DNA of 64,000 bases from Chitinophagaceae bacterium (GTDB lineage: Bacteria; Bacteroidota; Bacteroidia; Chitinophagales; Chitinophagaceae). Below, in pieces: positions 1 to 64,000 of the stretch. The stretch covers positions 1-64,000 of the forward strand of contig JAMLHK010000017.1 in the NCBI GenBank assembly GCA_023957155.1. The letters run 5' to 3'. The notes under the pieces were generated by a model that made no database searches, was not told where the DNA came from, and was given only the letters and a program-made list of their open reading frames with translations. The position numbers were made by a program, and so were the translations under genes. Position 1 is the stretch's first letter. Every line of letters starts with the position of its first letter.

Positions 1-51
1 GGGGATTTAAACATTCCAGAAACAATAAAACAATTGATTTTGACAACCTAA
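1..51 (+). CDS. Possible C-terminal end of an upstream gene (partial)
   Basis: The first frame is open from the window edge to a TAA at 49-51 and encodes 16 residues ending in IKQLILTT. Only 13 bases separate it from the next start codon, so it may be the tail of a gene co-transcribed with the ThuA/sugar dehydrogenase lipoprotein. It is too short to identify, and the open frame could be chance. Confidence 0.3.
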   Translation, partial: GDLNIPETIKQLILTT

Positions 52-64
52 AATAAATACGCTC

Positions 65-2155
65 ATGACTACGCACATTATTAAAATATTTTTTTTACTC
101 TGGCTGAGCTCTTTGGTCATTAGCTGTAATACCACTTCTACCCCAAATTCCAGGAAAGTACTACTATTTACAAAGACGGTGGAGTTTCACCATAAATCTA
201 TTGAGGGTGGAATTAAGATGTTTGAAAAACTCGGACACGAAAATAACCTGTCTTTTATTGTATCTGAAGATCCTTCAATATTCAACGATGATAGCCTTAA
301 GCAATTTAACGCTGTTGTATTTTTAAGTACAACCGGGGAGATCCTGGATTACAGGCAGCAATTGTGTTTTAAGAGATATATTGAAGCAGGAGGAGGATTT
401 ATGGGGATTCATGGATCCAGTGCATCTTTATCTCATTCGGATTGGTACAGAGGGCTCGTAGGGACTTATTTCAAAAATCATTCAACGATACAGAAAGCCA
501 GGCTAATTGTACATAAAGATAAAAAGTTCCCGGTTACCGACTCACTTCAGACACCCTGGATTTTTGAAGATGAATGGTATAATTGGGAGGCCGTACCTGA
601 GAACGTTAACGTATTGGTAAGCGTAGACGAAGCATCTTATCGCGGAGGTGAATATGGCAAAATACATCCGTTGGTATGGTATCATGAATATGATGGGGGA
701 AAGTCTTTTTACATGGCATTAGGACATACTACGGAATCGTATTCCAACCCGAAATTCATTGGGCTGGTTCATGACGGGATAAATTATGTTTGTAATGATA
801 CAGGGTTAGACTATTCCCATGTTAAGACTCCGGCTCCCCCTGAACAAAATGCTTTCAGAAAGGAAATGTTAGTAGATAATGCTTCTGTCCAGGAGCCTAT
901 GGGAATGTCTGTTTCGGATGACGGAAGAATTTTTTATATTGAAAGAAGAGGGAATGTAAGAGTATACGATATAGATAGAAAACAAACGAGCATTATTGGC
1001 ACTGTGCCGGTTTATTCTGAACATGAAGACGGGTTGTTGGGTATTGCTCTTGATCCCGGGTTCAGTCAAAACCAGTGGATATATTTATTTTATTCTGCTC
1101 CCAGCAATCAGTTTAATTATCATCTTTCACGGTTTAGATATGATCCCGAAACTAATCACCTGATTGACACTACTGAGATCGTTATTTTAAAGATCCATCA
1201 GGAACACGCATATAGTAATCACACGGGAGGTCGTCTTTGCTTTGATAAACAGGGAAACCTGTTTATCACTGTGGGAGATAATACCATCCCTTTTGCTTCT
1301 AAGGGCTATGCTCCCATTGATCAGCGGGCAGACAGAACGGAGTATGATGCAGCAAGGAGCTCGGGAAATACAAATGATTTACGGGGAAAAATTCTTCGCA
1401 TCCATCCCGAACCGGATGGTTCCTATAGTATCCCTGAAGGCAATCTTTTTCCCCGGGGAATGGTCAAGACCAGACCGGAGATATATATTATGGGATGCAG
1501 AAACCCATTTAGCATTTCAATAGATCCCCGAACCAATTTCCTGTATTGGGGAGATGTAGGTCCGGATGCTCGTAAAGACAGTGTAGAAGGACCAAGAGGT
1601 TATGATGAAGTAAACCAGGCAAGAAGAGCAGGTAATTTTGGATGGCCTTTCTTTATTGCCAATAATAAACCCTATGCAGAAGTTGATTTTAGAAAAGAAA
1701 AAACGGGGAACTTATTTGATTTTGAAGCCCCGCAAAATAATAGTCCGCGAAATACCGGTGTGAAAATACTTCCTCCTGCACAAAAAGCATTTATATGGTA
1801 CCCTTATGCAGCATCACAGGAGTTTCCGTGGATTGGTTCAGGAGGTAGGACTGCAATGGCGGGGCCTGTATATTATTATAGTAATGATTCTTCGCTGTCT
1901 GGTCAAAGACTACCTGAATATTATAATGGAGGTCTATTCATTTATGACTGGATTAGGAATTGGATTAAAGTAGTCCGGATGGATGCTAATGGGAATTACA
2001 CGGCAATGGAAGATTTTATGCCGGGGGAACATGTTTCACGGATTATTGATATGCAACTTGGTCCTGATGGAATATTGTATTTGCTGGAATATGGAAATGT
2101 CTGGTATCAGGCCAATCCCGATGCAGGTATTTCAAGGATTAGCCGCTCATTTTAA
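65..2155 (+). CDS. ThuA domain + PQQ-type glucose/sorbosone dehydrogenase lipoprotein
   Basis: A 696-residue predicted lipoprotein; the signal peptide ends in the lipobox LVISC with Cys21. Residues about 30-245 form a ThuA-like (class I glutamine amidotransferase-like) domain, seen in VLLFTKTVEFHH and GGGFMGIHGSSAS. Residues about 265-690 form a soluble glucose/sorbosone dehydrogenase beta-propeller, seen in GLLGIALDPGF, DLRGKILRIHP, MGCRNPFSISIDP and GDVGPDA. Family knowledge suggests periplasmic or surface PQQ-dependent sugar oxidation or carbohydrate turnover. Larger Bacteroidota relatives often carry a PKD domain, cytochrome c or carbohydrate-binding domain after the propeller; this one stops after the propeller. 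It lies just upstream of a SusCD locus, so a shared carbohydrate role is an inference. Substrate unknown. Confidence 0.85.
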   Translation: MTTHIIKIFFLLWLSSLVISCNTTSTPNSRKVLLFTKTVEFHHKSIEGGIKMFEKLGHENNLSFIVSEDPSIFNDDSLKQFNAVVFLSTTGEILDYRQQLCFKRYIEAGGGFMGIHGSSASLSHSDWYRGLVGTYFKNHSTIQKARLIVHKDKKFPVTDSLQTPWIFEDEWYNWEAVPENVNVLVSVDEASYRGGEYGKIHPLVWYHEYDGGKSFYMALGHTTESYSNPKFIGLVHDGINYVCNDTGLDYSHVKTPAPPEQNAFRKEMLVDNASVQEPMGMSVSDDGRIFYIERRGNVRVYDIDRKQTSIIGTVPVYSEHEDGLLGIALDPGFSQNQWIYLFYSAPSNQFNYHLSRFRYDPETNHLIDTTEIVILKIHQEHAYSNHTGGRLCFDKQGNLFITVGDNTIPFASKGYAPIDQRADRTEYDAARSSGNTNDLRGKILRIHPEPDGSYSIPEGNLFPRGMVKTRPEIYIMGCRNPFSISIDPRTNFLYWGDVGPDARKDSVEGPRGYDEVNQARRAGNFGWPFFIANNKPYAEVDFRKEKTGNLFDFEAPQNNSPRNTGVKILPPAQKAFIWYPYAASQEFPWIGSGGRTAMAGPVYYYSNDSSLSGQRLPEYYNGGLFIYDWIRNWIKVVRMDANGNYTAMEDFMPGEHVSRIIDMQLGPDGILYLLEYGNVWYQANPDAGISRISRSF

Positions 2156-2239
2156 GCAGTAAAATAATATAAATCGCTATGATGGTACTACAATAGGTGG
2201 ATTAAACCCGAACAGTAATGGATACTCAAAATCTTCACC

Positions 2240-2875
2240 ATGGAAATGGACTTTTTTTCCTACCTTTCCAATCGCTTGTCGTTCAACTTGGAAAACTTAT
2301 CACAATATGGATCTAAAGAACTCCTGGCTCTACTAAAACAGGATAGTTCGTCAGCCTTTACCCAAATCTATCTCAGATACTGGAAACAACTGTTTGCTAT
2401 TGCCTATAACAGGTTAAAAGAAATAGAGACCGCTGAAGATATTGTACATGACGTATTTACGGCTTTATGGGACAACAGGCATATTATTCAGATTGACACG
2501 CTCGAAAGTTATCTTGCCGCTGCAACAAAGTATATGGTACTTGGCCGATTTCGTAAGCTGGAGAGAGTAAAAAGGTACAATAACCTTTATGTAGCGCCGG
2601 AACCGGATATTTCTCCCGAATCCTCTTTACACTACAAACGCATTTTAGAGATTGTAAAACGGCAAGTGGATAACCTGCCGGAAAGATGCAGACTGATCTT
2701 TATTTACAGCCGTAACGAAGGCTTGTCAACAAAGGAGATTGCCCAAAAACTCAATATATCTCCTAAAACCGTCGAAAACCAGCTTACGAAGGCTATTAAG
2801 TCTATTAAGGCGGTTGCCAGATCATTCACCATCAGTACTATACCCGCAATTTTTACCATTTTGATTACAGCATAA
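2240..2875 (+). CDS. RNA polymerase ECF sigma factor (FecI-like)
   Basis: A 211-residue ECF sigma-70 factor. Region 2 lies at about residues 35-105 (AFTQIYLRYWKQLFAIAYNRL, then AEDIVHDVFTALWDNR) and region 4 at about 145-190, with the helix-turn-helix GLSTKEIAQKLNISPKTVEN. It is followed 71 bases later by a FecR anti-sigma factor and then SusC/SusD, the standard order for cell-surface-signalling control of TonB-dependent uptake in Bacteroidota. Unusual is a hydrophobic C-terminal tail of about 18 residues after region 4 (FTISTIPAIFTILITA). The ATG at 2240 could be replaced by the in-frame ATG two codons later. Confidence 0.93.
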   Translation: MEMDFFSYLSNRLSFNLENLSQYGSKELLALLKQDSSSAFTQIYLRYWKQLFAIAYNRLKEIETAEDIVHDVFTALWDNRHIIQIDTLESYLAAATKYMVLGRFRKLERVKRYNNLYVAPEPDISPESSLHYKRILEIVKRQVDNLPERCRLIFIYSRNEGLSTKEIAQKLNISPKTVENQLTKAIKSIKAVARSFTISTIPAIFTILITA

Positions 2876-2946
2876 GTTTTTTTCTAAAACGAATAGGGGA
2901 AATATTAGGTCTCGTACACTTACCTGGTATATCCCTTAGTATATCT

Positions 2947-4119
2947 ATGCCTATACCACAGCATATACAACGTCTCATCGGGAAATACCTTGCAGGGGAG
3001 ATCAGCAGGGAAGAATCAGCCATTCTTGACGAATGGTATCATTCTTTTAATGATCATGAAGTTGAAATTACTGCAACGGATAATCTTAATGAGGAAGTGA
3101 TAAAGAACCGTATTCACAAAAGGCTTTTGGAAGATATCCTGCAAAAGCAGGCGTTACAGGTTATAAAGCCCAGGCGGCGCCGGTATATACCTGCCGCTGC
3201 TGCAGCACTCATTATTTTGGGTTTATCCTATTTTTTCTTCTTCAACTCGGGGAAGCCCGGGTTTGCCCCAACCAGAATAACCAATACTACTTCACCCAAC
3301 AATGATATAGCACCGGGTGGCAATAAAGCGGTATTGATACTTGCCAATGGCTCATCTATTCCTCTCGACAGTATTTCTAATGGTATAATTTCAAAACAGG
3401 GAAACATTGACGTAAATAAAACGGCTAATGGGTTGCTTTCTTACAGCATTAATAGTAAGGATATAACAGGAGGCAATGCTGAACTTTATAATACCATTGC
3501 CACGCCCCGCGGCGGTCAGTACCAGGTAACACTCTCTGATGGCACTAAAGTGTGGCTTAATTCCGGGTCTTCCATACATTTCCCCGTGGCTTTTACAGGC
3601 AATGAAAGAAAGGTGGACATAACCGGTGAGGCTTACTTTGAAGTGGTGAAGGACGAAACAAAACCCTTTAAGGTATTAACGACTTCATCAGCTGTGGAAG
3701 TGCTGGGCACTCATTTTAACATAAACGCCTATGACGATGAGGCATCGGTAAAGACCACGCTGCTGGAAGGAAAAGTAACGGTTTCTGGTAAGAACGAGAT
3801 TCCTCACCTGCTGGCACCTGGCCAGCAATCGTCAGTAAACAAAGAAGGAAAAATTTCAGTGACTGGAGATGTGAACACAGAAGACGTTATAGCCTGGAAA
3901 AACGGGCGCTTTCAATATACATCCGTCGATTTAAAATCGATACTCAGGCAAATTTCCCGCTGGTACAATGTTGATATTGAATATCGCGGGGATGTAAATC
4001 TTGACTTTACCGGTCAACTGCCCCGTAGCGCAACCGTATCAAAAGTGTTTGAGAAACTGGAGATGACAGGCGAAGTACATTTCAGGATTGAAGGAAGGAA
4101 AATCATTGTTACACCTTAA
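2947..4119 (+). CDS. FecR family anti-sigma factor
   Basis: A 390-residue inner-membrane anti-sigma regulator. The cytoplasmic N-terminus (about 1-75) should hold the partner ECF sigma. A single membrane segment lies near 80-98 (IPAAAAALIILGLSYFFFF). The periplasmic FecR domain follows at about 185-285 (TPRGGQYQVTLSDGTKVWLN, GEAYFEVVKD, VLGTHFNINAY, LLEGKVTV), and a C-terminal DUF4974/STN-like domain at about 315-388 (DLKSILRQISRWYNVDIEY). It is expected to relay substrate occupancy from the STN domain of the SusC protein encoded next to the sigma factor. The gene sits between sigma and susC, as usual for this family. Confidence 0.95.
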   Translation: MPIPQHIQRLIGKYLAGEISREESAILDEWYHSFNDHEVEITATDNLNEEVIKNRIHKRLLEDILQKQALQVIKPRRRRYIPAAAAALIILGLSYFFFFNSGKPGFAPTRITNTTSPNNDIAPGGNKAVLILANGSSIPLDSISNGIISKQGNIDVNKTANGLLSYSINSKDITGGNAELYNTIATPRGGQYQVTLSDGTKVWLNSGSSIHFPVAFTGNERKVDITGEAYFEVVKDETKPFKVLTTSSAVEVLGTHFNINAYDDEASVKTTLLEGKVTVSGKNEIPHLLAPGQQSSVNKEGKISVTGDVNTEDVIAWKNGRFQYTSVDLKSILRQISRWYNVDIEYRGDVNLDFTGQLPRSATVSKVFEKLEMTGEVHFRIEGRKIIVTP

Positions 4120-4315
4120 AATAATAAAAATGCCCAACTGCTTTTTTGTACGGGATGGATAAGGGTAAAACGATTTCAAATAAAAACCGGGAACTGGTGC
4201 TACAGCCCCCGGCAGTTGTTTGAAATGCTGACATAAACCAATCTGCAACGACTTGCTTATTCATCATCACCGCCAGTATGAAAATTCATAACCGGCGGAC
4301 AAACAATACAAATAT

Positions 4316-7300
4316 ATGTATTTAACTGCTTATTGTAAATCCGCAGCAGATGCCGGCGGTTTATTAACCAAAGCAATCCGGATTATGAAACTTACCACAG
4401 TTTTTATAATCGCTGCCTGTCTCCAGGTAAGTGCTAGGGTTTATTCACAAAGAATAACACTCAGTGGCAAAAACATTTCACTACAAAAAGTATTCGAGGA
4501 AATAAAAAAACAAACCGGCTATCAGTTTTTTTACGCAGACAGAACCATCAAATCTGCCAAAACGGTTTCGCTGAATCTGAAAAGAGTACCTTTAGAACGG
4601 GCTTTGAATATAATATTCGAAAATCAGCCCCTCACCTTTGGCATCTCTGAAAATACCATTGTTGTAAAAAGAAAACCCCTTGCAGCCCCCGTTCCTTCCG
4701 AAACAACGTTGCCGGCTCCTCCGCCATCGGACATCCAGATAAGTGGAAAGGTAACAGACGAAAAGGGGCAGCCACTGGAAGGTGCAACGGTATTAGTGAA
4801 GGGAACAAATAACGGAACCAAAACCGATGCGAATGGGAGCTTTATCCTTGAGGCAGCGCCTAATGCTACATTGGTAATTTCCTATGTTGGTTTTGAGACT
4901 ACAGAAGTGAAGGCATCAGGCCGTACCATTTCAATTCAATTAAAAGCCTCCATCAGCACATCCGAACAGATTGTGGTGGTGGGTTACGGCAGCCAGAGAA
5001 AGAGTGACATTACCGGTGCTGTTTCAAAAGTAGACATGGACAAAGCCAAGGCCATACCTACTACTAATATTGCGGAAATGATAAGGGGACAGGCAGCAGG
5101 CGTGCAGGTAACTTTACTTTCTGCAAGACCGGGTGGCAACTCCAACATATTAATCAGGGGTAAGAAATCCATTCGCGGATTAAACGACCCGTTAATTGTA
5201 CTGGACGGCTTCCCCATAGAAAATATCAATGATGTAAATCCTGATGATATCGCTTCGATAGAAATTCTAAAGGATGCTTCAGCTCAGGCCATATACGGTG
5301 CAAGAGCTTCTAATGGCGTAATACTTATTACCACCCAAAAAGGAAAAGCGGGTAAAATGCGTGTTAGGGTAAATTCCTACCTTACCACTCATAAGCTCAC
5401 AAAAAACTTTGATTTATATACAGCAGAGGAATTTGCCGAGTTGAGAAGAGAAGCCGTAAGAACTCAATTTGGCTCCTACCAGACTGACGATGTAAATTTT
5501 CAGGGACTGGAGGGTAATAACTTCTCAAAGGGACGATTTGTAAACTGGGAAGATGAAGTGCTGCAGACCGGTCTTATCAGCAGCAATACGGTAAGTGTTA
5601 TGGGGGGAACAGAAAGCACCAAGCTCTTTACCAGTGCAAATTACTTTACTCAAAGAGGGCTGATCCCGACAGCCGATTACAAAAGAGGCTCTTTCCGTAT
5701 TAATCTCGATCAGAAAATAAACAACAGGGCAAGCATTGAAGCTAACCTGAGCTTCGCAACTGATAAACAAAGAAAGGAAACCAATAATCTTGACTTTATT
5801 ACGATTTCTCCGTTTACAGGGCCTTATGATTCTACAGGTTCCCTGATAAAGCTGGTAGCCGGCGCCAATGCCAGCAGCAGCACTTTAAACCCGCTATGGG
5901 ATATAAGAGAATCTGACAATGATACAAAAACAAACCTGCTGAACTTAAACCTGGTACTCAATTATGAACTGAGTAAAAATTTTTCATATAAGCTCAATAC
6001 ATTGCTTAGCCGCCGCAATGTGGATGAAGGAATTTACTTAACAAAACAGCATTCTGTTGGTTTGCCGTTGAATGGCAGCGCATCAGTTGCCAATACATTG
6101 CGGGAAGAATATCTTATAGAAAATATTCTTAACTACAACGGACAAATAAACAACAATAATAAAATTGATATTACGCTGGTGCAGTCTGTAAACCAGCGCA
6201 ATACCTCTAAAACCACATCAACCGGTACAGGTTTTGGAAGCGATGTACTGGGATATGACGGTATTTCCAACGCCCTCATTTTTAAAACAAACAGGGTTGA
6301 GGAGCAGTACCGGCTTGCTTCCTTTCTGGGACGGCTGCGGTATAACCTGATGGACAAATACCTCCTGAGCTTTACAGCCAGAAAAGATGGTGCATCTGTA
6401 TTCGCGAAAAGCAAAAAATGGGGATTCTTCCCGGCAGCATCTTTTGCATGGCAAATGCATAAGGAAAGATTTCTTCAAAATATCAAAGCCATTAATCAGT
6501 TAAAATGGAGGCTAAGCTATGGTTCGGTGGGTAACCAGTCGCTTGATCCTTATTCCACGCTGGGCGTAGTAGGTAACACGCCTTATGTTTTTGGTTCAGC
6601 TATTGTGGCAGGAGCATTGCCAGGCACGGTATTACCTAACCCCACCCTCACATGGGAAACATCAACTACCTTTAACGCCGGGCTTGATTTCGGGCTGCTT
6701 AATAATCGTCTTACAGGTACAATCGAATACTACAATACCCAAACAACCGATTTGCTTACGGACATTACACTGGGCGGCGCTTCCGGTTTTAGTTCAATGA
6801 TCACCAATGGCGGAAAGTCGCAGAACAGAGGAATTGAAATTTTGCTTACGGGTCATATTCTTCGCAATACCAACTGGGACTGGAGTATTACTACTGCATT
6901 TACCTCAAATAAAAACAAAGTTCTTAAAACAGGAATAGTGGATATCAATGGAGATCCGAAGGATGATATAGCCCGTAACAGGTTTGTAGGACAGCCAATA
7001 GATGTGATCCGTACCATGATGTTTGATGGCATCTTCCAAACGGATGACGAAGCCATTGCTTCTGCACAAGGCACATTAGGCGGTACAGTTACGCCATTCA
7101 CGCCATTAACTGTTTTAAAAGCAGGTTCGATCCGAATAAAAGACGTAGATGGAGACGGCAGGATTACAGATGCAGATAATGTGATCATCAGCCAAAACCC
7201 CGACTGGTTCGGGTCTGTGTCTACGACCCTCACTTACAAAAATTTTGAACTGCTTGCTGATTTTTATATCGTACAGGGTGCAACAAAGCGGAACCCCTAC

Positions 7301-7666
7301 TTAGGCGATTTTAACCAGGGAGGCACTTTGCAATCATATCGCAACGGGATAAAAGTTGATTACTGGACACCCGAAAACCCTTCCACTACACATCCCCGTC
7401 CCAATTATGCAAGCGGGCAGGCTCCGCCCCATACCGGTTTGCTTACTATAGCCGACGCTTCTTATACAAGGTTGCGAACGCTTTCGCTGGGATACAATGT
7501 ACCGCAATCTGTTTTGGGCAGGTTAAAGATGAGCAGCCTGAGGGCTTACATTACGGCTAACAACCTGGTTACCATTACAGACTATAAATCGTACAGTCCC
7601 GAGAATAACCCCAATGACTTTCCCGATACCAAAGGCTTCACCTTTGGTGTGAATATAGGTCTTTAA
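4316..7666 (+). CDS. SusC/RagA family TonB-linked outer membrane receptor
   Basis: A 1116-residue outer-membrane transporter. After the signal region (MKLTTVFIIAACLQVSA at about residue 24) there is an STN signalling domain at about 55-110 (SLQKVFEEIKKQTGYQFFY), a carboxypeptidase-regulatory-like domain at about 142-212 (ISGKVTDEKGQPLEGATVLVKG), a plug at about 220-345 (VVVGYGSQRKSDITGAVS, LIRGKKSIRG, ASAQAIYGARASNGVILITT) and a 22-strand-type barrel to the C-terminus. The STN domain marks it as a signalling receptor for the FecI/FecR pair upstream. ATG 4316 gives a typical extended signal peptide; ATG 4385 is an alternative start. It pairs with the SusD gene 24 bases downstream. The substrate (glycan, peptide or siderophore) cannot be read from sequence. 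Confidence 0.95.
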   Translation: MYLTAYCKSAADAGGLLTKAIRIMKLTTVFIIAACLQVSARVYSQRITLSGKNISLQKVFEEIKKQTGYQFFYADRTIKSAKTVSLNLKRVPLERALNIIFENQPLTFGISENTIVVKRKPLAAPVPSETTLPAPPPSDIQISGKVTDEKGQPLEGATVLVKGTNNGTKTDANGSFILEAAPNATLVISYVGFETTEVKASGRTISIQLKASISTSEQIVVVGYGSQRKSDITGAVSKVDMDKAKAIPTTNIAEMIRGQAAGVQVTLLSARPGGNSNILIRGKKSIRGLNDPLIVLDGFPIENINDVNPDDIASIEILKDASAQAIYGARASNGVILITTQKGKAGKMRVRVNSYLTTHKLTKNFDLYTAEEFAELRREAVRTQFGSYQTDDVNFQGLEGNNFSKGRFVNWEDEVLQTGLISSNTVSVMGGTESTKLFTSANYFTQRGLIPTADYKRGSFRINLDQKINNRASIEANLSFATDKQRKETNNLDFITISPFTGPYDSTGSLIKLVAGANASSSTLNPLWDIRESDNDTKTNLLNLNLVLNYELSKNFSYKLNTLLSRRNVDEGIYLTKQHSVGLPLNGSASVANTLREEYLIENILNYNGQINNNNKIDITLVQSVNQRNTSKTTSTGTGFGSDVLGYDGISNALIFKTNRVEEQYRLASFLGRLRYNLMDKYLLSFTARKDGASVFAKSKKWGFFPAASFAWQMHKERFLQNIKAINQLKWRLSYGSVGNQSLDPYSTLGVVGNTPYVFGSAIVAGALPGTVLPNPTLTWETSTTFNAGLDFGLLNNRLTGTIEYYNTQTTDLLTDITLGGASGFSSMITNGGKSQNRGIEILLTGHILRNTNWDWSITTAFTSNKNKVLKTGIVDINGDPKDDIARNRFVGQPIDVIRTMMFDGIFQTDDEAIASAQGTLGGTVTPFTPLTVLKAGSIRIKDVDGDGRITDADNVIISQNPDWFGSVSTTLTYKNFELLADFYIVQGATKRNPYLGDFNQGGTLQSYRNGIKVDYWTPENPSTTHPRPNYASGQAPPHTGLLTIADASYTRLRTLSLGYNVPQSVLGRLKMSSLRAYITANNLVTITDYKSYSPENNPNDFPDTKGFTFGVNIGL

Positions 7667-7690
7667 TTCATCAATGAAAAAAGGAACAAA

Positions 7691-9382
7691 ATGAAACGAA
7701 ATAATTTTTATAATATATGGGGAATTGCCTTGCTTGCAATTGCTCTAACTTCTTCCTGTAAAAAATACCTGGAAGAAAAGCCTACCACCCAGTTCACAGC
7801 AGACTTTGTATTTAATACGCCCGAGGGTCTTGAGGCAGGAGTAAATGCCCTGTACAGTTTTCAACGGGAGTTTTGGGAAAATGGCGCCAATAACGGCTCC
7901 AATCCTATTGTAATAGACGCAAAAGATGATCTTACCATAAACCGAAATGCAGAAGTGGCAAATTATGGAAGAATGTTTTGTGGCACCACTCCTGATAATG
8001 ATTGTGGAGGAGTATATAGCAATTACTGGCGAACATATTACAAGATTATTGACAGAGCCAATGCACTGATAAAAGCGGCCGATGCAATCACCATGGATGA
8101 ATCAACAAAGAAAAGGCTGGTGGGCGAAGCGAAATTCTTCAGGGCTAATTCCATATTTATTTTATACAGGCTCTTTAATAATATTTATGTAACAACGGAA
8201 CCTACCACACCTGAAAACGCATTAACTATAATTCAGGACAAAACCCCCGTAGCCGATATATATAAGCAAATAAATGAAGATCTTACCTACTCAATTGAAA
8301 ATCTTCCCTGGACAACCAATGAGTTTGGAAGAATAACACAAGCAGCAGCAAGGCACGTAAAGGCCGATGTGGCCTTGTGGCAGCAGAACTGGCAGGAAGC
8401 CAAATCACAGGCTGAGGCCGTAATTGCGCAAACCGGAACTCATAGCCTGGTTGCTCAAACCGGGCTGGTTTTTCGCGGGGATTTAAAGAATACTGAAAAC
8501 CTGTGGGTATTGCAATGGAAAAGAAACGAGAATGGTAAGGCGCATAAAATAAATTTTAATCTTATGCCGAACTATGCTGAACTAACTCCAGGTTCAAAAT
8601 ATTCCATTGAGCAGGGAGGAAGAGGATTTGGATGGCTTACATTAAATAACTACCTGCGCGACCTGCTTGCGGCAGATCCGAATGATACCAGGATAAAAGG
8701 CGCTTACTATATAAAGGATTATGTATTCAACGATGCCGCTACTTTACCAACCGGGCAGGTATTGGGAGCTGTTCTGAATTTTGCGCCAACTACACCATGG
8801 AAAGAGTTTGATGAATCGGCCGCAAACCGCAACGGTTTTTTCATACGCATGAATGCCGGGTGTAAAAAATATTTCCCTGATGATGGAATACCAACAGAAG
8901 ATAACCAGACAAAAAACATTGCCGTTTTTCGTTTGGCAGAAACCATGCTGTTTGCAGCAGAGGCTAATTTAATGCTGGGCAATATCGGAACGTCAACAGA
9001 TGGTGCAACAGCAGGAACTGCCCTGGGTCAGCTAAATGCCGTACGGGTAAGAGCAGGTACCGAACGGGCAACAGCAATTACTATAGATTCCGTTTTAAAT
9101 GAGCAGGCAAGAGAATTGGCCTTTGAAGGCAAACGGTTATATATGCTAAAGCGTTTGGGTTTACTCTACAACTACATTGTTGATCACTCGGGATACGGCA
9201 TGCCCGGAGATCTCAGCCCCGAAAATTCAACAGCAGGAGGTGCCGATAATACGCCGGGAAAGCCATTACCCTATAGGACTGATGCAAGGAGGGCTATGCA
9301 ATCACATATGGTTAATTGGCCCATACCCCGGGCAGAAATGAATTTACTGGGTCCTAATTATCCGCAAAATACGGGGTATTAA
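7691..9382 (+). CDS. SusD/RagB family nutrient-binding outer membrane lipoprotein
   Basis: A 563-residue SusD-like lipoprotein that caps the SusC barrel and binds substrate at the cell surface. The signal peptide ends in a lipobox before Cys (SSCKKYL). Family hallmarks are the N-terminal LEEKPTTQFTADFVFNTPEGLEAGVNALY, an SNYWRTYYKIIDRANALI helix, the TPR-like region VGEAKFFRANSIFILYRLF, and the C-terminal NEQARELAFEGKRLYMLKRLG and NWPIPRAEMNL. It is translated directly after susC in the same operon, and transcription ends at the strong hairpin just downstream. Confidence 0.95.
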   Translation: MKRNNFYNIWGIALLAIALTSSCKKYLEEKPTTQFTADFVFNTPEGLEAGVNALYSFQREFWENGANNGSNPIVIDAKDDLTINRNAEVANYGRMFCGTTPDNDCGGVYSNYWRTYYKIIDRANALIKAADAITMDESTKKRLVGEAKFFRANSIFILYRLFNNIYVTTEPTTPENALTIIQDKTPVADIYKQINEDLTYSIENLPWTTNEFGRITQAAARHVKADVALWQQNWQEAKSQAEAVIAQTGTHSLVAQTGLVFRGDLKNTENLWVLQWKRNENGKAHKINFNLMPNYAELTPGSKYSIEQGGRGFGWLTLNNYLRDLLAADPNDTRIKGAYYIKDYVFNDAATLPTGQVLGAVLNFAPTTPWKEFDESAANRNGFFIRMNAGCKKYFPDDGIPTEDNQTKNIAVFRLAETMLFAAEANLMLGNIGTSTDGATAGTALGQLNAVRVRAGTERATAITIDSVLNEQARELAFEGKRLYMLKRLGLLYNYIVDHSGYGMPGDLSPENSTAGGADNTPGKPLPYRTDARRAMQSHMVNWPIPRAEMNLLGPNYPQNTGY

Positions 9383-9419
9383 TATTTAACAGTTTTTGAA
9401 AAGCCATAAGCAATCTCGT

Positions 9420-9449
9420 AAGAAGGGGTGCGAACACCCCTTCTTTAAA
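9420..9449. terminator. Bidirectional intrinsic terminator between susD and araC-type gene
   Basis: A perfect 11-bp stem, AAGAAGGGGTG at 9420-9430 and CACCCCTTCTT at 9435-9445, closes on a CGAA tetraloop. A T run follows on the plus strand and the A run gives U's on the minus strand. It serves both converging genes. Confidence 0.92.
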
Positions 9450-9453
9450 GTCA

Positions 9454-10344
9454 TCAAATAGCCTCTTTTAAATTTAAATACTTCTTTTGATACGCTTTTG
9501 CTGTCAGTCCTGTAATAAGCCTGAATTGCCTGTTAAAATGTGAAATATTGTTATAACCCGTACTGTATGCTATTTGACTGATGGTTTTGTCGCTTGTAAC
9601 CAGGAGTTTACAAGCATTTGAAATTCTGACCTCATTTAAAAATTGGGAGAAAGTTTTATGTGTCCGGCTTTTAAAATAGCGGCAGAAAGATGATTTGGAA
9701 AGATTTGAGAAAGCGGCTATTTCTTCAATTTTAATTTCACTGGAATAATTTTCTGTAATAAAATTCATGACTTTGTTTAGCCTTTCCGCATCCAGAGAAC
9801 TAAAAGTATTAACAAATCCGCTACCGGATAACAGCTCATATTCCTCTGTTTTTGCAATGGCATCAAGTGTTTTCAGGAACAGGATTAATCTGTCAATGCC
9901 TTCTGCATTAACCACATCTTTTACTAAAGTTGATATTTTTTTATGATCTCTTCCCCGGATCAGTACGCCCTGCCTGCCACGTGCAAAAAGTTGTTTAATT
10001 GACGATAGTTCAGGTAACTCAAAAAACCCCTCTTTCAGGGCGTTTTCGAGGAAATGGATCACATACACATCCACAAAAAGGCTTTTATTTCCCTGGTAAA
10101 AATCATTATCATTCTTCCATACATGAGGTAAATTTGAGCTGATAAACATTAAATCCCCATCATTAAAGTTCCCGATGTGGTTCCCCATAAACCGGATACC
10201 ATAACTTTTTTCCACAAAGATGATTTCATGCTCCGGATGATAATGCCATGGGTAATCCATGTAAGGAGTTATTTCTCTTTTTACTGTAATTGAAGAGGTA
10301 TAAGCGGACGGAATTTTCTCAAGCTTAGGTTGCATAAGATGCAT
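9454..10344 (-). CDS. AraC family transcriptional regulator
   Basis: A 296-residue regulator with an N-terminal cupin-type sensor domain at about 25-150 (MDYPWHYHPEHEIIFVEKSYG, DGDLMFISSNLPHVWKN) and a C-terminal double helix-turn-helix AraC domain at about 190-292 (IEEIAAFSNLSKSSFCRYFKSRTHKTFSQFLNEVR, SQIAYSTGYNNISHFNRQFRLITG). The HYHPEHE segment suggests sugar or small-ligand sensing, as in glycan-related AraC regulators. It converges on the SusCD locus and shares its terminator; control of that locus is plausible but unproven. The in-frame ATG at 10335 is an alternative start. Confidence 0.92.
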   Translation of the reverse strand: MHLMQPKLEKIPSAYTSSITVKREITPYMDYPWHYHPEHEIIFVEKSYGIRFMGNHIGNFNDGDLMFISSNLPHVWKNDNDFYQGNKSLFVDVYVIHFLENALKEGFFELPELSSIKQLFARGRQGVLIRGRDHKKISTLVKDVVNAEGIDRLILFLKTLDAIAKTEEYELLSGSGFVNTFSSLDAERLNKVMNFITENYSSEIKIEEIAAFSNLSKSSFCRYFKSRTHKTFSQFLNEVRISNACKLLVTSDKTISQIAYSTGYNNISHFNRQFRLITGLTAKAYQKKYLNLKEAI

Positions 10345-10527
10345 TTTATTAACAACAATCGGGAAAAAGGTAGCCTTTTTTGTAAATATAGTGTTTTTCT
10401 AACTGTTAACCTGCTTTTATTGCATACTTCTATATGCATACGTATTTGTCCTGATTTTGCCTGATCGTATCTTTTCATCAGGCAAAGATCTTAGCGCGTT
10501 CCCTCTCCGGTAATATGGGGTTGCTCA

Positions 10528-10722
10528 ATGGGATACAATACAGACGCAGATCAGGTCATTGTTGCGAATTGTGGACCTCATAGACCAAATCAGCTTCCTG
10601 AAATCACTTATGAGAGCGGAGGTTTGGAGAATCCGCACATTCGACAGTTTGTATGTGCAATACTTGAAGGCGGCGAGGAAGCCTTTAAAGAGTGCGCTAA
10701 ACGACTGCGTGTTTCTGTTTAG
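10528..10722 (+). CDS. Hypothetical small protein, possibly a gene remnant
   Basis: An open frame of 64 codons (MGYNTDADQVIVANCG...). The frame stays open back to about 10,495 without another ATG. No domain is recognised, no clear ribosome binding site is visible, and the sequence sits alone between the AraC and Fic genes. It could be a decayed gene end or a spurious frame. The C-terminal part (HIRQFVCAILEGGEEAFKEC) has protein-like composition, which is the only reason to list it. Confidence 0.3.
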   Translation: MGYNTDADQVIVANCGPHRPNQLPEITYESGGLENPHIRQFVCAILEGGEEAFKECAKRLRVSV

Positions 10723-10734
10723 GAAGATGTGATA

Positions 10735-12291
10735 TTATTCGGGCAGTTCGGCTGTAGCCTTTCCGTGTAACCTGTCATTTACCAAGCGGGCGATGAAAGT
10801 GGCGAATGGTTTTATATTCTGCTGTACGCTGGCTTGTTCCAGCGCTTGCATATATTTTTTGCGGCTTTCTACAGGTATCACTGTCCACGGATAGCCTCCT
10901 GAAGCCAGCATTACATTCATCAGGAAGCGCCCCATTCTTCCGTTGCCGTCCATATAAGGGTGGATGAACACAAAAATAAAATGCCCTAAAACCGCTCTTA
11001 CCGCAGGTTCGGTTTCCTGCTCCAGCAATTCAAACAGCACCGGCATGGCATCACGCATTGCATCCACATTCAGGGGCACATGCATGGAGTTGCTGATATA
11101 CACCTGATGGCTGCGGTAGCCGGACAGGTCGGCAGCTTTCAGCAAACCGGCTGCAACGCTGGGATCAAAGAGTTGCCTGTACCATTTGGAGTGGTCTTTA
11201 TCCACCTGTGCGCCGGCATTGGTGCCATCCAATATGGCGGTAATACTTTCTTTCACCCTTTGAAAAGCCAAGAAATAACCTCTTGCCGCCATCGCATCCC
11301 TTTGTTTGCGATCTTCCTCATTTTCCTTGCTGTCCCATTCACCGCTGCTCACCCCGGCTATCAGCTCCGGCGTTACCTTATAACGTTCTATGGAAAGCGA
11401 GTGATAAGCATCTGTTACATAAATTTCATCTACTTCTTTCATATATGCCGCATGATTGCCCGGTATGCCCGGTGCTTCGGGGAAGATCGATAAAATCACT
11501 TCCCGCATTTGCTGCCACATCAGGCGGAGCCGGTTGACGTAAGGCGACCGCTCACGAGGCGGGAGACTAAACTGCAGCTTGTTTTCAAAAGGATCTTCTT
11601 CCCGTACATCATATCCGGCTTGCTTTACGGTTTCCACCAACTGGTCAGCTATTTTGTCCCGTCCGATGTTACGAAAAGCTCCTGCCATTCTCCCGGTGAT
11701 AGTGCTGTGGCCATTCTCCAGCAGGATGGGCAGTATTTCCGAAGCGTCCCTTATTAATGAAAGAACAGTTCGGACATCAATGGCATTGCTGGTGAAAATG
11801 CCGGGAGTGCTGTACACCAACGCAGCCTGCAGGTTGTACATCCTGATTCCCTGTTCCACGGTGGTTTGTCCGCCCGGCGGGATACTTGTTTTCAGATTGA
11901 ATAATGATGTGTTATACGGCAATGGCGTGGGTTTGTTATTTCCTTTGGGGGAGCGTACCGTCAACTGCGGGGGAACGGAGCGATTTCCGGCATGAAACAG
12001 CAGGGATTGATCTGCTGACAGGCACCAGTCATCCCCATATTTGTGGTGTAAAAATTTGGCACAAAACTCCCAATAAGAACTGTACCAGGAAGTGGTTTCC
12101 CCATCTTTTTCCGCCGGGTCTGAAGCAATATACCAGCCTTTGGTTACTTCTTTCAGAAAACCGTTTTTCACTAGTATTTCCCGGTATACCCTGTTAGGTA
12201 TCTTATCCGTATAAATGCCTACAATACCCTGATCCTGCAGGTCTTTTAGTATTTTTAACGCTTCTGCCAGTCTTTCTCTTGGTGTTGCCAT
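10735..12291 (-). CDS. Fic family protein (AMPylase-type) with N-terminal AbiEi-like wHTH region
   Basis: A 518-residue Fic-domain protein. The catalytic motif HPYMDGNGRMGR starts at His444 and matches HxFxDGNGRxxR, so nucleotide (AMP) transfer to a target protein is predicted. A candidate inhibitory helix lies in front of the core: SLSIER at residues 298-303 fits (S/T)xxxE(G/N) except that Arg replaces the last residue, as in autoinhibited class II Fic enzymes. Residues about 1-60 look like a winged helix (DKIPNRVYREILVKNGFLKEVTKGWYIAS) and the first 240 residues resemble AbiEi-type antitoxin proteins more than Fic; this last point is my reading, not a search. Four 24-bp iterons lie upstream of its start and could be its operator. 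No separate antitoxin gene is adjacent. Confidence 0.88.
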   Translation of the reverse strand: MATPRERLAEALKILKDLQDQGIVGIYTDKIPNRVYREILVKNGFLKEVTKGWYIASDPAEKDGETTSWYSSYWEFCAKFLHHKYGDDWCLSADQSLLFHAGNRSVPPQLTVRSPKGNNKPTPLPYNTSLFNLKTSIPPGGQTTVEQGIRMYNLQAALVYSTPGIFTSNAIDVRTVLSLIRDASEILPILLENGHSTITGRMAGAFRNIGRDKIADQLVETVKQAGYDVREEDPFENKLQFSLPPRERSPYVNRLRLMWQQMREVILSIFPEAPGIPGNHAAYMKEVDEIYVTDAYHSLSIERYKVTPELIAGVSSGEWDSKENEEDRKQRDAMAARGYFLAFQRVKESITAILDGTNAGAQVDKDHSKWYRQLFDPSVAAGLLKAADLSGYRSHQVYISNSMHVPLNVDAMRDAMPVLFELLEQETEPAVRAVLGHFIFVFIHPYMDGNGRMGRFLMNVMLASGGYPWTVIPVESRKKYMQALEQASVQQNIKPFATFIARLVNDRLHGKATAELPE

Positions 12292-12368
12292 AACAATGTA
12301 TTTTAAATATTACGAGCTGATTGTCACCTCATTTGTCGCAACTCAAATACAATCCTTCTGTGACGATT

Positions 12369-12464
12369 TTAGTAAACGTTGTTGTGGCAAAATTAGCAAA
12401 TATTGCCGTATTATTCTTAGCAAATATTGCTGTGTCAAAATTAGTGAACGTTGGGTAGGCGATG
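12369..12464. repeat. Four 24-bp iterons upstream of the Fic gene
   Basis: The core TTAGYRAAYRTTG starts at 12369, 12393, 12417 and 12441, exactly 24 bp apart. Units 2 and 3 share TTAGCAAATATTG; units 1 and 4 have TTAGTAAACGTTG and TTAGTGAACGTTG. The array is 78 bp upstream of the Fic start codon and left of the insertion sequence. Regular spacing near two helical turns suggests cooperative protein binding on one DNA face; the wHTH-like N-terminus of the Fic protein is a candidate binder. Confidence 0.75.
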
Positions 12465-12523
12465 GTAAGAAATAGCAAGAATATGTGTATTTGGCAAGAA
12501 AAACCCGTTTTTGTCAGGAATAG

Positions 12524-13940
12524 GTTTTAACCCAGATTACGCAATAGGATTTTTTTGATTAAAAAAAAAGGTGTAATTTTCTAACGCTTAGCATTAGCAC
12601 ATTTTTATGATAGATTTCCCTGTAAGCTTTACTAGCAAAGAGATTACACCTTGGGGTGGAATGGCATTTTTGAAGCAAATGTTGGACAAAATGCAGTTTT
12701 CGCAGGTTGTTTCCCATTGTGAACATCTTCCTGTTTCGGGTTCAAACCGTGGATATGCTCCCGAAGTGATTTTAGAAAGTTTTTTTACCAGTATTTGGTG
12801 CGGAGCTAACCGATTTATGCATACGGAATTGACCCGATTAGATCCTGCACTTGCTCGTATTTTTGGTTGGAAAAATGTACCTGCACAGGATGTTTTCAAA
12901 CGCTATTTTTCCAAGTTCAATCAGGTAACAAACTTAGCAGTCAGTCAACATTTTTACTCGTGGATATTTGACAATTTTCATTTTGACCATTTCACCCTCG
13001 ATATAGACTCTTCCATACTTACCCGCTATGGCAATGATGTAGAAGGTGCAAAAAAAGGTTATAATCCTAAGAAAAAAGGCAGAAACTCACACCATCCGCT
13101 TATTGCATTTGTATCGGATGTAAACCTTGTAGCTAATATGTGGCTGCGAAGTGGTGATACTTCTTCTGCCAATAATTTTCTTTCCTTTTTGGAAGACACA
13201 TTACAGAAGCTACAACACAAAACAGTAGGATTGATAAGGCTTGATAGTGGGTTTTTTCAATCCGATATTTTGGATCATTTGGAGGCTCGAAACACAGATT
13301 ATATCATTGCAGCCAAGTTTACACACCCCATTCAGTGTTTGATAGCAGACCATAAGGCTTGGATACGTCTAGATGATGGCATTGAAATTTGCGAACAATA
13401 TTATCAAAGCGATAGCTGGACCAAAGCCAGAAGACTGGTAATTGTAAGGCAAAAAATCAAAGAAAGACCACAAGCAACTGGCAAAATGTTGAGCCTTTTT
13501 CCCGAAGAAGAGGCTCATAGAAATTACCGTTACAGTGCTTATGTTACAAGCCTGAATCTAAGTGCCGCAGAAGTGTGGAGGCTTTACAGAGGTAGGGCTA
13601 ATGCGGAGAATTATATCAAAGAACTCAAGTATGATTTCGGATTTGACAGCTTTAATTTAAAAGGTTTTTATGCAACAGAAGCAGCACTGACATTTGCAAT
13701 GATTGCTTACAATTTAATGTCCTTGTTCAGGCAATTTATTTTACAAGAAAAAACGCAAAAACGACTTTCTACCTTACGGTACAGAACTTTTGCTATAGGA
13801 GCATATTTTGAAAAAATTAAAGACCAAATCGTACTCAAAATAGCACTCGTCAAAAAACGACGAAAGTGGTTCACTTCGCTCTGGAATCAATCCCAAAACT
13901 TTGACTTCCCTTTTTCTAATGCGTAATCTGGGATAAAAAC
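12524..13940 (+). mobile_element. Insertion sequence, IS1380-like (complete)
   Basis: About 1.4 kb bounded by near-perfect inverted repeats: left CCCAGATTACGCAATAG at 12531-12547, right its counterpart CTAATGCGTAATCTGGG at 13916-13932 (one mismatch). The similarity extends outward through GTTTTA on both sides. It carries one transposase gene whose stop codon lies in the right repeat. I see no unambiguous target-site duplication, so the exact outer ends are uncertain by a few bases. Confidence 0.85.
12607..13926 (+). CDS. IS1380-family transposase (DDE)
   Basis: A 439-residue DDE transposase. The first Asp lies in LDIDSSILTRYG (followed by the family-typical GAKKGYNPKKKGRNSHHPLIAF), the second in GLIRLDSGFF, and the Glu in YRGRANAENYIKELKYDFGFD. 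Length and motifs fit IS1380/IS4-like enzymes. The frame is intact and both inverted repeats are present, so the element may still be active. The TAA stop overlaps the right inverted repeat. Confidence 0.92.
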   Translation: MIDFPVSFTSKEITPWGGMAFLKQMLDKMQFSQVVSHCEHLPVSGSNRGYAPEVILESFFTSIWCGANRFMHTELTRLDPALARIFGWKNVPAQDVFKRYFSKFNQVTNLAVSQHFYSWIFDNFHFDHFTLDIDSSILTRYGNDVEGAKKGYNPKKKGRNSHHPLIAFVSDVNLVANMWLRSGDTSSANNFLSFLEDTLQKLQHKTVGLIRLDSGFFQSDILDHLEARNTDYIIAAKFTHPIQCLIADHKAWIRLDDGIEICEQYYQSDSWTKARRLVIVRQKIKERPQATGKMLSLFPEEEAHRNYRYSAYVTSLNLSAAEVWRLYRGRANAENYIKELKYDFGFDSFNLKGFYATEAALTFAMIAYNLMSLFRQFILQEKTQKRLSTLRYRTFAIGAYFEKIKDQIVLKIALVKKRRKWFTSLWNQSQNFDFPFSNA

Positions 13941-14026
13941 AATTGCCCCGATATCTTAAATTGTCGGGTGCAGACACCCGGCAATAGTATAATGGCTCAT
14001 TGCCTGCAGATAATAAGTGCGGGTAT

Positions 14027-14758
14027 TTAGTATTCGATTTTTACAGACGGGGTATCACTTACATCCATTCCATAGTAAAAAATATATAGGCTTCCGAAAT
14101 GGTATATACCTCCCCCATCGGACCTTGTTTCTATAAAATATTCATATTTTATACCGGCATCATGGTGAGGATCAAAGGCGCTGACTTTTTTCCATTCAGC
14201 GCTGCCATTTCTTTGAATAAAAACATTAAAAGAGGTAGCTGAAGGTGTCAGGTGACTAAAGTTGCTTATCTCAATAGCGTTATACCAGGGGAAAATCCAC
14301 TCCAGGCTGTTGAAGACCATTTCCTGCGGATTTACGTTCAATGCTTCAACGGTGATCTTCACGGTATCTTTATTAAAAAGGCCTTTGGAATCGGTAGCCG
14401 TCAGCTCAAACTGGTAAACACCTTTTTCAAGTCCGCTGATTTTTGTAATTAAGTCGTTTTTGTTTTCGATTAAACAGGAATTGGGTCCACTGATTTTTTC
14501 CCACTCAAAACTTTGGATATTATCTTCCGCGTCATGGCCGGAGCCCTGCAGGGTGGTTTCACCAAGAAGCAGCTTTAACGTTCTGTCCTGTCCGGCATGA
14601 GTACTCGGCGCTGTATTCTTTTGTAGTTGCGGTTTTGTGGGAGGAGGAACAGGACCGGGGTAAGGAGGAAAATGGAAGGTTGCCGGCTCCCTTTTGCACC
14701 CAGCGCTTAGCATCAGCAAAAAGAAAATACTAAGTAAGGCAATGGACGATTTCATCAT
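14027..14758 (-). CDS. Hypothetical lipoprotein with PKD-like domain
   Basis: A 243-residue predicted lipoprotein; the signal peptide ends in LSAGC with Cys21. Residues about 55-145 form a PKD-like beta-sandwich (AGQDRTLKLLLGETTLQGSGHD, SFEWEKISGPN, GVYQFELTATDSKGLFNKDTVKI). The C-terminal 90 residues (from EMVFNSLEWIFPWYNAIEISNF) are not recognised. It is probably cell-surface or periplasmic. It is divergent from the LytS/LytTR genes, and a 12-bp repeat occurs upstream of both transcription units. Confidence 0.75.
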   Translation of the reverse strand: MMKSSIALLSIFFLLMLSAGCKREPATFHFPPYPGPVPPPTKPQLQKNTAPSTHAGQDRTLKLLLGETTLQGSGHDAEDNIQSFEWEKISGPNSCLIENKNDLITKISGLEKGVYQFELTATDSKGLFNKDTVKITVEALNVNPQEMVFNSLEWIFPWYNAIEISNFSHLTPSATSFNVFIQRNGSAEWKKVSAFDPHHDAGIKYEYFIETRSDGGGIYHFGSLYIFYYGMDVSDTPSVKIEY

Positions 14759-14841
14759 TTTGAATTTATGATTAGTAAAATCATTTAATGATATTGTTTG
14801 TTCCGGTATTAAAGCTAACTATTGTGAAAAGCAGTTTTTAC

Positions 14842-15025
14842 TAAATGCGACAGCTGCTATCCCGTATCCTGCATAAAACAGCAGAGGTGAGATAAGCCGC
14901 CCCGCCTCGTATTTGATCTATTCATCGCCGGCAAAAGCTGTTTGTCTATGACATTGATATATTATCGTAAAAGCCTGTAATCCCTCTTTCTTCCGGCATA
15001 AAAAGAGTAACTTTAAATGCGACAG
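14842..15025. promoter_or_regulatory. Repeated TAAATGCGACAG element in divergent region
   Basis: TAAATGCGACAG occurs at 14842-14853 and again, same orientation, at 15014-15025, in the 278-bp space between the lipoprotein and kinase genes. The right copy is 11 bases before the kinase start codon and overlaps a TAACTTTA promoter-like -7 element. A shared regulator site is possible. Confidence 0.4.
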
Positions 15026-15036
15026 AAGCTTATTAT

Positions 15037-16194
15037 ATGCGCCTGCAGGACTTCATTTTGTCAGAAAAAAGAAGCGACCGTATTAAGCGGCATGTATTGT
15101 TCTGGGCTTTCTGGGGCTTCTATTTTGGCGCAGTCCGCCACTTCAGCCCGATCATGTATGCTGCTTTAGGTCATTTTCCTAATCCACTTCAGTCTTTGCT
15201 CGAGGCCGTCCTGATGCTTTTACCGCAAATGGTGCTTGCCTATCCCCTGATGTATTTTGTATTACCCCGTTATGTTTTTACAGGGAAGTACATCAGAGCT
15301 ATCGGTTGGTTTATGGTATTTTTACTGCTTACGCTGACCGCCAATGCACTTGTCTTTATCTATATCCCCTGGTATAAGATCATCTGGTCGCCGGGCATTA
15401 AGCTGTTTGGAGGTGACAACTCTTTTACTTATAAGCTATTCCTGGCTTACCTGGCCAGCCTGCAGGGTGCGGTAACGGGGGCGGCGCTTGCGGCCAGCTT
15501 TAAGCTGTTCAAGCATTTTTATGCGAAGAACCTGCGCAACCTGCAACTGCAAAAGGAAAATACGGAAACGCAACTGCAATTGCTTACGGCACAGGTGCAC
15601 CCGCATTTTTTATTTAATACCCTGAATAATATTTACTCGAAGGCGCAAACAGAATCACCGGGTAGTGCTAAAATGATAATGGAGCTGTCACATATTCTTC
15701 GCTATGTGCTGGATGAGGGCAGGCAAACACGGGTTCCTCTGGAAAATGAGCTGCAGATGATAAAGGATTATATCAACCTGGAAAAAATGCGCTATGATGA
15801 TACGCTCGATTTGCATTTCTCATTTCCGTCTAATACCCAAAATATTTATATAGCACCCCTGCTGCTGTTACCGTTTGTAGAGAACTGCTTTAAGCACGGC
15901 ACCAGCAAAATGCTCCGACAGCCCTGGATTAACCTGAAGGCAGAACTGAACGGAGAGACTTTATTTGTGAAAATCATGAATGGGAAAAAGGAAGGCGTAA
16001 AGAAAGCCGGCGGCCGCAAGGGAACCGGTATAGAAAATGTAAAACAAAGATTAGACCTGCTATACAAGGATAAATATGATTTACAGATAAGTGAAGATGA
16101 AGAAGTTTTTGTAGTGAACCTGAAGATAGAGCTGGTAAGGATGCAGCCATCCGCCATTGTACAAACAACAACCCCGGAAAAGAAATATGCCTGA
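15037..16194 (+). CDS. LytS/YehU-type sensor histidine kinase
   Basis: A 385-residue membrane kinase. About four membrane segments occupy residues 20-165. The His_kinase domain contains the phospho-acceptor in QVHPHFLFNTLNNIY. The HATPase region shows an N box (LLLLPFVENCFKHG) and G box (GTGIENVKQRLDLLY). It should autophosphorylate and pass phosphate to the LytTR regulator whose start overlaps its stop by 8 bases (ATGCCTGA). The signal is unknown; no extracellular sensor domain is visible beyond membrane loops. Confidence 0.93.
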   Translation: MRLQDFILSEKRSDRIKRHVLFWAFWGFYFGAVRHFSPIMYAALGHFPNPLQSLLEAVLMLLPQMVLAYPLMYFVLPRYVFTGKYIRAIGWFMVFLLLTLTANALVFIYIPWYKIIWSPGIKLFGGDNSFTYKLFLAYLASLQGAVTGAALAASFKLFKHFYAKNLRNLQLQKENTETQLQLLTAQVHPHFLFNTLNNIYSKAQTESPGSAKMIMELSHILRYVLDEGRQTRVPLENELQMIKDYINLEKMRYDDTLDLHFSFPSNTQNIYIAPLLLLPFVENCFKHGTSKMLRQPWINLKAELNGETLFVKIMNGKKEGVKKAGGRKGTGIENVKQRLDLLYKDKYDLQISEDEEVFVVNLKIELVRMQPSAIVQTTTPEKKYA

Positions 16195-16912
16195 TGCAAA
16201 AAATAAAATATACAAGTGTCTTGTCGTGGATGATGAGCCGATGGCAAGAGATATATTGCGCCGCTATGTTGAAAAGCTACCGGTGCTGCAGCTGATAGGG
16301 GAATGTAGCAATGCTATTGATGCTTTATTGTTTCTGCAAACCAACCCGGTTGATCTTATCTTTCTCGATATCCGGATGCCGGAATTGCTGGGAACAGAAT
16401 TTGTACAATCTTTGTGCAATCCGCCGAAAATTATTTTTACCACAGCGTTCAAGGAGTATGCATTGGATGGTTTTGAATTGGATGCGGTGGATTATTTATT
16501 AAAGCCCGTTCGCTTTGAGCGCTTCCTGAAAGCCGTAAACAAAGCGTTTCCAAAGGAAAACCAGGAGCAGGATGATGAGCTCCTCAGCCGGGAAAAGAAA
16601 GCAGGAACGGATTTTATTTACCTGCGTGTGGACAGGAAGCTGGTGAAAATAATTTTATCGGAAGTGCTTTATATTGAAAGTGCAAGGGATTATGTAAGGG
16701 TATTTACAAAAGATAAATCCTATATCACACGTCAAACCATTTCATCTGTTGAAGCTATGCTGAGCGGCAATGACTTTATCCGTATCCATCGTTCGTTTAT
16801 TATTTCTGTTACCCAAATAAAATCATTTACCAATGAGCTGGTGGAGATCGGTAATAAAGAATTACCGATCGGTAAATTATACAGGAATAGCTTTATGAAG
16901 CTGGTGCAGTAA
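16187..16912 (+). CDS. LytTR family response regulator
   Basis: A 241-residue regulator with a receiver domain at about 8-125 (CLVVDDEPMARDIL; phospho-acceptor Asp61 in LIFLDIRMPE; conserved Lys in LLKPVRFERF) and a LytTR DNA-binding domain at about 145-240 (FIYLRVDRKLVKIILSEVLYIES, FIRIHRSFII). I prefer ATG 16187 to the upstream in-frame ATG at 16157 because it starts at the normal receiver N-terminus and overlaps the kinase stop by 8 bases, a typical translational coupling. Targets are not evident; the delta-60 protein gene downstream is on the opposite strand. Confidence 0.93.
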   Translation: MPDAKNKIYKCLVVDDEPMARDILRRYVEKLPVLQLIGECSNAIDALLFLQTNPVDLIFLDIRMPELLGTEFVQSLCNPPKIIFTTAFKEYALDGFELDAVDYLLKPVRFERFLKAVNKAFPKENQEQDDELLSREKKAGTDFIYLRVDRKLVKIILSEVLYIESARDYVRVFTKDKSYITRQTISSVEAMLSGNDFIRIHRSFIISVTQIKSFTNELVEIGNKELPIGKLYRNSFMKLVQ

Positions 16913-17141
16913 CCGGTAAGATGCAAGGTTCCGTTAATTGCTGAACAATACAGGGATCGTTGCTTTTTCATTTATATGCCATTCAATAATGCGCAGGTAA
17001 TGAACGATACAAAATCGGAAATCAAAGGGTCGCACATTATTGGTATTCGTAAAAAGGCTTTGATCGTTTCCCAGACTGCCAGGCAGGATTTTTTCAGCAC
17101 CGGTTCTGGCTCAGGGACACTTATCCGTTCTTTATGTCCTT

Positions 17142-20100
17142 TTACAATTTTATAAACTTAGCGGTGTAGACTTTTTTACCGATAAATTGTATATAATAGG
17201 TTGCCGGCGCCAGACCCGTACAGTTGATGGTAATGGAAGGTTGCTCTACGTCTCTGATGATACTCAATATTTGTCCCCAGGTGCTTACAATTCTTATATC
17301 TCCCTTTTCGCAGGGGATGTTTACGGTTAGTTTGTTGCTTACAGGGTTGGGTGCAACGGTGAAGGCTTTATTACAGCCTTTTTCAAGGTGAATGGATAAA
17401 ACCTCTGAAATATATTCCCTGCAGTCGCTGCCTGTTGCAATGATTCTAAAAAAGTAAATGCCGCTCATTATATCTCTCACAGCAGTTGAATATGCTGTTA
17501 ACGATGTTGCTATACCTTTTCCGCCAAGCGTATGAATTGTTTTGAATAATACGGAATCGGTACTCATTTGCAGTATAAAATCTGTAGTGCCATCCTCGAA
17601 TGTTGTGTTCCATTTCAGCGAAATATCAAATGTGCTGTCTATCCGGGTAATAGATGTGTTACTCCAGGTTATTGCAGTTAATGGATTTTTGCCAATAGAA
17701 ACTTTTTTTATATCGCTTGCAGTGTAGCTCAGGCTGTTGTTTACCAGTCGTAATCGGTAATAATTGTCGCCCTTTTGAGCAGATTCATGAATAAAATGGT
17801 AAGCTGCCCCTGAAGCATTTATGGCTTTTTGTCCGCCTATGGGGATAAAAGTAGTTCCATCGGTGCTATACTCAACATAAAAAGAATCCAGCGCACATTC
17901 GTAATTTGTTTCCCAATCCAACTCCACCTCAAAGCAGTTGTTTCCTTTTACCGCGTTAAAGCTACTGTATTCCGCATAGGGCGAGGAAGGAGAAAATAGT
18001 TTAAAAACTGCATAATCTGATCCCTGTCCGAGGTTTGTACATGCGACCAGGTAAGAATCATCATCCACGTTCCGAATCAATTGCATCCTGAGATTGTTTC
18101 CAAAGAACCTGTTTTGAACAATATTATCACTTCCGGCTAATATATATGCGTTTTGAACACATGTATTATCGTACCTGCCATTTTGGTTAAGTTGAACCAA
18201 TCCAATATCCCAGCTCACCCCATTACTGAAATAGCCTCCAACGATTATTTTATCATCCTGTGTTATGAGTAGATCTCCGGGCATTTCTTCCTCGAAAGGC
18301 AGATCCAGGTGAGTGGTACCTGCATAGCCGGTTGGATCGGGATAGCCGCCGAATGTGTAATCTATGAGGCCTGAGGCCGTAATTCTGTGCAATATAATAT
18401 CACGATAATTGGGTTTGGGATCCAGCTCGGGTATTCCGAATGCCCGATCCTTAAGACCGAGGATAACAATGCTGCCGTCTGATTGAAACTCGAAATCGGT
18501 GATGGAAGAGGCAAACGGAGGTTCATAGCTTTCAGAGATGGGTATATTTATTTCCGCATAGCCATCGAGCGCAGCACCAAAGGTATTATCCGGCGTACCA
18601 TCCGGATTGCATCTGAATATGAAATTTTTGATTGCTGCACCACTGACTACAATCTTACCATCCGGTTGCACTTTGATGTTATTGGCGCGTACACCAAATG
18701 GTCTTACCATAAGCACAATTCCTGCATTTCCAAAACTGTTATCTATGCTCCCGTTCTCGTTCAGTCTTAATATCTGGCTTTCTGTAAGCACCAGCACTTT
18801 CCCGTTTTGTTGCTGTGCAAATGCTCTTATCGTTGGGCGATGACCATTTATTTCAGGAAGATTAATGGCCACTTTTCCCTTATCACCAAAATCCAGGTCA
18901 GGACGACCTGCACTGTCTACTTTGATACATGAATAGTCACCTGTACTAATCAGCATCCAGTCATCCTTCAAAATTTGAAAAGCATGGGTGAAATAGAAAT
19001 ATTGTGAGGGAGCAAGTAACTTCTTTCCAAACTGACCAAAACTGCTGTCCAGCTTGCCGTTATTCTGCATTCGCGCCATGCCGATCTCTTTTATCTCATT
19101 ACTGTTGCGATACACGGTGCCTACTGCCATTAGTTTTCCAGACTGTAGCTTAGCAAAGCCTGCCAACCGGTCTGTACTGCCGAAATTATAATCAGGTGAG
19201 TTTTGCACTTCACGCATATTGTAATAGAGCTTATATCCGTTTGCATTAAGCTTTGTTGTTAACACTCCATCTTTAGTAAAGTGTGCAATGAGGTGACCTT
19301 TATAGTCTACATTTTGAAGTGGATAATAGCTGGTATAAGCCATAGCGGTTATACTTTTGTCAGGCCCCACACAAAATTTAGCATTGGCAAAGAAATAGTC
19401 TTTAATCATCGGCAGGCTTTTCAACACAGAGTGGTTTGCGAATGAAGAATCAAAATTTCCGGAGCTGTTTAAGCGAAAAACATCTAAAAAACCATTCGTT
19501 TTATCATTATGGAAAGCTGCAACCATAAGCTTGCCATCATCCTGCAAGCCAATTTGCCCAATGCTTTGTTCCCGCCACCCTGCCTGTGTATATCTGAACA
19601 TCCCGCCAGTGCCAAAACTGCTATCTATTTTTCCGTTACTATAAAGCCTGAACGCCATCCATGCCGTTTCATTTGTTTCAGACTTTGTATGTCCTGCTGC
19701 CACCATTTTTCCATCCGGAAGCACCACTACGGAATTTAGAGCCATATTATCAAAGCCAAAGCGACTGGAAAAACGTCCGTTACTGGCGAAAGAACTGTCC
19801 AGCCTGCCGTTTGATGAGATTCTGTATATGGCTGGTGATGCCTTGGTTGTATAGCCTGTGGTAAAAATAGGTTCGGACCAAATATCAGCCAATATAATTT
19901 TCCCATCGGGTTGCAATGCCAGTCCTATTTGCCCTCCGTAAAACAGGCTCCAGGTGCTAAAGTCAGGGATTACCAAAACGCCGTCTGTTCCGAAACTATT
20001 ATCAATATTCCCGTCTGCGGTTAACCGCAGTAACGCTATCCTGTTCCAAACACGTGTGGCGCTGGGGTCTGTATGAGCTCTGCACGCTACTACAATTTTT

Positions 20101-20621
20101 CCGTCTTCCTGTATAACACCTTTAAACGCCCAGAGTGACAGATTCCGGTGTACATACAGTGTTTTGCCGGCATTTCCAAAAGACAAATCAGGGGTGCCAT
20201 CCGGCAGTAGTCTTATTAAGGCAGCTCCCGAAGTGGCATTATAACGATGGATATGACTTGTAATTGGAGTTGCATATCCGATACCTATTATCCTGCCGCT
20301 TTTATCCTTTAAAATATCTTCAATTCTGTTGTTCAATGTAGCCCCATAATCAAAAAAGTAAAATGCTTTCTTGCCAAAACGCATGTCATCATCCCCGTTG
20401 GCCTGCATTCTGTGGAAAACAGACTCATAATTAATATCGCCGCCGACAAGAATATTTTGAACAGTATCAAGCATGATTGCGTGACCGTGAAAATTATCAT
20501 TAGTCCGCTCAAAAAAATTTACAGATGTAACTCCATTATTCCCAAAATCGGGTTGAAGGTGCTGGGCTACAGAAGCTATCCGGAAATTAATAGCGAAAGC
20601 AATGAATATGAAAGTACGCAT
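17142..20621 (-). CDS. Delta-60 repeat secreted protein with T9SS C-terminal sorting domain
   Basis: A 1159-residue exported protein. The N-terminal signal peptide (MRTFIFIAFAINFRIASVAQ) leads into more than ten delta-60 repeats of about 50-60 residues with the pattern DxxFGxxGxxxxx...LQxDGKI(V/I)...L..(D/N)G..D (for example GTPDLSFGNAGK, ALQPDGKIILAD, NGKLDSSFGQFGKK). These should fold into beta-propeller-like blades. A fibronectin/jelly-roll-like part spans about 900-1075. The last 75 residues (VAPNPVSNKLTVNIPCEKG ... AKFIKL) form a type A type-IX-secretion sorting signal, so the protein is probably exported by T9SS. Function is unknown; adhesion or surface matrix is possible. Confidence 0.85.
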   Translation of the reverse strand: MRTFIFIAFAINFRIASVAQHLQPDFGNNGVTSVNFFERTNDNFHGHAIMLDTVQNILVGGDINYESVFHRMQANGDDDMRFGKKAFYFFDYGATLNNRIEDILKDKSGRIIGIGYATPITSHIHRYNATSGAALIRLLPDGTPDLSFGNAGKTLYVHRNLSLWAFKGVIQEDGKIVVACRAHTDPSATRVWNRIALLRLTADGNIDNSFGTDGVLVIPDFSTWSLFYGGQIGLALQPDGKIILADIWSEPIFTTGYTTKASPAIYRISSNGRLDSSFASNGRFSSRFGFDNMALNSVVVLPDGKMVAAGHTKSETNETAWMAFRLYSNGKIDSSFGTGGMFRYTQAGWREQSIGQIGLQDDGKLMVAAFHNDKTNGFLDVFRLNSSGNFDSSFANHSVLKSLPMIKDYFFANAKFCVGPDKSITAMAYTSYYPLQNVDYKGHLIAHFTKDGVLTTKLNANGYKLYYNMREVQNSPDYNFGSTDRLAGFAKLQSGKLMAVGTVYRNSNEIKEIGMARMQNNGKLDSSFGQFGKKLLAPSQYFYFTHAFQILKDDWMLISTGDYSCIKVDSAGRPDLDFGDKGKVAINLPEINGHRPTIRAFAQQQNGKVLVLTESQILRLNENGSIDNSFGNAGIVLMVRPFGVRANNIKVQPDGKIVVSGAAIKNFIFRCNPDGTPDNTFGAALDGYAEINIPISESYEPPFASSITDFEFQSDGSIVILGLKDRAFGIPELDPKPNYRDIILHRITASGLIDYTFGGYPDPTGYAGTTHLDLPFEEEMPGDLLITQDDKIIVGGYFSNGVSWDIGLVQLNQNGRYDNTCVQNAYILAGSDNIVQNRFFGNNLRMQLIRNVDDDSYLVACTNLGQGSDYAVFKLFSPSSPYAEYSSFNAVKGNNCFEVELDWETNYECALDSFYVEYSTDGTTFIPIGGQKAINASGAAYHFIHESAQKGDNYYRLRLVNNSLSYTASDIKKVSIGKNPLTAITWSNTSITRIDSTFDISLKWNTTFEDGTTDFILQMSTDSVLFKTIHTLGGKGIATSLTAYSTAVRDIMSGIYFFRIIATGSDCREYISEVLSIHLEKGCNKAFTVAPNPVSNKLTVNIPCEKGDIRIVSTWGQILSIIRDVEQPSITINCTGLAPATYYIQFIGKKVYTAKFIKL

Positions 20622-20783
20622 CGAAGTATATTACATCAGGATTTTTTTTCAAGTATTTAAACAAACCGGGTTAGTGTAAACTATTATTTCTCTTTTGGTT
20701 AAGTTTAAATTTTAACCTTATTTCAATTCAACGAAAAGAGTTCTGGATTATTACCTCACTGTCAGATTGTTTAAGTAAGTGCA

Positions 20784-21113
20784 TTAGAAATGCTTCATAC
20801 TTTTTCCAGGTGATGCCAACCGGCAGGCAGGCAACTGAGCTAAGGTTCCTCCGGGAACAAAAGAGGGGTCAATTAGTTTTTCAATTATCGTCCTGCTCTT
20901 TTGCTTTTTTATGAATCGCTCTATGTGGATGGCTTCCTTTTCATTTTCTCCAACCAGGAATAGCCCTTTCAGTACCCATGGTCTGTATTTTCTTGTATAG
21001 GTATTAAAGCATTCCTGGTGATTGTGCTTTTCCAGCCTTGCTTTAATATCAGTAGTGTAACCTGTATAATATTTACCCGCAGAAGTAGAATAGATGATGT
21101 AGATGTAATACAT
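20784..21113 (-). CDS. GIY-YIG domain protein with tRNA-like 3' end
   Basis: A 109-residue single-domain GIY-YIG protein (UPF0213 type). The YYIYIIYSTSAGKYYTGYTTD segment carries the Y-Y/G-Y core, followed by the Arg helix (IKARLEKHN) and a conserved Glu/Lys helix (EKEAIHIERFIKKQKSRTIIEKLI). After EKLI the reading frame runs through DNA that resembles the 5' half of tRNA-Asn: CCTTAGCTCAGTTG is identical to the tRNA (20832-20845), giving the tail GTLAQLPACRL. It lies 31 bases from the tRNA-Asn 3' fragment that forms attL, so before integration it probably followed tRNA-Asn directly. Nuclease activity is likely by family; biological role unknown. Confidence 0.8.
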   Translation of the reverse strand: MYYIYIIYSTSAGKYYTGYTTDIKARLEKHNHQECFNTYTRKYRPWVLKGLFLVGENEKEAIHIERFIKKQKSRTIIEKLIDPSFVPGGTLAQLPACRLASPGKSMKHF

Positions 21114-21144
21114 AGATTAAAAAAGGTCGGCTATACTGCCAACC

Positions 21145-21193
21145 TTTTAAGCTCCCCCTTCAGGACTTGAACCTGAGACCCTCTGATTAACAG
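21145..21193 (-). repeat. attL: 49-bp tRNA-Asn 3' fragment
   Basis: Identical over 49 bp to 59046-59094. In minus orientation it begins in the anticodon loop (CTGTTAATCAG) and runs through the T arm and acceptor 3' strand. The 5' half of the tRNA is absent here, so this copy is the left attachment-site remnant rather than a functional tRNA. Confidence 0.92.
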
Positions 21194-21323
21194 CCCTCTC
21201 TATAACTTAACCGGGCTGAACGGGGATAAAGCTATTTTAACTTAATCGTTTAATTATCAACAATTTATATGAATTTCATTAATTTCGACATAGACATTCT
21301 AAAGGTCGTTTAGCCATGTTTTG

Positions 21324-21342
21324 CTGGCAAATTACTGGCAAA
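21324..21342 (+). repeat. 19-bp direct repeat, left copy (possible integrase arm site)
   Basis: CTGGCAAATTACTGGCAAA is identical and in the same orientation at 58987-59005, near the other end of the island. Each copy itself contains CTGGCAAA twice, 11 bp apart. Position inside both ends suggests arm-type integrase or excisionase binding. Confidence 0.7.
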
Positions 21343-21385
21343 TTTTGAGGCGAGGGCTATTGTGAACCAGAAAAAATTAGTGTTT

Positions 21386-22804
21386 ATGTCAGCATCAGTT
21401 GTTATTACATTAGACACCCGGAGAATCAAGCAAAAGACAGGCAAATATCCGGTCAAATTGCTCGTTACCTACAACGGAGAACCTCAACGATACCAGACAA
21501 TTTATGACCTTACAGAGAAAGAATATAATAATCTTTCCGCTTCGAGGGTATCAGATCAAATGCAAAAAGTAAGAGACAGCCTTAAAGAGATCAAGCGAAA
21601 AGCAGAGGAAATTATTAGCATCCTTGAGCCTTTCAGCTTTGAAGATTTTGAAAAAGATTTTGTTTTCAATAATCCATTATTCCGGCAGCGAAAATATTTA
21701 AAAAGTAAGGTTATAACTGCAGCCTTAAATAATGATGATTTTGACTATACTCCATTTCATAAAAAATTTCCAATCTTAATGGAACCGCCTGCAGACCCAA
21801 CAACCTTTGTTTTTACATTCAATTCCTACATAAAGAAACTCCTTACCGAAGGCAGGATCGGCACTGCGTTAAGTTGTCATTGCGCCTACAATTCTTTTAA
21901 GCGGTTCAGTGGCAACGTTACGCTTAGTTATATGACAGTGAACTACCTTAACAGGTATGAACAATGGGCAAAGCAGGGAGGAATGTCAAAAACCACTATT
22001 GGCATATATACCCGTGCATTGAGAACGATTTTTAATGAAGCAGATGCTAATGGAATTATCCGAAAGGATAAATGCTATCCTTTCGGACGGCGCAAATATC
22101 AAGTCCCTACCAGCAGGAATAAGAAGAAGGCATTGGAGTTGAATCATATTGAGCAGATATATTACTATAAGCCATCTTGTGAAAGCGAAAAGAAAGCAAA
22201 GGCATACTGGCTGTTCTGCTACTTCAGCAATGGTATTAATCCCAAAGACGTAGCACTGCTTAAATACAAAAATATACAGGAAGAATACATTGTTTTTGAG
22301 CGTGCCAAAACAGAGCGAACCAGCCGTTCCGACCCTAAGCCAATTGTTGTTTATATAACGGAGGAAATCGCCGCTATCATTGAGGAATTAGGTAACAAGG
22401 ATAAAAGACCTGAAAATTATATATTCCCGATTCTTTATGAGGGAGTAACTCCGTTAAGACAATATGATCTGGTACAATTTTTTGTCCGGTTCATTAACGA
22501 CTGGATGGCGAAGGTTTGCGAAAATTTGGGCATTGATAAAAAGGTAACTACCTATGTTGCCAGGCACAGCTTTGCCACAGTTCTTAAACGTTCCGGAGCC
22601 AGTACGGAAGTAATACAGGAGGCGCTGGGGCATGAAGACATACGAACTACTGAAAACTACCTGGACAGTTTTGGCAATGACACTAAGAAAGAACTTGCCG
22701 GCAGACTAACTGCATTTAATAAGAGACGGGAAATAAATCCTGATGATTTTTCAGATACCTCTAATGAAATAGCCATTTCCCGGGTGATTTCGGAATTGGC
22801 GTAG
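21386..22804 (+). CDS. Tyrosine-type site-specific integrase of the island
   Basis: A recombinase of 472 residues from ATG 21386 (GTG 21362 would add 8). It has an N-terminal arm-binding domain at about 1-100 (SVVITLDTRRIKQKTGKYPVKL), a SAM-like core-binding domain at about 130-235, and a catalytic domain with ARHSFATVLKRSG (Arg-His), EALGHEDIRTTENYL (His and the nucleophile Tyr). The usual first catalytic Arg position reads FSNGINPKDVALLKY and lacks Arg, as reported for the CTnDOT integrase group. It lies next to attL and should catalyse insertion into and excision from tRNA-Asn. Confidence 0.93.
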   Translation: MSASVVITLDTRRIKQKTGKYPVKLLVTYNGEPQRYQTIYDLTEKEYNNLSASRVSDQMQKVRDSLKEIKRKAEEIISILEPFSFEDFEKDFVFNNPLFRQRKYLKSKVITAALNNDDFDYTPFHKKFPILMEPPADPTTFVFTFNSYIKKLLTEGRIGTALSCHCAYNSFKRFSGNVTLSYMTVNYLNRYEQWAKQGGMSKTTIGIYTRALRTIFNEADANGIIRKDKCYPFGRRKYQVPTSRNKKKALELNHIEQIYYYKPSCESEKKAKAYWLFCYFSNGINPKDVALLKYKNIQEEYIVFERAKTERTSRSDPKPIVVYITEEIAAIIEELGNKDKRPENYIFPILYEGVTPLRQYDLVQFFVRFINDWMAKVCENLGIDKKVTTYVARHSFATVLKRSGASTEVIQEALGHEDIRTTENYLDSFGNDTKKELAGRLTAFNKRREINPDDFSDTSNEIAISRVISELA

Positions 22805-22876
22805 AAGTCAATCGGGGATGCCGTTAACGGGTTTACCTGAAAACAGCGAACAATAAAATTTTTGTAACTTTAAAAT

Positions 22877-23191
22877 ATGGGCATAGATAAACAAATACAA
22901 AACAAACCTCAATTACCGAAACGTCTTTTTTGGGACTTTAGATATGACGAGATTGATTGGATGGGCGACTATCTGACTGTAATGGAAAGGGTATTTGAAC
23001 GTGGCAGCAAAGAAGAATGGGAGGAGATGATACGTTTCTACGGATACGATCAGGTGGTTCATGCAGTAAAAAACGAGATAAAGTTCCTGGCAGACTATGC
23101 TATTGAGAAGGTTTGTGTGTATTTTTCTATCCCTAAGGAGAATCTGTTATGTTATACACGAAAACAGTCGAGACCGGGACACTGGATCTGA
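22877..23191 (+). CDS. Putative antitoxin partner of AbiEii-type toxin
   Basis: A 104-residue soluble protein (RLFWDFRYDEIDWMGDYLTVMERVFERGSKEEWEEMIRFYG). The WDF...I.W...Y..VI.RV..RG...EW..... pattern is common in small proteins encoded just before AbiEii nucleotidyltransferases (a family I believe is catalogued as DUF6922; not verified). The stop overlaps the toxin start by 43 bases, indicating translational coupling. Antitoxin function is inferred from this arrangement only. Confidence 0.7.
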   Translation: MGIDKQIQNKPQLPKRLFWDFRYDEIDWMGDYLTVMERVFERGSKEEWEEMIRFYGYDQVVHAVKNEIKFLADYAIEKVCVYFSIPKENLLCYTRKQSRPGHWI

Positions 23192-23844
23192 TAAAAAAGT
23201 TGATGCTTGATGAAGAGTTGTTTAAGTTTAATCTTGTTGGCGGCACTGCTCTTTCTTTAAAACTGGGTCATAGAAAATCAATAGATATTGATCTTTTTAC
23301 AGACACTAATTTTGATGCTCATTTCCTGGGCAATCATTTAGAGAAGACGTATAACGCCGCCCTTTCCGGTAGCCTAACGAATGGCGTTTTTGCCTTTATT
23401 AACAATGTGAAAATTGATTTATTGGCACATCAATACCCCATATTAAACCAGGTAGAAATCAAAGAAGGTATAAGAATGTTATCGTTGGAAGATATTGGAG
23501 CGATGAAATTAAATGCTATTCTTAATAGCGGTACCCGTTTGAAAGACTTTGTTGATATGTATGCGCTGCTTGAGCATCTTCCGTTAAACAAAGTAACGGA
23601 AAGTTTTGTGCGAAAATATCCGGATGTGAACAGGCAAATGGCTCATAACGCACTTCTTTATCACAATGATATAAATATGAAACAGAGGATTGATTATATC
23701 GATCAGGAAATTCCCTGGAAGGAAATTGCAGATAGACTACATGATGCTGTTACTAACGATCAGAAGATATTTCAAAAGAAAAACGTTCTTTCTCAAAAGA
23801 AAGCAACTACAATTCAGCAAAGAAAAAGAGGTAAAAGATTATAA
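23149..23844 (+). CDS. AbiEii/AbiGii-type nucleotidyltransferase toxin
   Basis: A 231-residue MNT-fold protein. The nucleotidyltransferase signature is LVGGTALSLKLGHRKSIDIDLF (GG-x-x and DxD), followed by the family motif RMLSLEDIGAMKLNAILNSGTRLKDFVDMYALLE. AbiEii proteins act as type IV toxins or phage-abortive-infection effectors by NTP transfer, in known cases to tRNA. The C-terminal Lys-rich tail (QKKATTIQQRKRGKRL) is probably unstructured. The upstream overlapping gene would be its cognate antitoxin. This pair likely stabilises the island. Confidence 0.87.
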   Translation: MLYTKTVETGTLDLIKKLMLDEELFKFNLVGGTALSLKLGHRKSIDIDLFTDTNFDAHFLGNHLEKTYNAALSGSLTNGVFAFINNVKIDLLAHQYPILNQVEIKEGIRMLSLEDIGAMKLNAILNSGTRLKDFVDMYALLEHLPLNKVTESFVRKYPDVNRQMAHNALLYHNDINMKQRIDYIDQEIPWKEIADRLHDAVTNDQKIFQKKNVLSQKKATTIQQRKRGKRL

Positions 23845-24081
23845 TACTAAGCAGCAAATAAATACATTGGCGAAAGGGGACATTAAAAAAATAGTTCGAA
23901 AATTGCTGCGACAGCAATTCATTTTCCCATTACTCTAATAATTAGCTTATTTATTGTAACCCGTTAAAAAAGACGCTTTTTTAACGTCAGATGTTATGTA
24001 TTGGCAAGCTCCTCATCCCAATTTTCTATAATTACTTAAATTTAGTAAAGATTTATTGGCTCAACTATGAAATAAATTCGG

Positions 24082-24966
24082 ATGGGATGGATTAATAAAT
24101 GGAGAAGTAATATGGTGCTTCGCAATATGGCAGCCGATATTTTCGGGCGATCTGCTTACTCCCGGACGCCAGGAAACTTTGTATCGTATTTCCAGTATAA
24201 AATAGGCGACTACCGGCCGGATCACTACCTGTATTTCCCAAAAGAACCTTACAGGGAAAGGTATAACAACGAGTTTTTTAATAAGCTATGTGAATACAAG
24301 GGGTATGATATTATCCATTTCCTGGAATTTCATTTTTCCGCATACCCCGACCAGCACGATTTTTTACAGTTCCTGCACTATGAATTAAGTGATCGGATGC
24401 AAATGAAAATAACCGAGACCAAGCTCAAAAAACTACAATCGGCTTTTGAATGGGTACAGGAAAAGCAGCAGGAATGGAAGGAATCACAAAAAGGTATTAT
24501 CAAACAGGAGATAGAGCAGGGAGTACGAGAAATTTTCACCGACCAGCCGGCTCCTAACCCTGCCGAAGTGGAACAATTCATGCAAAAACTTTCTGCACAG
24601 TTAGGTGATTATATAGATAAACTCATGGCAGAAACGGAAGAACGGATGTCGTCTATCACAGAGCGCCTGCCCGCCGGACGAATTGAACTCAATAACCGCA
24701 ACCACGAAGAAAAAATTATCCAACTCCTGATTTTGTGGCAACAGGTGCAGGCTCCGCCGGAGCTTGCCAGAGCGGAGCAACTGTTCAAAAAATTCACGGC
24801 GATGGATATTGCCACCATTTTACATCTGCATTTTGAGGCATTCCGCGATAATAAAATCCCCACACTTCAAAAGAAAGTAGGAGAGCAAAACGAACGCCTG
24901 AAAATGAACCATCCTCCGGTTAAAAAACTTGTGGAAGCGCTGCAGACCTTTTTTTACGGGAAATGA
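24082..24966 (+). CDS. Hypothetical island protein with coiled coil
   Basis: A 294-residue soluble protein not recognised. The first 100 residues are aromatic-rich (YFQYKIGDYRPDHYLYFPKEPYRERY; YDIIHFLEFHFSAYPDQHDF). Residues about 105-205 are charged and predicted coiled-coil (LKKLQSAFEWVQEKQQEWKE, YIDKLMAETEERMSSITERL). The C-terminal part is helical (AMDIATILHLHFEAFRDN). It precedes the HTH/primase/mobilization block and may be an element-specific regulatory or replication accessory protein; this is inference from position. Confidence 0.65.
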   Translation: MGWINKWRSNMVLRNMAADIFGRSAYSRTPGNFVSYFQYKIGDYRPDHYLYFPKEPYRERYNNEFFNKLCEYKGYDIIHFLEFHFSAYPDQHDFLQFLHYELSDRMQMKITETKLKKLQSAFEWVQEKQQEWKESQKGIIKQEIEQGVREIFTDQPAPNPAEVEQFMQKLSAQLGDYIDKLMAETEERMSSITERLPAGRIELNNRNHEEKIIQLLILWQQVQAPPELARAEQLFKKFTAMDIATILHLHFEAFRDNKIPTLQKKVGEQNERLKMNHPPVKKLVEALQTFFYGK

Positions 24967-25090
24967 AGTTGCTTTATGAACACTTAACTGGTTATAACTC
25001 CCTCACATCCAGTTTATAAAAATGCACGACCCTTCTATCATTGACTTTGCATAGACTCTAATCCATCTTGCGTCCATAAAACTCTTTTTT

Positions 25091-25402
25091 ATGGATACTT
25101 TATTTATTCCAAATGAAAATGATTTTCGCCGGTGGATCAGGGAGGCTGTGAAAGAATGCCTGGAAAATACACCCATAAAAAGCACTTCCCCTGAAAATCC
25201 GGATGAGGAACCCTTGTTGACCCGCAAGGAAATTGCCGGGATATTTCGTATCTCCCTTGTCACCCTGCACGACTGGATGAAACGGGGACTGCCCTCCCAT
25301 AAGCAACGGGGAAGAGTGTACTTTCTCCGCTCCGAGGTAATAGCCTATGTAAAGCAAAACCGCCGTTCTAACTTCCTAAACACCGACCAATGGGAAAACT
25401 AA
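25091..25402 (+). CDS. Helix-turn-helix (excisionase/MerR-like) DNA-binding protein
   Basis: A 103-residue protein. Residues about 45-98 form an HTH_17-type winged helix (LLTRKEIAGIFRISLVTLHDWMKRGLPSHKQRGRVYFLRSEVIAYVKQ), typical of excisionases and small regulators of Bacteroidetes mobile elements. Its end overlaps the primase-like gene by 13 bases, so the two are translationally coupled. It could act as recombination directionality factor for the integrase or as regulator of mobilization. Confidence 0.85.
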   Translation: MDTLFIPNENDFRRWIREAVKECLENTPIKSTSPENPDEEPLLTRKEIAGIFRISLVTLHDWMKRGLPSHKQRGRVYFLRSEVIAYVKQNRRSNFLNTDQWEN

Positions 25403-26340
25403 CCGTTGCCGAAGCCCGGAAAATAGACATGGTAGATTATCTTTCTTCACTGGGCTTTCAGGCTATAAAAACAAGAGGGGAAGATTATTGGTACTTATCT
25501 CCTTTTCGCCAGGAGCAAACACCTTCTTTTAAAATTAACCGCAGGAGTAATATCTGGTATGATCATGGTAGCGGAGATGGTGGCAATATTATAGATTTTG
25601 GTATCCTGTATCATCGTGTAGATGTACGGGGCTTTCTGGAACTGTTAACCAGGGATTACAGGCAGAGCGATTTTTCTTTTCACCCGCAATTGAAAAAGGA
25701 AAGTAGTATTAGCCCGGTTGCGGGTGAAAAAGAAAAGATTACTGACAGCAAAATTATCATCACAGCTACCCGGCAATTAAGCAATGTACGTTTGCTGCAT
25801 TATCTGAATGAAAGGGGGATAGCCCCTGATCTTGCCAGCCAGTTTTGCCGGGAAGTTGATTTTCATCTTTACAAAAAACAGCATACCGCCATTGGTTTCC
25901 CCAACGGCATGGGAGGTTATGAACTCCGCAACCCTTACTTTAAGGGAAGCTCTTCACCCAAAACATTTCGCTTTTTTGACAATGGCAAAAAGAAATTGCA
26001 AGTATTTGAGGGCTTTTTCGACTTTCTCTCCTGGCTTTCACATTTCAAAGACGCTTGGCTTACCAGTAATTTTTTAGTGCTTAATTCCCTTTCATTTTTT
26101 CAAAGGGTGAAACAAACAATGGAGGCACATAGCAGCATCCGGCTCTGGTTAGACCAGGGAACCGCCGGACAGGCATGTACCATACAAGCCATTAATTCCC
26201 ATCCTGCTTACGAAGACAAAAGCAGTTTGTATAAAGATTTTGATGATCTCAACGACTGGCATGTACATCAGCTTAAACAAAAACAACGCTTGTACAATGC
26301 CAACAAACCATCACATTCAAAAACAATAAAACACAAATAA
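25390..26340 (+). CDS. CHC2/Toprim primase-like mobilization protein
   Basis: A 316-residue protein with an N-terminal DnaG zinc-binding-like fold at about 10-90 (YWYLSPFRQEQTPSFKINRRSNIWYDHGSGDGGNIIDF) and a Toprim-like C-terminal half (KLQVFEGFFDFLSWL, LVLNSLSFFQRVKQTM, IRLWLDQGTAGQACTIQAI). The CHC2 fold signature is clear but the metal-binding Cys/His set is missing, as often in mobile-element versions. It probably primes the transferred strand or supports element replication. It lies between the HTH gene and the mobilization genes, overlapping the former. Confidence 0.85.
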   Translation: MGKLTVAEARKIDMVDYLSSLGFQAIKTRGEDYWYLSPFRQEQTPSFKINRRSNIWYDHGSGDGGNIIDFGILYHRVDVRGFLELLTRDYRQSDFSFHPQLKKESSISPVAGEKEKITDSKIIITATRQLSNVRLLHYLNERGIAPDLASQFCREVDFHLYKKQHTAIGFPNGMGGYELRNPYFKGSSSPKTFRFFDNGKKKLQVFEGFFDFLSWLSHFKDAWLTSNFLVLNSLSFFQRVKQTMEAHSSIRLWLDQGTAGQACTIQAINSHPAYEDKSSLYKDFDDLNDWHVHQLKQKQRLYNANKPSHSKTIKHK

Positions 26341-26341
26341 T

Positions 26342-26710
26342 ATGGCAGACTTTAAAAGAAGAACCCTGACGCTTAGCAGTGGTAAGCAGATCAAATTGTA
26401 TGGCAACAGTATGGCCATCGGTAGCAGTTTAGAAGTTGGTGAAGGCGCGGCGCCCAATATTCTTTCCTTTTTTGAACAGCAACCGGAAGAAAAAGCAAGT
26501 ACTAATCTCTCCGCCCCACTATCTGAAGACAAGCCTGCAAAAGCAAAACCTGCACTGAAAACGTCTGCAACAGTTTTAAATCCCCACCGGTTAACGGTGA
26601 TGGAGATTTTAGAAATAGCGGATTTTAATATCGGATTATGGATGCAATTGAAAGATAACATCCGGAGACACGGACTTAGCAATCCAAGAATCTTTAACCG
26701 GGAAATGTAA
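26342..26710 (+). CDS. Hypothetical mobilization-block protein
   Basis: A 122-residue protein starting one base after the primase-like stop codon (TAATATG). The N-terminus (RRTLTLSSGKQIKLYGNSMAIGSSLEVGEGAAPNIL) is beta-rich, the middle is Pro/Ala/Lys-rich and probably disordered, and the C-terminus (NPHRLTVMEILEIADFNIGLWMQLKDNIR) is helical. No function is recognised. The position between primase and oriT-like hairpins suggests an accessory role in mobilization. Confidence 0.65.
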   Translation: MADFKRRTLTLSSGKQIKLYGNSMAIGSSLEVGEGAAPNILSFFEQQPEEKASTNLSAPLSEDKPAKAKPALKTSATVLNPHRLTVMEILEIADFNIGLWMQLKDNIRRHGLSNPRIFNREM

Positions 26711-26931
26711 TGCTGTAGTAGCTTTTTAATGACTACAAATCTTTTCGGAAAATACCCCGGCTGACAGGTTTTCAGATGAAGCAATCGGGATTTTTATACA
26801 TCCCTTTCCCTTTTATCAGCAGGTGAATTGAGCGAAGAAGAATTTGGAAAGGTGTACTAAAGTCCTATAGGATAGAACGCATTTGGAAGCGATTTAAAGG
26901 ACATTGGCAGCAAAGGTGCAAATCCATAAGG

Positions 26932-27076
26932 GGCTCTGCTGAAGAGCCGTAAGCAATAGCTGTTGCACTTTAAAACAGCTATGAATACACTCCCGCATGC
27001 CCGCGCTTGAGGTAGCCAGCTATGTTTTGGTAATACCAAAACGCCGGCTCCTTCATCCCGCTTTTAAGGGCGGGAT
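26932..27076. other. Cluster of inverted repeats upstream of mobC: oriT candidate
   Basis: Within the 420-bp space before mobC four dyads lie in a row: GGCTCT/AGAGCC (26932-26948), ATAGCTGTT/AACAGCTAT (26956-26982), the perfect palindrome GTTTTGGTAATACCAAAAC (27024-27042) and ATCCCGC/GCGGGAT (27055-27076). Such clusters next to mobC/mobA typically mark a transfer origin. The rest of the interval (26711-26931) holds no gene I can support. Confidence 0.6.
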
Positions 27077-27130
27077 TTGGAGAGCGATTTTTTCATGCTA
27101 ACCGCATTCAAAAATCAGGAGGTAGAGATC

Positions 27131-27514
27131 ATGACACAAACAAATGGACAGGTAAAAAATAAAGGCGGACGCCCCGCCAAAAGCATTAAGCGCAACCAGG
27201 TAGTAACGCTGAAATGTGCCAGCTACGAGCAGACAAGGATCTGTGCCAATGCTAAAAAAGCGGGACTTTCTGTATCGGAGTTTCTCCGGGAGATGGGGCT
27301 GAACGGACAGGTTGTCACCACCGAAAAAGCATTACCCACGGAAGTGTTAGCGCTTACCGGTACGCTCAACCACATGGCGGCAAACCTTAACCAGATCGCT
27401 AAAAAACGAAACAGCGTAGTGGATGAACTCAATGTCGCCGAGCGTGCCAGCCTTGAAATTCTGTCACGGGAAGTAAAAGAAGTTGCGCGGCTTATCAAAA
27501 CGTATTTACAATGA
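27131..27514 (+). CDS. mobC: MobC family relaxosome accessory protein
   Basis: A protein of 127 residues from ATG 27131, which has an AGGAGG ribosome site 11 bases upstream; an in-frame upstream ATG at 27077 is less likely. It has a GGRPAKSIKRNQVVTLKCASYEQ ribbon-helix-helix-like N-terminus and the MobC signature TGTLNHMAANLNQIAKKRNS. MobC proteins bind oriT and help the relaxase nick. The stop codon overlaps the relaxase start (ATGA at 27511-27514). Confidence 0.9.
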   Translation: MTQTNGQVKNKGGRPAKSIKRNQVVTLKCASYEQTRICANAKKAGLSVSEFLREMGLNGQVVTTEKALPTEVLALTGTLNHMAANLNQIAKKRNSVVDELNVAERASLEILSREVKEVARLIKTYLQ

Positions 27515-28560
27515 TTGGTGATATATCGTTAGGAGCATCTTTCTTCCATTGTATCAGCTATTGCCTCGAAGACAAGACGACCTTAACGGAAGAGCAAAAA
27601 ATAAAGAAGTCACTGCAAGACGGCTTACAGCACAAAGACCGGGCAGAAGTGCTGGCTTACAATAAATGTTTCGGCAACAAATATGAGCTGGCTGAACAAT
27701 TTAATGAAGTCGCCCGATTGAGCAGGCGGGTGGAAAAGCCGGTGCTTCATCTATCCCTGAGCCTGCCTCCCGGAGAACAATTAAACCGGAACCAGTTAAT
27801 TGAAGCAGGGCAGGAATTGGCAAAGGAATTTGGTGTAGCCGATAACCAATACCTCATTATCCAGCACAAGGATACCGACAGGCAGCATATTCATTTGGTG
27901 GCGAACCGGGTAGGTTATCAGGGTAAAGCCGCTACCACAAGTAACAATTATTTGAAAATGGACAGGCTTTGCCGCCGGTTGGAAAAAAAGTACAAACTGC
28001 AGGAGGTGCTTAGTGCAAGGCGCTTTTTGTCTAAGGAACAGAGACTGATTCCTCGCCAGGACAGACGGAAAGAGAAAATGAAGTATGATATCGGGCAAAT
28101 ATTAAAGAAGGCAAAAAACTACGATGAGTTTGTAAAGGGAATGCAGCAATTGGGCTACCAGGTCATAAAAGGTAGGGGCATTACTTTTATAGACGACAAA
28201 AAAGTGAGGGTTAAAGGTAGCGAGCTGGGATACTCACTAATGATAATACAAAAGCTACTCCAAAGCAGCCAAATGCAGGAATTGAAGCAAAAAGACGTTG
28301 GTAAAATCCAGGAACGCCACATAGAAAGGCGCTCACCCAATCAGCAAATCATTGCTGCTAACGCCCGGCTTCGCCGAAAAATTAAGGAAACACAACCCCC
28401 GCCTTTCCGGGAACAATCACCACTTGACGAATTACAAAAAGGTATCGGTGGCATTATATCCGACTTATTGAAACCCGAATATCCGGAGGATAATGCTATT
28501 AACTACGAGCTATTGAAAGAAGCTCATAAGAGAAAGAAGCGGAGAAAGCCAAAAATATAA
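27511..28560 (+). CDS. mobA: MobA/VirD2-type relaxase
   Basis: A 349-residue relaxase/mobilization nuclease. The metal-binding histidine motif is YLIIQHKDTDRQHIHLVANRV (HxDxxxxHxH pattern) at about residues 118-138, following the family start MIGDISLGASFFHCISYCLEDK. It should nick and covalently bind the transferred strand at oriT. The C-terminal half is Lys/Arg-rich and helical. Translationally coupled to mobC. Together with the lack of mating-pair genes this makes the island mobilizable but not self-transmissible. Confidence 0.93.
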   Translation: MIGDISLGASFFHCISYCLEDKTTLTEEQKIKKSLQDGLQHKDRAEVLAYNKCFGNKYELAEQFNEVARLSRRVEKPVLHLSLSLPPGEQLNRNQLIEAGQELAKEFGVADNQYLIIQHKDTDRQHIHLVANRVGYQGKAATTSNNYLKMDRLCRRLEKKYKLQEVLSARRFLSKEQRLIPRQDRRKEKMKYDIGQILKKAKNYDEFVKGMQQLGYQVIKGRGITFIDDKKVRVKGSELGYSLMIIQKLLQSSQMQELKQKDVGKIQERHIERRSPNQQIIAANARLRRKIKETQPPPFREQSPLDELQKGIGGIISDLLKPEYPEDNAINYELLKEAHKRKKRRKPKI

Positions 28561-28569
28561 AACTATTTT

Positions 28570-29004
28570 ATGAATAATGAACGGACTATGGAGACCAATG
28601 TCAATAAATTGAACAAAGAAGAAAAAGAAAATGTACTGATGGTGCTCAATGAATTTTCGCAGGAATACAAGGTCAATGCTAAGGCCATAAGCATGCTTGC
28701 AGCAAATGTAAAGGAATACACCGCCAAAGTAAACGACCTCCTTGAAAAATCAAAAACGGAACATACAGGGACGCCAGGCATTCAGCAAATACAAGAGTTG
28801 AATGAAAGTATTGAAGAATTAAAAGACCTGATCCATGCCCGCCCTACAGAGGTAAAACAGGAAAAGAGAATTTTACTTTTTCCAGAACATGAGGTGAAGG
28901 AATACTATGGAACCGTTTTGCGGTGGGTGTTATATATCATTATCGCTACTTATGGATTTTTCCTAATGAAGTATTTAATTGATTTGCTAAAGAACCAACA
29001 GTAA
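28570..29004 (+). CDS. Hypothetical coiled-coil protein with C-terminal membrane anchor
   Basis: A 144-residue protein following the relaxase by 9 bases. The N-terminal 100 residues are strongly helical and charged (VNKLNKEEKENVLMVLNEFSQEYKVNAKAIS, ELNESIEELKDLIHARP), and one membrane segment lies near 117-137 (VLRWVLYIIIATYGFFLMKYL). The position suggests a membrane-linked mobilization partner, as often found behind mobA in Bacteroidetes elements. No enzymatic motif. Confidence 0.65.
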   Translation: MNNERTMETNVNKLNKEEKENVLMVLNEFSQEYKVNAKAISMLAANVKEYTAKVNDLLEKSKTEHTGTPGIQQIQELNESIEELKDLIHARPTEVKQEKRILLFPEHEVKEYYGTVLRWVLYIIIATYGFFLMKYLIDLLKNQQ

Positions 29005-29139
29005 GGACTCGTCCCTATTTTGTATCTTAGATGCTACTGCTTTTCATAGGATGGCTCCCGAGAGTATTTTTGAAAAATAAGGATAGCAATTATTTGTTCC
29101 GTGAGCATTACATTGAGGATAAATAATAGATACAACCAC

Positions 29140-29850
29140 ATGACTAAAGAACTCATACTATCAGAAATTAAACGAGTAGGAGCTGTAGACGGAAAGTCGC
29201 TTGGGCACGCACGCTTTTCAAAGAAGTCAGGTATTCAAAAAACAGACTGGTATGGAAAGTATTGGGTTAGATGGTCAGACGCTCTTAGAGAAGCAGGTCT
29301 TTCTGCAAATGAATTTAATAAAGCATACCCTGAAGAATATGTAATTGAAAAGCTGATATCATTAATTCGAGAATTAGGATATTATCCTGTAACTGGTGAG
29401 ATACGAATAAAGGCGAGGGAAGACAAAAGCTTTCCTGCTCACACCGTTTTTAGCCGGGTTGGAAATAAGCAGACACTCATTAAAAAACTTATTGCATTTT
29501 GTGACAATAAATGTGAATATTCCGATATAGTTCAAATATGTTCTGCACTGCAACTTCCAGACATCCTGAAAAGAGAAAAAGAAAATGATTTAATTATTGG
29601 TGCAGTCTATTTAATTAAATCAGGAAAATTCTACAAAATAGGGCGTTCTAATTCAATTGCACGGAGACAATACGAAATGTCCATACAGCTACCCGAAACC
29701 ATTAAAGTAATTCATTCAATTAATACAGACGACCCTGTTGGGATAGAGGCATATTGGCATAACCGGTTTAATAACAAAAGAAAAAATGGAGAGTGGTTTG
29801 AATTAGATCAAAATGACGTTAAAGCATTTAAGAGAAGAAAATTTATGTAA
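29140..29850 (+). CDS. GIY-YIG (T5orf172/MUG113-type) nuclease with homing-endonuclease-associated repeats
   Basis: A protein of 236 residues from ATG 29140 (a GTG at 29101 would add 13). The N-terminal half carries two repeats of the type associated with homing endonucleases (GYGKYWVRWSDALREAGL-like; YVIEKLISLIRELGYYPVTGEIR). The C-terminal half is a GIY-YIG-like T5orf172/MUG113 domain (GAVYLIKSGKFYKIGRSNSIARRQYEM, IEAYWHNRFNNKRKNGEWFEL). It is a stand-alone gene after the mobilization block and could be a homing-type or regulatory DNA-binding nuclease. Confidence 0.75.
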   Translation: MTKELILSEIKRVGAVDGKSLGHARFSKKSGIQKTDWYGKYWVRWSDALREAGLSANEFNKAYPEEYVIEKLISLIRELGYYPVTGEIRIKAREDKSFPAHTVFSRVGNKQTLIKKLIAFCDNKCEYSDIVQICSALQLPDILKREKENDLIIGAVYLIKSGKFYKIGRSNSIARRQYEMSIQLPETIKVIHSINTDDPVGIEAYWHNRFNNKRKNGEWFELDQNDVKAFKRRKFM

Positions 29851-30023
29851 GCTAGCCTGCAAATTAATCTCACTTTGTCTTCTTGAATTACTGCTTTAAC
29901 AAGACTGCCTAGTTTCAGCGATACCTTTTTTAAAATGAACGTTTGAGTAAAGCAAAATGAGCTTTATAGTAAAGCGTTACCGATTGGTTTTGATTAATTT
30001 TGTAGCGGTTTAATTGATAAATT

Positions 30024-30848
30024 ATGGAGCAACAACAGCCGGAAAAATACGGAATGATAACCTATACAGGTGTTTTTCTTACCTGCTTTGCCGATTTGGA
30101 GGAAAGATGCTTTCATGCCATGCCTGAACACGTTTTATTTTATCTGTATTCCGGCGAGCAGACTATTGTTGACAGGGATAAGAAGGTAAAGGTTAAAGCT
30201 GGTGAGTGCGCCTTCATCCGCCGCGACCACCGCATTGAAATGCTTAAGTACAGCAAAGGCAGGAAGCCTTACAAAAGCATTACCCTTAGCTTTAACCGCG
30301 GTGTTCTACGGGATATTTACAGCAAAATGGTCAGATCGGAAATGCCTACCCATATTCCGGTTTCAGACGAGAAAGTAATTAAAGTAAGAACCACTCCCGA
30401 TATTACAAGTCTTTTCCATTCGCTTACGCCTTATTTCGATAAAAATGTAAAGCCAACAGATAAGGTAGTTTATCTGAAGCTGATGGAAGCTATTTATGCC
30501 ATGCTGGAGCAATCCGATAATTTTTATCCTATGCTGTTTGATTTTACAGACCCATGGAAAATTGATATATTGGAATTTCTGAACAAAAACTATATGGACG
30601 ACCTTACCATTGACCAGATTGCAGCATACACAGGGCGGAGTTTGGCAACATTTAAAAGGGATTTTAAAAAAGTTAGCAGTTCATCTCCTCAAAAATGGCT
30701 TACAAAAAAACGTTTGGAAGTAGCATATCAGAAATTAAAAGAGGGCAAAAAAGTACAGGAAGTTTACATTGAAGTAGGCTTTAAAAATCCCTCGCATTTT
30801 TCAACCGCATTTAGGAGGGAGTATGGAATACCGCCAACCGCATTGTAA
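30024..30848 (+). CDS. AraC family transcriptional regulator
   Basis: A 274-residue regulator with a cupin-like N-terminal domain (EHVLFYLYSGEQTIVDRDKKVKVKAGECAFIRRDHRIEM) and a C-terminal AraC double HTH at about 185-272 (LTIDQIAAYTGRSLATFKRDFKK, VQEVYIEVGFKNPSHFSTAFRREYGIPP). It resembles the ExsA-like AraC subgroup. The cupin/aldo-keto-reductase operon begins about 2.1 kb downstream beyond an inserted intron remnant, and this regulator probably controlled it originally; that link is inference. Confidence 0.9.
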   Translation: MEQQQPEKYGMITYTGVFLTCFADLEERCFHAMPEHVLFYLYSGEQTIVDRDKKVKVKAGECAFIRRDHRIEMLKYSKGRKPYKSITLSFNRGVLRDIYSKMVRSEMPTHIPVSDEKVIKVRTTPDITSLFHSLTPYFDKNVKPTDKVVYLKLMEAIYAMLEQSDNFYPMLFDFTDPWKIDILEFLNKNYMDDLTIDQIAAYTGRSLATFKRDFKKVSSSSPQKWLTKKRLEVAYQKLKEGKKVQEVYIEVGFKNPSHFSTAFRREYGIPPTAL

Positions 30849-30892
30849 GCAGCAACCCTAACAGACTGTCCGACTAAAAATGAGCAGTTAGA

Positions 30893-31717
30893 ATGAAACA
30901 TATTTTTCTTATCTTATTGACAATAGTTATCATCTTGATTGGAATTTTTCTTCCGTTCATTCACGGGGACTATGACTATTTTGCGGTTGGACTTTCCTAC
31001 ATTTTTCAATTTGGAATTTTTACATCATTACTACTCGTTCCAACAGGATTGATTTGGCTTATACTCAACATAGCCAATAGACAAAATAAACAGACAGTAA
31101 AATATCCGTTATATCTTGGAAGAGCGTTTTTTGTTACAGCAATAATTATTACTTTGGCATCAGCACTTGGTGCTTTTGCATCAGACAACAGATTTTCAGC
31201 TATTGCCATTTTAGGAGTAGGCTTATGTATTTTTTTAATCCGCAAAAGAATAAACTTGCAACCTATTCCAAACGATATTATTCCGTATTACCTCATTATT
31301 ATTCCACTGACAGTAGTGTCTATTCGTTTGGCATATTTTGAAAAAACAAAAGAAAAAAGCACGGACTTTGTAATAAAACAGAGTGACCAGTTAATTGCGG
31401 ACATAGAAGCGTATAAAGATAAAAATGGACATTATCCGCCTTCGCTATTATCAACCATTGAAGACTACCACACCGGGGTTTCGGGTATTCCAAAATTTCA
31501 CTATGAACTCAAAGGAAACGCTTACAATTTGTATTTTGTACAGACATCAAATATGTTGGGTACTGAAGAAATAGTGATGTATAACAAGTTAGATGAACAG
31601 GAAATGACGGTACACAATCAAGACTTGCTAAGAATACCTTATGACAATATCATTCACGGACATCATAAAGTACAGCAACTACCGCAAGGACATTGGAAAA
31701 TATTCTACTTTGACTAA
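30893..31717 (+). CDS. Hypothetical membrane protein with pseudopilin-like periplasmic part
   Basis: A 274-residue protein with about five membrane segments in residues 1-155 (ILLTIVIILIGIFLPFI, GIFTSLLLVPTGLIWLIL, FFVTAIIITLASALGAF, YYLIIIPLTVVSI). A soluble C-terminal part at about 165-274 contains QLIADIEAYKDKNGHYPPSLLS, a pattern seen in pseudopilin-like and type II secretion G-like folds. It is AT-rich like the cargo that follows. Function unknown. Confidence 0.6.
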   Translation: MKHIFLILLTIVIILIGIFLPFIHGDYDYFAVGLSYIFQFGIFTSLLLVPTGLIWLILNIANRQNKQTVKYPLYLGRAFFVTAIIITLASALGAFASDNRFSAIAILGVGLCIFLIRKRINLQPIPNDIIPYYLIIIPLTVVSIRLAYFEKTKEKSTDFVIKQSDQLIADIEAYKDKNGHYPPSLLSTIEDYHTGVSGIPKFHYELKGNAYNLYFVQTSNMLGTEEIVMYNKLDEQEMTVHNQDLLRIPYDNIIHGHHKVQQLPQGHWKIFYFD

Positions 31718-31743
31718 TCGGTTGACAAAAGGGTATCCTGCTA

Positions 31744-32950
31744 ATCGAGTAGGCGGCCTCACCGCTTGCAGGCGATGAGGTGCACCTCTCACACCACTGT
31801 ACGTACGGACCTCGTATACAGCGGTTCATTAAGTTGTGGGCTTACTTTTTCGTAGTAGTTGAGCATGGATTCATAGCCCCGTTGTTGTAATCTTTCCAGT
31901 GTTATGGTGGTGGTGAGTATCGGGCTTTGCGCTATCGCCCACCCTCCTTTTCTGCTCCTGCTCCATACATACGCGTGATAAGCATCTACACCCAGCCGCA
32001 GCAGGTTCTTTCTTCGCCTCTCACGCTTTTTCCATTGGTGCCAGATGCAATATCGCAAACGGTTTCTTATCCAGCTGTCCACATCCCGGAGCTTACCTGA
32101 TATACTTGCCATACGGAAGTAATTCAGCCAGCCCCGTTGCAATGCTTTCAGATGGATGATTCGTTCCGCTATACTGCCGGGCGTGGTTTTGCGGGTGATT
32201 TGCCGGGCTTCCTGTTTCAGGTTCGCCCAACCTTTACCGCTTACCACCAGCTGGTATTTGCCTTTTGCACCCTTTTCATAGGTGGGTACATAGCAATAAC
32301 CCAGTATGGTAAATTGTACAGGACGCCGTATGCCGCTTTTGCTCTCGTTTACCGGTAAGTGAAGCTTGTTCTTTAAGAACACGTGTACTTCCTTTTCCGC
32401 TTTCCTGGCTTTGCTCCTGCTTGCGCAGTAGATGCTAAAGTCATCGGCATAGCGTACATACTTTAAGCCCTGCTCTTCCATATATTTATCCAGCTCATGC
32501 AGCATGATATTGGATAGCAGCGGGCTCAACGGGCTGCCCTGCGGTACGCCTTTGCGCCGCTTTACAAGCTGCCCCTTTATTTGTATGGGCGCTCTCAGCC
32601 AGCGACGGATCAGTTGCAGCGTAGCACGGCATTTTACTTTCCGGTACAGCAATTGCAACAGTTTGCAGTGGTCTACTTCATCAAAGAAGTTTTGAAGGTC
32701 TATATCAACTATTTGATGATTGCCTTCATTAATGTACTGCAATGATTGCTGTACGCATTGCTGTGCCGTTTTGCCGGGGCGAAAGCCATAACTATGCGCT
32801 TTGAACGCATACTCAAACAATGGGGTGATGGCTTGCGCCACCGCCTGTTGTAACCACCGCTCCACTACTGTGGGAATACCTAACCGGCGGGTTTTTCCAT
32901 TGCTCTTGGGAATGTCTACTCCCAGGATGGGTTGAGACCGGTAGATCAAT
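31744..32950 (-). mobile_element. 5'-truncated group II intron
   Basis: The 3' part of a group II intron on the minus strand: a reverse transcriptase gene lacking its N-terminus, then a domain V-like hairpin (CCGCTGTA/TACAGTGG paired across 31794-31824, overlapping the end of the coding region) and a domain VI-like stem-loop (31758-31779). The RNA domains I-IV 5' of the RT and the start of the RT are missing. The break at about 32,950 coincides with the truncated 5' end of a cyclophilin-like gene. Confidence 0.8.
31789..32949 (-). pseudogene. Group II intron reverse transcriptase/maturase, N-terminally truncated
   Basis: 386 codons are open but the only possible start is a TTG in the middle of the conserved entry YRSQPILGVDIPKSNGKTRRLGIPTV, so about 60-100 residues are lost. 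RT motifs follow: AHSYGFRPGKTAQQCV, DIDLQNFFDEVDH, GVPQGSPLSPLLSNIMLHELD and the active-site YVRYADDFSIYC. The maturase X domain lies at about 265-330 (TPGSIAERIIHLKALQRGWLNYFR). Without its 5' intron domains and N-terminus it should be inactive. Confidence 0.85.
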
Positions 32951-33166
32951 CAGCTACCCAAAAAACTTTCTTCCAAAGATGCCCCAAGCGGTTTTGACCC
33001 GTCAGTCGGAGATATTACCTATTATGAACCGTGGGACAACATCGCTTTATTTTATAAAGATTTCGGGTACTCCAACGGATTGATCTCATTGGGAAAAATC
33101 ACGTCGGGATTGGAAGCCTTTGAAGTCAGCGGTACAATAATTGCAAAATTTGAACTGGATAAATAA
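32945..33166 (+). pseudogene. Cyclophilin-like fold protein, 5'-truncated remnant
   Basis: A frame without start codon, open from 32945 to a TAA at 33164-33166, encodes about 73 residues (LSSKDAPSGFDPSVGDITYYEPWDN..., ending KFELDK). The DPSVGDITYYEPWDNIALFYKDF and GLISLGKI segments fit the C-terminal half of the cyclophilin-like (TM1367-type) family. The N-terminal half was lost where the truncated group II intron abuts. The gene would have been first in the redox operon that follows. Confidence 0.75.
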
Positions 33167-33174
33167 CATTGAAA

Positions 33175-33681
33175 ATGGAAATAAAAACAACCATAAAAGC
33201 AACGGCATTTGTAATGCTTATAGCAGGCGCGATTGCAGCAACATCCTGTAATAACAATAAAAATCAAAATAAAATGAACGAGAACAACACTTCTCTTTTT
33301 CCGAAAGGAGAAAAGCTATCGAACGATTGGTTTAGCGGTAATGCCTTTTTACAAACATTACTGGCAAGGGATAAAAACAACGACTTTGCTTTGGGCAGCG
33401 TAACGTTTGAGGCAGGAGCAAGAACCCACTGGCATACCCACCCCAAAGGACAGGTTTTAATTATCACAGAGGGCGAGGGCTTCTACCAGGAAAAAGGAAA
33501 ACCTGCACAACGCATTAAGAAAGGTGATGTGGTAAATATTCCCGAAAACGTAGAGCATTGGCACGGAGCCACTGCCAATACAAAAATGGTACATATTGCC
33601 CTTACCAATTACGAGGGAGAGCAAAATGTAACGTGGTTAAAGCCGGTGACGGACGAAGAATTTAGTGAAGTGAATAAATAA
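33175..33681 (+). CDS. Cupin domain lipoprotein
   Basis: A protein of 168 residues from ATG 33175. The signal peptide ends in a lipobox (AIAATSC). The cupin barrel at about 60-160 has metal-ligand motifs THWHTHPKGQVLIITEGEG (His-x-His ... Gln/Glu) and PENVEHWHGA. Such small cupins with carboxymuconolactone decarboxylase partners occur widely in Bacteroidota; the substrate is unknown. It starts 8 bases after the cyclophilin-like remnant and begins a run of five close genes. Confidence 0.85.
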   Translation: MEIKTTIKATAFVMLIAGAIAATSCNNNKNQNKMNENNTSLFPKGEKLSNDWFSGNAFLQTLLARDKNNDFALGSVTFEAGARTHWHTHPKGQVLIITEGEGFYQEKGKPAQRIKKGDVVNIPENVEHWHGATANTKMVHIALTNYEGEQNVTWLKPVTDEEFSEVNK

Positions 33682-33695
33682 TAAACCTTACAGAC

Positions 33696-34418
33696 ATGAG
33701 TAAAAGCAAGTTTGTAAAATGGAAATTGTTTTTTGTCTTACTCCTAAACGTACATGCGATGAATGCACAAAATAATGCCGACAGCCTCAATACGCAGCAA
33801 CAAAGTTTAGCAGCTATTTCAGCATTGACGGCAACGGGCGACCTGGAAAATCTCAAATCTGAACTGAACACAGCATTGGATGCAGGAGTTACCATTAACG
33901 AGATAAAGGAAGCGTTGGTACAGCTCTATGCCTATTGTGGTTTTCCGAGAAGCCTGAATGCACTCGGTACATTCCAGACCGTATTGAATGAAAGAAAAAC
34001 AAAAGGAATGACAGATAAGGAGGGAAAAGAAATTGTAGCTGAAAACAATGTTGCCGACAAATACGAACAGGGAAGAAAAGTGTTGGAAACATTGACCAAA
34101 ACCCCGCAATCAAAGCCTGCACCCGGTTTCGGAGCCTTTGCTCCGCGCATTGATGCTTTTTTAAAAGAACATTTGTTTGCCAATATTTTCGCAAGTGATG
34201 TGCTTACCTTTCAGCAAAGAGAATTAGTAACGATTGCCGCATTAGCCTCCATGTCGGGAACAGCAGGACAATTACAGGCACATATCGGAATGGGAATGAA
34301 TACGGGCCTTACGGAAAGCCAGTTGATACAGGTTTTTGATCTGATAGAAAAACACATCGGCAAAAAGCAGGCAGGCGATGCAAAAAACATACTGTCAAAA
34401 ACAGTATCTAAAAAATAA
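33696..34418 (+). CDS. Carboxymuconolactone decarboxylase family protein (exported)
   Basis: A 240-residue protein with an N-terminal signal sequence (KWKLFFVLLLNVHAMNAQ) and two CMD/AhpD-like helical repeats at about 40-110 (AALSALTATGDLENLKSEL-type; INEIKEALVQLYAYCGFPRSLNAL) and about 150-230 (LTFQQRELVTIAALASMSGTAGQLQAHIGMGMNTGLTESQL). The redox CxxC of AhpD is not present; only a single Cys remains in YAYCGFP. A role in oxidative or quinone-type chemistry is guessed from family membership. Confidence 0.83.
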   Translation: MSKSKFVKWKLFFVLLLNVHAMNAQNNADSLNTQQQSLAAISALTATGDLENLKSELNTALDAGVTINEIKEALVQLYAYCGFPRSLNALGTFQTVLNERKTKGMTDKEGKEIVAENNVADKYEQGRKVLETLTKTPQSKPAPGFGAFAPRIDAFLKEHLFANIFASDVLTFQQRELVTIAALASMSGTAGQLQAHIGMGMNTGLTESQLIQVFDLIEKHIGKKQAGDAKNILSKTVSKK

Positions 34419-34424
34419 TTGAAA

Positions 34425-34817
34425 ATGAGCACAGGAAACACAAAATTTTCAACAGAAGAACTGCAAAATATTGACGGGGCAGATGATTTAAAAATATCGC
34501 CATTTCGTGCAGATGGTGTTTCTTACGGTACGCCCACCTGGATCTGGGAAGTAGTGGTGGATGGAGAGTTATATGTACGTGCCTATAATGGTAAAAGCGG
34601 GCGTTGGTATCAATCCGCTATTCTGCAAAAAGCAGGACGTATACACGCCGCAGGAATGGTAAAGGACGTGGCTTTTGAAGTTGTGGAAAATGATGCAACA
34701 CTTGACAATAAAATTGACGAAGCGTACAAAGCAAAATACAGCAACAGTCCGTATTTATCGCCAATGATAAGCAACCGTGCGCAAAAAGCAACGGTAAGGA
34801 TTGTTCCTAAACAGTAA
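34425..34817 (+). CDS. DUF2255 family protein
   Basis: A protein of 130 residues from ATG 34425. The whole length matches the DUF2255 pattern (FSTEELQNIDGADDLKISPFR, GTPTWIWEVVVDGELYVRAYNGKSGRWYQSAI, AGRIHAAGMVKDVAFE). The fold is probably FMN-binding split-barrel-like; no catalytic role is known to me. It overlaps the upstream part of the aldo/keto reductase frame but not its likely start. Confidence 0.82.
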   Translation: MSTGNTKFSTEELQNIDGADDLKISPFRADGVSYGTPTWIWEVVVDGELYVRAYNGKSGRWYQSAILQKAGRIHAAGMVKDVAFEVVENDATLDNKIDEAYKAKYSNSPYLSPMISNRAQKATVRIVPKQ

Positions 34818-34842
34818 TACCGAAAATCAAAAAAGAAGAAAT

Positions 34843-35703
34843 ATGATATTAAAAGAGAAATACACGCTGTCAAACGGGACAGATATCCCGAAATTGGGAC
34901 TTGGAACCTGGTTTATCAGCGATGAAACCGTAGCACAGGCAGTAAAAGATGCCGTGGAGATCGGGTACAGGCATATTGATACCGCACAGGCTTATGGCAA
35001 TGAAAGAGGTATCGGCGAGGGCATTAAGGCTTGTGGTGTAAAAAGAGAAGAACTATTTATAACCACAAAACTGGCTGCAGAAGTTAAATCGTATGAACAG
35101 GCGGTTGCTTCCATTGACAACTCATTAAAATTATTGGGAGTTGATTATATAGACCTGATGATCATCCACAGTCCGAAACCCTGGGCGGAATATGGCGAAG
35201 AAGACCGCCACTTTCACGGCAACAGGGAAGCATGGCAGGCTTTGGAAGATGCTTATAAAGCAGGAAAGCTGCGGGCCATCGGCGTATCAAATTTCCAGAA
35301 AACAGATATTGAAAATATAGTGGCAGGCGGTACAGTTAAGCCGATGGTAAACCAGATATTAGCCCATATCAGCAATACTCCGTTTGAACTGATAGGCTAT
35401 TGTGAGCAAAACAATATCCTTGTAGAAGCCTATTCGCCCATAGCACACGGAGAATTGATGAAGAATAAGGAAGTAGTAAAGATGGCAGAAAAATATGGTG
35501 TGAGCGTACCGCAATTAGCTATCCGCTATTGCCTTGAATTGGGATTGTTGCCATTACCCAAAACAGCTAATCCGAAAAATATGAAAAACAATGCGGATGT
35601 AGACTTTAAAATATCAGCAGATGATATGAAAATGCTGAAAAATATACAGCGAATAAAAGATTACGGCGAAGCAAGCAATTTTCCTGTTTTCTGGACGAAA
35701 TAA
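34843..35703 (+). CDS. Aldo/keto reductase
   Basis: A protein of 286 residues from ATG 34843 (an upstream in-frame TTG at 34801 lies within the previous gene). Family landmarks: LGLGTWFI, GYRHIDTAQAYGNERGIGEGIK (catalytic Asp and Tyr), LFITTKL (Lys), DLMIIHSPKPW (His), IGVSNFQ, and the NADPH-binding LPKTANPKNMKNN. It should reduce aldehydes or ketones with NAD(P)H. It belongs to the cupin-CMD-DUF2255-AKR operon. Confidence 0.93.
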   Translation: MILKEKYTLSNGTDIPKLGLGTWFISDETVAQAVKDAVEIGYRHIDTAQAYGNERGIGEGIKACGVKREELFITTKLAAEVKSYEQAVASIDNSLKLLGVDYIDLMIIHSPKPWAEYGEEDRHFHGNREAWQALEDAYKAGKLRAIGVSNFQKTDIENIVAGGTVKPMVNQILAHISNTPFELIGYCEQNNILVEAYSPIAHGELMKNKEVVKMAEKYGVSVPQLAIRYCLELGLLPLPKTANPKNMKNNADVDFKISADDMKMLKNIQRIKDYGEASNFPVFWTK

Positions 35704-35730
35704 TGCCCGGTAACTATTTGAAGTAGGTAA

Positions 35731-36623
35731 ATGAACAGCAAAACAAAAGGCATATTGGCGATTTTATGCGCCAATACTATTTTCGGGTTGAACATTCCTG
35801 TTACCAAAGCGTTGATTTCGGGATGGATGACACCAACCGGTTATACCCTGATCAGGATGCTCTTTGGGTCACTGGTGTTCTGGTTCATCGGCTTGTTGCG
35901 CAAATCCGAAAAGGTGACCTCAAAAGATATGCTGATCATGGCACTCGGAGGGTTTCTCGGCTTCGTGGCTACACAGTTCACCTTTGCGCTTGCCCTGCAA
36001 TATACCACGCCCGTAAATTTTGCCCTGATGATGGCACTCACACCTGTTATTGTTTTGGTGCTGTCGTTTCTGTTCCTGAAAGAAAAAATCGGGTGGAAAA
36101 AATTGTTGGGGATTTCGATGAGCGTTTCAGGGCTGCGCTGATCATCCTTTACGGCAGCAGTAGCGCACAAGGTAGAAATGACCTTTTGGGTATTGCAATA
36201 GCGCTTATTTGTGCGCTGTCCTATGCTGCCTATATGATGTTGACCCGAAATGTATCTGTAAAATACGGCCCGGTAACGGTTGTGAAATGGATGTTCCTCT
36301 TTGCTTTTCTCATCATTCTTCCTTTCGGGTCAGGCGGTGTATTTCAGCTACCGATCTTCGGAGCTGAAACAGAAATACCGGCTATCGGTTTATTGGTATT
36401 CTCACTGATTTTTTCAACGCTTATCGCCTTTTTCCTGATGCCTGTTGCATTAGGAAGACTGAAAGCCAGTACGGTCAGTATTTTTATGAACCTGCAACCT
36501 ATTGTGGCATCAGTAGTCGCTATTATTATAGGGCAGGATTTTTTCAGTTGGGATAAGGTGCTGGCAACATTGTTGGTCATCGGGGGGGTGTATATGGTTA
36601 CGCAAACAACTTCAAATAAATAA
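35731..36623 (+). pseudogene. EamA/DMT family transporter interrupted by a frameshift
   Basis: Together the two frames encode a full ten-helix EamA permease. The first (35731-36141) starts MNSKTKGILAILCANTIFGLNIPVTKAL and ends prematurely in SMSVSGLR. The second, in another frame, continues AALIILYGSSSAQGRNDLLGIAIALICALSYAAYMM to a stop at 36621-36623. The break is at the GGG near 36,131-36,136; one extra G would restore GAALII. Either a recent inactivating deletion or a sequencing error. Last gene of the redox operon. Confidence 0.85.
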
Positions 36624-36676
36624 ACACTACTAACGCTTTAAAAGCGTTTGGAATAAACCATCAAAAAAAGATTCCC

Positions 36677-36699
36677 GGAGAGCAGCGCCGCTCCTTTTT
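36677..36699 (+). terminator. Possible terminator after the EamA gene
   Basis: GGAGAGC-AGC-GCCGCTCC can form an imperfect GC-rich stem directly followed by TTTTT. It lies between converging genes (EamA and the minus-strand beta-barrel protein). Confidence 0.45.
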
Positions 36700-36705
36700 G
36701 TCATT

Positions 36706-37392
36706 TTAAAATCTAAAATTTACTCCGAATTGCCCATAAAAAGGAAGCAATGATTGTGACTTAAAATCCTGTTGCAGAGCTTTCCCAACTTTAAGAGTAA
36801 TATCTATTTTTTTCATAGAAAAGCCACCGTGCAATCCATAATAAAAATTGCCTCCGGTTGCAGGCTCATACCAGCCGTCCTGAACATTGTCGTAGATATT
36901 TTTTTTGTACCATTCGCTATGCTTAAAGTTTGTAACGATGGCTTTATCAAAACCAACTTCAGCCCCCCAAAACCAATTTTTGCGATAATAGCCAATTGTT
37001 CCGGTTAAATCACTTCCAAAATTGAAAAGTGTAACCGACTGATTGTGATAACGCCTTGCTATAGCATGAACCCTCCCTGAAAATTGCAAATGATTGAATG
37101 CAGCAATCCTAATTTGTGCACCTATCCTAACCTTAAAATCATCAACTGCTAACTGGCTTCCTGATGGCACAGAAAATTCGCCCCCAATCCATAAAGGAAG
37201 CCTTTTAACTGGTATTAAGCGATGATAGCCCAAACCAGCCGTCACGCCATATTCTGCTCCTATATTAGCATGTAACAGGTTTTTGTTTTGTTTAGACGTT
37301 TTTTCCCAGTTTATAACCTGTGCATCAGTTGAATTGTGAAACAATAAAAAAGCAATAACAATTACAGTAGATTTAAAAGTAGTAGCCTTCAT
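36706..37392 (-). CDS. Hypothetical outer-membrane beta-barrel protein
   Basis: A 228-residue protein with a signal peptide (TVIVIAFLLFHNSTDAQ) and alternating hydrophobic strands ending in an aromatic residue (YGQFGVNFRF), a typical outer-membrane barrel C-terminus. Segments such as LLHANIGAEYGVTAGLGYHRLI and NFYYGLHGGFSMKKIDITLKVGKAL fit small porin-like barrels. It starts 8 bases after the alpha/beta hydrolase gene and is probably co-transcribed with it. Function unknown. Confidence 0.65.
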   Translation of the reverse strand: MKATTFKSTVIVIAFLLFHNSTDAQVINWEKTSKQNKNLLHANIGAEYGVTAGLGYHRLIPVKRLPLWIGGEFSVPSGSQLAVDDFKVRIGAQIRIAAFNHLQFSGRVHAIARRYHNQSVTLFNFGSDLTGTIGYYRKNWFWGAEVGFDKAIVTNFKHSEWYKKNIYDNVQDGWYEPATGGNFYYGLHGGFSMKKIDITLKVGKALQQDFKSQSLLPFYGQFGVNFRF

Positions 37393-37400
37393 GTGTTTTG

Positions 37401-38435
37401 TTATAATGATTGTATATAAGAAATAATTTTAGGCTCCATCGTTGTTGTCCAGAAACCCAATTGGTCTAACATACCCGAATGACCAACCCCATGTGCTTTA
37501 AAAATTTCTTTGCTGGGATAAGCAGATGAAATTTTTTCTGCCCAATTATCGGGATAAGCTTTATTGTTAGAGCTATATATAAAAAGTGTTTTGGTAGAAA
37601 AATTATTGATACCAGCCGAAAAATCGGGCTTTATATCTTGTCCCAATTCATACGATACAGCATTTACAACGGCACCACTTCGAGACGCAACATATGATGG
37701 TGCATTATTGCCTAAATCAGAACCAACATCGCCAACTATTGTATTTACAGAACCAATCAAGCCTGCTTTGTAATCTAAAATATCGTGCTGGTCTTCTTTG
37801 CCAGTCATAAACTGGTCTATATAAGTGGCATCATTTAAGGTTTCTCCCCACAACTTGAACGACCTTGATTTGGAAATATAATCAATTACATCATTCCATT
37901 TTAAACCACCCGGTTCAGCTACAATTAAGCCATCAACATCGGTAGGATATTTACCACTATAGCCTGTAGCCAACATCGCCCCCCAGGACTGCCCTAATAG
38001 AATTACTTTTTGCGAGGTGGATGTTTTATAATAAGCTATCACGCCTCTTAATTCATCGTAAAATATTTTATTGATGGCATCGCTGCCCTGGGATTTATAC
38101 CAACTTTGGGGAAATCTTTGAGAGAGCCCGGCTCCTCTTTGGTCGTAAAAAACGACTCTATAACCTTTTGTTGCGAGGGTTTTGCAATTAAGCATGTAAC
38201 GGTAGTCACCGCCAGGCCCGCCATGAATACATATAATTAATGTGCTGTCTTCCGGCCCGAAAGCTTCGGAATGCAGCAACGAACCGTTAACTGAAATGGA
38301 AGATAGCGTAGAATCCTGAACAACTGTTTTAGGTACTAAGTTTCCAGGCGCATCAATATATCTTTCTTTACTACAGGAAAAGGAGAATACTGACAGGGTT
38401 ATGACGGTTAAATAAATTCTGAACAAATTTTTCAT
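37401..38435 (-). CDS. Alpha/beta hydrolase lipoprotein (proline iminopeptidase-like)
   Basis: A 344-residue lipoprotein (lipobox VFSFSC). It has the oxyanion motif IHGGPGGDYRY, then VVFYDQRGAGLSQRFP, the nucleophile elbow GQSWGAM and a C-terminal His in AHGVGHSGML, as in S33 proline iminopeptidases and related hydrolases. It probably acts in the periplasm on a peptide or ester. Fourth of five minus-strand genes with short spacings (8-74 bases) that form a likely operon downstream of an AraC-type gene. Confidence 0.88.
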   Translation of the reverse strand: MKNLFRIYLTVITLSVFSFSCSKERYIDAPGNLVPKTVVQDSTLSSISVNGSLLHSEAFGPEDSTLIICIHGGPGGDYRYMLNCKTLATKGYRVVFYDQRGAGLSQRFPQSWYKSQGSDAINKIFYDELRGVIAYYKTSTSQKVILLGQSWGAMLATGYSGKYPTDVDGLIVAEPGGLKWNDVIDYISKSRSFKLWGETLNDATYIDQFMTGKEDQHDILDYKAGLIGSVNTIVGDVGSDLGNNAPSYVASRSGAVVNAVSYELGQDIKPDFSAGINNFSTKTLFIYSSNNKAYPDNWAEKISSAYPSKEIFKAHGVGHSGMLDQLGFWTTTMEPKIISYIQSL

Positions 38436-38472
38436 GTTATGTATATTTTTATTTTATTATACCCAACTTGTT

Positions 38473-38859
38473 TTATTGAAAAGTATATGACATTGTAGAG
38501 TTGGGTGAGGTATATTCCTGAGACTTAACAACCGCATTGTTGACTAAAATTTCCAGCGTTACAGTTTGAGCAGGATTAACGAAATATCCAAGCGTTACAA
38601 CGTTATTTTTGTTTACAGTTTTAGTGATGGTTTTCGTGAATGGTAATGCAGGGTTATCAGCAGTAGTCTGCCCTCCGGTTTCATTATCATACGTTATTGA
38701 TACCAGATTGTTAGTTGTTGTGCTGCTAACTCGGTAGGTGATGCCTACCTGTTTAGGATAAGTATTATCAGTGCCTGAATCTGATTTTTTGCAAGAGGCT
38801 GTAAGTAAAATGATTAATCCAACAAAAAGAGATGTCTTAAGTAGTTTCATTTTTTTCAT
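38473..38859 (-). CDS. Small hypothetical lipoprotein
   Basis: A protein of 128 residues from ATG 38859 (a longer frame reaches 38937 but would place the signal peptide internally). The signal peptide LLKTSLFVGLIILLTASC gives a lipidated Cys. The mature part (YPKQVGITYRVSSTTTNNLVSITYDNETGG ... KTITKTVNKNNVVTLGYFVNPAQTVTLEILVNN) resembles a small beta-sandwich common in Bacteroidota lipoproteins. Function unknown. Confidence 0.7.
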   Translation of the reverse strand: MKKMKLLKTSLFVGLIILLTASCKKSDSGTDNTYPKQVGITYRVSSTTTNNLVSITYDNETGGQTTADNPALPFTKTITKTVNKNNVVTLGYFVNPAQTVTLEILVNNAVVKSQEYTSPNSTMSYTFQ

Positions 38860-38933
38860 TTTAGATATTTTATATAAAAGAGTAATTGATTTAAATTTAT
38901 TAGTTGCTTCAGTGTATTTAGCTGTATTCTTTA

Positions 38934-39365
38934 TCAAACTGAATAATCACTCTTCGGCCAGCACCAAGCTTTCCATACAATAATTGATGTAATAATGCTT
39001 TCTAAAAATGACAGTATCACATAAAATATTCTCCATTCAGTAAAAGATGAAACTCCCACAAACAAAGTGAACAGCGTTAGAAATATGCCAATTGAAATAT
39101 TTAAAACTCTATTCCATTTTGACTTCATCAAAAGTGAAAGAAAAATCATCAGTGAAGGAAGTGTCAAAACAATTGTTGCAAAAAGCAATTTATATGGCGT
39201 ATTCAGTATGTTTTGTCCGTTCAGGAGACCTGCAACTTTTTCCGGAACATATAATTCAAAATAGTCCCCATAGATATAAAGAAACATTACGGAAGCCCAA
39301 AGTGCAGACAGCACCAGTTTGATATTGATTTTGAAATCTTCGTATTGATATTTTTTACTTTCCAT
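38934..39365 (-). CDS. Hypothetical four-helix membrane protein
   Basis: A protein of 143 residues from ATG 39365 (39386 is the alternative). Four hydrophobic segments (LVLSALWASVMFLYIYG, LLFATIVLTLPSLMIFLSLLM, ISIGIFLTLFTLFVGV, IFYVILSFLESIITSIIVW) and the YFELYVPEKVAGLL motif are common in small Bacteroidota integral membrane proteins of unknown role. Its start overlaps the end of the DUF4386 gene by 11 bases. Confidence 0.7.
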   Translation of the reverse strand: MESKKYQYEDFKINIKLVLSALWASVMFLYIYGDYFELYVPEKVAGLLNGQNILNTPYKLLFATIVLTLPSLMIFLSLLMKSKWNRVLNISIGIFLTLFTLFVGVSSFTEWRIFYVILSFLESIITSIIVWKAWCWPKSDYSV

Positions 39366-40050
39366 TTTTCTTTTTTTGTAAACCAAAAATCAGCAGCCAA
39401 AAACATGTTCCGATTTCTGCAACTGCCGGCAGCATACTCATATATTTTCCTATACCGATTTGAGAGTAATTTTCAAGTAAAGTGTTGCCAGTAAAATTTA
39501 TTAAATAACCAATGCAGCCAAGCATCAATAAAACGCCTAAAATTTTCGGCATAAAGCCTGACCTGTAAACCAGCAACCCAAACGGGAAAAGCCAAAGACC
39601 CCAAAACACTGTTGTAAGCAAAATCCCATCATTATACTGATGGAGAGAAAACATTAGTTTGCTTTGTAAGTCTTCTATAGAAATATTTTGTAGTAAGAAT
39701 TCCTTTCCAGTGAGCGTTGATACCGCATATTTATGTTGCAAATTATTAAACGATAAAGGCACACTTAATAAAGCCAATATCACCATTGCTCTTGCGTGAG
39801 ACTCATTAACATTTTTTAAAAGCCTGTATAAGAAAACAGGTAAAAAGGTAAAGGCCACATAGCAAAGTACGCTGCTGTAAATACCAAGCCGGAATAATGA
39901 AGGTGAAGAAGTAATATTATTGAATGTCACCTTACTATTGTTCCAGTCAATAAGTTTTTGAGGAACATAGGCCAGGCTGAACATTCCTGTAATTATTACA
40001 ATCAGGTAAATAAAACCCGCAGTCCTTGCTATATTTTTATTTGTATTCAT
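39355..40050 (-). CDS. DUF4386 domain membrane protein
   Basis: A 231-residue, six-helix membrane protein. The start NKNIARTAGFIYLIVIITGMFSLAYVPQKLI and the internal SPSLFRLGIYSSVLCYVAFTFLPVFLYRLLK are typical of DUF4386. No biochemical role is established to my knowledge. It is the first gene of the minus-strand five-gene run and follows an AraC-type regulator by about 170 bases. Confidence 0.85.
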   Translation of the reverse strand: MNTNKNIARTAGFIYLIVIITGMFSLAYVPQKLIDWNNSKVTFNNITSSPSLFRLGIYSSVLCYVAFTFLPVFLYRLLKNVNESHARAMVILALLSVPLSFNNLQHKYAVSTLTGKEFLLQNISIEDLQSKLMFSLHQYNDGILLTTVFWGLWLFPFGLLVYRSGFMPKILGVLLMLGCIGYLINFTGNTLLENYSQIGIGKYMSMLPAVAEIGTCFWLLIFGLQKKKNGK

Positions 40051-40224
40051 GTTTCTTTTTCATAAAAAAGATCCAAAAAAAAGAAAGCAAAAATCACCCA
40101 ATAAGATCAATGCAAGGTCTCACTGGTTGCTGTAATACAAATAATTTGCCTATTACAAAGTGTTGATAATAAATATACTGTGAGCGTTGATACTCCTTAA
40201 GTGAGGATTGACACTATTGATATT

Positions 40225-41340
40225 TTATTGTCCTAAGCTGTTCTGATATTCGCTTGGTGTTTTTCCGGTATATTTTTTAAAATTCCGGTTAAACGAAGCT
40301 TTTGAATTGAAGCCGCAATCATAGGCAAGCGACATAAGGGTATATTGCTTGTTTTCGGGCATATTTAGAAGTCGGAAAAATTCCTGAATGCGCCGCTCAT
40401 TGATGATATCATAAAAATTTTTTTGCTCGTATTTGTTGATAACCTCGGATAATTTATTGGGATGGGTAGGAATAAGTTTTGCCAGTTCTGCCAGGGTCAG
40501 CTCTGGATTTAAAAAGGGCTTTTCACTTTCCAGAATTTTCAATAGCTTATTATGTATTTGCAAAGATTCGTCATCGCGCAGATTGGAATATTGGTATTTC
40601 ACCTGGCGGGATAGTGTATCGGGATTTTTTTCATCATTTATTAAATCCACAGCGGGGATGGAAGCTGCTTTTGACCCGAAAACATTTACCTGTGTGATAC
40701 CGAAATAACCAAGCAAAATCACAAAGATGGTAGATGATATCGAAATTATTTTGTTCTCTTGCACGAACAGAACCACCAACCAAATTGTCAGCATTCCGAT
40801 TATCAGAAAAACCAGCCAGTTGAATTCAATCCTTTCTGTATTCGAAAACTCATTTTTGATATTTCTACGGTATTTAAATAACATCCCGAGCGACAAAAAG
40901 CAATAAACAATACCAGAGATATAAATTACCGCTATTCTTAGTAAATTTTCAAATTCATAATCTGCCCCTTCTGATTGGATAACAGCCAGTTTTTTAGAAT
41001 GGCTTAAAAAGAAAAAATTGGTATAGATCAGGAAGATAACAGCAGCAGGCACGAAATGCCAAAGCTCCCGCCATTGAAACTGAATGTTGTGGGTTTGATA
41101 CTTGGTATATAAATATAAAAATATGGTGACTATTATTGGACTGGGAAAGACAAGAACAAATAAGTCTGGGCAAGTTAAATACAATCCCGTTTCTACTAAA
41201 AATGTATGGAAAATAGTTTGAGCGGCAAAAAATAATAGTCCGGCAAGAATAAAATCATTAGTATACTTTCTTTTTTTCGTTAACAGGATTGCTATCAGAA
41301 ATAATGCAATCGAAATGCCAGTGACAAAAAAATAACTCAT
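40225..41340 (-). CDS. AraC-type regulator with N-terminal membrane domain
   Basis: A protein of 371 residues from ATG 41340 (the frame extends to 41433 but would add 31 residues of poor signal). About seven hydrophobic helices in the first 235 residues (SYFFVTGISIALFLIAILL, FILAGLLFFAAQTIFHTFL, ISISSTIFVILLGYFGI) precede an AraC HTH_18 domain at about 275-368 (LTLAELAKLIPTHPNKLSEVINKY, SLAYDCGFNSKASFNRNFKKYTGKTPSEY). Such membrane-AraC fusions are frequent in Bacteroidota. It may control the DUF4386-hydrolase operon behind it. Confidence 0.88.
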   Translation of the reverse strand: MSYFFVTGISIALFLIAILLTKKRKYTNDFILAGLLFFAAQTIFHTFLVETGLYLTCPDLFVLVFPSPIIVTIFLYLYTKYQTHNIQFQWRELWHFVPAAVIFLIYTNFFFLSHSKKLAVIQSEGADYEFENLLRIAVIYISGIVYCFLSLGMLFKYRRNIKNEFSNTERIEFNWLVFLIIGMLTIWLVVLFVQENKIISISSTIFVILLGYFGITQVNVFGSKAASIPAVDLINDEKNPDTLSRQVKYQYSNLRDDESLQIHNKLLKILESEKPFLNPELTLAELAKLIPTHPNKLSEVINKYEQKNFYDIINERRIQEFFRLLNMPENKQYTLMSLAYDCGFNSKASFNRNFKKYTGKTPSEYQNSLGQ

Positions 41341-41382
41341 AAACCAATATGCTGGTAGAAAAACAAATATACAGGGAGGATA

Positions 41383-41505
41383 TTGAAAATCTCTAATATT
41401 ATTAAAATTGAAAAGGGTCAAATCAATGCACAAATGCCAACCATACTTGAACTTGCTAAAGGTTTAGGCATTCACCCAAAAAAGCTGCTGGATTTTGAGG
41501 ATTGA
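41383..41505 (+). pseudogene. XRE-type HTH regulator, C-terminal remnant
   Basis: A short frame without start encodes KISNIIKIEKGQINAQMPTILELAKGLGIHPKKLLDFED followed by TGA, the recognition-helix-to-C-terminus part of an XRE/HTH_3 regulator (ISxxExGxxxPxxxTLxxLAxALGI...LF). The N-terminal helices are missing; an in-frame stop lies at 41356. It overlaps the upstream region of the AraC-type gene and is probably debris of an earlier gene. Confidence 0.65.
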
Positions 41506-41830
41506 ATTTTTATTGTAAAAGGGTAACTATTGGCAAGTATTCTTGTCTATACAGTAATTTATTCCATTCGCTATCCTGAGATAAAATCAATAGAGCACTC
41601 TATATTCAGCAATAGGCCTAATGGGTAACCGGAGTTTTCAATAATTGCCAATTTCGGTTTAGTTCATTCAAGATACAAGTTAGATCCGGTCATATTGTTA
41701 CACAAAAGAACATAAGGTGTAACGGAAACGGACATGCACAGCATCGTTATAAAAGATATATAATTGATTATTAACTACTTGTCATATTGGCATAGTATGT
41801 GGCTGAAGTCGTCAGAGAATTTGAATATAT
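41506..41830. other. Intergenic region with nothing recognised
   Basis: About 325 AT-rich bases between the XRE remnant and the ABC permease gene. I see no supported gene, RNA, strong hairpin or repeat. Confidence 0.6.
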
Positions 41831-44230
41831 ATGTTTAAAAATTATTTCAAGGTAGCTTTCAGGGTGTTTAACAGGAACCGACTGATCACGTTTATTAATG
41901 TTTTTGGACTTGGTTTAGCTATGACCGTGGGAATGATGGTAATGATCAGGATGCAGGAGGATATGTCGTACGATAATTTTCACCCGCAATCCGGGAGCAT
42001 TTTAAGGATCATCAGTGCTTATCACAAAAAATCCGGGGAGCAGTGGCGAATGGCTACAACTTCTTTGCCGCTCAGACAACAAATCGAAGGTAATTTTAAA
42101 AACGTTGAGGCGGTAGTGAATGTCTATCCCGCATTGAGTGGCAAAATAAAAGTGGGCGGTAAAGAATTTTACCTGAACGGAGCTTTCACAGAGCCTTCTT
42201 TTTTCGACATATTTGGATTTACATTTCACTCCGGCAATCCCTCAACAGCGCTAAAAGAACCCAATACCATAGTCATATCCCAAACGGCTGCAAAAAAATA
42301 TTTTGGAAATGAAAATCCACTTGGAAAATTACTTATGCTTGAGACCGGGGAGAATTTTATAGTTACAGGAGTACTGAACGCCCCACCCTCTAAAACTCAT
42401 TTTAATTATGAGGCATTTGCCTCCTGGGCCAGCGTAAAGCAGATGGAAGACAGAAAGACACTGGCTGTGAAATCCCCAGACTGGTTTGCTTTGAATGCAG
42501 CATATACTTTTGTAAAAACCACCCCTCATGGAAACAGGAGCGGGATGGATCTGCAGCTTAAAGATCTTGCCACTACATTAAATAAAAACAATACTGACGG
42601 TGAGGTTACATTTACTGCCCAGGAGTTTGATAAGATCAGTCCATCGGGTGAGATGTTAGGAAATGAAATGAACGGTGTGAGCCCCTGGGGGAAGATTATT
42701 GCTGAAATAATAATTGCCGCTGTCATTTTGCTGGCAGCCTGTTTCAATTATACCAATCTTACTGTTGCCAGGGCGCTGAGCCGGGCTAAAGAAGTAGGGA
42801 TCAGGAAGATCGCCGGCGCAAGGCGTGTGCATGTTTTTGTTCAATACGTTATTGAAGCAATACTGTTATCAATGTTAGCACTTTGCCTTGCATGGATATT
42901 TTTGTCCCTGATCATAAGGTATGCTCCTTTCAATGATGAATATGAATTTATTCCTTCCGCTTTCCGGTATAATAGTCCGTTTGTGATGTACACAATTGCC
43001 TTTGGATTATTTGCTGGCTTGCTTGCGGGTATTGCACCGGCATGGATGCTTTCTGCATTTACACCTTTGCGGGTAATGAAAAACCTGACCACAGCAAAGA
43101 TCATGGGTAAAATAAGTATTCAGAAAGCGCTGATCGTTTTTCAATACAGTCTTTCGCTTTTTATTATAATTTTTCTGCTGACTTTCTACCGGCAGTTTTC
43201 TTTTATGGGTAAAGCTGACAGGGGCTTTGCTAAAGATAATATTATGGTTGTACCCTTGAATGGTTTAAAGGCTGAACGCGTTATCCGGGAAATCAACAGC
43301 ATTGCTGGTATACATTCCTCCGGTGCAATGTCTGCCGAAATCTCGAAAAAATTCAGTGGAATGAGCATGCCGGCATGGACAGACGACCCTCAAAAGGCAT
43401 TAAAACTGCAATACTATTTTGCTGATCCCGGCATCATTCCTACCATGCAATTAAAAGTACTGGCAGGCAATAATTTCCCGGTAAGCGCCACACGACCTGC
43501 AATTGAAAATATTCTTATCAATGAGCAGGCTGCTATTGGCCTGGGGTTTAAAGATTATGAAAAAGCCATCGGCCAGCTTATAAGAATAAACGACACCACC
43601 CAAATGCGGATTACCGGTATTCTGAAAAACTTTAATTATGAAAACCCCGGCCTGCCTGTATTCCCGCTTGCATTCAGGACGTTGCAGGATGCATATAATT
43701 TTGTATACATTTCAATTGAAAATAATGCAGACAGGCGGGCGATTGCCCTGAAAGTAGCTTCAACATTGCAAACATCTCTGCATGGCACTCCTATACTGAC
43801 CTCCTGGCTTGATGAAGATCTGAAACGTGCTAATGATCAAACAGCAACAATATCGCTGTTGGGCTATATTGCTTTTATTGCAACAGCCATCGCTACGCTG
43901 GGCCTGCTGGGCCTGGTTACTTATACGGTACAGGTAAAACGTAAAGAAATCAGCATACGGAAAATCATCGGAGCAACTGAAAAGCAACTTGTAAGCATGT
44001 TATCCGGAAGGTTTATAAAACTGATTTTTATTGCCGGCTTTATTGCTGTTCCGATTGGTTTTATGGCCGGGCATCTTTTCCTCCAAAACTTTGTGGAAAG
44101 AACTACTGACAGCTTGCTCTCAGCATTCCTGTGTTTTGCTTTTTTGCTTTGCATTGGGTTAACCACAATTGTTTCCCAAACCTTAAGGGCAGCAACAACA
44201 AATCCCGTAAAGGAGTTGCACACTGAATAG
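41831..44230 (+). CDS. ABC transporter permease, MacB/FtsX type
   Basis: A 799-residue permease with two MacB periplasmic-core plus FtsX units. The first membrane helix is near 20-40 (LITFINVFGLGLAMTVGMMVMI), MacB_PCD is at about 50-245, FtsX helices at about 285-420 (EIIIAAVILLAACFNYTNLTVARALSRAKEVGIRKIAGARR), then a second core and C-terminal FtsX (LGYIAFIATAIATLGLLGLVTYTVQVKRKEISIRKIIGAT). No ATPase gene is adjacent. The family exports peptides, lipids or macrolides, or acts in signalling; this orphan's substrate is unknown. Confidence 0.92.
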   Translation: MFKNYFKVAFRVFNRNRLITFINVFGLGLAMTVGMMVMIRMQEDMSYDNFHPQSGSILRIISAYHKKSGEQWRMATTSLPLRQQIEGNFKNVEAVVNVYPALSGKIKVGGKEFYLNGAFTEPSFFDIFGFTFHSGNPSTALKEPNTIVISQTAAKKYFGNENPLGKLLMLETGENFIVTGVLNAPPSKTHFNYEAFASWASVKQMEDRKTLAVKSPDWFALNAAYTFVKTTPHGNRSGMDLQLKDLATTLNKNNTDGEVTFTAQEFDKISPSGEMLGNEMNGVSPWGKIIAEIIIAAVILLAACFNYTNLTVARALSRAKEVGIRKIAGARRVHVFVQYVIEAILLSMLALCLAWIFLSLIIRYAPFNDEYEFIPSAFRYNSPFVMYTIAFGLFAGLLAGIAPAWMLSAFTPLRVMKNLTTAKIMGKISIQKALIVFQYSLSLFIIIFLLTFYRQFSFMGKADRGFAKDNIMVVPLNGLKAERVIREINSIAGIHSSGAMSAEISKKFSGMSMPAWTDDPQKALKLQYYFADPGIIPTMQLKVLAGNNFPVSATRPAIENILINEQAAIGLGFKDYEKAIGQLIRINDTTQMRITGILKNFNYENPGLPVFPLAFRTLQDAYNFVYISIENNADRRAIALKVASTLQTSLHGTPILTSWLDEDLKRANDQTATISLLGYIAFIATAIATLGLLGLVTYTVQVKRKEISIRKIIGATEKQLVSMLSGRFIKLIFIAGFIAVPIGFMAGHLFLQNFVERTTDSLLSAFLCFAFLLCIGLTTIVSQTLRAATTNPVKELHTE

Positions 44231-44467
44231 TAATAAGCAGTGTTGCACCATTTCGGAAACATTCGCATTACCCCATTATACAAAATCGGGGCTTAAGCCT
44301 ATACGTGTGAGTAGTAATTCCGTTTTGCTTTCATACGGTATTAATTTTTATTCGATAATTGTACCAATCCATTCTGTTTGATTTTTAATTCGGGAACAGC
44401 TACCAATTAGCTGAAAAAAAACAAATCACTTTTGAATTATCGGGTTTGGCAGATAAAATATTAATCG

Positions 44468-44483
44468 TAATATTGCAATATTA
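44468..44483. promoter_or_regulatory. Palindromic operator candidate upstream of arsR
   Basis: TAATATTGCAATATTA is a perfect 16-bp inverted repeat 13 bases before the arsR start codon. Position and symmetry fit an ArsR dimer site for autoregulation. Confidence 0.7.
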
Positions 44484-44496
44484 AAATATAATTAAA

Positions 44497-44823
44497 ATGG
44501 GAGCAACCAAGGCAGATCATTTTACAAACAAACAAAATCAAATAGCTATAATCGCAAAGGCATTGGGGCATCCGGCAAGAGTTGCCATTATAGAGTATCT
44601 GTTAAAAGCGAATGAATGTATTTGTAGCGATATAGTAAACGAATTGCCATTGGCGCAACCAACTGTTTCACAGCATTTGAAAGAACTTAAAAATGCAGGA
44701 CTGATAAAAGGTAGCATTGAAGGCAATGCAATTTGTTATTGCATTGATGAAAAAGCGTTCAATGTACTGAAAGAATATTTTGCAAAAATTATTTTGACTG
44801 TAACTGATAAAAAATGCTGTTAA
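44497..44823 (+). CDS. arsR: ArsR family metalloregulator
   Basis: A 108-residue winged-helix repressor. Pattern: ALGHPARVAIIEYLLKANECICSDIVNELPLAQPTVSQHLKELKNAGLIKGSIEGNAICYCID. The Cys pair ECICSD at the helix that normally carries ELCVCDL suggests As(III)/Sb(III) sensing. A 16-bp palindrome lies before its start. It is first in the arsR-arsM-arsC set and should repress it in the absence of arsenite. Confidence 0.9.
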   Translation: MGATKADHFTNKQNQIAIIAKALGHPARVAIIEYLLKANECICSDIVNELPLAQPTVSQHLKELKNAGLIKGSIEGNAICYCIDEKAFNVLKEYFAKIILTVTDKKCC

Positions 44824-44871
44824 GCGTTTTTTATTTTTCATAATTGGAATAAAACAAAACAATTAAATAAA

Positions 44872-45711
44872 ATGAATACAGATAAAGAAATCAAAGAAAT
44901 GATAAAGCAGAAGTACAGCGAAATTGCTTTACAAAACAAAGAAATCAATCAATCATCCTGCTGCGGTTCGGGCTGTTGCTCAACAGAGGTGTATAACATT
45001 ATGAGCGATGATTACAGCACTTTAGATGGGTACAATCCAGATGCAGATTTGGGCTTGGGCTGCGGGCTACCGACACAATTTGCAAAAATAAAAAAGGGCG
45101 ACACCGTAATTGATTTGGGAAGCGGTGCCGGTAACGACTGCTTTATTGCGAGAAACGAAACAGGTGAAGATGGCAGAGTTATCGGTATTGATTTTACGCC
45201 TGCAATGATTGACAAAGCAAAAGCCAACGCCCAACAATTAGGGTTTGCAAATGTTGAGTTCAGGCAGGGTGATATTGAAAATATCCCGGTTTCTTCAAAT
45301 GTTGCGGACGTAATTGTAAGTAATTGTGTTTTAAATCTTGTTCCCGACAAAGACAAAGTTTTCAAAGATATCTTTCGAGTGTTAAAACAAGGCGGCCACT
45401 TTAGTATTTCAGATGTTGTTTTAATTGGTAACCTTCCCGAAGCGCTACGTAAAGATGCTGAAATGTATGCGGGTTGCGTTGCGGGTGCAATTCAAAGAAA
45501 CGATTATTTGGAGCTCATAAAAACAAACGGATTTTCAAATATTACTATTCAAAAGGAAAAACCAATTAACGTTCCGGACGATATTTTGAAAAATTACCTG
45601 AACGAAGAAGAACTACAAAAATTCAAATCGGGCAGCACAGGAATTTTTAGTATTACCGTTTATGCAGAAAAATCAAAACCCTGCGGTTGTGGAACAGAAT
45701 GTTGCAGTTAA
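44872..45711 (+). CDS. arsM: Arsenite S-adenosylmethionine methyltransferase
   Basis: A 279-residue class I methyltransferase. The SAM site is DTVIDLGSGAGNDCFIAR and VIGIDFTPAMIDKAKANA. Cys residues at the positions used for As(III) binding are visible in LGLGCGLPT, VSNCVLNLVPD and MYAGCVAGAI. Both ends are Cys-rich (SSCCGSGCCST; KPCGCGTECCS), common in ArsM and thought to hold arsenic. It methylates arsenite to less retained, partly volatile species. It is 48 bases after arsR. Confidence 0.93.
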   Translation: MNTDKEIKEMIKQKYSEIALQNKEINQSSCCGSGCCSTEVYNIMSDDYSTLDGYNPDADLGLGCGLPTQFAKIKKGDTVIDLGSGAGNDCFIARNETGEDGRVIGIDFTPAMIDKAKANAQQLGFANVEFRQGDIENIPVSSNVADVIVSNCVLNLVPDKDKVFKDIFRVLKQGGHFSISDVVLIGNLPEALRKDAEMYAGCVAGAIQRNDYLELIKTNGFSNITIQKEKPINVPDDILKNYLNEEELQKFKSGSTGIFSITVYAEKSKPCGCGTECCS

Positions 45712-45839
45712 TCGGTTTTGGACAAAATATTGTAACCCAATTGTTATAGCTACTTCTGTAATTGTGTTGCAACTTATTTTTGGGCTTGGGCTTGATCCAA
45801 AATTTTGCATTATCAATATTTTTGTCTTTTTGTTTAAAT

Positions 45840-46259
45840 ATGACACATAAAAAAATATTAGTGCTTTGCACGGGCAACAGTTGCAGAAGCCAGATTGCAC
45901 AAGGTTATTTGCAATATTTTGCAGGCGACAAAGCGAAGGTTTATAGTGCAGGTGTGGAAACCCATGGCGTAAACCCCAAAGCCATTGCCACGATGCAAGA
46001 AGATGACATTGATATTTCAAATCACACTTCTAACAATATTGATGAATATCGCAACATTGCTTTTGACTTTGTCATTACAGTTTGCGACAACGCTAAGGAA
46101 CGCTGTCCTTTCTTTCCCTCAACTGCAAAAAAGTTTCATCAAAATTTTCCAGACCCGGCAAAAGCAACGGGCACTGGCGAAGAAGTTATGCAACAGTTTC
46201 GACAGGTACGGCAGCAAATAAAAGACTATTGTAAGCGGTTTGTAACGGAAAATTTGTAA
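45840..46259 (+). CDS. arsC: Arsenate reductase, low-molecular-weight phosphatase type
   Basis: A protein of 139 residues from ATG 45840, chosen because MTHKKILVLCTGNSCRSQIAQG starts directly with the P-loop strand (the frame stays open to 45762). The catalytic CX5R loop is CTGNSCR. Further residues FVITVCDNAKERCPFFP supply the Cys pair used by thioredoxin-coupled arsenate reductases, and FPDPAKATG the general acid Asp. It reduces arsenate to arsenite for ArsM. No ArsB or Acr3 pump is nearby. Confidence 0.92.
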   Translation: MTHKKILVLCTGNSCRSQIAQGYLQYFAGDKAKVYSAGVETHGVNPKAIATMQEDDIDISNHTSNNIDEYRNIAFDFVITVCDNAKERCPFFPSTAKKFHQNFPDPAKATGTGEEVMQQFRQVRQQIKDYCKRFVTENL

Positions 46260-46350
46260 CCTACTGCTTTCAAAAAAATAAATTGATCCCCGCAATTTCC
46301 TGGCACAAAATTTTGCTTTCTCTAAGTCCTGTAATTTTACCCTCCTTGCA

Positions 46351-47424
46351 TTAAACCGGGCTTACACCTCCCATATTATTTTTTTCTACGAAAATAGTTT
46401 GTGTAGGATAAGCAAAGTCTATTTTTTTATTTTCAAAAGACCTGTAAATGTTCAGCAGTATCTCCTGTTGCGTGTTCATATACTTATTGTAATCGGAGGA
46501 GAGTATATAATATACAAATTCAAAGTTCAGGCTGAAATCGCCCATGCTGGCAAAGTGTCCCCGGTCGTATATTACATCGTCTTTCTTTTCAATGATTTCT
46601 TTAACAAGCTGAGGTATGCTTTCCAGCGCATCTGCCGGGGTTTGATAGGTAACGCCGATACCGAACACTACCCTTCTTTTTTGCATGCGCTTGTAGTTGT
46701 GCACACGGGAGTCCGTAAGGTCTTTATTGGAGCAGATAAGCTGCTCCCCGGATAATGTTCTCAGCCGCGTGGTTTTTATACCGATATATTCCACCACACC
46801 CATTTTGTCGTCAATAATGATAAAGTCGCCGATCTCAAAAGGTCTGTCGAACAGGATAACAAAATAGCTGAAAAGGTCGCCCAGAATGGTTTGTGCTGCC
46901 AGCGCAATAGCAATACCTCCAATACCAAGCCCGGCAATAATTGAGGTTACATCGTACCCGAGATTGCTCAGCAGGAACACAATACCCAGTATCCATACAG
47001 CCACCTTAACAATTACCAGCAATCCCCTGGCCTGCTTTTGTTTCAGGTCGCCATCTTCCTGCTTTTTTAAAATGCTTAACACAAAGTATTGTATTACTTT
47101 AGTGATAAGCTGCAGCACATAAAAGGTTACGATAAGCAGTAATGCAATGCGGATAATATTGCCGACCTTCTCCGGAAAATCAAGATTATGGAGCAGCAGG
47201 TATATTACCAGGAAATAGGAAATGGGTATAACGGTTTTTTCAATGGCGGCTACTATAAGATCATCTATTGAGGTTGCGGTTTTGAGCGACCACCTTTTAA
47301 GCCATTGTAACGCAATTCTTTTAAAAATCTTGATCAATATAAACCCCAGCACAATACCTCCAAATGTAATTGCCCAGGAACGTAATGAGTTGCCTAAATA
47401 AATATTATCCCAAAAATCATTCAT
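46351..47424 (-). CDS. MscS family mechanosensitive ion channel
   Basis: A 357-residue small-conductance channel. Transmembrane helices lie in the first 180 residues, the pore-lining region near GIGGIAIALAAQTILGDLFSYFVILFDRPFEIGDFI is diagnostic, and the beta domain (GVVEYIGIKTTRLRTLSGEQLICSNKDLTDSRVHNY) and C-terminal domain follow. It releases solutes under hypo-osmotic stress. It is divergent from the UspA gene, with an 18-bp palindrome between them. Confidence 0.93.
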   Translation of the reverse strand: MNDFWDNIYLGNSLRSWAITFGGIVLGFILIKIFKRIALQWLKRWSLKTATSIDDLIVAAIEKTVIPISYFLVIYLLLHNLDFPEKVGNIIRIALLLIVTFYVLQLITKVIQYFVLSILKKQEDGDLKQKQARGLLVIVKVAVWILGIVFLLSNLGYDVTSIIAGLGIGGIAIALAAQTILGDLFSYFVILFDRPFEIGDFIIIDDKMGVVEYIGIKTTRLRTLSGEQLICSNKDLTDSRVHNYKRMQKRRVVFGIGVTYQTPADALESIPQLVKEIIEKKDDVIYDRGHFASMGDFSLNFEFVYYILSSDYNKYMNTQQEILLNIYRSFENKKIDFAYPTQTIFVEKNNMGGVSPV

Positions 47425-47593
47425 AACGTTTGGTTTTTGAATGTTAATAAATAATAGTGAAATACTTCCAGCAATGTAGTATCCTGCAGCGTTTCTGAAG
47501 AGATTATGATAAACTCCTGAATAATGAACAGGCAGGAAGAATAGTTAGCGCTTAATGCATTTGCTAAAACGGCATGCTATATTTTACTCGGTG

Positions 47594-47611
47594 TGTATTA
47601 CTTGTAATACA
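47594..47611. promoter_or_regulatory. 18-bp perfect palindrome between mscS and uspA genes
   Basis: TGTATTACTTGTAATACA is a perfect inverted repeat in the 320-bp divergent region (47425-47744). It lies about 130 bases before the likely UspA start and 170 before the MscS start, so it could serve either. Nothing else is recognised in the region. Confidence 0.55.
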
Positions 47612-47744
47612 GAAACAGCAAAGTTAATTAAAACATCGCACTTTTGCTGTTTTTGAACGCAGATATCTCGTATTATGAATGCGTATGTTTACAAAAAATA
47701 TAATTTTGAACGTATATCGCATTGCAGCGTTAAATCATTTCCAG

Positions 47745-48560
47745 ATGAAAAAATATCATATCCGTAAAATAGCCATTGCCACAAACTTTACACCGGAAGC
47801 CCACCATGCACTGCAATATGCCGTGTTACTTGCCAAAAGGTATAATGCCAGCCTGGACATTATACATGCGGTTTCCCCGGCAGAATCAAAAAATAAAAAA
47901 GCAATATTTGTAAGTGCAGCTTATGAAAAGCTGAAAGAACAAAAAGCAGAAATACTTTCTAATCATGAGCTGGAAATAAAGCTATTTGCCAGGGTGGGTG
48001 AAGCAGAGGTGTTCCTGCATAAATATTGCATTGAAAATAAAACAGACCTTTTAATCATCGGGGTGCAGACGGGGGTGAAAAAGTATTTTGCTGCTACTAA
48101 GGCCTATAAGATCATTATGAAAGTTGAATGCCCTGTGCTATCTGTCCCCGTAAGCTTTAAACAGCATCATTTTCATAGTATTTTGTTTCCCGTAAGGGAT
48201 GTTGCCGGTGTGGAAAATAAAATTTTATATACAAAACCATTTATTGACAAAGAAGGGGCAGCGCTTTATATTGTGAATTTTGGTAAGATAGATACAGGAA
48301 AGATCAATGAAATTACCGGCATAGCGAAAAGCCAGGGGGTTGAATTTAACGTGAAGGATCTGCAGGATACCGCTAAAAAAAATATTCCTGCACAAGTGAT
48401 CGCTGCCGCCAAAGAGAATGGAAACGATCTTATTGTTATCAATGCCACATCAGAAAAAGAGTGGTACGATATATTTGGAGAAAACTATACGGAGTATATA
48501 CTTAAAGAATCTGATATAGCCGTTGTATCCATAACCCATTTATTTGAGTCCCAAAGCTGA
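47745..48560 (+). CDS. Universal stress protein (two UspA domains)
   Basis: A protein of 271 residues from ATG 47745, where the usual UspA start lies (MKKYHIRKIAIATNFTPEAHHALQYAVLLAKRY); the frame is open to 47679. Domain 1 at about 1-140 has LLIIGVQTGVKKYFAATKAYKIIMKVECPVLSVP; domain 2 at about 148-270 has LIVINATSEKEWYDIFGENYTEYILKESDIAVVSI. Glycines of the ATP-binding G-x2-G-x9-G(S/T) motif are not complete. It converges on the DUF389 gene of the ion-transport cluster. Confidence 0.88.
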   Translation: MKKYHIRKIAIATNFTPEAHHALQYAVLLAKRYNASLDIIHAVSPAESKNKKAIFVSAAYEKLKEQKAEILSNHELEIKLFARVGEAEVFLHKYCIENKTDLLIIGVQTGVKKYFAATKAYKIIMKVECPVLSVPVSFKQHHFHSILFPVRDVAGVENKILYTKPFIDKEGAALYIVNFGKIDTGKINEITGIAKSQGVEFNVKDLQDTAKKNIPAQVIAAAKENGNDLIVINATSEKEWYDIFGENYTEYILKESDIAVVSITHLFESQS

Positions 48561-48604
48561 TCATCGCGGCTAATTGTAGTCGCTTAAAAAGCAGCAGGTC
48601 TATT

Positions 48605-49891
48605 TTACCGCCTGATCAAAACTATATTTTTTGTTTTCAGCCTTTCTGCCAGCCAGGGCTTCAGCTTTTCTTCTTCAACATCTTCTGGAGCGCCATAAAG
48701 CAGTATACATTGTATCTGAACGCTGTCTGTGTTCGGGAATTGCTCGATTTTGCCCAGCGATATATTTTTTATGGCAGGAAAAAGAATATTTAATTCTTTG
48801 GTCAGCGTAGGATCATCCAGTTTGTACTTGTTTAATTCGCTTTTCAGGTTATTGATCGCAATATCTTTTTCGGAAAGCACATTTTCTTTTTTGTTGATCT
48901 CGTTTAATATCTCGGTCTTTAAATCTTCATCGTTTTGCCTGAATGTAAGCTCCGTATTGGCTGCACCCATATTGGAAAGTATCCGGTTATACGTCTCAAT
49001 CTCTTTTTCGCTCAGCTTCCGGTTCAGTAAAGCAAGCTCTACCTTTTTGGGATTGCTTTTGTAATCAATTTTTTTGTAGATAACCATATTGCCATTGCTC
49101 ACAAATTCCGTATTGATAAACTGCTCTACCGTTTTGGTATATTTTTTTTCATTCCAGAGGGTGTACGCCAGGTAAAAGCTTGGGATGATCATGATAAATA
49201 TCAGGGAAGTGATCCCTATTCTGATCTGCCTGCTATACCGTATGCTTTTAAAGCTTGCCGCCGGGTATTTCAGGTATTTCACCACGAAGAAAGTAGCGAT
49301 ACATATAAAGAAGCAATTGATGGTATATAAATAAAATGCCCCGGCAAAGTAAGGAAAGTTAAAGGTGGCAATGCCATAACCTGCTGTACACAGAGGAGGC
49401 ATTAATGCAGTAGCGATAGCCACGCCCGGGATCGGGTTTCCTTTTTCAACCCGGGTTACGGCAATTACGCCTACCAGTCCTCCAAAAAAAGCAATGAGCA
49501 CATCGTAAATATTGGGTGAAGTCCTGGCTAATATCTCTGATTGTACATCTTTAAACGGGCTGAAGTAAAAGTACAAAGCAGATACCAGCAAACTTACCCC
49601 GGTAGCGATAACAAGGTTTTTCATGGACTTCTTCAACAGCGGGAAGTCATAAGTGCCCAATGCAAAACCGGCGCCTACGATTGGCCCCATCAGCGGGGAA
49701 ATGAGCATCGCCCCGATGATAACAGCCGTGGAATTTACATTCAGCCCAATGGAGGCAATGATAATGGCGCAGGCCAATATCCAAAGATTAGAGCCGCGGA
49801 AAGAAATGTTGTTAAACACATTTTCCAGCACTTTCTTTTTATCTTCCTCCCCGTTGTGTAAGTTTATGAACTCAACTATTTTACTGCTCAT
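48605..49891 (-). CDS. DUF389 (TIGR00341-like) membrane protein
   Basis: A 428-residue protein with a hydrophobic domain at about 30-240 of the DUF389 type (SSTAVIIGAMLISPLMGPIVGAGFALGTYD; GGLVGVIAVTR; NPIPGVAIATALMPPLCTAGYGIA). The C-terminal half is soluble and helical, ending RLKTKNIVLIRR. The family is widespread but poorly characterised; it may be a transporter. It is 15 bases after the K+ channel gene in the nhaA-channel-DUF389 operon. Confidence 0.9.
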   Translation of the reverse strand: MSSKIVEFINLHNGEEDKKKVLENVFNNISFRGSNLWILACAIIIASIGLNVNSTAVIIGAMLISPLMGPIVGAGFALGTYDFPLLKKSMKNLVIATGVSLLVSALYFYFSPFKDVQSEILARTSPNIYDVLIAFFGGLVGVIAVTRVEKGNPIPGVAIATALMPPLCTAGYGIATFNFPYFAGAFYLYTINCFFICIATFFVVKYLKYPAASFKSIRYSRQIRIGITSLIFIMIIPSFYLAYTLWNEKKYTKTVEQFINTEFVSNGNMVIYKKIDYKSNPKKVELALLNRKLSEKEIETYNRILSNMGAANTELTFRQNDEDLKTEILNEINKKENVLSEKDIAINNLKSELNKYKLDDPTLTKELNILFPAIKNISLGKIEQFPNTDSVQIQCILLYGAPEDVEEEKLKPWLAERLKTKNIVLIRR

Positions 49892-49906
49892 ATTGGTGTT
49901 ACAATA

Positions 49907-50791
49907 TTAAATATGTAAAGAATGCCCGCAGTGATAACAATATTCAGCGTCATCCCTATGTCCTTCCCTATTGCAGTGAGCACATACCATTCCATTTAAA
50001 CTGCCATGTTGTGCCGGAGGTATATCTTGTGGACGTTCAACCGTTGCCTTAGTGAGTTGCCTTGCAATTTCAACACCCACAATACCGGTAGGAACAGCAA
50101 TGATGCCATACCCTGTAACCATCAGCACCATTGATAAAAACTGCCCTATGGGGGTTACTGGTACCATATCTCCATACCCTACTGTAGTGAGTGTAACAAT
50201 GGTATAAAATACGCTTTTGGGAATGCTGGTAAAGCCGTTTCCCGGGCCTTCAATATAATACATCAGCGTTCCGATCAATATAGATATGATCATTACCGTA
50301 TACAGGAATACCACAACTTTGGCCCTGCTTGCCATCAGCGCTACTTTAAGCTTTGAAGATTCCTGCATAAACTCCATCAGCTTTAGCACCCGGAATAATC
50401 TGAGCAGTCTGAGTATCCTCAGGCTGCCGAATATATGACTGCCAGAAATAAAAATCGATAAAAACATTGGTAAAATAGAAAGCAGGTCTATTATACCGTA
50501 AAAGCTGAAAATATATTTTAGAGGTCTTTTGCTTACGAAGATCCGTAATGCATATTCCAACCCGAAAAGCACCATAAATATCCATTCAAGCAACATCAGC
50601 TCTTTGTGGAAGATCAGGTCAATGCCTTCCACGGTTTCCAGCATAATGGTAAACACACTCAGAAGGATAACGATCAGCAACCCAATATCAAACGCCTTTC
50701 CCGCAGGCGTATTTACACCATATATAATGATATAAACTTTTTGCCGGAACAGGTTAAGCCTGCTTTTGGCTTGTTGATGGTGCGTCTCCAT
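49907..50791 (-). CDS. Voltage-gated-type K+ channel with C-terminal zinc ribbon
   Basis: A 294-residue six-helix channel. The S4-like segment carries regular Arg (LRILRLLRLFRVLKL), and the selectivity filter is TLTTVGYGDMVPVTP, predicting K+ selectivity. After S6 (MVLMVTGYGIIAVPTGIVGVEIA) the C-terminal 35 residues hold C-x2-C-x11-C-x2-C (CAHC...CYHC), a zinc-ribbon-like module. It is transcribed between nhaA and the DUF389 gene with gaps of 24 and 15 bases. Confidence 0.92.
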   Translation of the reverse strand: METHHQQAKSRLNLFRQKVYIIIYGVNTPAGKAFDIGLLIVILLSVFTIMLETVEGIDLIFHKELMLLEWIFMVLFGLEYALRIFVSKRPLKYIFSFYGIIDLLSILPMFLSIFISGSHIFGSLRILRLLRLFRVLKLMEFMQESSKLKVALMASRAKVVVFLYTVMIISILIGTLMYYIEGPGNGFTSIPKSVFYTIVTLTTVGYGDMVPVTPIGQFLSMVLMVTGYGIIAVPTGIVGVEIARQLTKATVERPQDIPPAQHGSLNGMVCAHCNREGHRDDAEYCYHCGHSLHI

Positions 50792-50815
50792 TCGTATAGT
50801 ATATTTTTTCTGTTT

Positions 50816-52156
50816 TTAATTTTCACTACCGTTCTTACTCTGACTTTTCAGGATCATATATCCCAAAATACCGCCGATAATAGATGCAGCAAAGATGCCG
50901 ATCTTCGCTTGCACTTTATATACTTCGTGCGAAAAAGCCAGTTGCGTAACAAATAACGACATAGTGAATCCTATTGCACCTAATAGCCCAAGCCCCAAAA
51001 GGCTTTTTAAATTCATTCCTTTGGGAAAGGAAGCAATCCTGAGCTTCACACAGAGCCAGGTAAATAAAAATATCCCTACTGTTTTGCCAATTAAAAGACC
51101 CAGCGCAACACCCAACGCTACATTTGTACTGAAGATCTCTTTTATATCAATGTCCAATAAGGAAACACCTGCATTGGCCAAAGCAAAGATGGGAATGATA
51201 ATAAAAGTTACCATCGGGTGCATGGAGTGTTCCAGTATTTGTAATGGGGGAATAGCTTTATCGGTATTGCTTTTCACTTCATCGAGAATATGCAACTGCT
51301 CATTGGTGAGGGTTGGTATCTTGCTGTTGGAATCCGCCTCTTGAAACCGGTCAAGATAATTTTTGATCTTCCGGATATAATCATCCTCGCTTAGCTTCAC
51401 ATTGGCAGGAATGGTAAAGGCAGCCAGGACGGCCGCAATAGTGGCATGAACGCCCGATAACAGGAACGCCGTCCAGACACCGCCGATACCGAAAATGGCG
51501 TAAAAAAGAATACTCCTTATACCAGCTTTATTGCCTAAATACATGATCACAAGGAACCCGAATCCAAGCAGCAGGTTCGATACCGAAATATCTGACGTGT
51601 AAAAAAAGGCGATCACCAAAACAGCTCCTAGATCATCTACAATGGCTAAAGCGGTAAGAAATACTTTTAAAGCCAGGGGAACTCTTTTACCCAGCAAATA
51701 CAATACCCCCAGGGCAAAAGCAATATCTGTAGCCATCGGGATGCCCCAGCCATGCTGCACTTCGCCGGAAGGATTAAAAGCAACATAGATAGCGGCGGGC
51801 ACGAGCATACCGCCTATGGCAGCCGCAATGGGCAGCAACGCTTTCCTGGGGTTTGACAATTCCCCGGCTACTATTTCCCGTTTTAACTCGAGCCCCACCA
51901 CAAAAAAGAAAACAGCCATCAGCCCATCGTTGATCCAATGGTGCAGGTCATATTCCAGGTAGGTTTTCCCGTCCCATTGAAAGCCGAACCTGTGCTCCAA
52001 AAAATGGTGGTAATCGTGCGCCCACGGAGAGTTGGCTAAAATCAATGCAACAATCACACTGATGCCCAGTACAAGTCCGCCGGACTTCTCATTCTGGATG
52101 AATTTTTGAATGGGATATACAACTTTGTCAATCTGGTACTTTTTTGAACGGCTCAT
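50816..52156 (-). CDS. nhaA: Na+/H+ antiporter NhaA
   Basis: A 446-residue NhaA. Signature segments: NDGLMAVFFFVVGLELKREIVAGELS, PMATDIAFALGVLYLLGKRVP, ALAIVDDLGAVLVIAFFYT with the paired Asp of the ion site, SGVHATIAAVLAAFTIPA, and GKTVGIFLFTWLCVKL. It exchanges Na+ (or Li+) out for H+ in. First gene of the minus-strand operon with the K+ channel and DUF389 protein. Confidence 0.95.
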   Translation of the reverse strand: MSRSKKYQIDKVVYPIQKFIQNEKSGGLVLGISVIVALILANSPWAHDYHHFLEHRFGFQWDGKTYLEYDLHHWINDGLMAVFFFVVGLELKREIVAGELSNPRKALLPIAAAIGGMLVPAAIYVAFNPSGEVQHGWGIPMATDIAFALGVLYLLGKRVPLALKVFLTALAIVDDLGAVLVIAFFYTSDISVSNLLLGFGFLVIMYLGNKAGIRSILFYAIFGIGGVWTAFLLSGVHATIAAVLAAFTIPANVKLSEDDYIRKIKNYLDRFQEADSNSKIPTLTNEQLHILDEVKSNTDKAIPPLQILEHSMHPMVTFIIIPIFALANAGVSLLDIDIKEIFSTNVALGVALGLLIGKTVGIFLFTWLCVKLRIASFPKGMNLKSLLGLGLLGAIGFTMSLFVTQLAFSHEVYKVQAKIGIFAASIIGGILGYMILKSQSKNGSEN

Positions 52157-52538
52157 GCTTATGATCGGTGTATAAATACGAAATGGACAAAGGTAATCTT
52201 TAAAAAAATTTTATGCCCTCCAAATTGTGGTTGCTAAAAATGACCTTCATAGCCAGCTTTACAATTTTCTTTATTCTAATAGCTATAAAATAAATGCTGC
52301 AGCATAAAAAGTAACTCGGATTGTTGCTTTGGATGCTATGCTGATGGCGCATGCCCAAAAACCTTATTTATGTCATCTCCACCATTGTCGTTTGTCATAT
52401 TGTTTCATATAGCGTATGTTTATTTTTGCTTTTGAAGCTGTAGTATTAACCCGCAGAATATATTATTTACCCGGCAGAGTAATGAAAGCGGTATTTTTAT
52501 ACCTTTGCAAAAAATTACAGCTCGTAAGTATTATTTGC
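52157..52538. promoter_or_regulatory. Divergent region with TACCTTTG promoter-like element
   Basis: About 380 bases between nhaA and the copper module. TACCTTTG at 52500-52507 matches the Bacteroidetes -7 element TAnnTTTG; no clear TTG -33 is present at the right distance. If used, transcription would start near 52,513, which argues that translation of the first Cys-motif protein begins downstream of that point. Confidence 0.5.
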
Positions 52539-52931
52539 TTGAAACAGTTATCTAAAATAGCGAGTGTTTTTGTAATGTTGATTATGCTTTTGAGCATAAT
52601 GAAAACCTCTATTCTTTATACTGTTTATGAGTATGACAAAGCCTTCTTTATTGAATTGTTCTGCGTCAACAAGGATCGCCCTCAATTAAAATGTAATGGT
52701 CATTGCAAATTGGCTCAAATGCAGAAGGAAGAAAATGAAAAAAGCGCAGGCAATATCCTGAAGCAATTACAGTCTGAAACCGTTTACTTTTCTCCTGTAT
52801 CAATGCCTTTGATAGATAACGACCGCTCTTTGGTGACCGGCAAAGCACAGCTTCCAGCCTACCACAATCAACTGTATTCCTTCCTGTTTACTGCTAAGCT
52901 GATAAAGCCACCGGCAACATTACTCGGTTAG
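52539..52931 (+). CDS. Small membrane protein with C-x9-C-x3-C motif (copy 1)
   Basis: The frame is open from 52416, but a TACCTTTG promoter element at 52500 and alignment with its paralogue suggest a start near TTG 52539 or ATG 52575. That gives about 130 residues: one N-terminal membrane helix (KIASVFVMLIMLLSIMKTSIL) and then FCVNKDRPQLKCNGHCKLAQM, which is C-x9-C-x3-C with conserved Asn-Lys, Pro, Leu and Gly. The rest is periplasm-like and variable. A second copy lies after the TonB receptor gene (56076). It is probably a membrane-anchored metal (copper) binding protein; inferred from motif and neighbours. Confidence 0.75.
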   Translation: MKQLSKIASVFVMLIMLLSIMKTSILYTVYEYDKAFFIELFCVNKDRPQLKCNGHCKLAQMQKEENEKSAGNILKQLQSETVYFSPVSMPLIDNDRSLVTGKAQLPAYHNQLYSFLFTAKLIKPPATLLG

Positions 52932-53157
52932 CAATACAGCTAATATCATCTTGTTTTTAAGCGGTGAAAACTTTTGTGCACTATAGTGTGTAAGGGTTGC
53001 CTTGCATGCATGATCAACATATTCATATATGCTGATGACGCTGTTTTCTTTCTGCTTACCAGTTTTCCTGTATATAATTTGATATGGCTAAGGAGCGCCT
53101 GCGCGCTTGCAGTGACCTGCTGCCTGTCAGTTATTTTTCACCAGACTTTCGTCAATA

Positions 53158-54078
53158 ATGAAAAAAGCGATATTTTTTTTCACCACCCTGTGCTTATCGG
53201 TGATGTCGTGCACTAAAGAAAAAACGGATTATGAAGCAGAGATAAATACGGTAGTGACGGAACATTATGAGTTTAAAGAAGCCGCTGCCATCAATAATGA
53301 TGGTTATGATATCAGCATTGAAGCGCTGAACGGAACTTTTTATAAAGGGTACAATGAGATCCGGTTGAAGATTTCAGGCGATCATACCAATGAAGATGTA
53401 TCTGCAGTAACCTTTTTACCGGTTATGACGGGCGCCGACGGCGGCAGGACCTCCTGCCCTCACCGGTATGCCCTGGTTTACAACGCGGATGCTGAACATT
53501 TCCCGGGATACGCGGTATTTACAAGTGAAAGTAGTGCAAACGAAACTTGGGAACTATATATCAGTTTCACCATTAACAATCAAATCCATTCGGTTAAGCA
53601 AACCATTACCGTTCAGGAGCAACCCAACAAAAACCTGAACATGACGACGTTTACGGGGAAAGATGGTGAGCAATACTTCATCGCCCTGGTGGCGCCGCAA
53701 AAGCCGAAAGTTGCCGAAAACGAACTGGTTGCCGGCATATATAAATTCAACAAACCAGCAACTCCTCCATCCGGGAGCTTTCCTGATCCTTCGCAGTTCT
53801 CCTACACGGAGGTCAGCAATTATACATTGCAGTTGGACCCGCGGATGCCCGAGCCTTCTATGGGCAATCATTCTTCGATCAACAATAAAGACCTGACCCG
53901 GCAAAGCGATGGATTGTATCACGGAGTGGTTAACTACACTATGACGGGAAACTGGACACTGAATTTCATTATGCTAAACCAGAACGGGAAGATCCTTAAA
54001 GGAACCGAAGTGCCAACGGATTTTACACCGGGAGTAGAAGGCGTGAAAAGTGAACTATATATTGATATTTTATTCTAA
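53158..54078 (+). CDS. YtkA/FixH-like lipoprotein, putative copper-binding
   Basis: A 306-residue lipoprotein (signal TTLCLSVMSC). Two similar beta-sandwich halves are visible: the first with LNGTFYKGYNEIRLKISGDHTNEDVSAVTFLPVMTGADGGRTSCPH, the second with DPRMPEPSMGNHSS, DGLYHGVVNYTMTGNWTLNFIM. The Met/His cluster RMPEPSMGNH and the following Gly-Tyr-...-Thr-Gly-x-Trp strand resemble YtkA/FixH-like domains seen with copper proteins. It ends 5 bases before the OprC-like receptor start, so the two are coupled. Likely a periplasmic or surface Cu-binding partner. Confidence 0.75.
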   Translation: MKKAIFFFTTLCLSVMSCTKEKTDYEAEINTVVTEHYEFKEAAAINNDGYDISIEALNGTFYKGYNEIRLKISGDHTNEDVSAVTFLPVMTGADGGRTSCPHRYALVYNADAEHFPGYAVFTSESSANETWELYISFTINNQIHSVKQTITVQEQPNKNLNMTTFTGKDGEQYFIALVAPQKPKVAENELVAGIYKFNKPATPPSGSFPDPSQFSYTEVSNYTLQLDPRMPEPSMGNHSSINNKDLTRQSDGLYHGVVNYTMTGNWTLNFIMLNQNGKILKGTEVPTDFTPGVEGVKSELYIDILF

Positions 54079-54083
54079 GGTTT

Positions 54084-56072
54084 ATGAAGAAGCTACATAT
54101 TATTTTCCCGGTTCTTTTTCTTGGAATGAATGTAAATGCCCAAAATACGCAAGTGCAGGGTGACACAGCCAAAATTCTTGAAGAAGTAAAAGTAATTGCT
54201 CTTGCCAGGAAGAAAATCCAGACTGAAATGAAAATGGCGGTTTCGATAGATGAGTTTTTAGCATCTTCCGACAATATCGGCTTTATAAAACGGGGCGCTT
54301 ATGCCTGGGAACCCCTGCTCAACAATATGAGCACCGAGCGCTCCACCATCACCATTGACGGCATGCACGTTTTTGGCGCATGCACGGATAAAATGGATCC
54401 CATCACTTCGTACGTGGAAAGCAACAATCTTTCTACCATTGACATTAAATCCGGCCAGGAAGGCAGCCTGCACGGGGCAACCGTTGCCGGCAGCATTGAC
54501 CTGAAGAGAAAGACCACGCCATTTACTCCCGGAAAGAAATACAGCGGCGCTTACCAAACTGGTTTCGAGTTCAATAACAACCAGTTTTTCAACCTGGGAA
54601 ACCTCTCTTATTCGAGCGATAAATTCGTGGCAGACGGAAGCATTTCCTTCCGGAAAGCAGGTAATTATTATGATGGAAATAATGAGGAGGTAAACCATTC
54701 ACAGTACAATAAATTCAATACCTCCGTAGGTCTTGCTTATAAAACAAGCCCGTTCTCCGCGGTAAGAGTGGACGCTATTTTTGATAAGGCAAAAAATGTA
54801 GGGTTCCCTGCGCTGCCTATGGATCTGTGGCTTTCCCGGGCGCTTATTACATCGGCTTCCTACAAGCAATTATTTCAGCACGGGCTGATAAGGGTGTGGG
54901 ACACCAAGGTATACTACAATGCGGTAGAACATTATATGGACGATACCAAGCGCCCGGAGAACCTGGTGCACATGGATATGCCGGGCTGGAGCACCACTTA
55001 CGGCCTGGTTTCCCGGGCTAACCTGAAGCATGGTGATTATAGCGCTGAAATTCAACTGAACGCGTACAACAACCTCTCCATTGCAGAAATGCGCATGTAC
55101 CCGCAAGACCGGAGCAAGCGTACCATGTTTGCATACAGTTGGCCCTGGGTTACCACAAAATTTACAAGCCTTGCCATGAATAATTCATGGGATATTTCGG
55201 AGAACAGCAGGGTGAACTTCGGCGGCTCGCTGGGCTATAACTACAACCGTTCCAAATATGTGGAGTTCAACTGGATCTTCCATCCCGGAACACCACAGGA
55301 AAAAAGCAGGATATTGCCGGGCTTGCATGCCAGCTACGAGTTGCAGGTTAAGCAATTCAGCTTTTCTGCAGGAAGCGGATACGGGCATAGAGCGCCTTCT
55401 GTTTCGGAAGGCTATGGGTATTACATCTACAATAGTTTTGACCGCTACGATTATATTGGCAATCCTGATCTCAAAAACGAAATCTCTTACGAAGCCAATG
55501 CAAGCGCCGGGTTTAAAAATGAAAAAACGGGTATAGAAGCCAAAGTAAATTATTTCTATATCCAAAACTATATCATCGGGAGAATTTTGAGCCTGGGAAG
55601 CCCGATGAATTACCAATCGGTCGGGGTGAAGGGGTACACTTCACTGAACCATGCTAGGATTTTCAACATAGCGTTGAATGCCCGCTATAATATCCTGCAG
55701 CATTTACACTGGAAGGGCACAATCACCTATGCACGGGCAACGGATGATAAGGATGGAAACCTGCCCTTCATTCGCCCGCTGAGCTATCAAACCTCCCTTC
55801 ATTTTATGTATAAAAAGTTCGGTATCCAAACCTCGCTGAATGGAGATCTTACACAAAGCCATTACAGCCCGGAATATGGCGAAGACCAAACGCCTGCTTA
55901 TATGATCCTGAATATCTCTGCGAACTACAGCTTTAACATCAAAAATTGTAAAACCGTATTGCAGGTAGGTGCGGAAAACTTATTGAATGAATACTATAGC
56001 ACTTATGCAGACTGGGGCAATATACCCAGGATGGGTCGTAATATTTTCACTTCTTTAAAATTCAGCTTCTAG
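54084..56072 (+). CDS. OprC/NosA-like TonB-dependent copper receptor
   Basis: A 662-residue outer-membrane receptor: signal peptide (LFLGMNVNAQ), plug at about 30-140, 22-strand-type barrel to the terminal Phe (FTSLKFSF). Features specific to copper receptors are seen: Cys100 and Met104 in GACTDKMDPITSY (plug), and His283 and Met285 in VEHYMDD (barrel loop). These match the C-x3-M and H-x-M pairs that bind Cu in Pseudomonas OprC. No STN or carboxypeptidase-like domain is present. It sits between a Met/His-rich lipoprotein and Cys-motif and MbnP/MbnH genes, consistent with copper uptake. Confidence 0.88.
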   Translation: MKKLHIIFPVLFLGMNVNAQNTQVQGDTAKILEEVKVIALARKKIQTEMKMAVSIDEFLASSDNIGFIKRGAYAWEPLLNNMSTERSTITIDGMHVFGACTDKMDPITSYVESNNLSTIDIKSGQEGSLHGATVAGSIDLKRKTTPFTPGKKYSGAYQTGFEFNNNQFFNLGNLSYSSDKFVADGSISFRKAGNYYDGNNEEVNHSQYNKFNTSVGLAYKTSPFSAVRVDAIFDKAKNVGFPALPMDLWLSRALITSASYKQLFQHGLIRVWDTKVYYNAVEHYMDDTKRPENLVHMDMPGWSTTYGLVSRANLKHGDYSAEIQLNAYNNLSIAEMRMYPQDRSKRTMFAYSWPWVTTKFTSLAMNNSWDISENSRVNFGGSLGYNYNRSKYVEFNWIFHPGTPQEKSRILPGLHASYELQVKQFSFSAGSGYGHRAPSVSEGYGYYIYNSFDRYDYIGNPDLKNEISYEANASAGFKNEKTGIEAKVNYFYIQNYIIGRILSLGSPMNYQSVGVKGYTSLNHARIFNIALNARYNILQHLHWKGTITYARATDDKDGNLPFIRPLSYQTSLHFMYKKFGIQTSLNGDLTQSHYSPEYGEDQTPAYMILNISANYSFNIKNCKTVLQVGAENLLNEYYSTYADWGNIPRMGRNIFTSLKFSF

Positions 56073-56075
56073 AAA

Positions 56076-56441
56076 ATGAAAATCGTATATAGTGTTTTGT
56101 TGATGGTGTTATCCTTGCTGATAGGTTTTCAGCAGGCGATAATTATCATGCATTTTAAGCTGAACCGGGATGCGATAGAACAAAGATTCTGTATCAATAA
56201 AAACAAGCCTGAGCTGCAATGTCATGGAACATGTCATTTGAAGAAAGAATTGCAGGAAACGGAAAGCTCCGGGTCATCTGCCATCAGTAATTATCCAAAG
56301 ATTGACATATTCCCTGTCTCATTCACGGCGTTGGAAGTAACAAATCCAACAATTGATATACAGAGTAAAACATCCATTCAAAAAGATACCCTGTATACAT
56401 CGCCTTACAGGGAAATATTTGTACCTCCCCCTATCGGTTGA
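56076..56441 (+). CDS. Small membrane protein with C-x9-C-x3-C motif (copy 2)
   Basis: A 121-residue protein starting 3 bases after the receptor stop. One N-terminal membrane helix (VYSVLLMVLSLLIGFQQAIII) precedes FCINKNKPELQCHGTCHLKKE, the same FC[VI]NK-x2-P-x-L-x-C-x-G-x-C-x-L block as the protein at 52539-52931. The remaining 60 residues (ending YREIFVPPPIG) are variable. Its tight coupling to the receptor suggests it acts with it, for example handing over or sensing Cu at the inner membrane. No published function is known to me. Confidence 0.78.
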   Translation: MKIVYSVLLMVLSLLIGFQQAIIIMHFKLNRDAIEQRFCINKNKPELQCHGTCHLKKELQETESSGSSAISNYPKIDIFPVSFTALEVTNPTIDIQSKTSIQKDTLYTSPYREIFVPPPIG

Positions 56442-56508
56442 CTTTCTATCATGACTTAGTCAAAATTATTATTAGGTGATAAATTTTCGAATACTTAAAA
56501 AAACAGCA

Positions 56509-57375
56509 ATGAAAAATTTAAAAAAATATTTATTAGTATCCCTTATTTTATCTGTATTGATATCCTGTAGTAAAGATGATAAGGATCCTGTTGCCAACAA
56601 TATCACATTGCATTTCAACAACACTTTTAAAAGCAATACCATTGTGCTTGGCAGTGCTACCTCCACTACTGCTACAGCAAACACTTCTGCCGAAGGACAG
56701 GTGCATCACTTTTCGGAATTAAAGTACGTGATAAGCAATATCCGGCTTATAAAAGCAGATGGTACTGAAATCCCTTATAACATCAACGACCTGGATAAAG
56801 GCGCAACGGTTGTAAACCAGGCAAAGACAGAAACTTTGGATTATATCCTGAGCAATATACCTTCAGGCGAATACAAACAAATAAAATTCGGCTTAGGCGT
56901 TAAGCAGGAATTGAACACTTTAGACCAGGCAAAGTTTCCAACGTTTTATGCAACTGCCGGAGCTAATGAAACTGAAATGATGTGGGAATGGGGAACCGGG
57001 TATCGTTTCACAAAGCTGGAAGGGTTTTATGACAACGACAATAAAGAAATGTCCATCCACACCGGAAGCACCGTAGAGGGAGAAGAAGGAGCATATACAC
57101 AAGGCGTTGACGCTTACAGGGATATTACCCTGAATCTTACCAGCAATGCTGTGGTGGGCCGCAATGTCCCTAAGATCACCATCAAGGCAGATTTTGACAA
57201 ACTGTTGAGCGGAAAGACCAATACAATCAAGCTGACATCGGGAACAGGAATGAATGACAATGCTACGCCTAATATTCATACCGCCGTTCAAATGACAAAG
57301 TTTGTTGACAACCTCGGCGGAGACGGGTCAGGCGATATTACCGGCATGTTTTCCATAGACAGTGTAGAAAATTAA
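56509..57375 (+). CDS. mbnP: MbnP family (copper-binding, DUF/MopE-like) lipoprotein
   Basis: A lipoprotein of 288 residues from ATG 56509 (lipobox SVLISC); the frame is open to GTG 56476. MbnP-family features: VHHFSELKYVISNIRLIKADG, SGEYKQIKFGLGV, and MMWEWGTGYRFTKLEGFY, the WxWxxGYxFxxxEG block whose Trp region is central in MbnP/CorA-type proteins (oxidised to kynurenine by MbnH in a studied relative). It is followed by a terminator and then by mbnH. Periplasmic Cu(I) binding is predicted from the family. Confidence 0.85.
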   Translation: MKNLKKYLLVSLILSVLISCSKDDKDPVANNITLHFNNTFKSNTIVLGSATSTTATANTSAEGQVHHFSELKYVISNIRLIKADGTEIPYNINDLDKGATVVNQAKTETLDYILSNIPSGEYKQIKFGLGVKQELNTLDQAKFPTFYATAGANETEMMWEWGTGYRFTKLEGFYDNDNKEMSIHTGSTVEGEEGAYTQGVDAYRDITLNLTSNAVVGRNVPKITIKADFDKLLSGKTNTIKLTSGTGMNDNATPNIHTAVQMTKFVDNLGGDGSGDITGMFSIDSVEN

Positions 57376-57384
57376 CATACTGCT

Positions 57385-57423
57385 AAGAGCCGCCTGAAGT
57401 TCACAGACGTGGCGGCTCTTTTT
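57385..57423 (+). terminator. Intrinsic terminator between mbnP and mbnH
   Basis: AAGAGCCGCC at 57385-57394 pairs with GGCGGCTCTT at 57411-57420, a perfect 10-bp GC-rich stem with a 16-base loop, followed by a T run. It may attenuate transcription into mbnH, only 27 bases further on. Confidence 0.85.
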
Positions 57424-57449
57424 CAATTTTTTAGTCAGTGTCATTCAGG

Positions 57450-58472
57450 ATGAAAAAAGTATTCGGCATTATATCAATCTTTTTCCTGTTGCTATCCTGC
57501 AACAGGGATGATATTGTTCAGCCGGAGCCTTATGACAATCCGGAGCTGTCGCTGAATATTCCCCCGGATTTTCCTGCGCTAAATAATGCCGTAAATGCAA
57601 ATAAGCCTACAAAATACGGAGTTGATTTAGGCGAAAGGCTTTTTAATGAAAAAAGATTCAGCGCGGATAATACTATTTCCTGTGCCAGTTGCCACCATAA
57701 ATCAAATGCTTTTGCTGATAACAATGCCCTGGCAATAGGAATTTACGGCCGGGTGGGACTGCGCAACACACCGCCCATTCAAAACATGGCATTCATGCAA
57801 TTTTATAACTGGGACGGAAAGATCCTCCAGTTGGAAAAGCAGCCGTTGGTTCCCATCATTACTCACGAAGAAATGAATTCTTCTATTTTGGAAGTGATTG
57901 ATAAAATAAATGACGATAAGGAATACAAAGAATTGTTCAGAAAAGCATTTGGCGATGAAAATATAAGCCCGGAAAGGATATATAAAAGCATTGCACAATT
58001 CGGATATACACTGATCTCTGCCAACAGCAAATATGACAAGGTACAACGAAACGAAGGCGAGACATTCACGGAAAGCGAGGCAAGGGGTTACCAGACTTTT
58101 CAGCATAAATGCGGGAACTGTCACAGCACCGCATTGTTTACCGACCAGAGCTTTAGAAATGTCGGTTTCCCTTTGAATCCTAACACCGATGAGGCGGGAC
58201 GGGCCAGGGTAACAGGGGTTCCTGCGGACTATATGAGCTTCCGGGTTCCCTCTTTAAGAAATATTGAATATACAGCGCCTTACGGCAGCTTCGGTCAGTT
58301 TCCTACTTTGAAATCTGTTTTGGATTATTTTGATCATGGTGTTTTGGATGCTGACAATCTTGATCCTGTTTTAAAAGAGAACGGTAATAGAATACCGCTA
58401 ACGGAACAGGAAAAAGAAGACCTTATCGCCTTTATGAAAACGTTAAGCGACAGCTCATTTGTTGGAAAGTAA
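57450..58472 (+). CDS. mbnH: MbnH-like di-heme cytochrome c peroxidase family protein
   Basis: A lipoprotein of 340 residues from ATG 57450 (a GTG at 57438 is also possible; lipobox FFLLLSC). Two c-type haem sites: CASCHHK (after SADNTIS) and CGNCHST (after QHK). GLRNTPPIQNMAFMQFYNWDGK and PFRVPSLRNIEYTAPY-type segments belong to the MauG/CcpA fold. In the MbnPH system the partner oxidises MbnP Trp to kynurenine. Adjacent mbnP supports this over a simple peroxidase role. Needs cytochrome c maturation encoded elsewhere. Confidence 0.88.
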   Translation: MKKVFGIISIFFLLLSCNRDDIVQPEPYDNPELSLNIPPDFPALNNAVNANKPTKYGVDLGERLFNEKRFSADNTISCASCHHKSNAFADNNALAIGIYGRVGLRNTPPIQNMAFMQFYNWDGKILQLEKQPLVPIITHEEMNSSILEVIDKINDDKEYKELFRKAFGDENISPERIYKSIAQFGYTLISANSKYDKVQRNEGETFTESEARGYQTFQHKCGNCHSTALFTDQSFRNVGFPLNPNTDEAGRARVTGVPADYMSFRVPSLRNIEYTAPYGSFGQFPTLKSVLDYFDHGVLDADNLDPVLKENGNRIPLTEQEKEDLIAFMKTLSDSSFVGK

Positions 58473-58556
58473 TCAGGAAGCTGTAAAATATTTTCTTCCT
58501 CAACGACAAGATGTTCATTAAAAAATAAACTGATTTAGATAAATAAAAGGAAAACA

Positions 58557-58859
58557 ATGAACAGGAGAACTAAAATAACATACACTCTCTTATTAACAAT
58601 ATTTACAGCCTGTAATGTAGGCGACAAAGGGGATATTCATAACAAAGAAACCCATGTGATGCAAATGCCGACAGAAACTTCCAAAAGAGGATTTGAAGGC
58701 ATCCGGTTTGCATCTAAAAGAGATACAATTTGTCACATGCCGGTAAATAACGAAACAGCCGCAGATACACTCGTGTTAGATGGAAAAGTTTACGGCTTTT
58801 GTTCAAAGGAATGTAAGGAAGACTTTGCCAAGATATTAAAGGAACAAAATAAAAGATGA
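58557..58859 (+). CDS. YHS-domain-like lipoprotein
   Basis: A 100-residue lipoprotein (signal LLLTIFTAC). The C-terminal half is a YHS/TRASH-like metal-binding finger: DTICHMPV, then DGKVYGFCSKECKEDF, matching the family pattern DPVCGMxV...G..Y.FCS..C...F. YHS proteins near copper genes bind Cu(I) or act as metallochaperones. It is the last gene before the right island end and fits the copper theme of the block. Confidence 0.83.
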   Translation: MNRRTKITYTLLLTIFTACNVGDKGDIHNKETHVMQMPTETSKRGFEGIRFASKRDTICHMPVNNETAADTLVLDGKVYGFCSKECKEDFAKILKEQNKR

Positions 58860-58986
58860 AATGTGGGGATTGTAGGAGGCGCCATATCTATATTCCCTGA
58901 TACTTTTCGGGGAAGGAAGATAAGTCAGCATAAATTGAAGTAACTTTATGGCGTAACTGCTCTTTGTTTCAAGGTTGCCTTAGCTA

Positions 58987-59005
58987 CTGGCAAATTACTG
59001 GCAAA
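58987..59005 (+). repeat. 19-bp direct repeat, right copy (possible integrase arm site)
   Basis: CTGGCAAATTACTGGCAAA, identical and co-oriented with 21324-21342. It lies 40 bases inside attR. Confidence 0.7.
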
Positions 59006-59045
59006 AATGAAAAAGTCGCCAATGGCGACTTTGTAAGTTGTTGAT

Positions 59046-59094
59046 TTTTAAGCTCCCCCTTCAGGACTTGAACCTGAGACCCTCTGATTAACAG
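59046..59094 (-). repeat. attR: 49-bp repeat overlapping tRNA-Asn 3' part
   Basis: Identical to attL at 21145-21193. It covers the 3' 42 bases of the intact tRNA-Asn gene plus 7 bases beyond, so integration restored a full tRNA here. Confidence 0.92.
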
Positions 59095-59126
59095 TCAGAT
59101 GCTCTAACCAACTGAGCTAAGGAGGA
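59053..59126 (-). tRNA. tRNA-Asn (GTT)
   Basis: A 74-base cloverleaf without encoded CCA. The acceptor 5' strand TCCTCCT pairs with AGGGGGA, the D arm is GCTCAGTTGGTTAGAGC, the anticodon stem TCTGA/TCAGA closes the loop CTGTTAA with anticodon GTT, and the T arm contains GGTTCAAGTCC. It is the integration target of the island. Confidence 0.95.
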
Positions 59127-59479
59127 ATATCTTTTCCTGTCTTCAATCCTTCTTTATCTTTTATCCGGCGTAAACCTATCCCGCTATCGCTTCGCTCATC
59201 GGGACCTTGTTTTTCTAAAACTCCTGCGTCGTTTTGAAAAACTACGGCTGAGCTAAGGAGGAATCAGGGCGGCAAAAATAGGGATTTTTGATTGTATAAA
59301 ACAAACTATTTCAGGTGATTTTTCATGTGTACACACCGGTGTTATTTCATTAAGGCGGGTGGATATAGTTCATGTATAATATATGAGTGGTAAATTTGAA
59401 AAACTGAAGTCATATAACTTCAGTAAATTTGTGATCCATTTATCAGTTCATCTATTCTTACATTTTAAATTATAGTATT
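59127..59479. promoter_or_regulatory. Intergenic region with tRNA 5' fragment and sod promoter
   Basis: A 17-base copy of the tRNA-Asn 5' end (CTGAGCTAAGGAGGAAT) is repeated at 59248-59264. Before sod, the inverted repeat CTGAAGT-CATATA-ACTTCAG (59404-59423) lies directly in front of TAAATTTG (59424-59431), a TAnnTTTG-type -7 element, an arrangement suited to repression or activation of sod. Confidence 0.6.
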
Positions 59480-60082
59480 ATGTCATTTACATTACCGGCT
59501 TTGCCGTATGCGCATAACGCGCTCGAACCTCATATTGACACGTTAACGATGCAGATTCATCATGGTAAGCACCACCAGGCTTATGTTGACAACCTGAATA
59601 AAGCAATTGCAGGTACACCTAATGAAAATAAATCCCTGGAAGAATTAGTAAAGGCCGCAGGTAGCATCAGTGCTGCTGTTCGTAATAATGGTGGCGGACA
59701 CTGGAATCACAGTTTTTTCTGGGAAATCCTGTCTCCCAATGGAGGGGGTAAACCCTCCGGAAAATTAGCGGCAGCCATAGATGCCGCTTTTGGAAGTTTT
59801 GATGAGTTCAAAGCAAAATTCAGTGCGGCAGGTGCTACACGTTTTGGAAGCGGCTGGGCCTGGCTGATTGTAAAAGACGGTAAGCTGGAAGTAACCAGCA
59901 CCCCCAACCAGGATAATCCGCTGATGGATGTTGCCGAAATAAAGGGAACGCCAATACTTGGCGTAGATGTTTGGGAACATGCGTATTATCTCAAATATCA
60001 AAATAAACGTCCCGATTACCTGGCTGCAATATGGAATGTGATCAACTGGAAAAAGGTAGAAGAGAAGTTTGAAAAAGCATAG
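59480..60082 (+). CDS. sodB: Superoxide dismutase (Fe/Mn)
   Basis: A 200-residue cytoplasmic SOD. The start [35 protein letters not shown] carries the first metal His; [13 protein letters not shown] carries the second; [18 protein letters not shown] carries the Asp and His ligands. The pattern GGG...W in the middle and length fit Fe- or cambialistic enzymes, but metal choice cannot be fixed from sequence, so sodB is tentative. It converts superoxide to oxygen and peroxide. A dyad overlaps its promoter. Confidence 0.93.
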
Positions 60083-60090
60083 GAATATAT

Positions 60091-60122
60091 AAAAAGCCGT
60101 CCCCCGAAAGAGACGGCTTTTT
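60091..60122. terminator. Terminator after sod
   Basis: AAAAAGCCGTC at 60091-60101 pairs with GACGGCTTTTT at 60112-60122, a perfect 11-bp stem with T run on the plus strand and A/T symmetry, so it can also serve the converging yidD transcript. Confidence 0.92.
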
Positions 60123-60147
60123 ATATAATTTGAAATTTCAAATTTTC

Positions 60148-60381
60148 TCACGGTACCGGGTCATGTCCATGCCCGCCCCAGGGGTGACAGCGACCGATAC
60201 GCTTTATCGCCAGCCAGCCTCCTTTAAATATCCCGTATTTTTTAAGTGCTTCCAGGGTATATTGGGAACAGGTGGGCGTAAACCGGCATTTAGGCCCAAG
60301 TATGGGTGAAATAAACAGTTGATATAGCCTGATCAGCCAGATGAATGGGAGGCTAAGGATGTATCGCAGGGTCTTCATCAA
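60148..60381 (-). CDS. yidD: Membrane protein insertion efficiency factor YidD
   Basis: A 77-residue protein of the YidD family: [58 protein letters not shown], with the conserved three Cys. It aids YidC-dependent membrane insertion. Its start overlaps the rnpA end by 29 bases, the conserved rpmH-rnpA-yidD order. Confidence 0.94.
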
Positions 60382-60763
60382 TAACCTGTAATAGTTTATT
60401 CAAAATTACCTGTACTTTTTCTTTTAGCAGTAAAAAATCCGGTAAGTCCTTTCCGGTATAGATAAACATCAGCAAAAACTGCCTGTTTGTTGATACGAGC
60501 TTCTGTTGAAGATCAGGTTTCAACAAGCGATACGCCTCGCGGGTAAGCCTTTTGATTTTATTCCGGTGAACGGCTTTTTTAAAATTTTTGCTGCTGACGG
60601 CAATGCCCGCCTGCAAAGCATCGGGTAGCCGGGCGTCCGCAACCGGTAAATATAGTACCCGGAAGGGATAAACCGAAATGCTTCTTCCTTCCCTGAATAG
60701 CTGTTCAATGCGTTTTCTGCTTTTGAGCCGCTCCTGCTTGCTTAGCGTAAAAGACTTTTTCAA
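60353..60763 (-). CDS. rnpA: Ribonuclease P protein component
   Basis: A 136-residue basic protein. The start [22 protein letters not shown] and the signature [19 protein letters not shown] (RNxxKRxxRE) identify the RNase P protein, which helps the RNA subunit mature tRNA 5' ends. Located between rpmH and yidD as in most bacteria. Confidence 0.94.
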
Positions 60764-60796
60764 ATGCCGGGACTTAAAAAACCTGATGTTACAAAA

Positions 60797-60855
60797 ATAG
60801 CCCCAAAAAAGGGGCTATAGTATTTTTATGAGCCGGAACCTTCCGGTTCGGGCTC
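60797..60855 (-). terminator. Tandem hairpins between rpmH and rnpA
   Basis: GAGCC-GGAACC with loop TTCC and GGTTC-GGGCTC (60830-60855) lies directly after rpmH on the minus strand, followed by a T-rich stretch; a second hairpin ATAGCCCC/GGGGCTAT (60797-60818) follows. Probably a partial terminator or RNA-processing site that sets higher rpmH than rnpA expression. Confidence 0.75.
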
Positions 60856-60857
60856 AA

Positions 60858-61013
60858 TTATTTTGCAGTTTTCTCATCGGAAACGGTCAGTTTCTTGCGT
60901 CCTTTTTTACGACGGCTGGCTAAAACTTTACGTCCGTTTGCGGTTTGCATCCGTTTGCGAAAGCCATGAACTGATTTACGACGGCGTTTATGCGGCTGAA
61001 ATGTACGTTTCAT
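60858..61013 (-). CDS. rpmH: 50S ribosomal protein L34
   Basis: A 51-residue basic protein read on the minus strand: [20 protein letters not shown] at the start, then [20 protein letters not shown], both near-universal in L34. The C-terminal [11 protein letters not shown] is the usual Bacteroidota extension. Start ATG at 61011-61013, stop TAA at 60858-60860. First gene of rpmH-rnpA-yidD. Confidence 0.97.
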
Positions 61014-61186
61014 TGTGTTTTACTTTTACGCTTATTTGAAATAAAGGTCCGGGAGAAGCGAACCGGGTTTCAAAATCATTTACCTTTTCCAGGCGGGGCC
61101 ACCACGCCCTCCCTGTAAAGGTCGGATGAAAGGACGGCAAAGGTAAGTGTTCGGAATGAATTTTCGGACTTTTTACGTCCTATATT

Positions 61187-62011
61187 TTATTCAATACCGA
61201 TATGTTCGGCATGAACGGCTTTCCCGAAAAACCCGGCAGCATGGGCATCAAAGTCTTCTGTTGAATCGGTGGTGAAAAATTTTACGGTACGCTGTTTGCT
61301 GCACCGGCTATCCATTTCGGGGTGTCGTTCTAAATAATCCCCCAGGCTGTTAGCCACTATTTCACCTTGCGAAATCAGCTTGACTCCGCCCGGGAGGTAT
61401 TTTTGTATCTTCTCCTGCAGTAAGGGGTAATGGGTGCAGGCGAGTAGCACGGTATCTATATTCCGGCCTTTTTCCAGCAGGTTTTTTACATTCTTCTCAA
61501 CAAAATAGTCTGCGCCGGCACCTTCGTGTTCATTGTTCTCTACCAGGGGCACCCACATCGGGCAGGCTTCCTGGTATACTTTAACCCGGGGATAGAACTT
61601 TTTTGTTTCTATAAGGTAGGATTCCGACTCAACCGTTCCGGCTGTAGCCAGGATACCTATTTCGTTGGATCGTGTAAATGTGCCAATCATTTCAGTAGTT
61701 GGCCGAATTACCCCCAACACCCGGTTTTGCGGACTTAGATGCGGAAGATCATTTTGTTGTATCGTACGCAGGGCTTTAGCAGAAGCGGTGTTGCAGGCCA
61801 GGATGACTAAGGGGCAGCCTTTAGAAAACAGCCATTCAACACATTGAAGCGTATAACGATAAACGGTTTCAAAAGAGCGCGGACCGTAAGGAGCCCGGGC
61901 ATTATCTCCTAAATATAAATAATCATATTGCGGAAGATAATGGATAAATTCCCTCAGAATGGTTAAGCCGCCGTATCCGGAATCAAAAACACCAATGGGT
62001 TGATCTTTCAT
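61187..62011 (-). CDS. murI: Glutamate racemase
   Basis: A 274-residue cytoplasmic enzyme giving D-glutamate for peptidoglycan. PIGVFDSGYGGLTILREF opens the protein; the two catalytic Cys lie in VILACNTASAKALR and VLLACTHYPLL; YLGDNARAPYGPRS is the substrate loop. It follows two ompH genes and bamA, as in many Bacteroidota. Confidence 0.95.
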   Translation of the reverse strand: MKDQPIGVFDSGYGGLTILREFIHYLPQYDYLYLGDNARAPYGPRSFETVYRYTLQCVEWLFSKGCPLVILACNTASAKALRTIQQNDLPHLSPQNRVLGVIRPTTEMIGTFTRSNEIGILATAGTVESESYLIETKKFYPRVKVYQEACPMWVPLVENNEHEGAGADYFVEKNVKNLLEKGRNIDTVLLACTHYPLLQEKIQKYLPGGVKLISQGEIVANSLGDYLERHPEMDSRCSKQRTVKFFTTDSTEDFDAHAAGFFGKAVHAEHIGIE

Positions 62012-62045
62012 AAAACAAAGATAACCGTGTTAGGATAATTGCATT

Positions 62046-62079
62046 AAAAAAGCCACTTCCCGAAAGAAAGCGGCTTTAT
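62046..62079 (-). terminator. Terminator after ompH
   Basis: On the minus strand TAAAGCCGCTTT pairs with AAGTGGCTTTTTT (one mismatch) around a CTTTCGGG loop, ending in a U run; it separates the bamA-ompH-ompH transcript from murI. Confidence 0.82.
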
Positions 62080-62100
62080 AATGAGTTGAAGCGATGCTTA

Positions 62101-62667
62101 TTATTTTTTATTCCCTGCTGCCGGTTTAGCCGGTTCTGCTGCACCCGCACCTGCTGCCGGGGATAATTTTACACCTAATTTTTTAGCTACGAGGGGTAAT
62201 AGATCATCGGTTTGAGGAGCAACTAATAATGCATCCTGCTTAAATACCCAGGTATACCCGTTTTCTTTAGCAACGGTATTAATCAGTTCAAATGCTTTTA
62301 TAAAATAAGGGTTCAGTACCTCTTGTTGTTTACGTTGCATTTCCTGCTGTGCATACTGGTCCCAGTTCTGGATGATCTGCAGGTACTGGTTCGCTTCCTG
62401 CTGAACAGTTTGCTTAACAGCAGCCGGCGTTGCAGGTGATTTGGCTATAGAATCCTTGCGCTTATATTCGCTTATGAAAAAAGGCAACTGCGCTTCCAGT
62501 GAGTCTACACGAAACTTTTGTAATAAGGTGTCTGCCTTTTTAATATCAGGCATATGGGAAACGATTTCCTCAAGGCTGGCATGTCCCAATTTTTGCTGGG
62601 CGCCGGCCGTGTTACCCAATATTAAAAGTGCTGAAGTGATGGCGACAAGAGAAAAAACTTTTTTCAT
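62101..62667 (-). CDS. OmpH/Skp family periplasmic chaperone (second copy)
   Basis: A protein of 188 residues from ATG 62667 (an in-frame ATG three codons earlier is less likely). The signal peptide KKVFSLVAITSALLILGNTAGA precedes an OmpH-like pattern (KLGHASLEEIVSHMPDIKKADTLLQKF), a long charged helical arm (about 70-130) and an Ala/Pro-rich tail (SPAAGAGAAEPAKPAAGNKK). It holds unfolded outer-membrane proteins for BamA. Confidence 0.9.
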   Translation of the reverse strand: MKKVFSLVAITSALLILGNTAGAQQKLGHASLEEIVSHMPDIKKADTLLQKFRVDSLEAQLPFFISEYKRKDSIAKSPATPAAVKQTVQQEANQYLQIIQNWDQYAQQEMQRKQQEVLNPYFIKAFELINTVAKENGYTWVFKQDALLVAPQTDDLLPLVAKKLGVKLSPAAGAGAAEPAKPAAGNKK

Positions 62668-62746
62668 ATAAGTCAATGTTTCTGTTTTATGTGTTAAAAG
62701 ATGAGAATATGGTTGCGTTAGTTTGATGGTTTCACGTGTTTAACAA

Positions 62747-63262
62747 TTATTTATTTACCCCCAGCATCTTCAGTATATCCTCGCTCCGGTCTAATTTAGG
62801 GTCGGCAAAGATAACGGTAATTCCCTCACTTTTATCCAAAATAAAGTCATATCCTTTCTCTACTGCTAATTTTTCTACTGCATTATATACCTTATCCTGT
62901 ACGGGTTTTATCAGCTCCTGCCGTTTTTTGAACAGATCTCCCTCATAACCAAAACGCTGGCGCTGCAAATCCCTTAATTCTTTTTCTTTATTAAACAGCT
63001 CATCTTCCCTTTTTTTCTTCAGTTCATTGCTTAACATCACCTGTTCCGCTTCAAAATCGCGATACATTTTGTCTAACCGGTTTTGTAGTCCGTCCAGCTC
63101 TTTTTGCCAGGCTTCACTGAGCTGATCCAGCTGCTTTTGTGCTTCTTTGTATTCGGGAAGTCTGTCCAGGATGAATTTGGTATCCAGGATGGCATAGCGC
63201 TGTGCACTTGCGCTAAAGACTGCCAGGCATAAAAATCCGGCAATAAACAATATTTTTTTCAT
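62747..63262 (-). CDS. OmpH/Skp family periplasmic chaperone (first copy)
   Basis: A protein of 171 residues from ATG 63262, chosen because the signal peptide KKILFIAGFLCLAVFSASAQ starts there (the frame is open to 63295). RYAILDTKFILDRLPEYKEAQKQLDQLSEAW and the long Lys/Glu-rich helices of the Skp tentacles follow, ending DRSEDILKMLGVNK. Directly after bamA and before the second ompH; both should escort outer-membrane proteins. Confidence 0.93.
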   Translation of the reverse strand: MKKILFIAGFLCLAVFSASAQRYAILDTKFILDRLPEYKEAQKQLDQLSEAWQKELDGLQNRLDKMYRDFEAEQVMLSNELKKKREDELFNKEKELRDLQRQRFGYEGDLFKKRQELIKPVQDKVYNAVEKLAVEKGYDFILDKSEGITVIFADPKLDRSEDILKMLGVNK

Positions 63263-63294
63263 CGGTATATTTTTAATTATTAATTGCTTTTTCA

Positions 63295-64000
63295 TTATTC
63301 CGGCTCAAATCCAAGCATAAAGGTAAACCGGGCTGCATCTTTGAAGGTGGTTCCCGGAACCGATAACCTGTCTAATCCTACACCATAGTCGAAGCCGAGT
63401 AATCCAAACATTGGCAGGAAGAACCTGGCTCCCAGACCAACTGACCGGCGAAGCTGGAACGGATTCCAGTTTTTAAAATCATACCATCCATTGGCCGCTT
63501 CAAAAAAGGCCAGCCCATATATGGTACTGCTGGGATTGGTTGTAAAAGGATACCGCAGCTCCATGGTATACTTATTAAAAATAGTAAAGAACTTGGTAGT
63601 GGATTGCTGGTCGGGATTAATGTTTGGATTTGAATTATCATATACCGGGTAACCCCTGTGTGCAATAATATCATAACCCAGGATACCAAAATTATTGGTC
63701 AGACCGGCATCTCCCACCTGGAAACGCTCGAAAGGCGAAATTTCAAGGTCTTTATTATACTTGCCGATGAAACCGTATTTGGCTGCAAATTTTAACACAA
63801 ACTGCCTGTTTTTTTCTTCCCCGGCAGGTCTGCCTAAAGGTACATACCATTCGCCGTTCATCCGCCATTTGTGGTACTCCACTAATTTATATTTGTCCTC
63901 CGATTTTATTGAGTTGGGATTTTTAAATGCAGAGTAAGGCGGAGTAAAGGCACCGCTGATCATGAAACTGGAGCCCCCGGACGGGAAAATGGGCTGATTA
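63295..64000 (-). CDS. bamA: Outer membrane assembly factor BamA, C-terminal part (partial)
   Basis: The frame is open from the stop at 63295-63297 to the window edge, so only the last 235 or so residues are seen and the gene continues to the right. NQPIFPSGGSSFM, then barrel strands ending AARFTFMLGFEPE; PLWSVGLGARFFLPMFGLLGFDYGVG-like segments are typical of the last BamA strands. BamA inserts beta-barrel proteins in the outer membrane; the two Skp-like genes follow on the same strand. Confidence 0.9.
   Translation of the reverse strand, partial: NQPIFPSGGSSFMISGAFTPPYSAFKNPNSIKSEDKYKLVEYHKWRMNGEWYVPLGRPAGEEKNRQFVLKFAAKYGFIGKYNKDLEISPFERFQVGDAGLTNNFGILGYDIIAHRGYPVYDNSNPNINPDQQSTTKFFTIFNKYTMELRYPFTTNPSSTIYGLAFFEAANGWYDFKNWNPFQLRRSVGLGARFFLPMFGLLGFDYGVGLDRLSVPGTTFKDAARFTFMLGFEPE

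Follow-up and report, generated by a model that had tools for sequence, protein, structure and literature searches.

A probable copper acquisition module of Bacteroidota with candidate copper-sensing leader proteins on a genomic island of a Chitinophagaceae bacterium

To our knowledge, copper acquisition and sensing in Bacteroidota are little known. A gene cluster at 52539-58859 of a 64,000-nucleotide stretch of a Chitinophagaceae contig (JAMLHK010000017.1; the whole stretch analysed is hereafter the window) raises the question of whether genes with separate links to copper form a single system, and what two small cysteine-containing proteins, CYS1 and CYS2, contribute to it. The first-pass annotation had described seven same-strand genes united by a copper theme and carried as island cargo, and the open reading frame list indeed places all seven on the + strand. 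The features considered are:

21145..21193, no strand assigned: left island end, 49-bp direct repeat, from a repeat search
52539..52931, +: CYS1, 130 aa, C-x9-C-x3-C, hydrophobic N-terminus, ending KPPATLLG, TTG start
52932..53157, +: CYS1-to-lipoprotein gap of 226 nt, proposed control site
53158..54078, +: YtkA-like lipoprotein, profile match below the Pfam cut-off
54084..56072, +: OprC-type TonB-dependent receptor, from profile, OprC alignment and ligand residues
56076..56441, +: CYS2, 121 aa, C-x9-C-x3-C, hydrophobic N-terminus, ending FVPPPIG
56476..57375, +: MbnP lipoprotein, Pfam PF20243
57438..58472, +: MbnH/MauG-like di-haem enzyme with two CxxCH, PF03150 and NCBIfam
58557..58859, +: YHS lipoprotein, Pfam PF04945
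59046..59094, no strand assigned: right island end, 49-bp repeat copy forming the 3' part of tRNA-Asn
59052-59126, -: tRNA-Asn

An alternative ATG start of CYS1 is possible at 52416; the shorter form starting at TTG 52539 is favoured because of a TAnnTTTG box at 52500. The true start of MbnP is likely the ATG at 56509, the CYS2-to-MbnP gap being 34 or 67 nt depending on the start retained.

The island assignment proved correct, as the 49-bp direct repeats derived from tRNA-Asn delimit 37.9 kb and bracket a tyrosine integrase (21362), a relaxase and the copper module. DNA similarity to the near relatives L174, L175 and L176 stops at 59065, 59065 and 59094, within the right repeat, and that to L226 at 58477, just behind MbnH; the whole 49-bp repeat was found in none of these four near relatives, which make up the island-edge comparison. 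Plasmid records searched with the receptor at 1e-30 gave no match. A low-molecular-weight phosphatase is also encoded on the island, as is a Cys-rich methyltransferase that is presumably ArsM-like.

The proposal of one system could have failed through a lack of co-occurrence elsewhere, and the opposite was observed: the order YtkA-like lipoprotein, receptor, MbnP, MbnH is kept in all 80 named Bacteroidota loci, which were picked by receptor similarity. CYS1 is present in 76 of these loci, the four misses all lying at contig ends, and CYS2 was found in 41 and not found in 39. Three distant loci (L049, L050 and L055) retain the four core functions in another order. Of the 80 loci, only L174 and L176 have a YHS gene behind MbnH in the arrangement of the window; the YHS lipoprotein is a local addition outside the conserved module, and its membership was not borne out. 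The single copper theme thus stands for one system, through the core order and the four OprC ligands of the receptor, and not for the YHS gene. At the genome level, MbnP was counted in 78 genomes, the OprC-type receptor in 62 and both in 25, and a phylum-wide rule of MbnP-OprC linkage was rejected, since only 13 of the 25 double-positive genomes have the two genes within 6 kb.

The receptor aligns with OprC (6fok) and keeps its copper ligands CxxxM/HxM, putatively C100, M104, H283 and M285 in ORF numbering, all four of which are retained in 56 of the 60 receptors compared. Six solved sequences match it at E up to 0.01, and all are OprC. It scores 80.5 bits against the copper receptor model TIGR01778, below the cut-off of 472, and 95 bits against a haem/transferrin receptor model, below the cut-off of 324 and above the copper-model score.

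The YtkA-like lipoprotein reaches 20.8 bits against YtkA PF13115, short of the cut-off of 25.9, which the lipoproteins of two distant modules exceed (38.8 and 27.9 bits). Its Met/His stretch RMPEPSMGNHSS is invariant but for one position among 32 sequences, and its predicted model is beta-rich (mean pLDDT 79); assigning its fold was given up, the PDB matches being poor and uninformative immunoglobulin-like superpositions (TM about 0.2). MbnP passes the PF20243 cut-off of 27 with 124.6 bits and remains below that of NCBIfam TIGR04052 (71.2 bits, cut-off 140), its WxW and one His being invariant in 22 aligned sequences and both aligning with 7l6g. The di-haem enzyme matches CCP_MauG PF03150 (161.8 bits, cut-off 25.6), with MbnH TIGR04039 as its best NCBIfam match (208 bits, below the cut-off of 363), and its nearest solved structure is the peroxidase 1iqc, narrowly before 6e1c, which we take to be the MbnH structure. 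The YHS protein scores 33.4 bits against PF04945 (cut-off 30.3).

Both Cys proteins carry the C-x9-C-x3-C motif ascribed to them. Neither has a Pfam match over cut-off, and the scan of ten family members yielded no family match over cut-off. Their N-terminus is a hydrophobic helix in sequence and predicted model, and the AF2 model of CYS2 shows helices on both sides of the Cys motif followed by residues 67-115 at pLDDT <50, predicted to be disordered. The only invariant columns among 26 Cys-family sequences are C, C, G, C, P and P. PP falls within the last 14 residues of 38 of the 40 Cys-family proteins near receptors, versus 8/627 background ORFs of >=200 aa and 53/809 of 90-199 aa. In the family, PP mostly lies 62-71 residues behind CxxxC; from the last Cys to PP the distance is 63-71 residues (sd 2.2) in 50 of 51 aligned proteins, and that from the N-terminus to the Cys is nearly as constant (sd 2.9), so that a constant Cys-PP distance alone is no proof. 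Both proteins also agree with the CutF-like rule of PMC9973294 in size (<150 aa), PP in the last 15 residues and a same-strand gene within 1000 nt; where that rule asks for an N-terminal signal peptide, they show a hydrophobic helix. No homology to DUF2946 was found: PF11162 gave no hit for CYS1 or CYS2 at E up to 1 and none in eight relatives, and hhalign against Bacteroidota DUF2946-type proteins returned 1.5%. A profile search, with a profile that itself contains PP, found the family in 122 of 296 sampled genomes.

Across genomes, genes of this family head operons. Among 150 listed Cys-family members, 39 lie upstream of MbnP at a distance of <=1 kb, and 32 of them have no OprC-type receptor within 6 kb; no member stands in the wrong order within 1 kb of MbnP, and 31 lie <=1.6 kb upstream of OprC-type receptors. 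In 52 of the other 80, the run behind the leader contains a different TonB receptor, and in 12 of these also PepSY_TM; because two of the runs begin with a tandem pair of leaders, the distinct runs number 50 and 11, respectively. PP is present at 79 of these 80 places and MbnH at 2. No listed Cys-family leader occurs within 1 kb of 62 of the 101 MbnP genes. Under a criterion set after the data were seen, a Cys-containing PP-tailed ORF lies upstream of 51 of 60 receptor loci, downstream of 0/60 and antisense in 1/60, and a stricter criterion gives 36/60 versus 1 and 0.

Proteins of other families occupy the same position. In the rearranged modules, a DUF2946 (CruR-family) protein (24.2 bits, cut-off 23.7) directly precedes MbnP in L049, and RGPP-ending proteins with no Pfam match do so in L050 and L055. 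An initial division into four wholly unrelated leader families gave way to three groups, as the leaders ending in LRPP may be related to those ending in FHPP (hhalign 82%); the other pairs gave 1.0 to 36%, the 36% match covering the tail only.

The gap behind CYS1 measures 87-448 nt in 76 named relatives, with start codons chosen by script. Compared with mononucleotide shuffles it is moderately structured (z -2.1 in the window, -5.0 to 0.2 in 30 relatives), and the gap behind CYS2 is not unusually so in the window (z -0.5; 30 relatives, -6.5 to 3.1). An RNA structure acting as the sensor was dismissed, since no consensus fold emerged from 52 non-redundant CYS1-gap sequences (200-345 nt). CYS1 in the window has only a slight excess of C over G (20.4 vs 18.1%), and thus no sign of a Rho site, which was rejected on this composition.

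Overall, we consider it probable, with moderate confidence, that these genes form a Bacteroidota module for acquiring copper in which the Cys proteins serve as regulatory leaders. The receptor would bring copper ions across the outer membrane, as suggested by its relationship to OprC and its ligands, and the YtkA-like lipoprotein and MbnP would hold copper past this step. MbnH enzymes act on a tryptophan of MbnP, with formation of kynurenine, and the window enzyme, judging from its family, would likewise oxidise the MbnP tryptophan to generate a copper site. The CYS1 and CYS2 leaders would be exported during translation, CxxxC emerging at the export side at about the time when PP reaches the ribosome active centre, and copper binding would alter the stall on PP and hence how strongly the genes that follow are expressed, in the manner of CruR and CutF. 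Control of the lipoprotein and receptor would fall to CYS1, and that of MbnP and MbnH to CYS2. By the logic of CruR, copper would be expected to switch the genes of such an uptake system off.

The first-pass annotation saw the Cys proteins as copper-handling partners flanking the receptor, a role that fits less well than PP-tailed leaders, one per gene block. If they were instead copper(I) carriers anchored in the membrane, or partners of the receptor, their PP tail would serve binding or sorting and the module would be purely one of transport and storage; the hydrophobic N-terminus, the helices flanking the Cys motif, the CxxxC itself, a usual Cu(I) motif, and the adjoining copper genes in the loci compared are all consistent with this. 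However, the gene precedes its block, with no case of the wrong order within 1 kb of MbnP; the stretch from one motif to the other is unconserved and predicted to be disordered; proteins of like layout from other families take the same place; and the core persists where CYS2 is missing. Carriers appear unlikely to us, and the Cys proteins resemble nascent-chain copper sensors more than they do copper carriers.

Copper defence or surface sequestration, in which the proteins would bind excess copper outside the cell and be induced by copper in the way that CutF induces CutO, seems improbable. CutF does raise a detoxifying oxidase in copper (PMC9973294), and the methyltransferase and phosphatase of the island would suit such a function, but no efflux pump or multicopper oxidase occurs among the seven genes, OprC and the CruR-controlled genes are copper-repressed, and import is what one expects of a TonB-dependent receptor that carries the OprC ligands (PMC8610252). 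We also judge it very improbable that the receptor takes up something else, for example haem or a metallophore complex: the higher score of the haem/transferrin model points that way, whereas the conservation of all four OprC ligands, the exclusively OprC solved matches, and MbnP and MbnH beside the receptor argue for copper.

Beyond the leader reading of this locus, nascent-chain copper sensors might control copper uptake throughout the phylum Bacteroidota: at least three leader groups unjoined by profile comparison (C-x9-C-x3-C/FxPP; Cys-rich LRPP or FHPP; DUF2946-type RGPP) would have come to occupy one position ahead of the same receptor genes, and the two sensors here would set the receptor and MbnP/MbnH independently of each other, at different copper thresholds. 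We hold this broader view as possible and lean slightly against it. Should the Cys proteins prove to be sensors, a family found in 122 of the 296 sampled genomes gains a function, and the substitution of leader families for one another would show that what is conserved is the principle of arrest and not the sequence. The conserved unit, found in cultured Flavobacterium (F. anhuiense, L216/L218, for example) and Sphingobacterium, links MbnP/MbnH to a receptor for ionic copper.

Parts of this system have known counterparts. The receptor aligns with OprC and has the CxxxM-HxM ligands of OprC/NosA (PMC8610252; OprC is repressed by copper), but it falls below the NCBIfam cut-off and is linked to a YtkA-like lipoprotein, MbnP and MbnH; an OprC-like receptor with CxxxM-HxM is reported from Bizionia argentinensis (PMC11213822). 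The neighbouring MbnP/MbnH pair, with its WxW and His, is likewise known (7l6g; PMC3621798) and occurs far beyond methanobactin producers (PMC3621798), and in the literature searched we found no role assigned to it outside methanotrophs. The window MbnP is a lipoprotein whose sole Cys lies in the lipobox, and is therefore not of the four-Cys type named for 7l6g. CutF of the Rhodobacter CutF-CutO system resembles the Cys proteins in its CxxxC, PP in the last 15 residues, length <150 aa and close same-strand gene behind, but increases expression of its target in the presence of copper (PMC9973294). The list of 5,334 CutF-like proteins in that study includes Bacteroidota members and names TonB-like neighbours; in the sections consulted, the six-gene module is not mentioned and no Bacteroidota member was tested. 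CutF-like proteins in Bacteroidota and one OprC-like Bacteroidota receptor are thus already known. A close counterpart in layout is the Bordetella cruR-crtA-PepSY_TM arrangement (CrtA/BfrG), in which a small Cys leader with a C-terminal PP directly precedes a copper TonB receptor (PMC9426467, PMC12914433), and some Bacteroidota Cys-family members similarly head receptor-PepSY_TM runs. CruR (DUF2946), whose controlled genes are copper-repressed, and the Cys family are both Cys- and PP-tailed leaders before a receptor with a conserved Cys-PP distance; yet no sequence similarity between them was found, with CxxxC instead of CXXC, about 65 residues instead of 45, and FxPP/KPP instead of RAPP, and the window differs from the CruR operon in its two leaders per cluster, its OprC-type receptor and its MbnP/MbnH pair.

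All seven genes that the first-pass annotation had brought together as a candidate copper module were confirmed at their place and strand among the open reading frames of the window, where they occupy the right end of an island. The features concerned are:

52539-58859, + strand: module of seven genes (CYS1, YtkA-like lipoprotein, OprC-type receptor, CYS2, MbnP, MbnH, YHS-like lipoprotein)
21145-21193 and 59046-59094: 49-bp direct repeat (3' part of tRNA-Asn), bounding a 37.9-kb element
23149-23844: AbiEii-type nucleotidyl transferase gene, near the left island end
44872-46259: Cys-rich methyltransferase gene, then a low-molecular-weight phosphatase gene, on the same island

MbnP (PF20243), the di-haem CCP/MauG enzyme and the YHS protein scored above Pfam cut-offs, the YtkA match of the lipoprotein stayed under its own, and neither the two Cys proteins nor the receptor had any Pfam match over cut-off. 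Against NCBIfam, MbnH was the top model for the di-haem enzyme, with a score below cut-off, and the receptor scored higher with a haem/transferrin receptor model (95 bits) than with a copper receptor model (80.5 bits), both below cut-off. Among solved structures, the di-haem enzyme was nearest to 1iqc, a di-haem peroxidase, narrowly before 6e1c, and the MbnP profile matched a single sequence, 7l6g, with WEW paired to WNW and the histidine of HTGS to HVGS; the only cysteine read in the window MbnP is that of the lipobox. The receptor matched OprC sequences only (n = 6, E up to 0.01), whose copper ligands are given as Cys143, Met147, His323 and Met325 in PMC8610252. Since GACTDKMDP aligns with GACPNRMDA and EHYMDD with DHIMDN, the ligand segments of OprC, the receptor has all four ligands. 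These are kept in 56 of 60 receptors (the window and 59 relatives, one interrupted gene being left out), the exceptions being three with Gly in place of Cys and one differing at all four places.

The island is an integrative element inserted in tRNA-Asn and marked by the 49-bp repeat, with a tyrosine integrase adjoining its left end, a relaxase, a CHC2/Toprim protein and a group II intron reverse transcriptase. DNA similarity to four near relatives stops at 59065 (loci L174 and L175), 59094 (L176) and 58477 (L226), those of L174, L175 and L176 falling within the repeat. The whole repeat is absent from these four loci, so that the reading of the module as island cargo rests on the window repeat and the break points. 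The methyltransferase and phosphatase, which we take to be ArsM-like and ArsC-like, are possibly arsenic genes carried on the same island.

The first-pass annotation had proposed searching for co-occurrence of these families across Bacteroidota, and this search bore the grouping out: with a 13-sequence receptor alignment as query, the order lipoprotein-receptor-MbnP-MbnH was found in 80/80 loci (the best 80 among 577 stretches confirmed in named genomes), spanning Sphingobacterium, Flavobacterium, Chryseobacterium, Winogradskyella, Maribacter and others. Because these loci were picked by receptor similarity, this shows that the receptor clade travels with the three genes, not how frequent the module is. 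Within the same best 80, a Cys protein precedes the lipoprotein in 76 (the other four lying at contig ends) and lies between receptor and MbnP in 41, with the complete six-gene set (YHS gene not counted) in 39. Across a phylum sample of 296 genomes, receptor matches at 1e-30 occurred in 62 (60 of 67 neighbourhoods compared), and only 13 had MbnP and an OprC-type receptor no more than 6 kb apart. Distant loci L049, L050 and L055 carry the rearranged order leader-MbnP-MbnH-YtkA-type lipoprotein-receptor. In four Chryseobacterium loci (L228, L232, L244, L248), a YHS lipoprotein gene with its own Cys-family leader lies upstream, giving the order CYS-YHS-CYS-YTK-receptor-MbnP-MbnH. The genome of the window holds a single MbnP copy, a second Cys-lipoprotein-receptor set (L002/L034) without MbnP or MbnH, and a further Cys gene (L119) heading a different TonB receptor and a YHS-tailed lipoprotein. 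In the literature searched, this six-gene module with two leaders did not turn up.

The Cys family extends beyond the module, with profile matches in 122/296 genomes. Among the 150 matches listed, 39 have MbnP within 1 kb downstream on the same strand and none lies within 1 kb of MbnP in the wrong order; 32 of these 39 lack an OprC-type receptor within 6 kb. For another 31, an OprC-type receptor follows within 1.6 kb. Five Cys genes stand immediately behind a receptor, in the place of CYS2. PP falls within the last 14 residues in 79 of the remaining 80, a count to be read knowing that the search profile itself contains PP. Labelled by similarity to scanned representatives, with two tandem pairs sharing a run, the operon-like runs behind these 80 leaders include another TonB receptor in 52 (12 of them with PepSY_TM as well), a YHS lipoprotein in 5, MbnP in 2 and MbnH in 2, and 31 start with a gene outside the assigned classes. 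Tandem leaders precede one TonB receptor in L107/L108 (G249:C1:6021474-6022475) and L106/L118 (G206), and an Fe/Mn superoxide dismutase gene lies ~1 kb behind the leader of L109. Proteins of ~300-350 aa, grouped by similarity search, follow leaders in L099, L128, L142, L149, L160 and L164, several of them with CDxCGC or CAACGC close to the N-terminus. A Pfam scan of four (L099, L128, L149, L160) gave no match, and the protein of L099 sits between leader and MbnP-MbnH.

Only C, C, G, C, P and P are invariant across 26 relatives. PP within the last 14 residues characterizes 38/40 Cys-family proteins near receptors, against 8/627 long (at least 200 aa) and 53/809 short (90-199 aa) control ORFs of the same DNA. 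The last Cys precedes PP by 62-70 residues in 37 of these 40, the first CxxxC being taken wherever the longer motif is missing, and by 63-71 in 50/51 of a second set, in which the spacing ahead of the first Cys varies about as little. The AlphaFold model of CYS2 has helices at 2-38 and 55-66, with pLDDT <50 over 67-115.

In the mechanism proposed, with PP at the peptidyl transferase centre, a site ~65 residues upstream would, given the lengths of tunnel and translocon, lie beyond both, and the CxxxC could thus meet copper outside during a ribosome pause. The gap behind CYS1 (226 nt in the window, 87-448 nt in 76 relatives) would suit transcription control, and the short gap behind CYS2 (34 or 67 nt, depending on the start codon) control of translation; a search for a shared RNA fold found none.

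Leader-like ORFs of other sequence occupy similar places. In the rearranged modules, MbnP is immediately preceded by a DUF2946 protein in L049 (24.2 of 23.7 bits, barely above cut-off) and by RGPP-ending proteins without Pfam match in L050 and L055. With a criterion chosen after inspecting the data (80-200 aa, >=2 Cys, a PP among the last 20 residues and a distance of at most 700 nt), a Cys-containing PP-tailed ORF was found upstream in 51/60 receptor loci, downstream in 0/60 and antisense in 1/60; a stricter criterion, tried earlier, gave 36/60 upstream vs 1 and 0. In three of the nine loci without such an upstream ORF, the contig extends <810 bases upstream. Some of the ORFs found encode Cys-rich proteins with an LRPP end, others proteins with an FHPP end; the six that were scanned had no Pfam/NCBIfam match over cut-off. 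By profile alignment (hhalign 82%) the two may be related, and the four separate leader families considered were reduced to three groups; matches of leader groups to the Cys family and DUF2946-type proteins reached only 1 to 36%. A different Cys-rich leader-like group (147-160 aa; L047, L048, L054, L056, L059, L060, L061, L063, L066), has WN..G close to the N-terminus as well as CHH, ends in the manner of DLLRPPR, and precedes the YtkA lipoprotein-receptor pair by 35-104 nt.

Two known systems invite comparison. Bordetella CruR (DUF2946) heads a copper TonB receptor-PepSY_TM operon, has CXXC and a C-terminal RAPP 45 residues apart, and loses its stall when copper is present, whereupon Rho ends transcription (PMC9426467, PMC12914433); Rhodobacter CutF, with CxxxC and a proline-rich end, raises CutO in copper (PMC9973294). 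A published list of CutF-like proteins has entries from Bacteroidota. The Cys family is unlike CruR in not being a DUF2946 member by sequence, but shares with CruR and CutF the same layout and the same operon places, including that before receptor-PepSY_TM, and the gap behind CYS1 is long, as is the 162 nt given for CruR.
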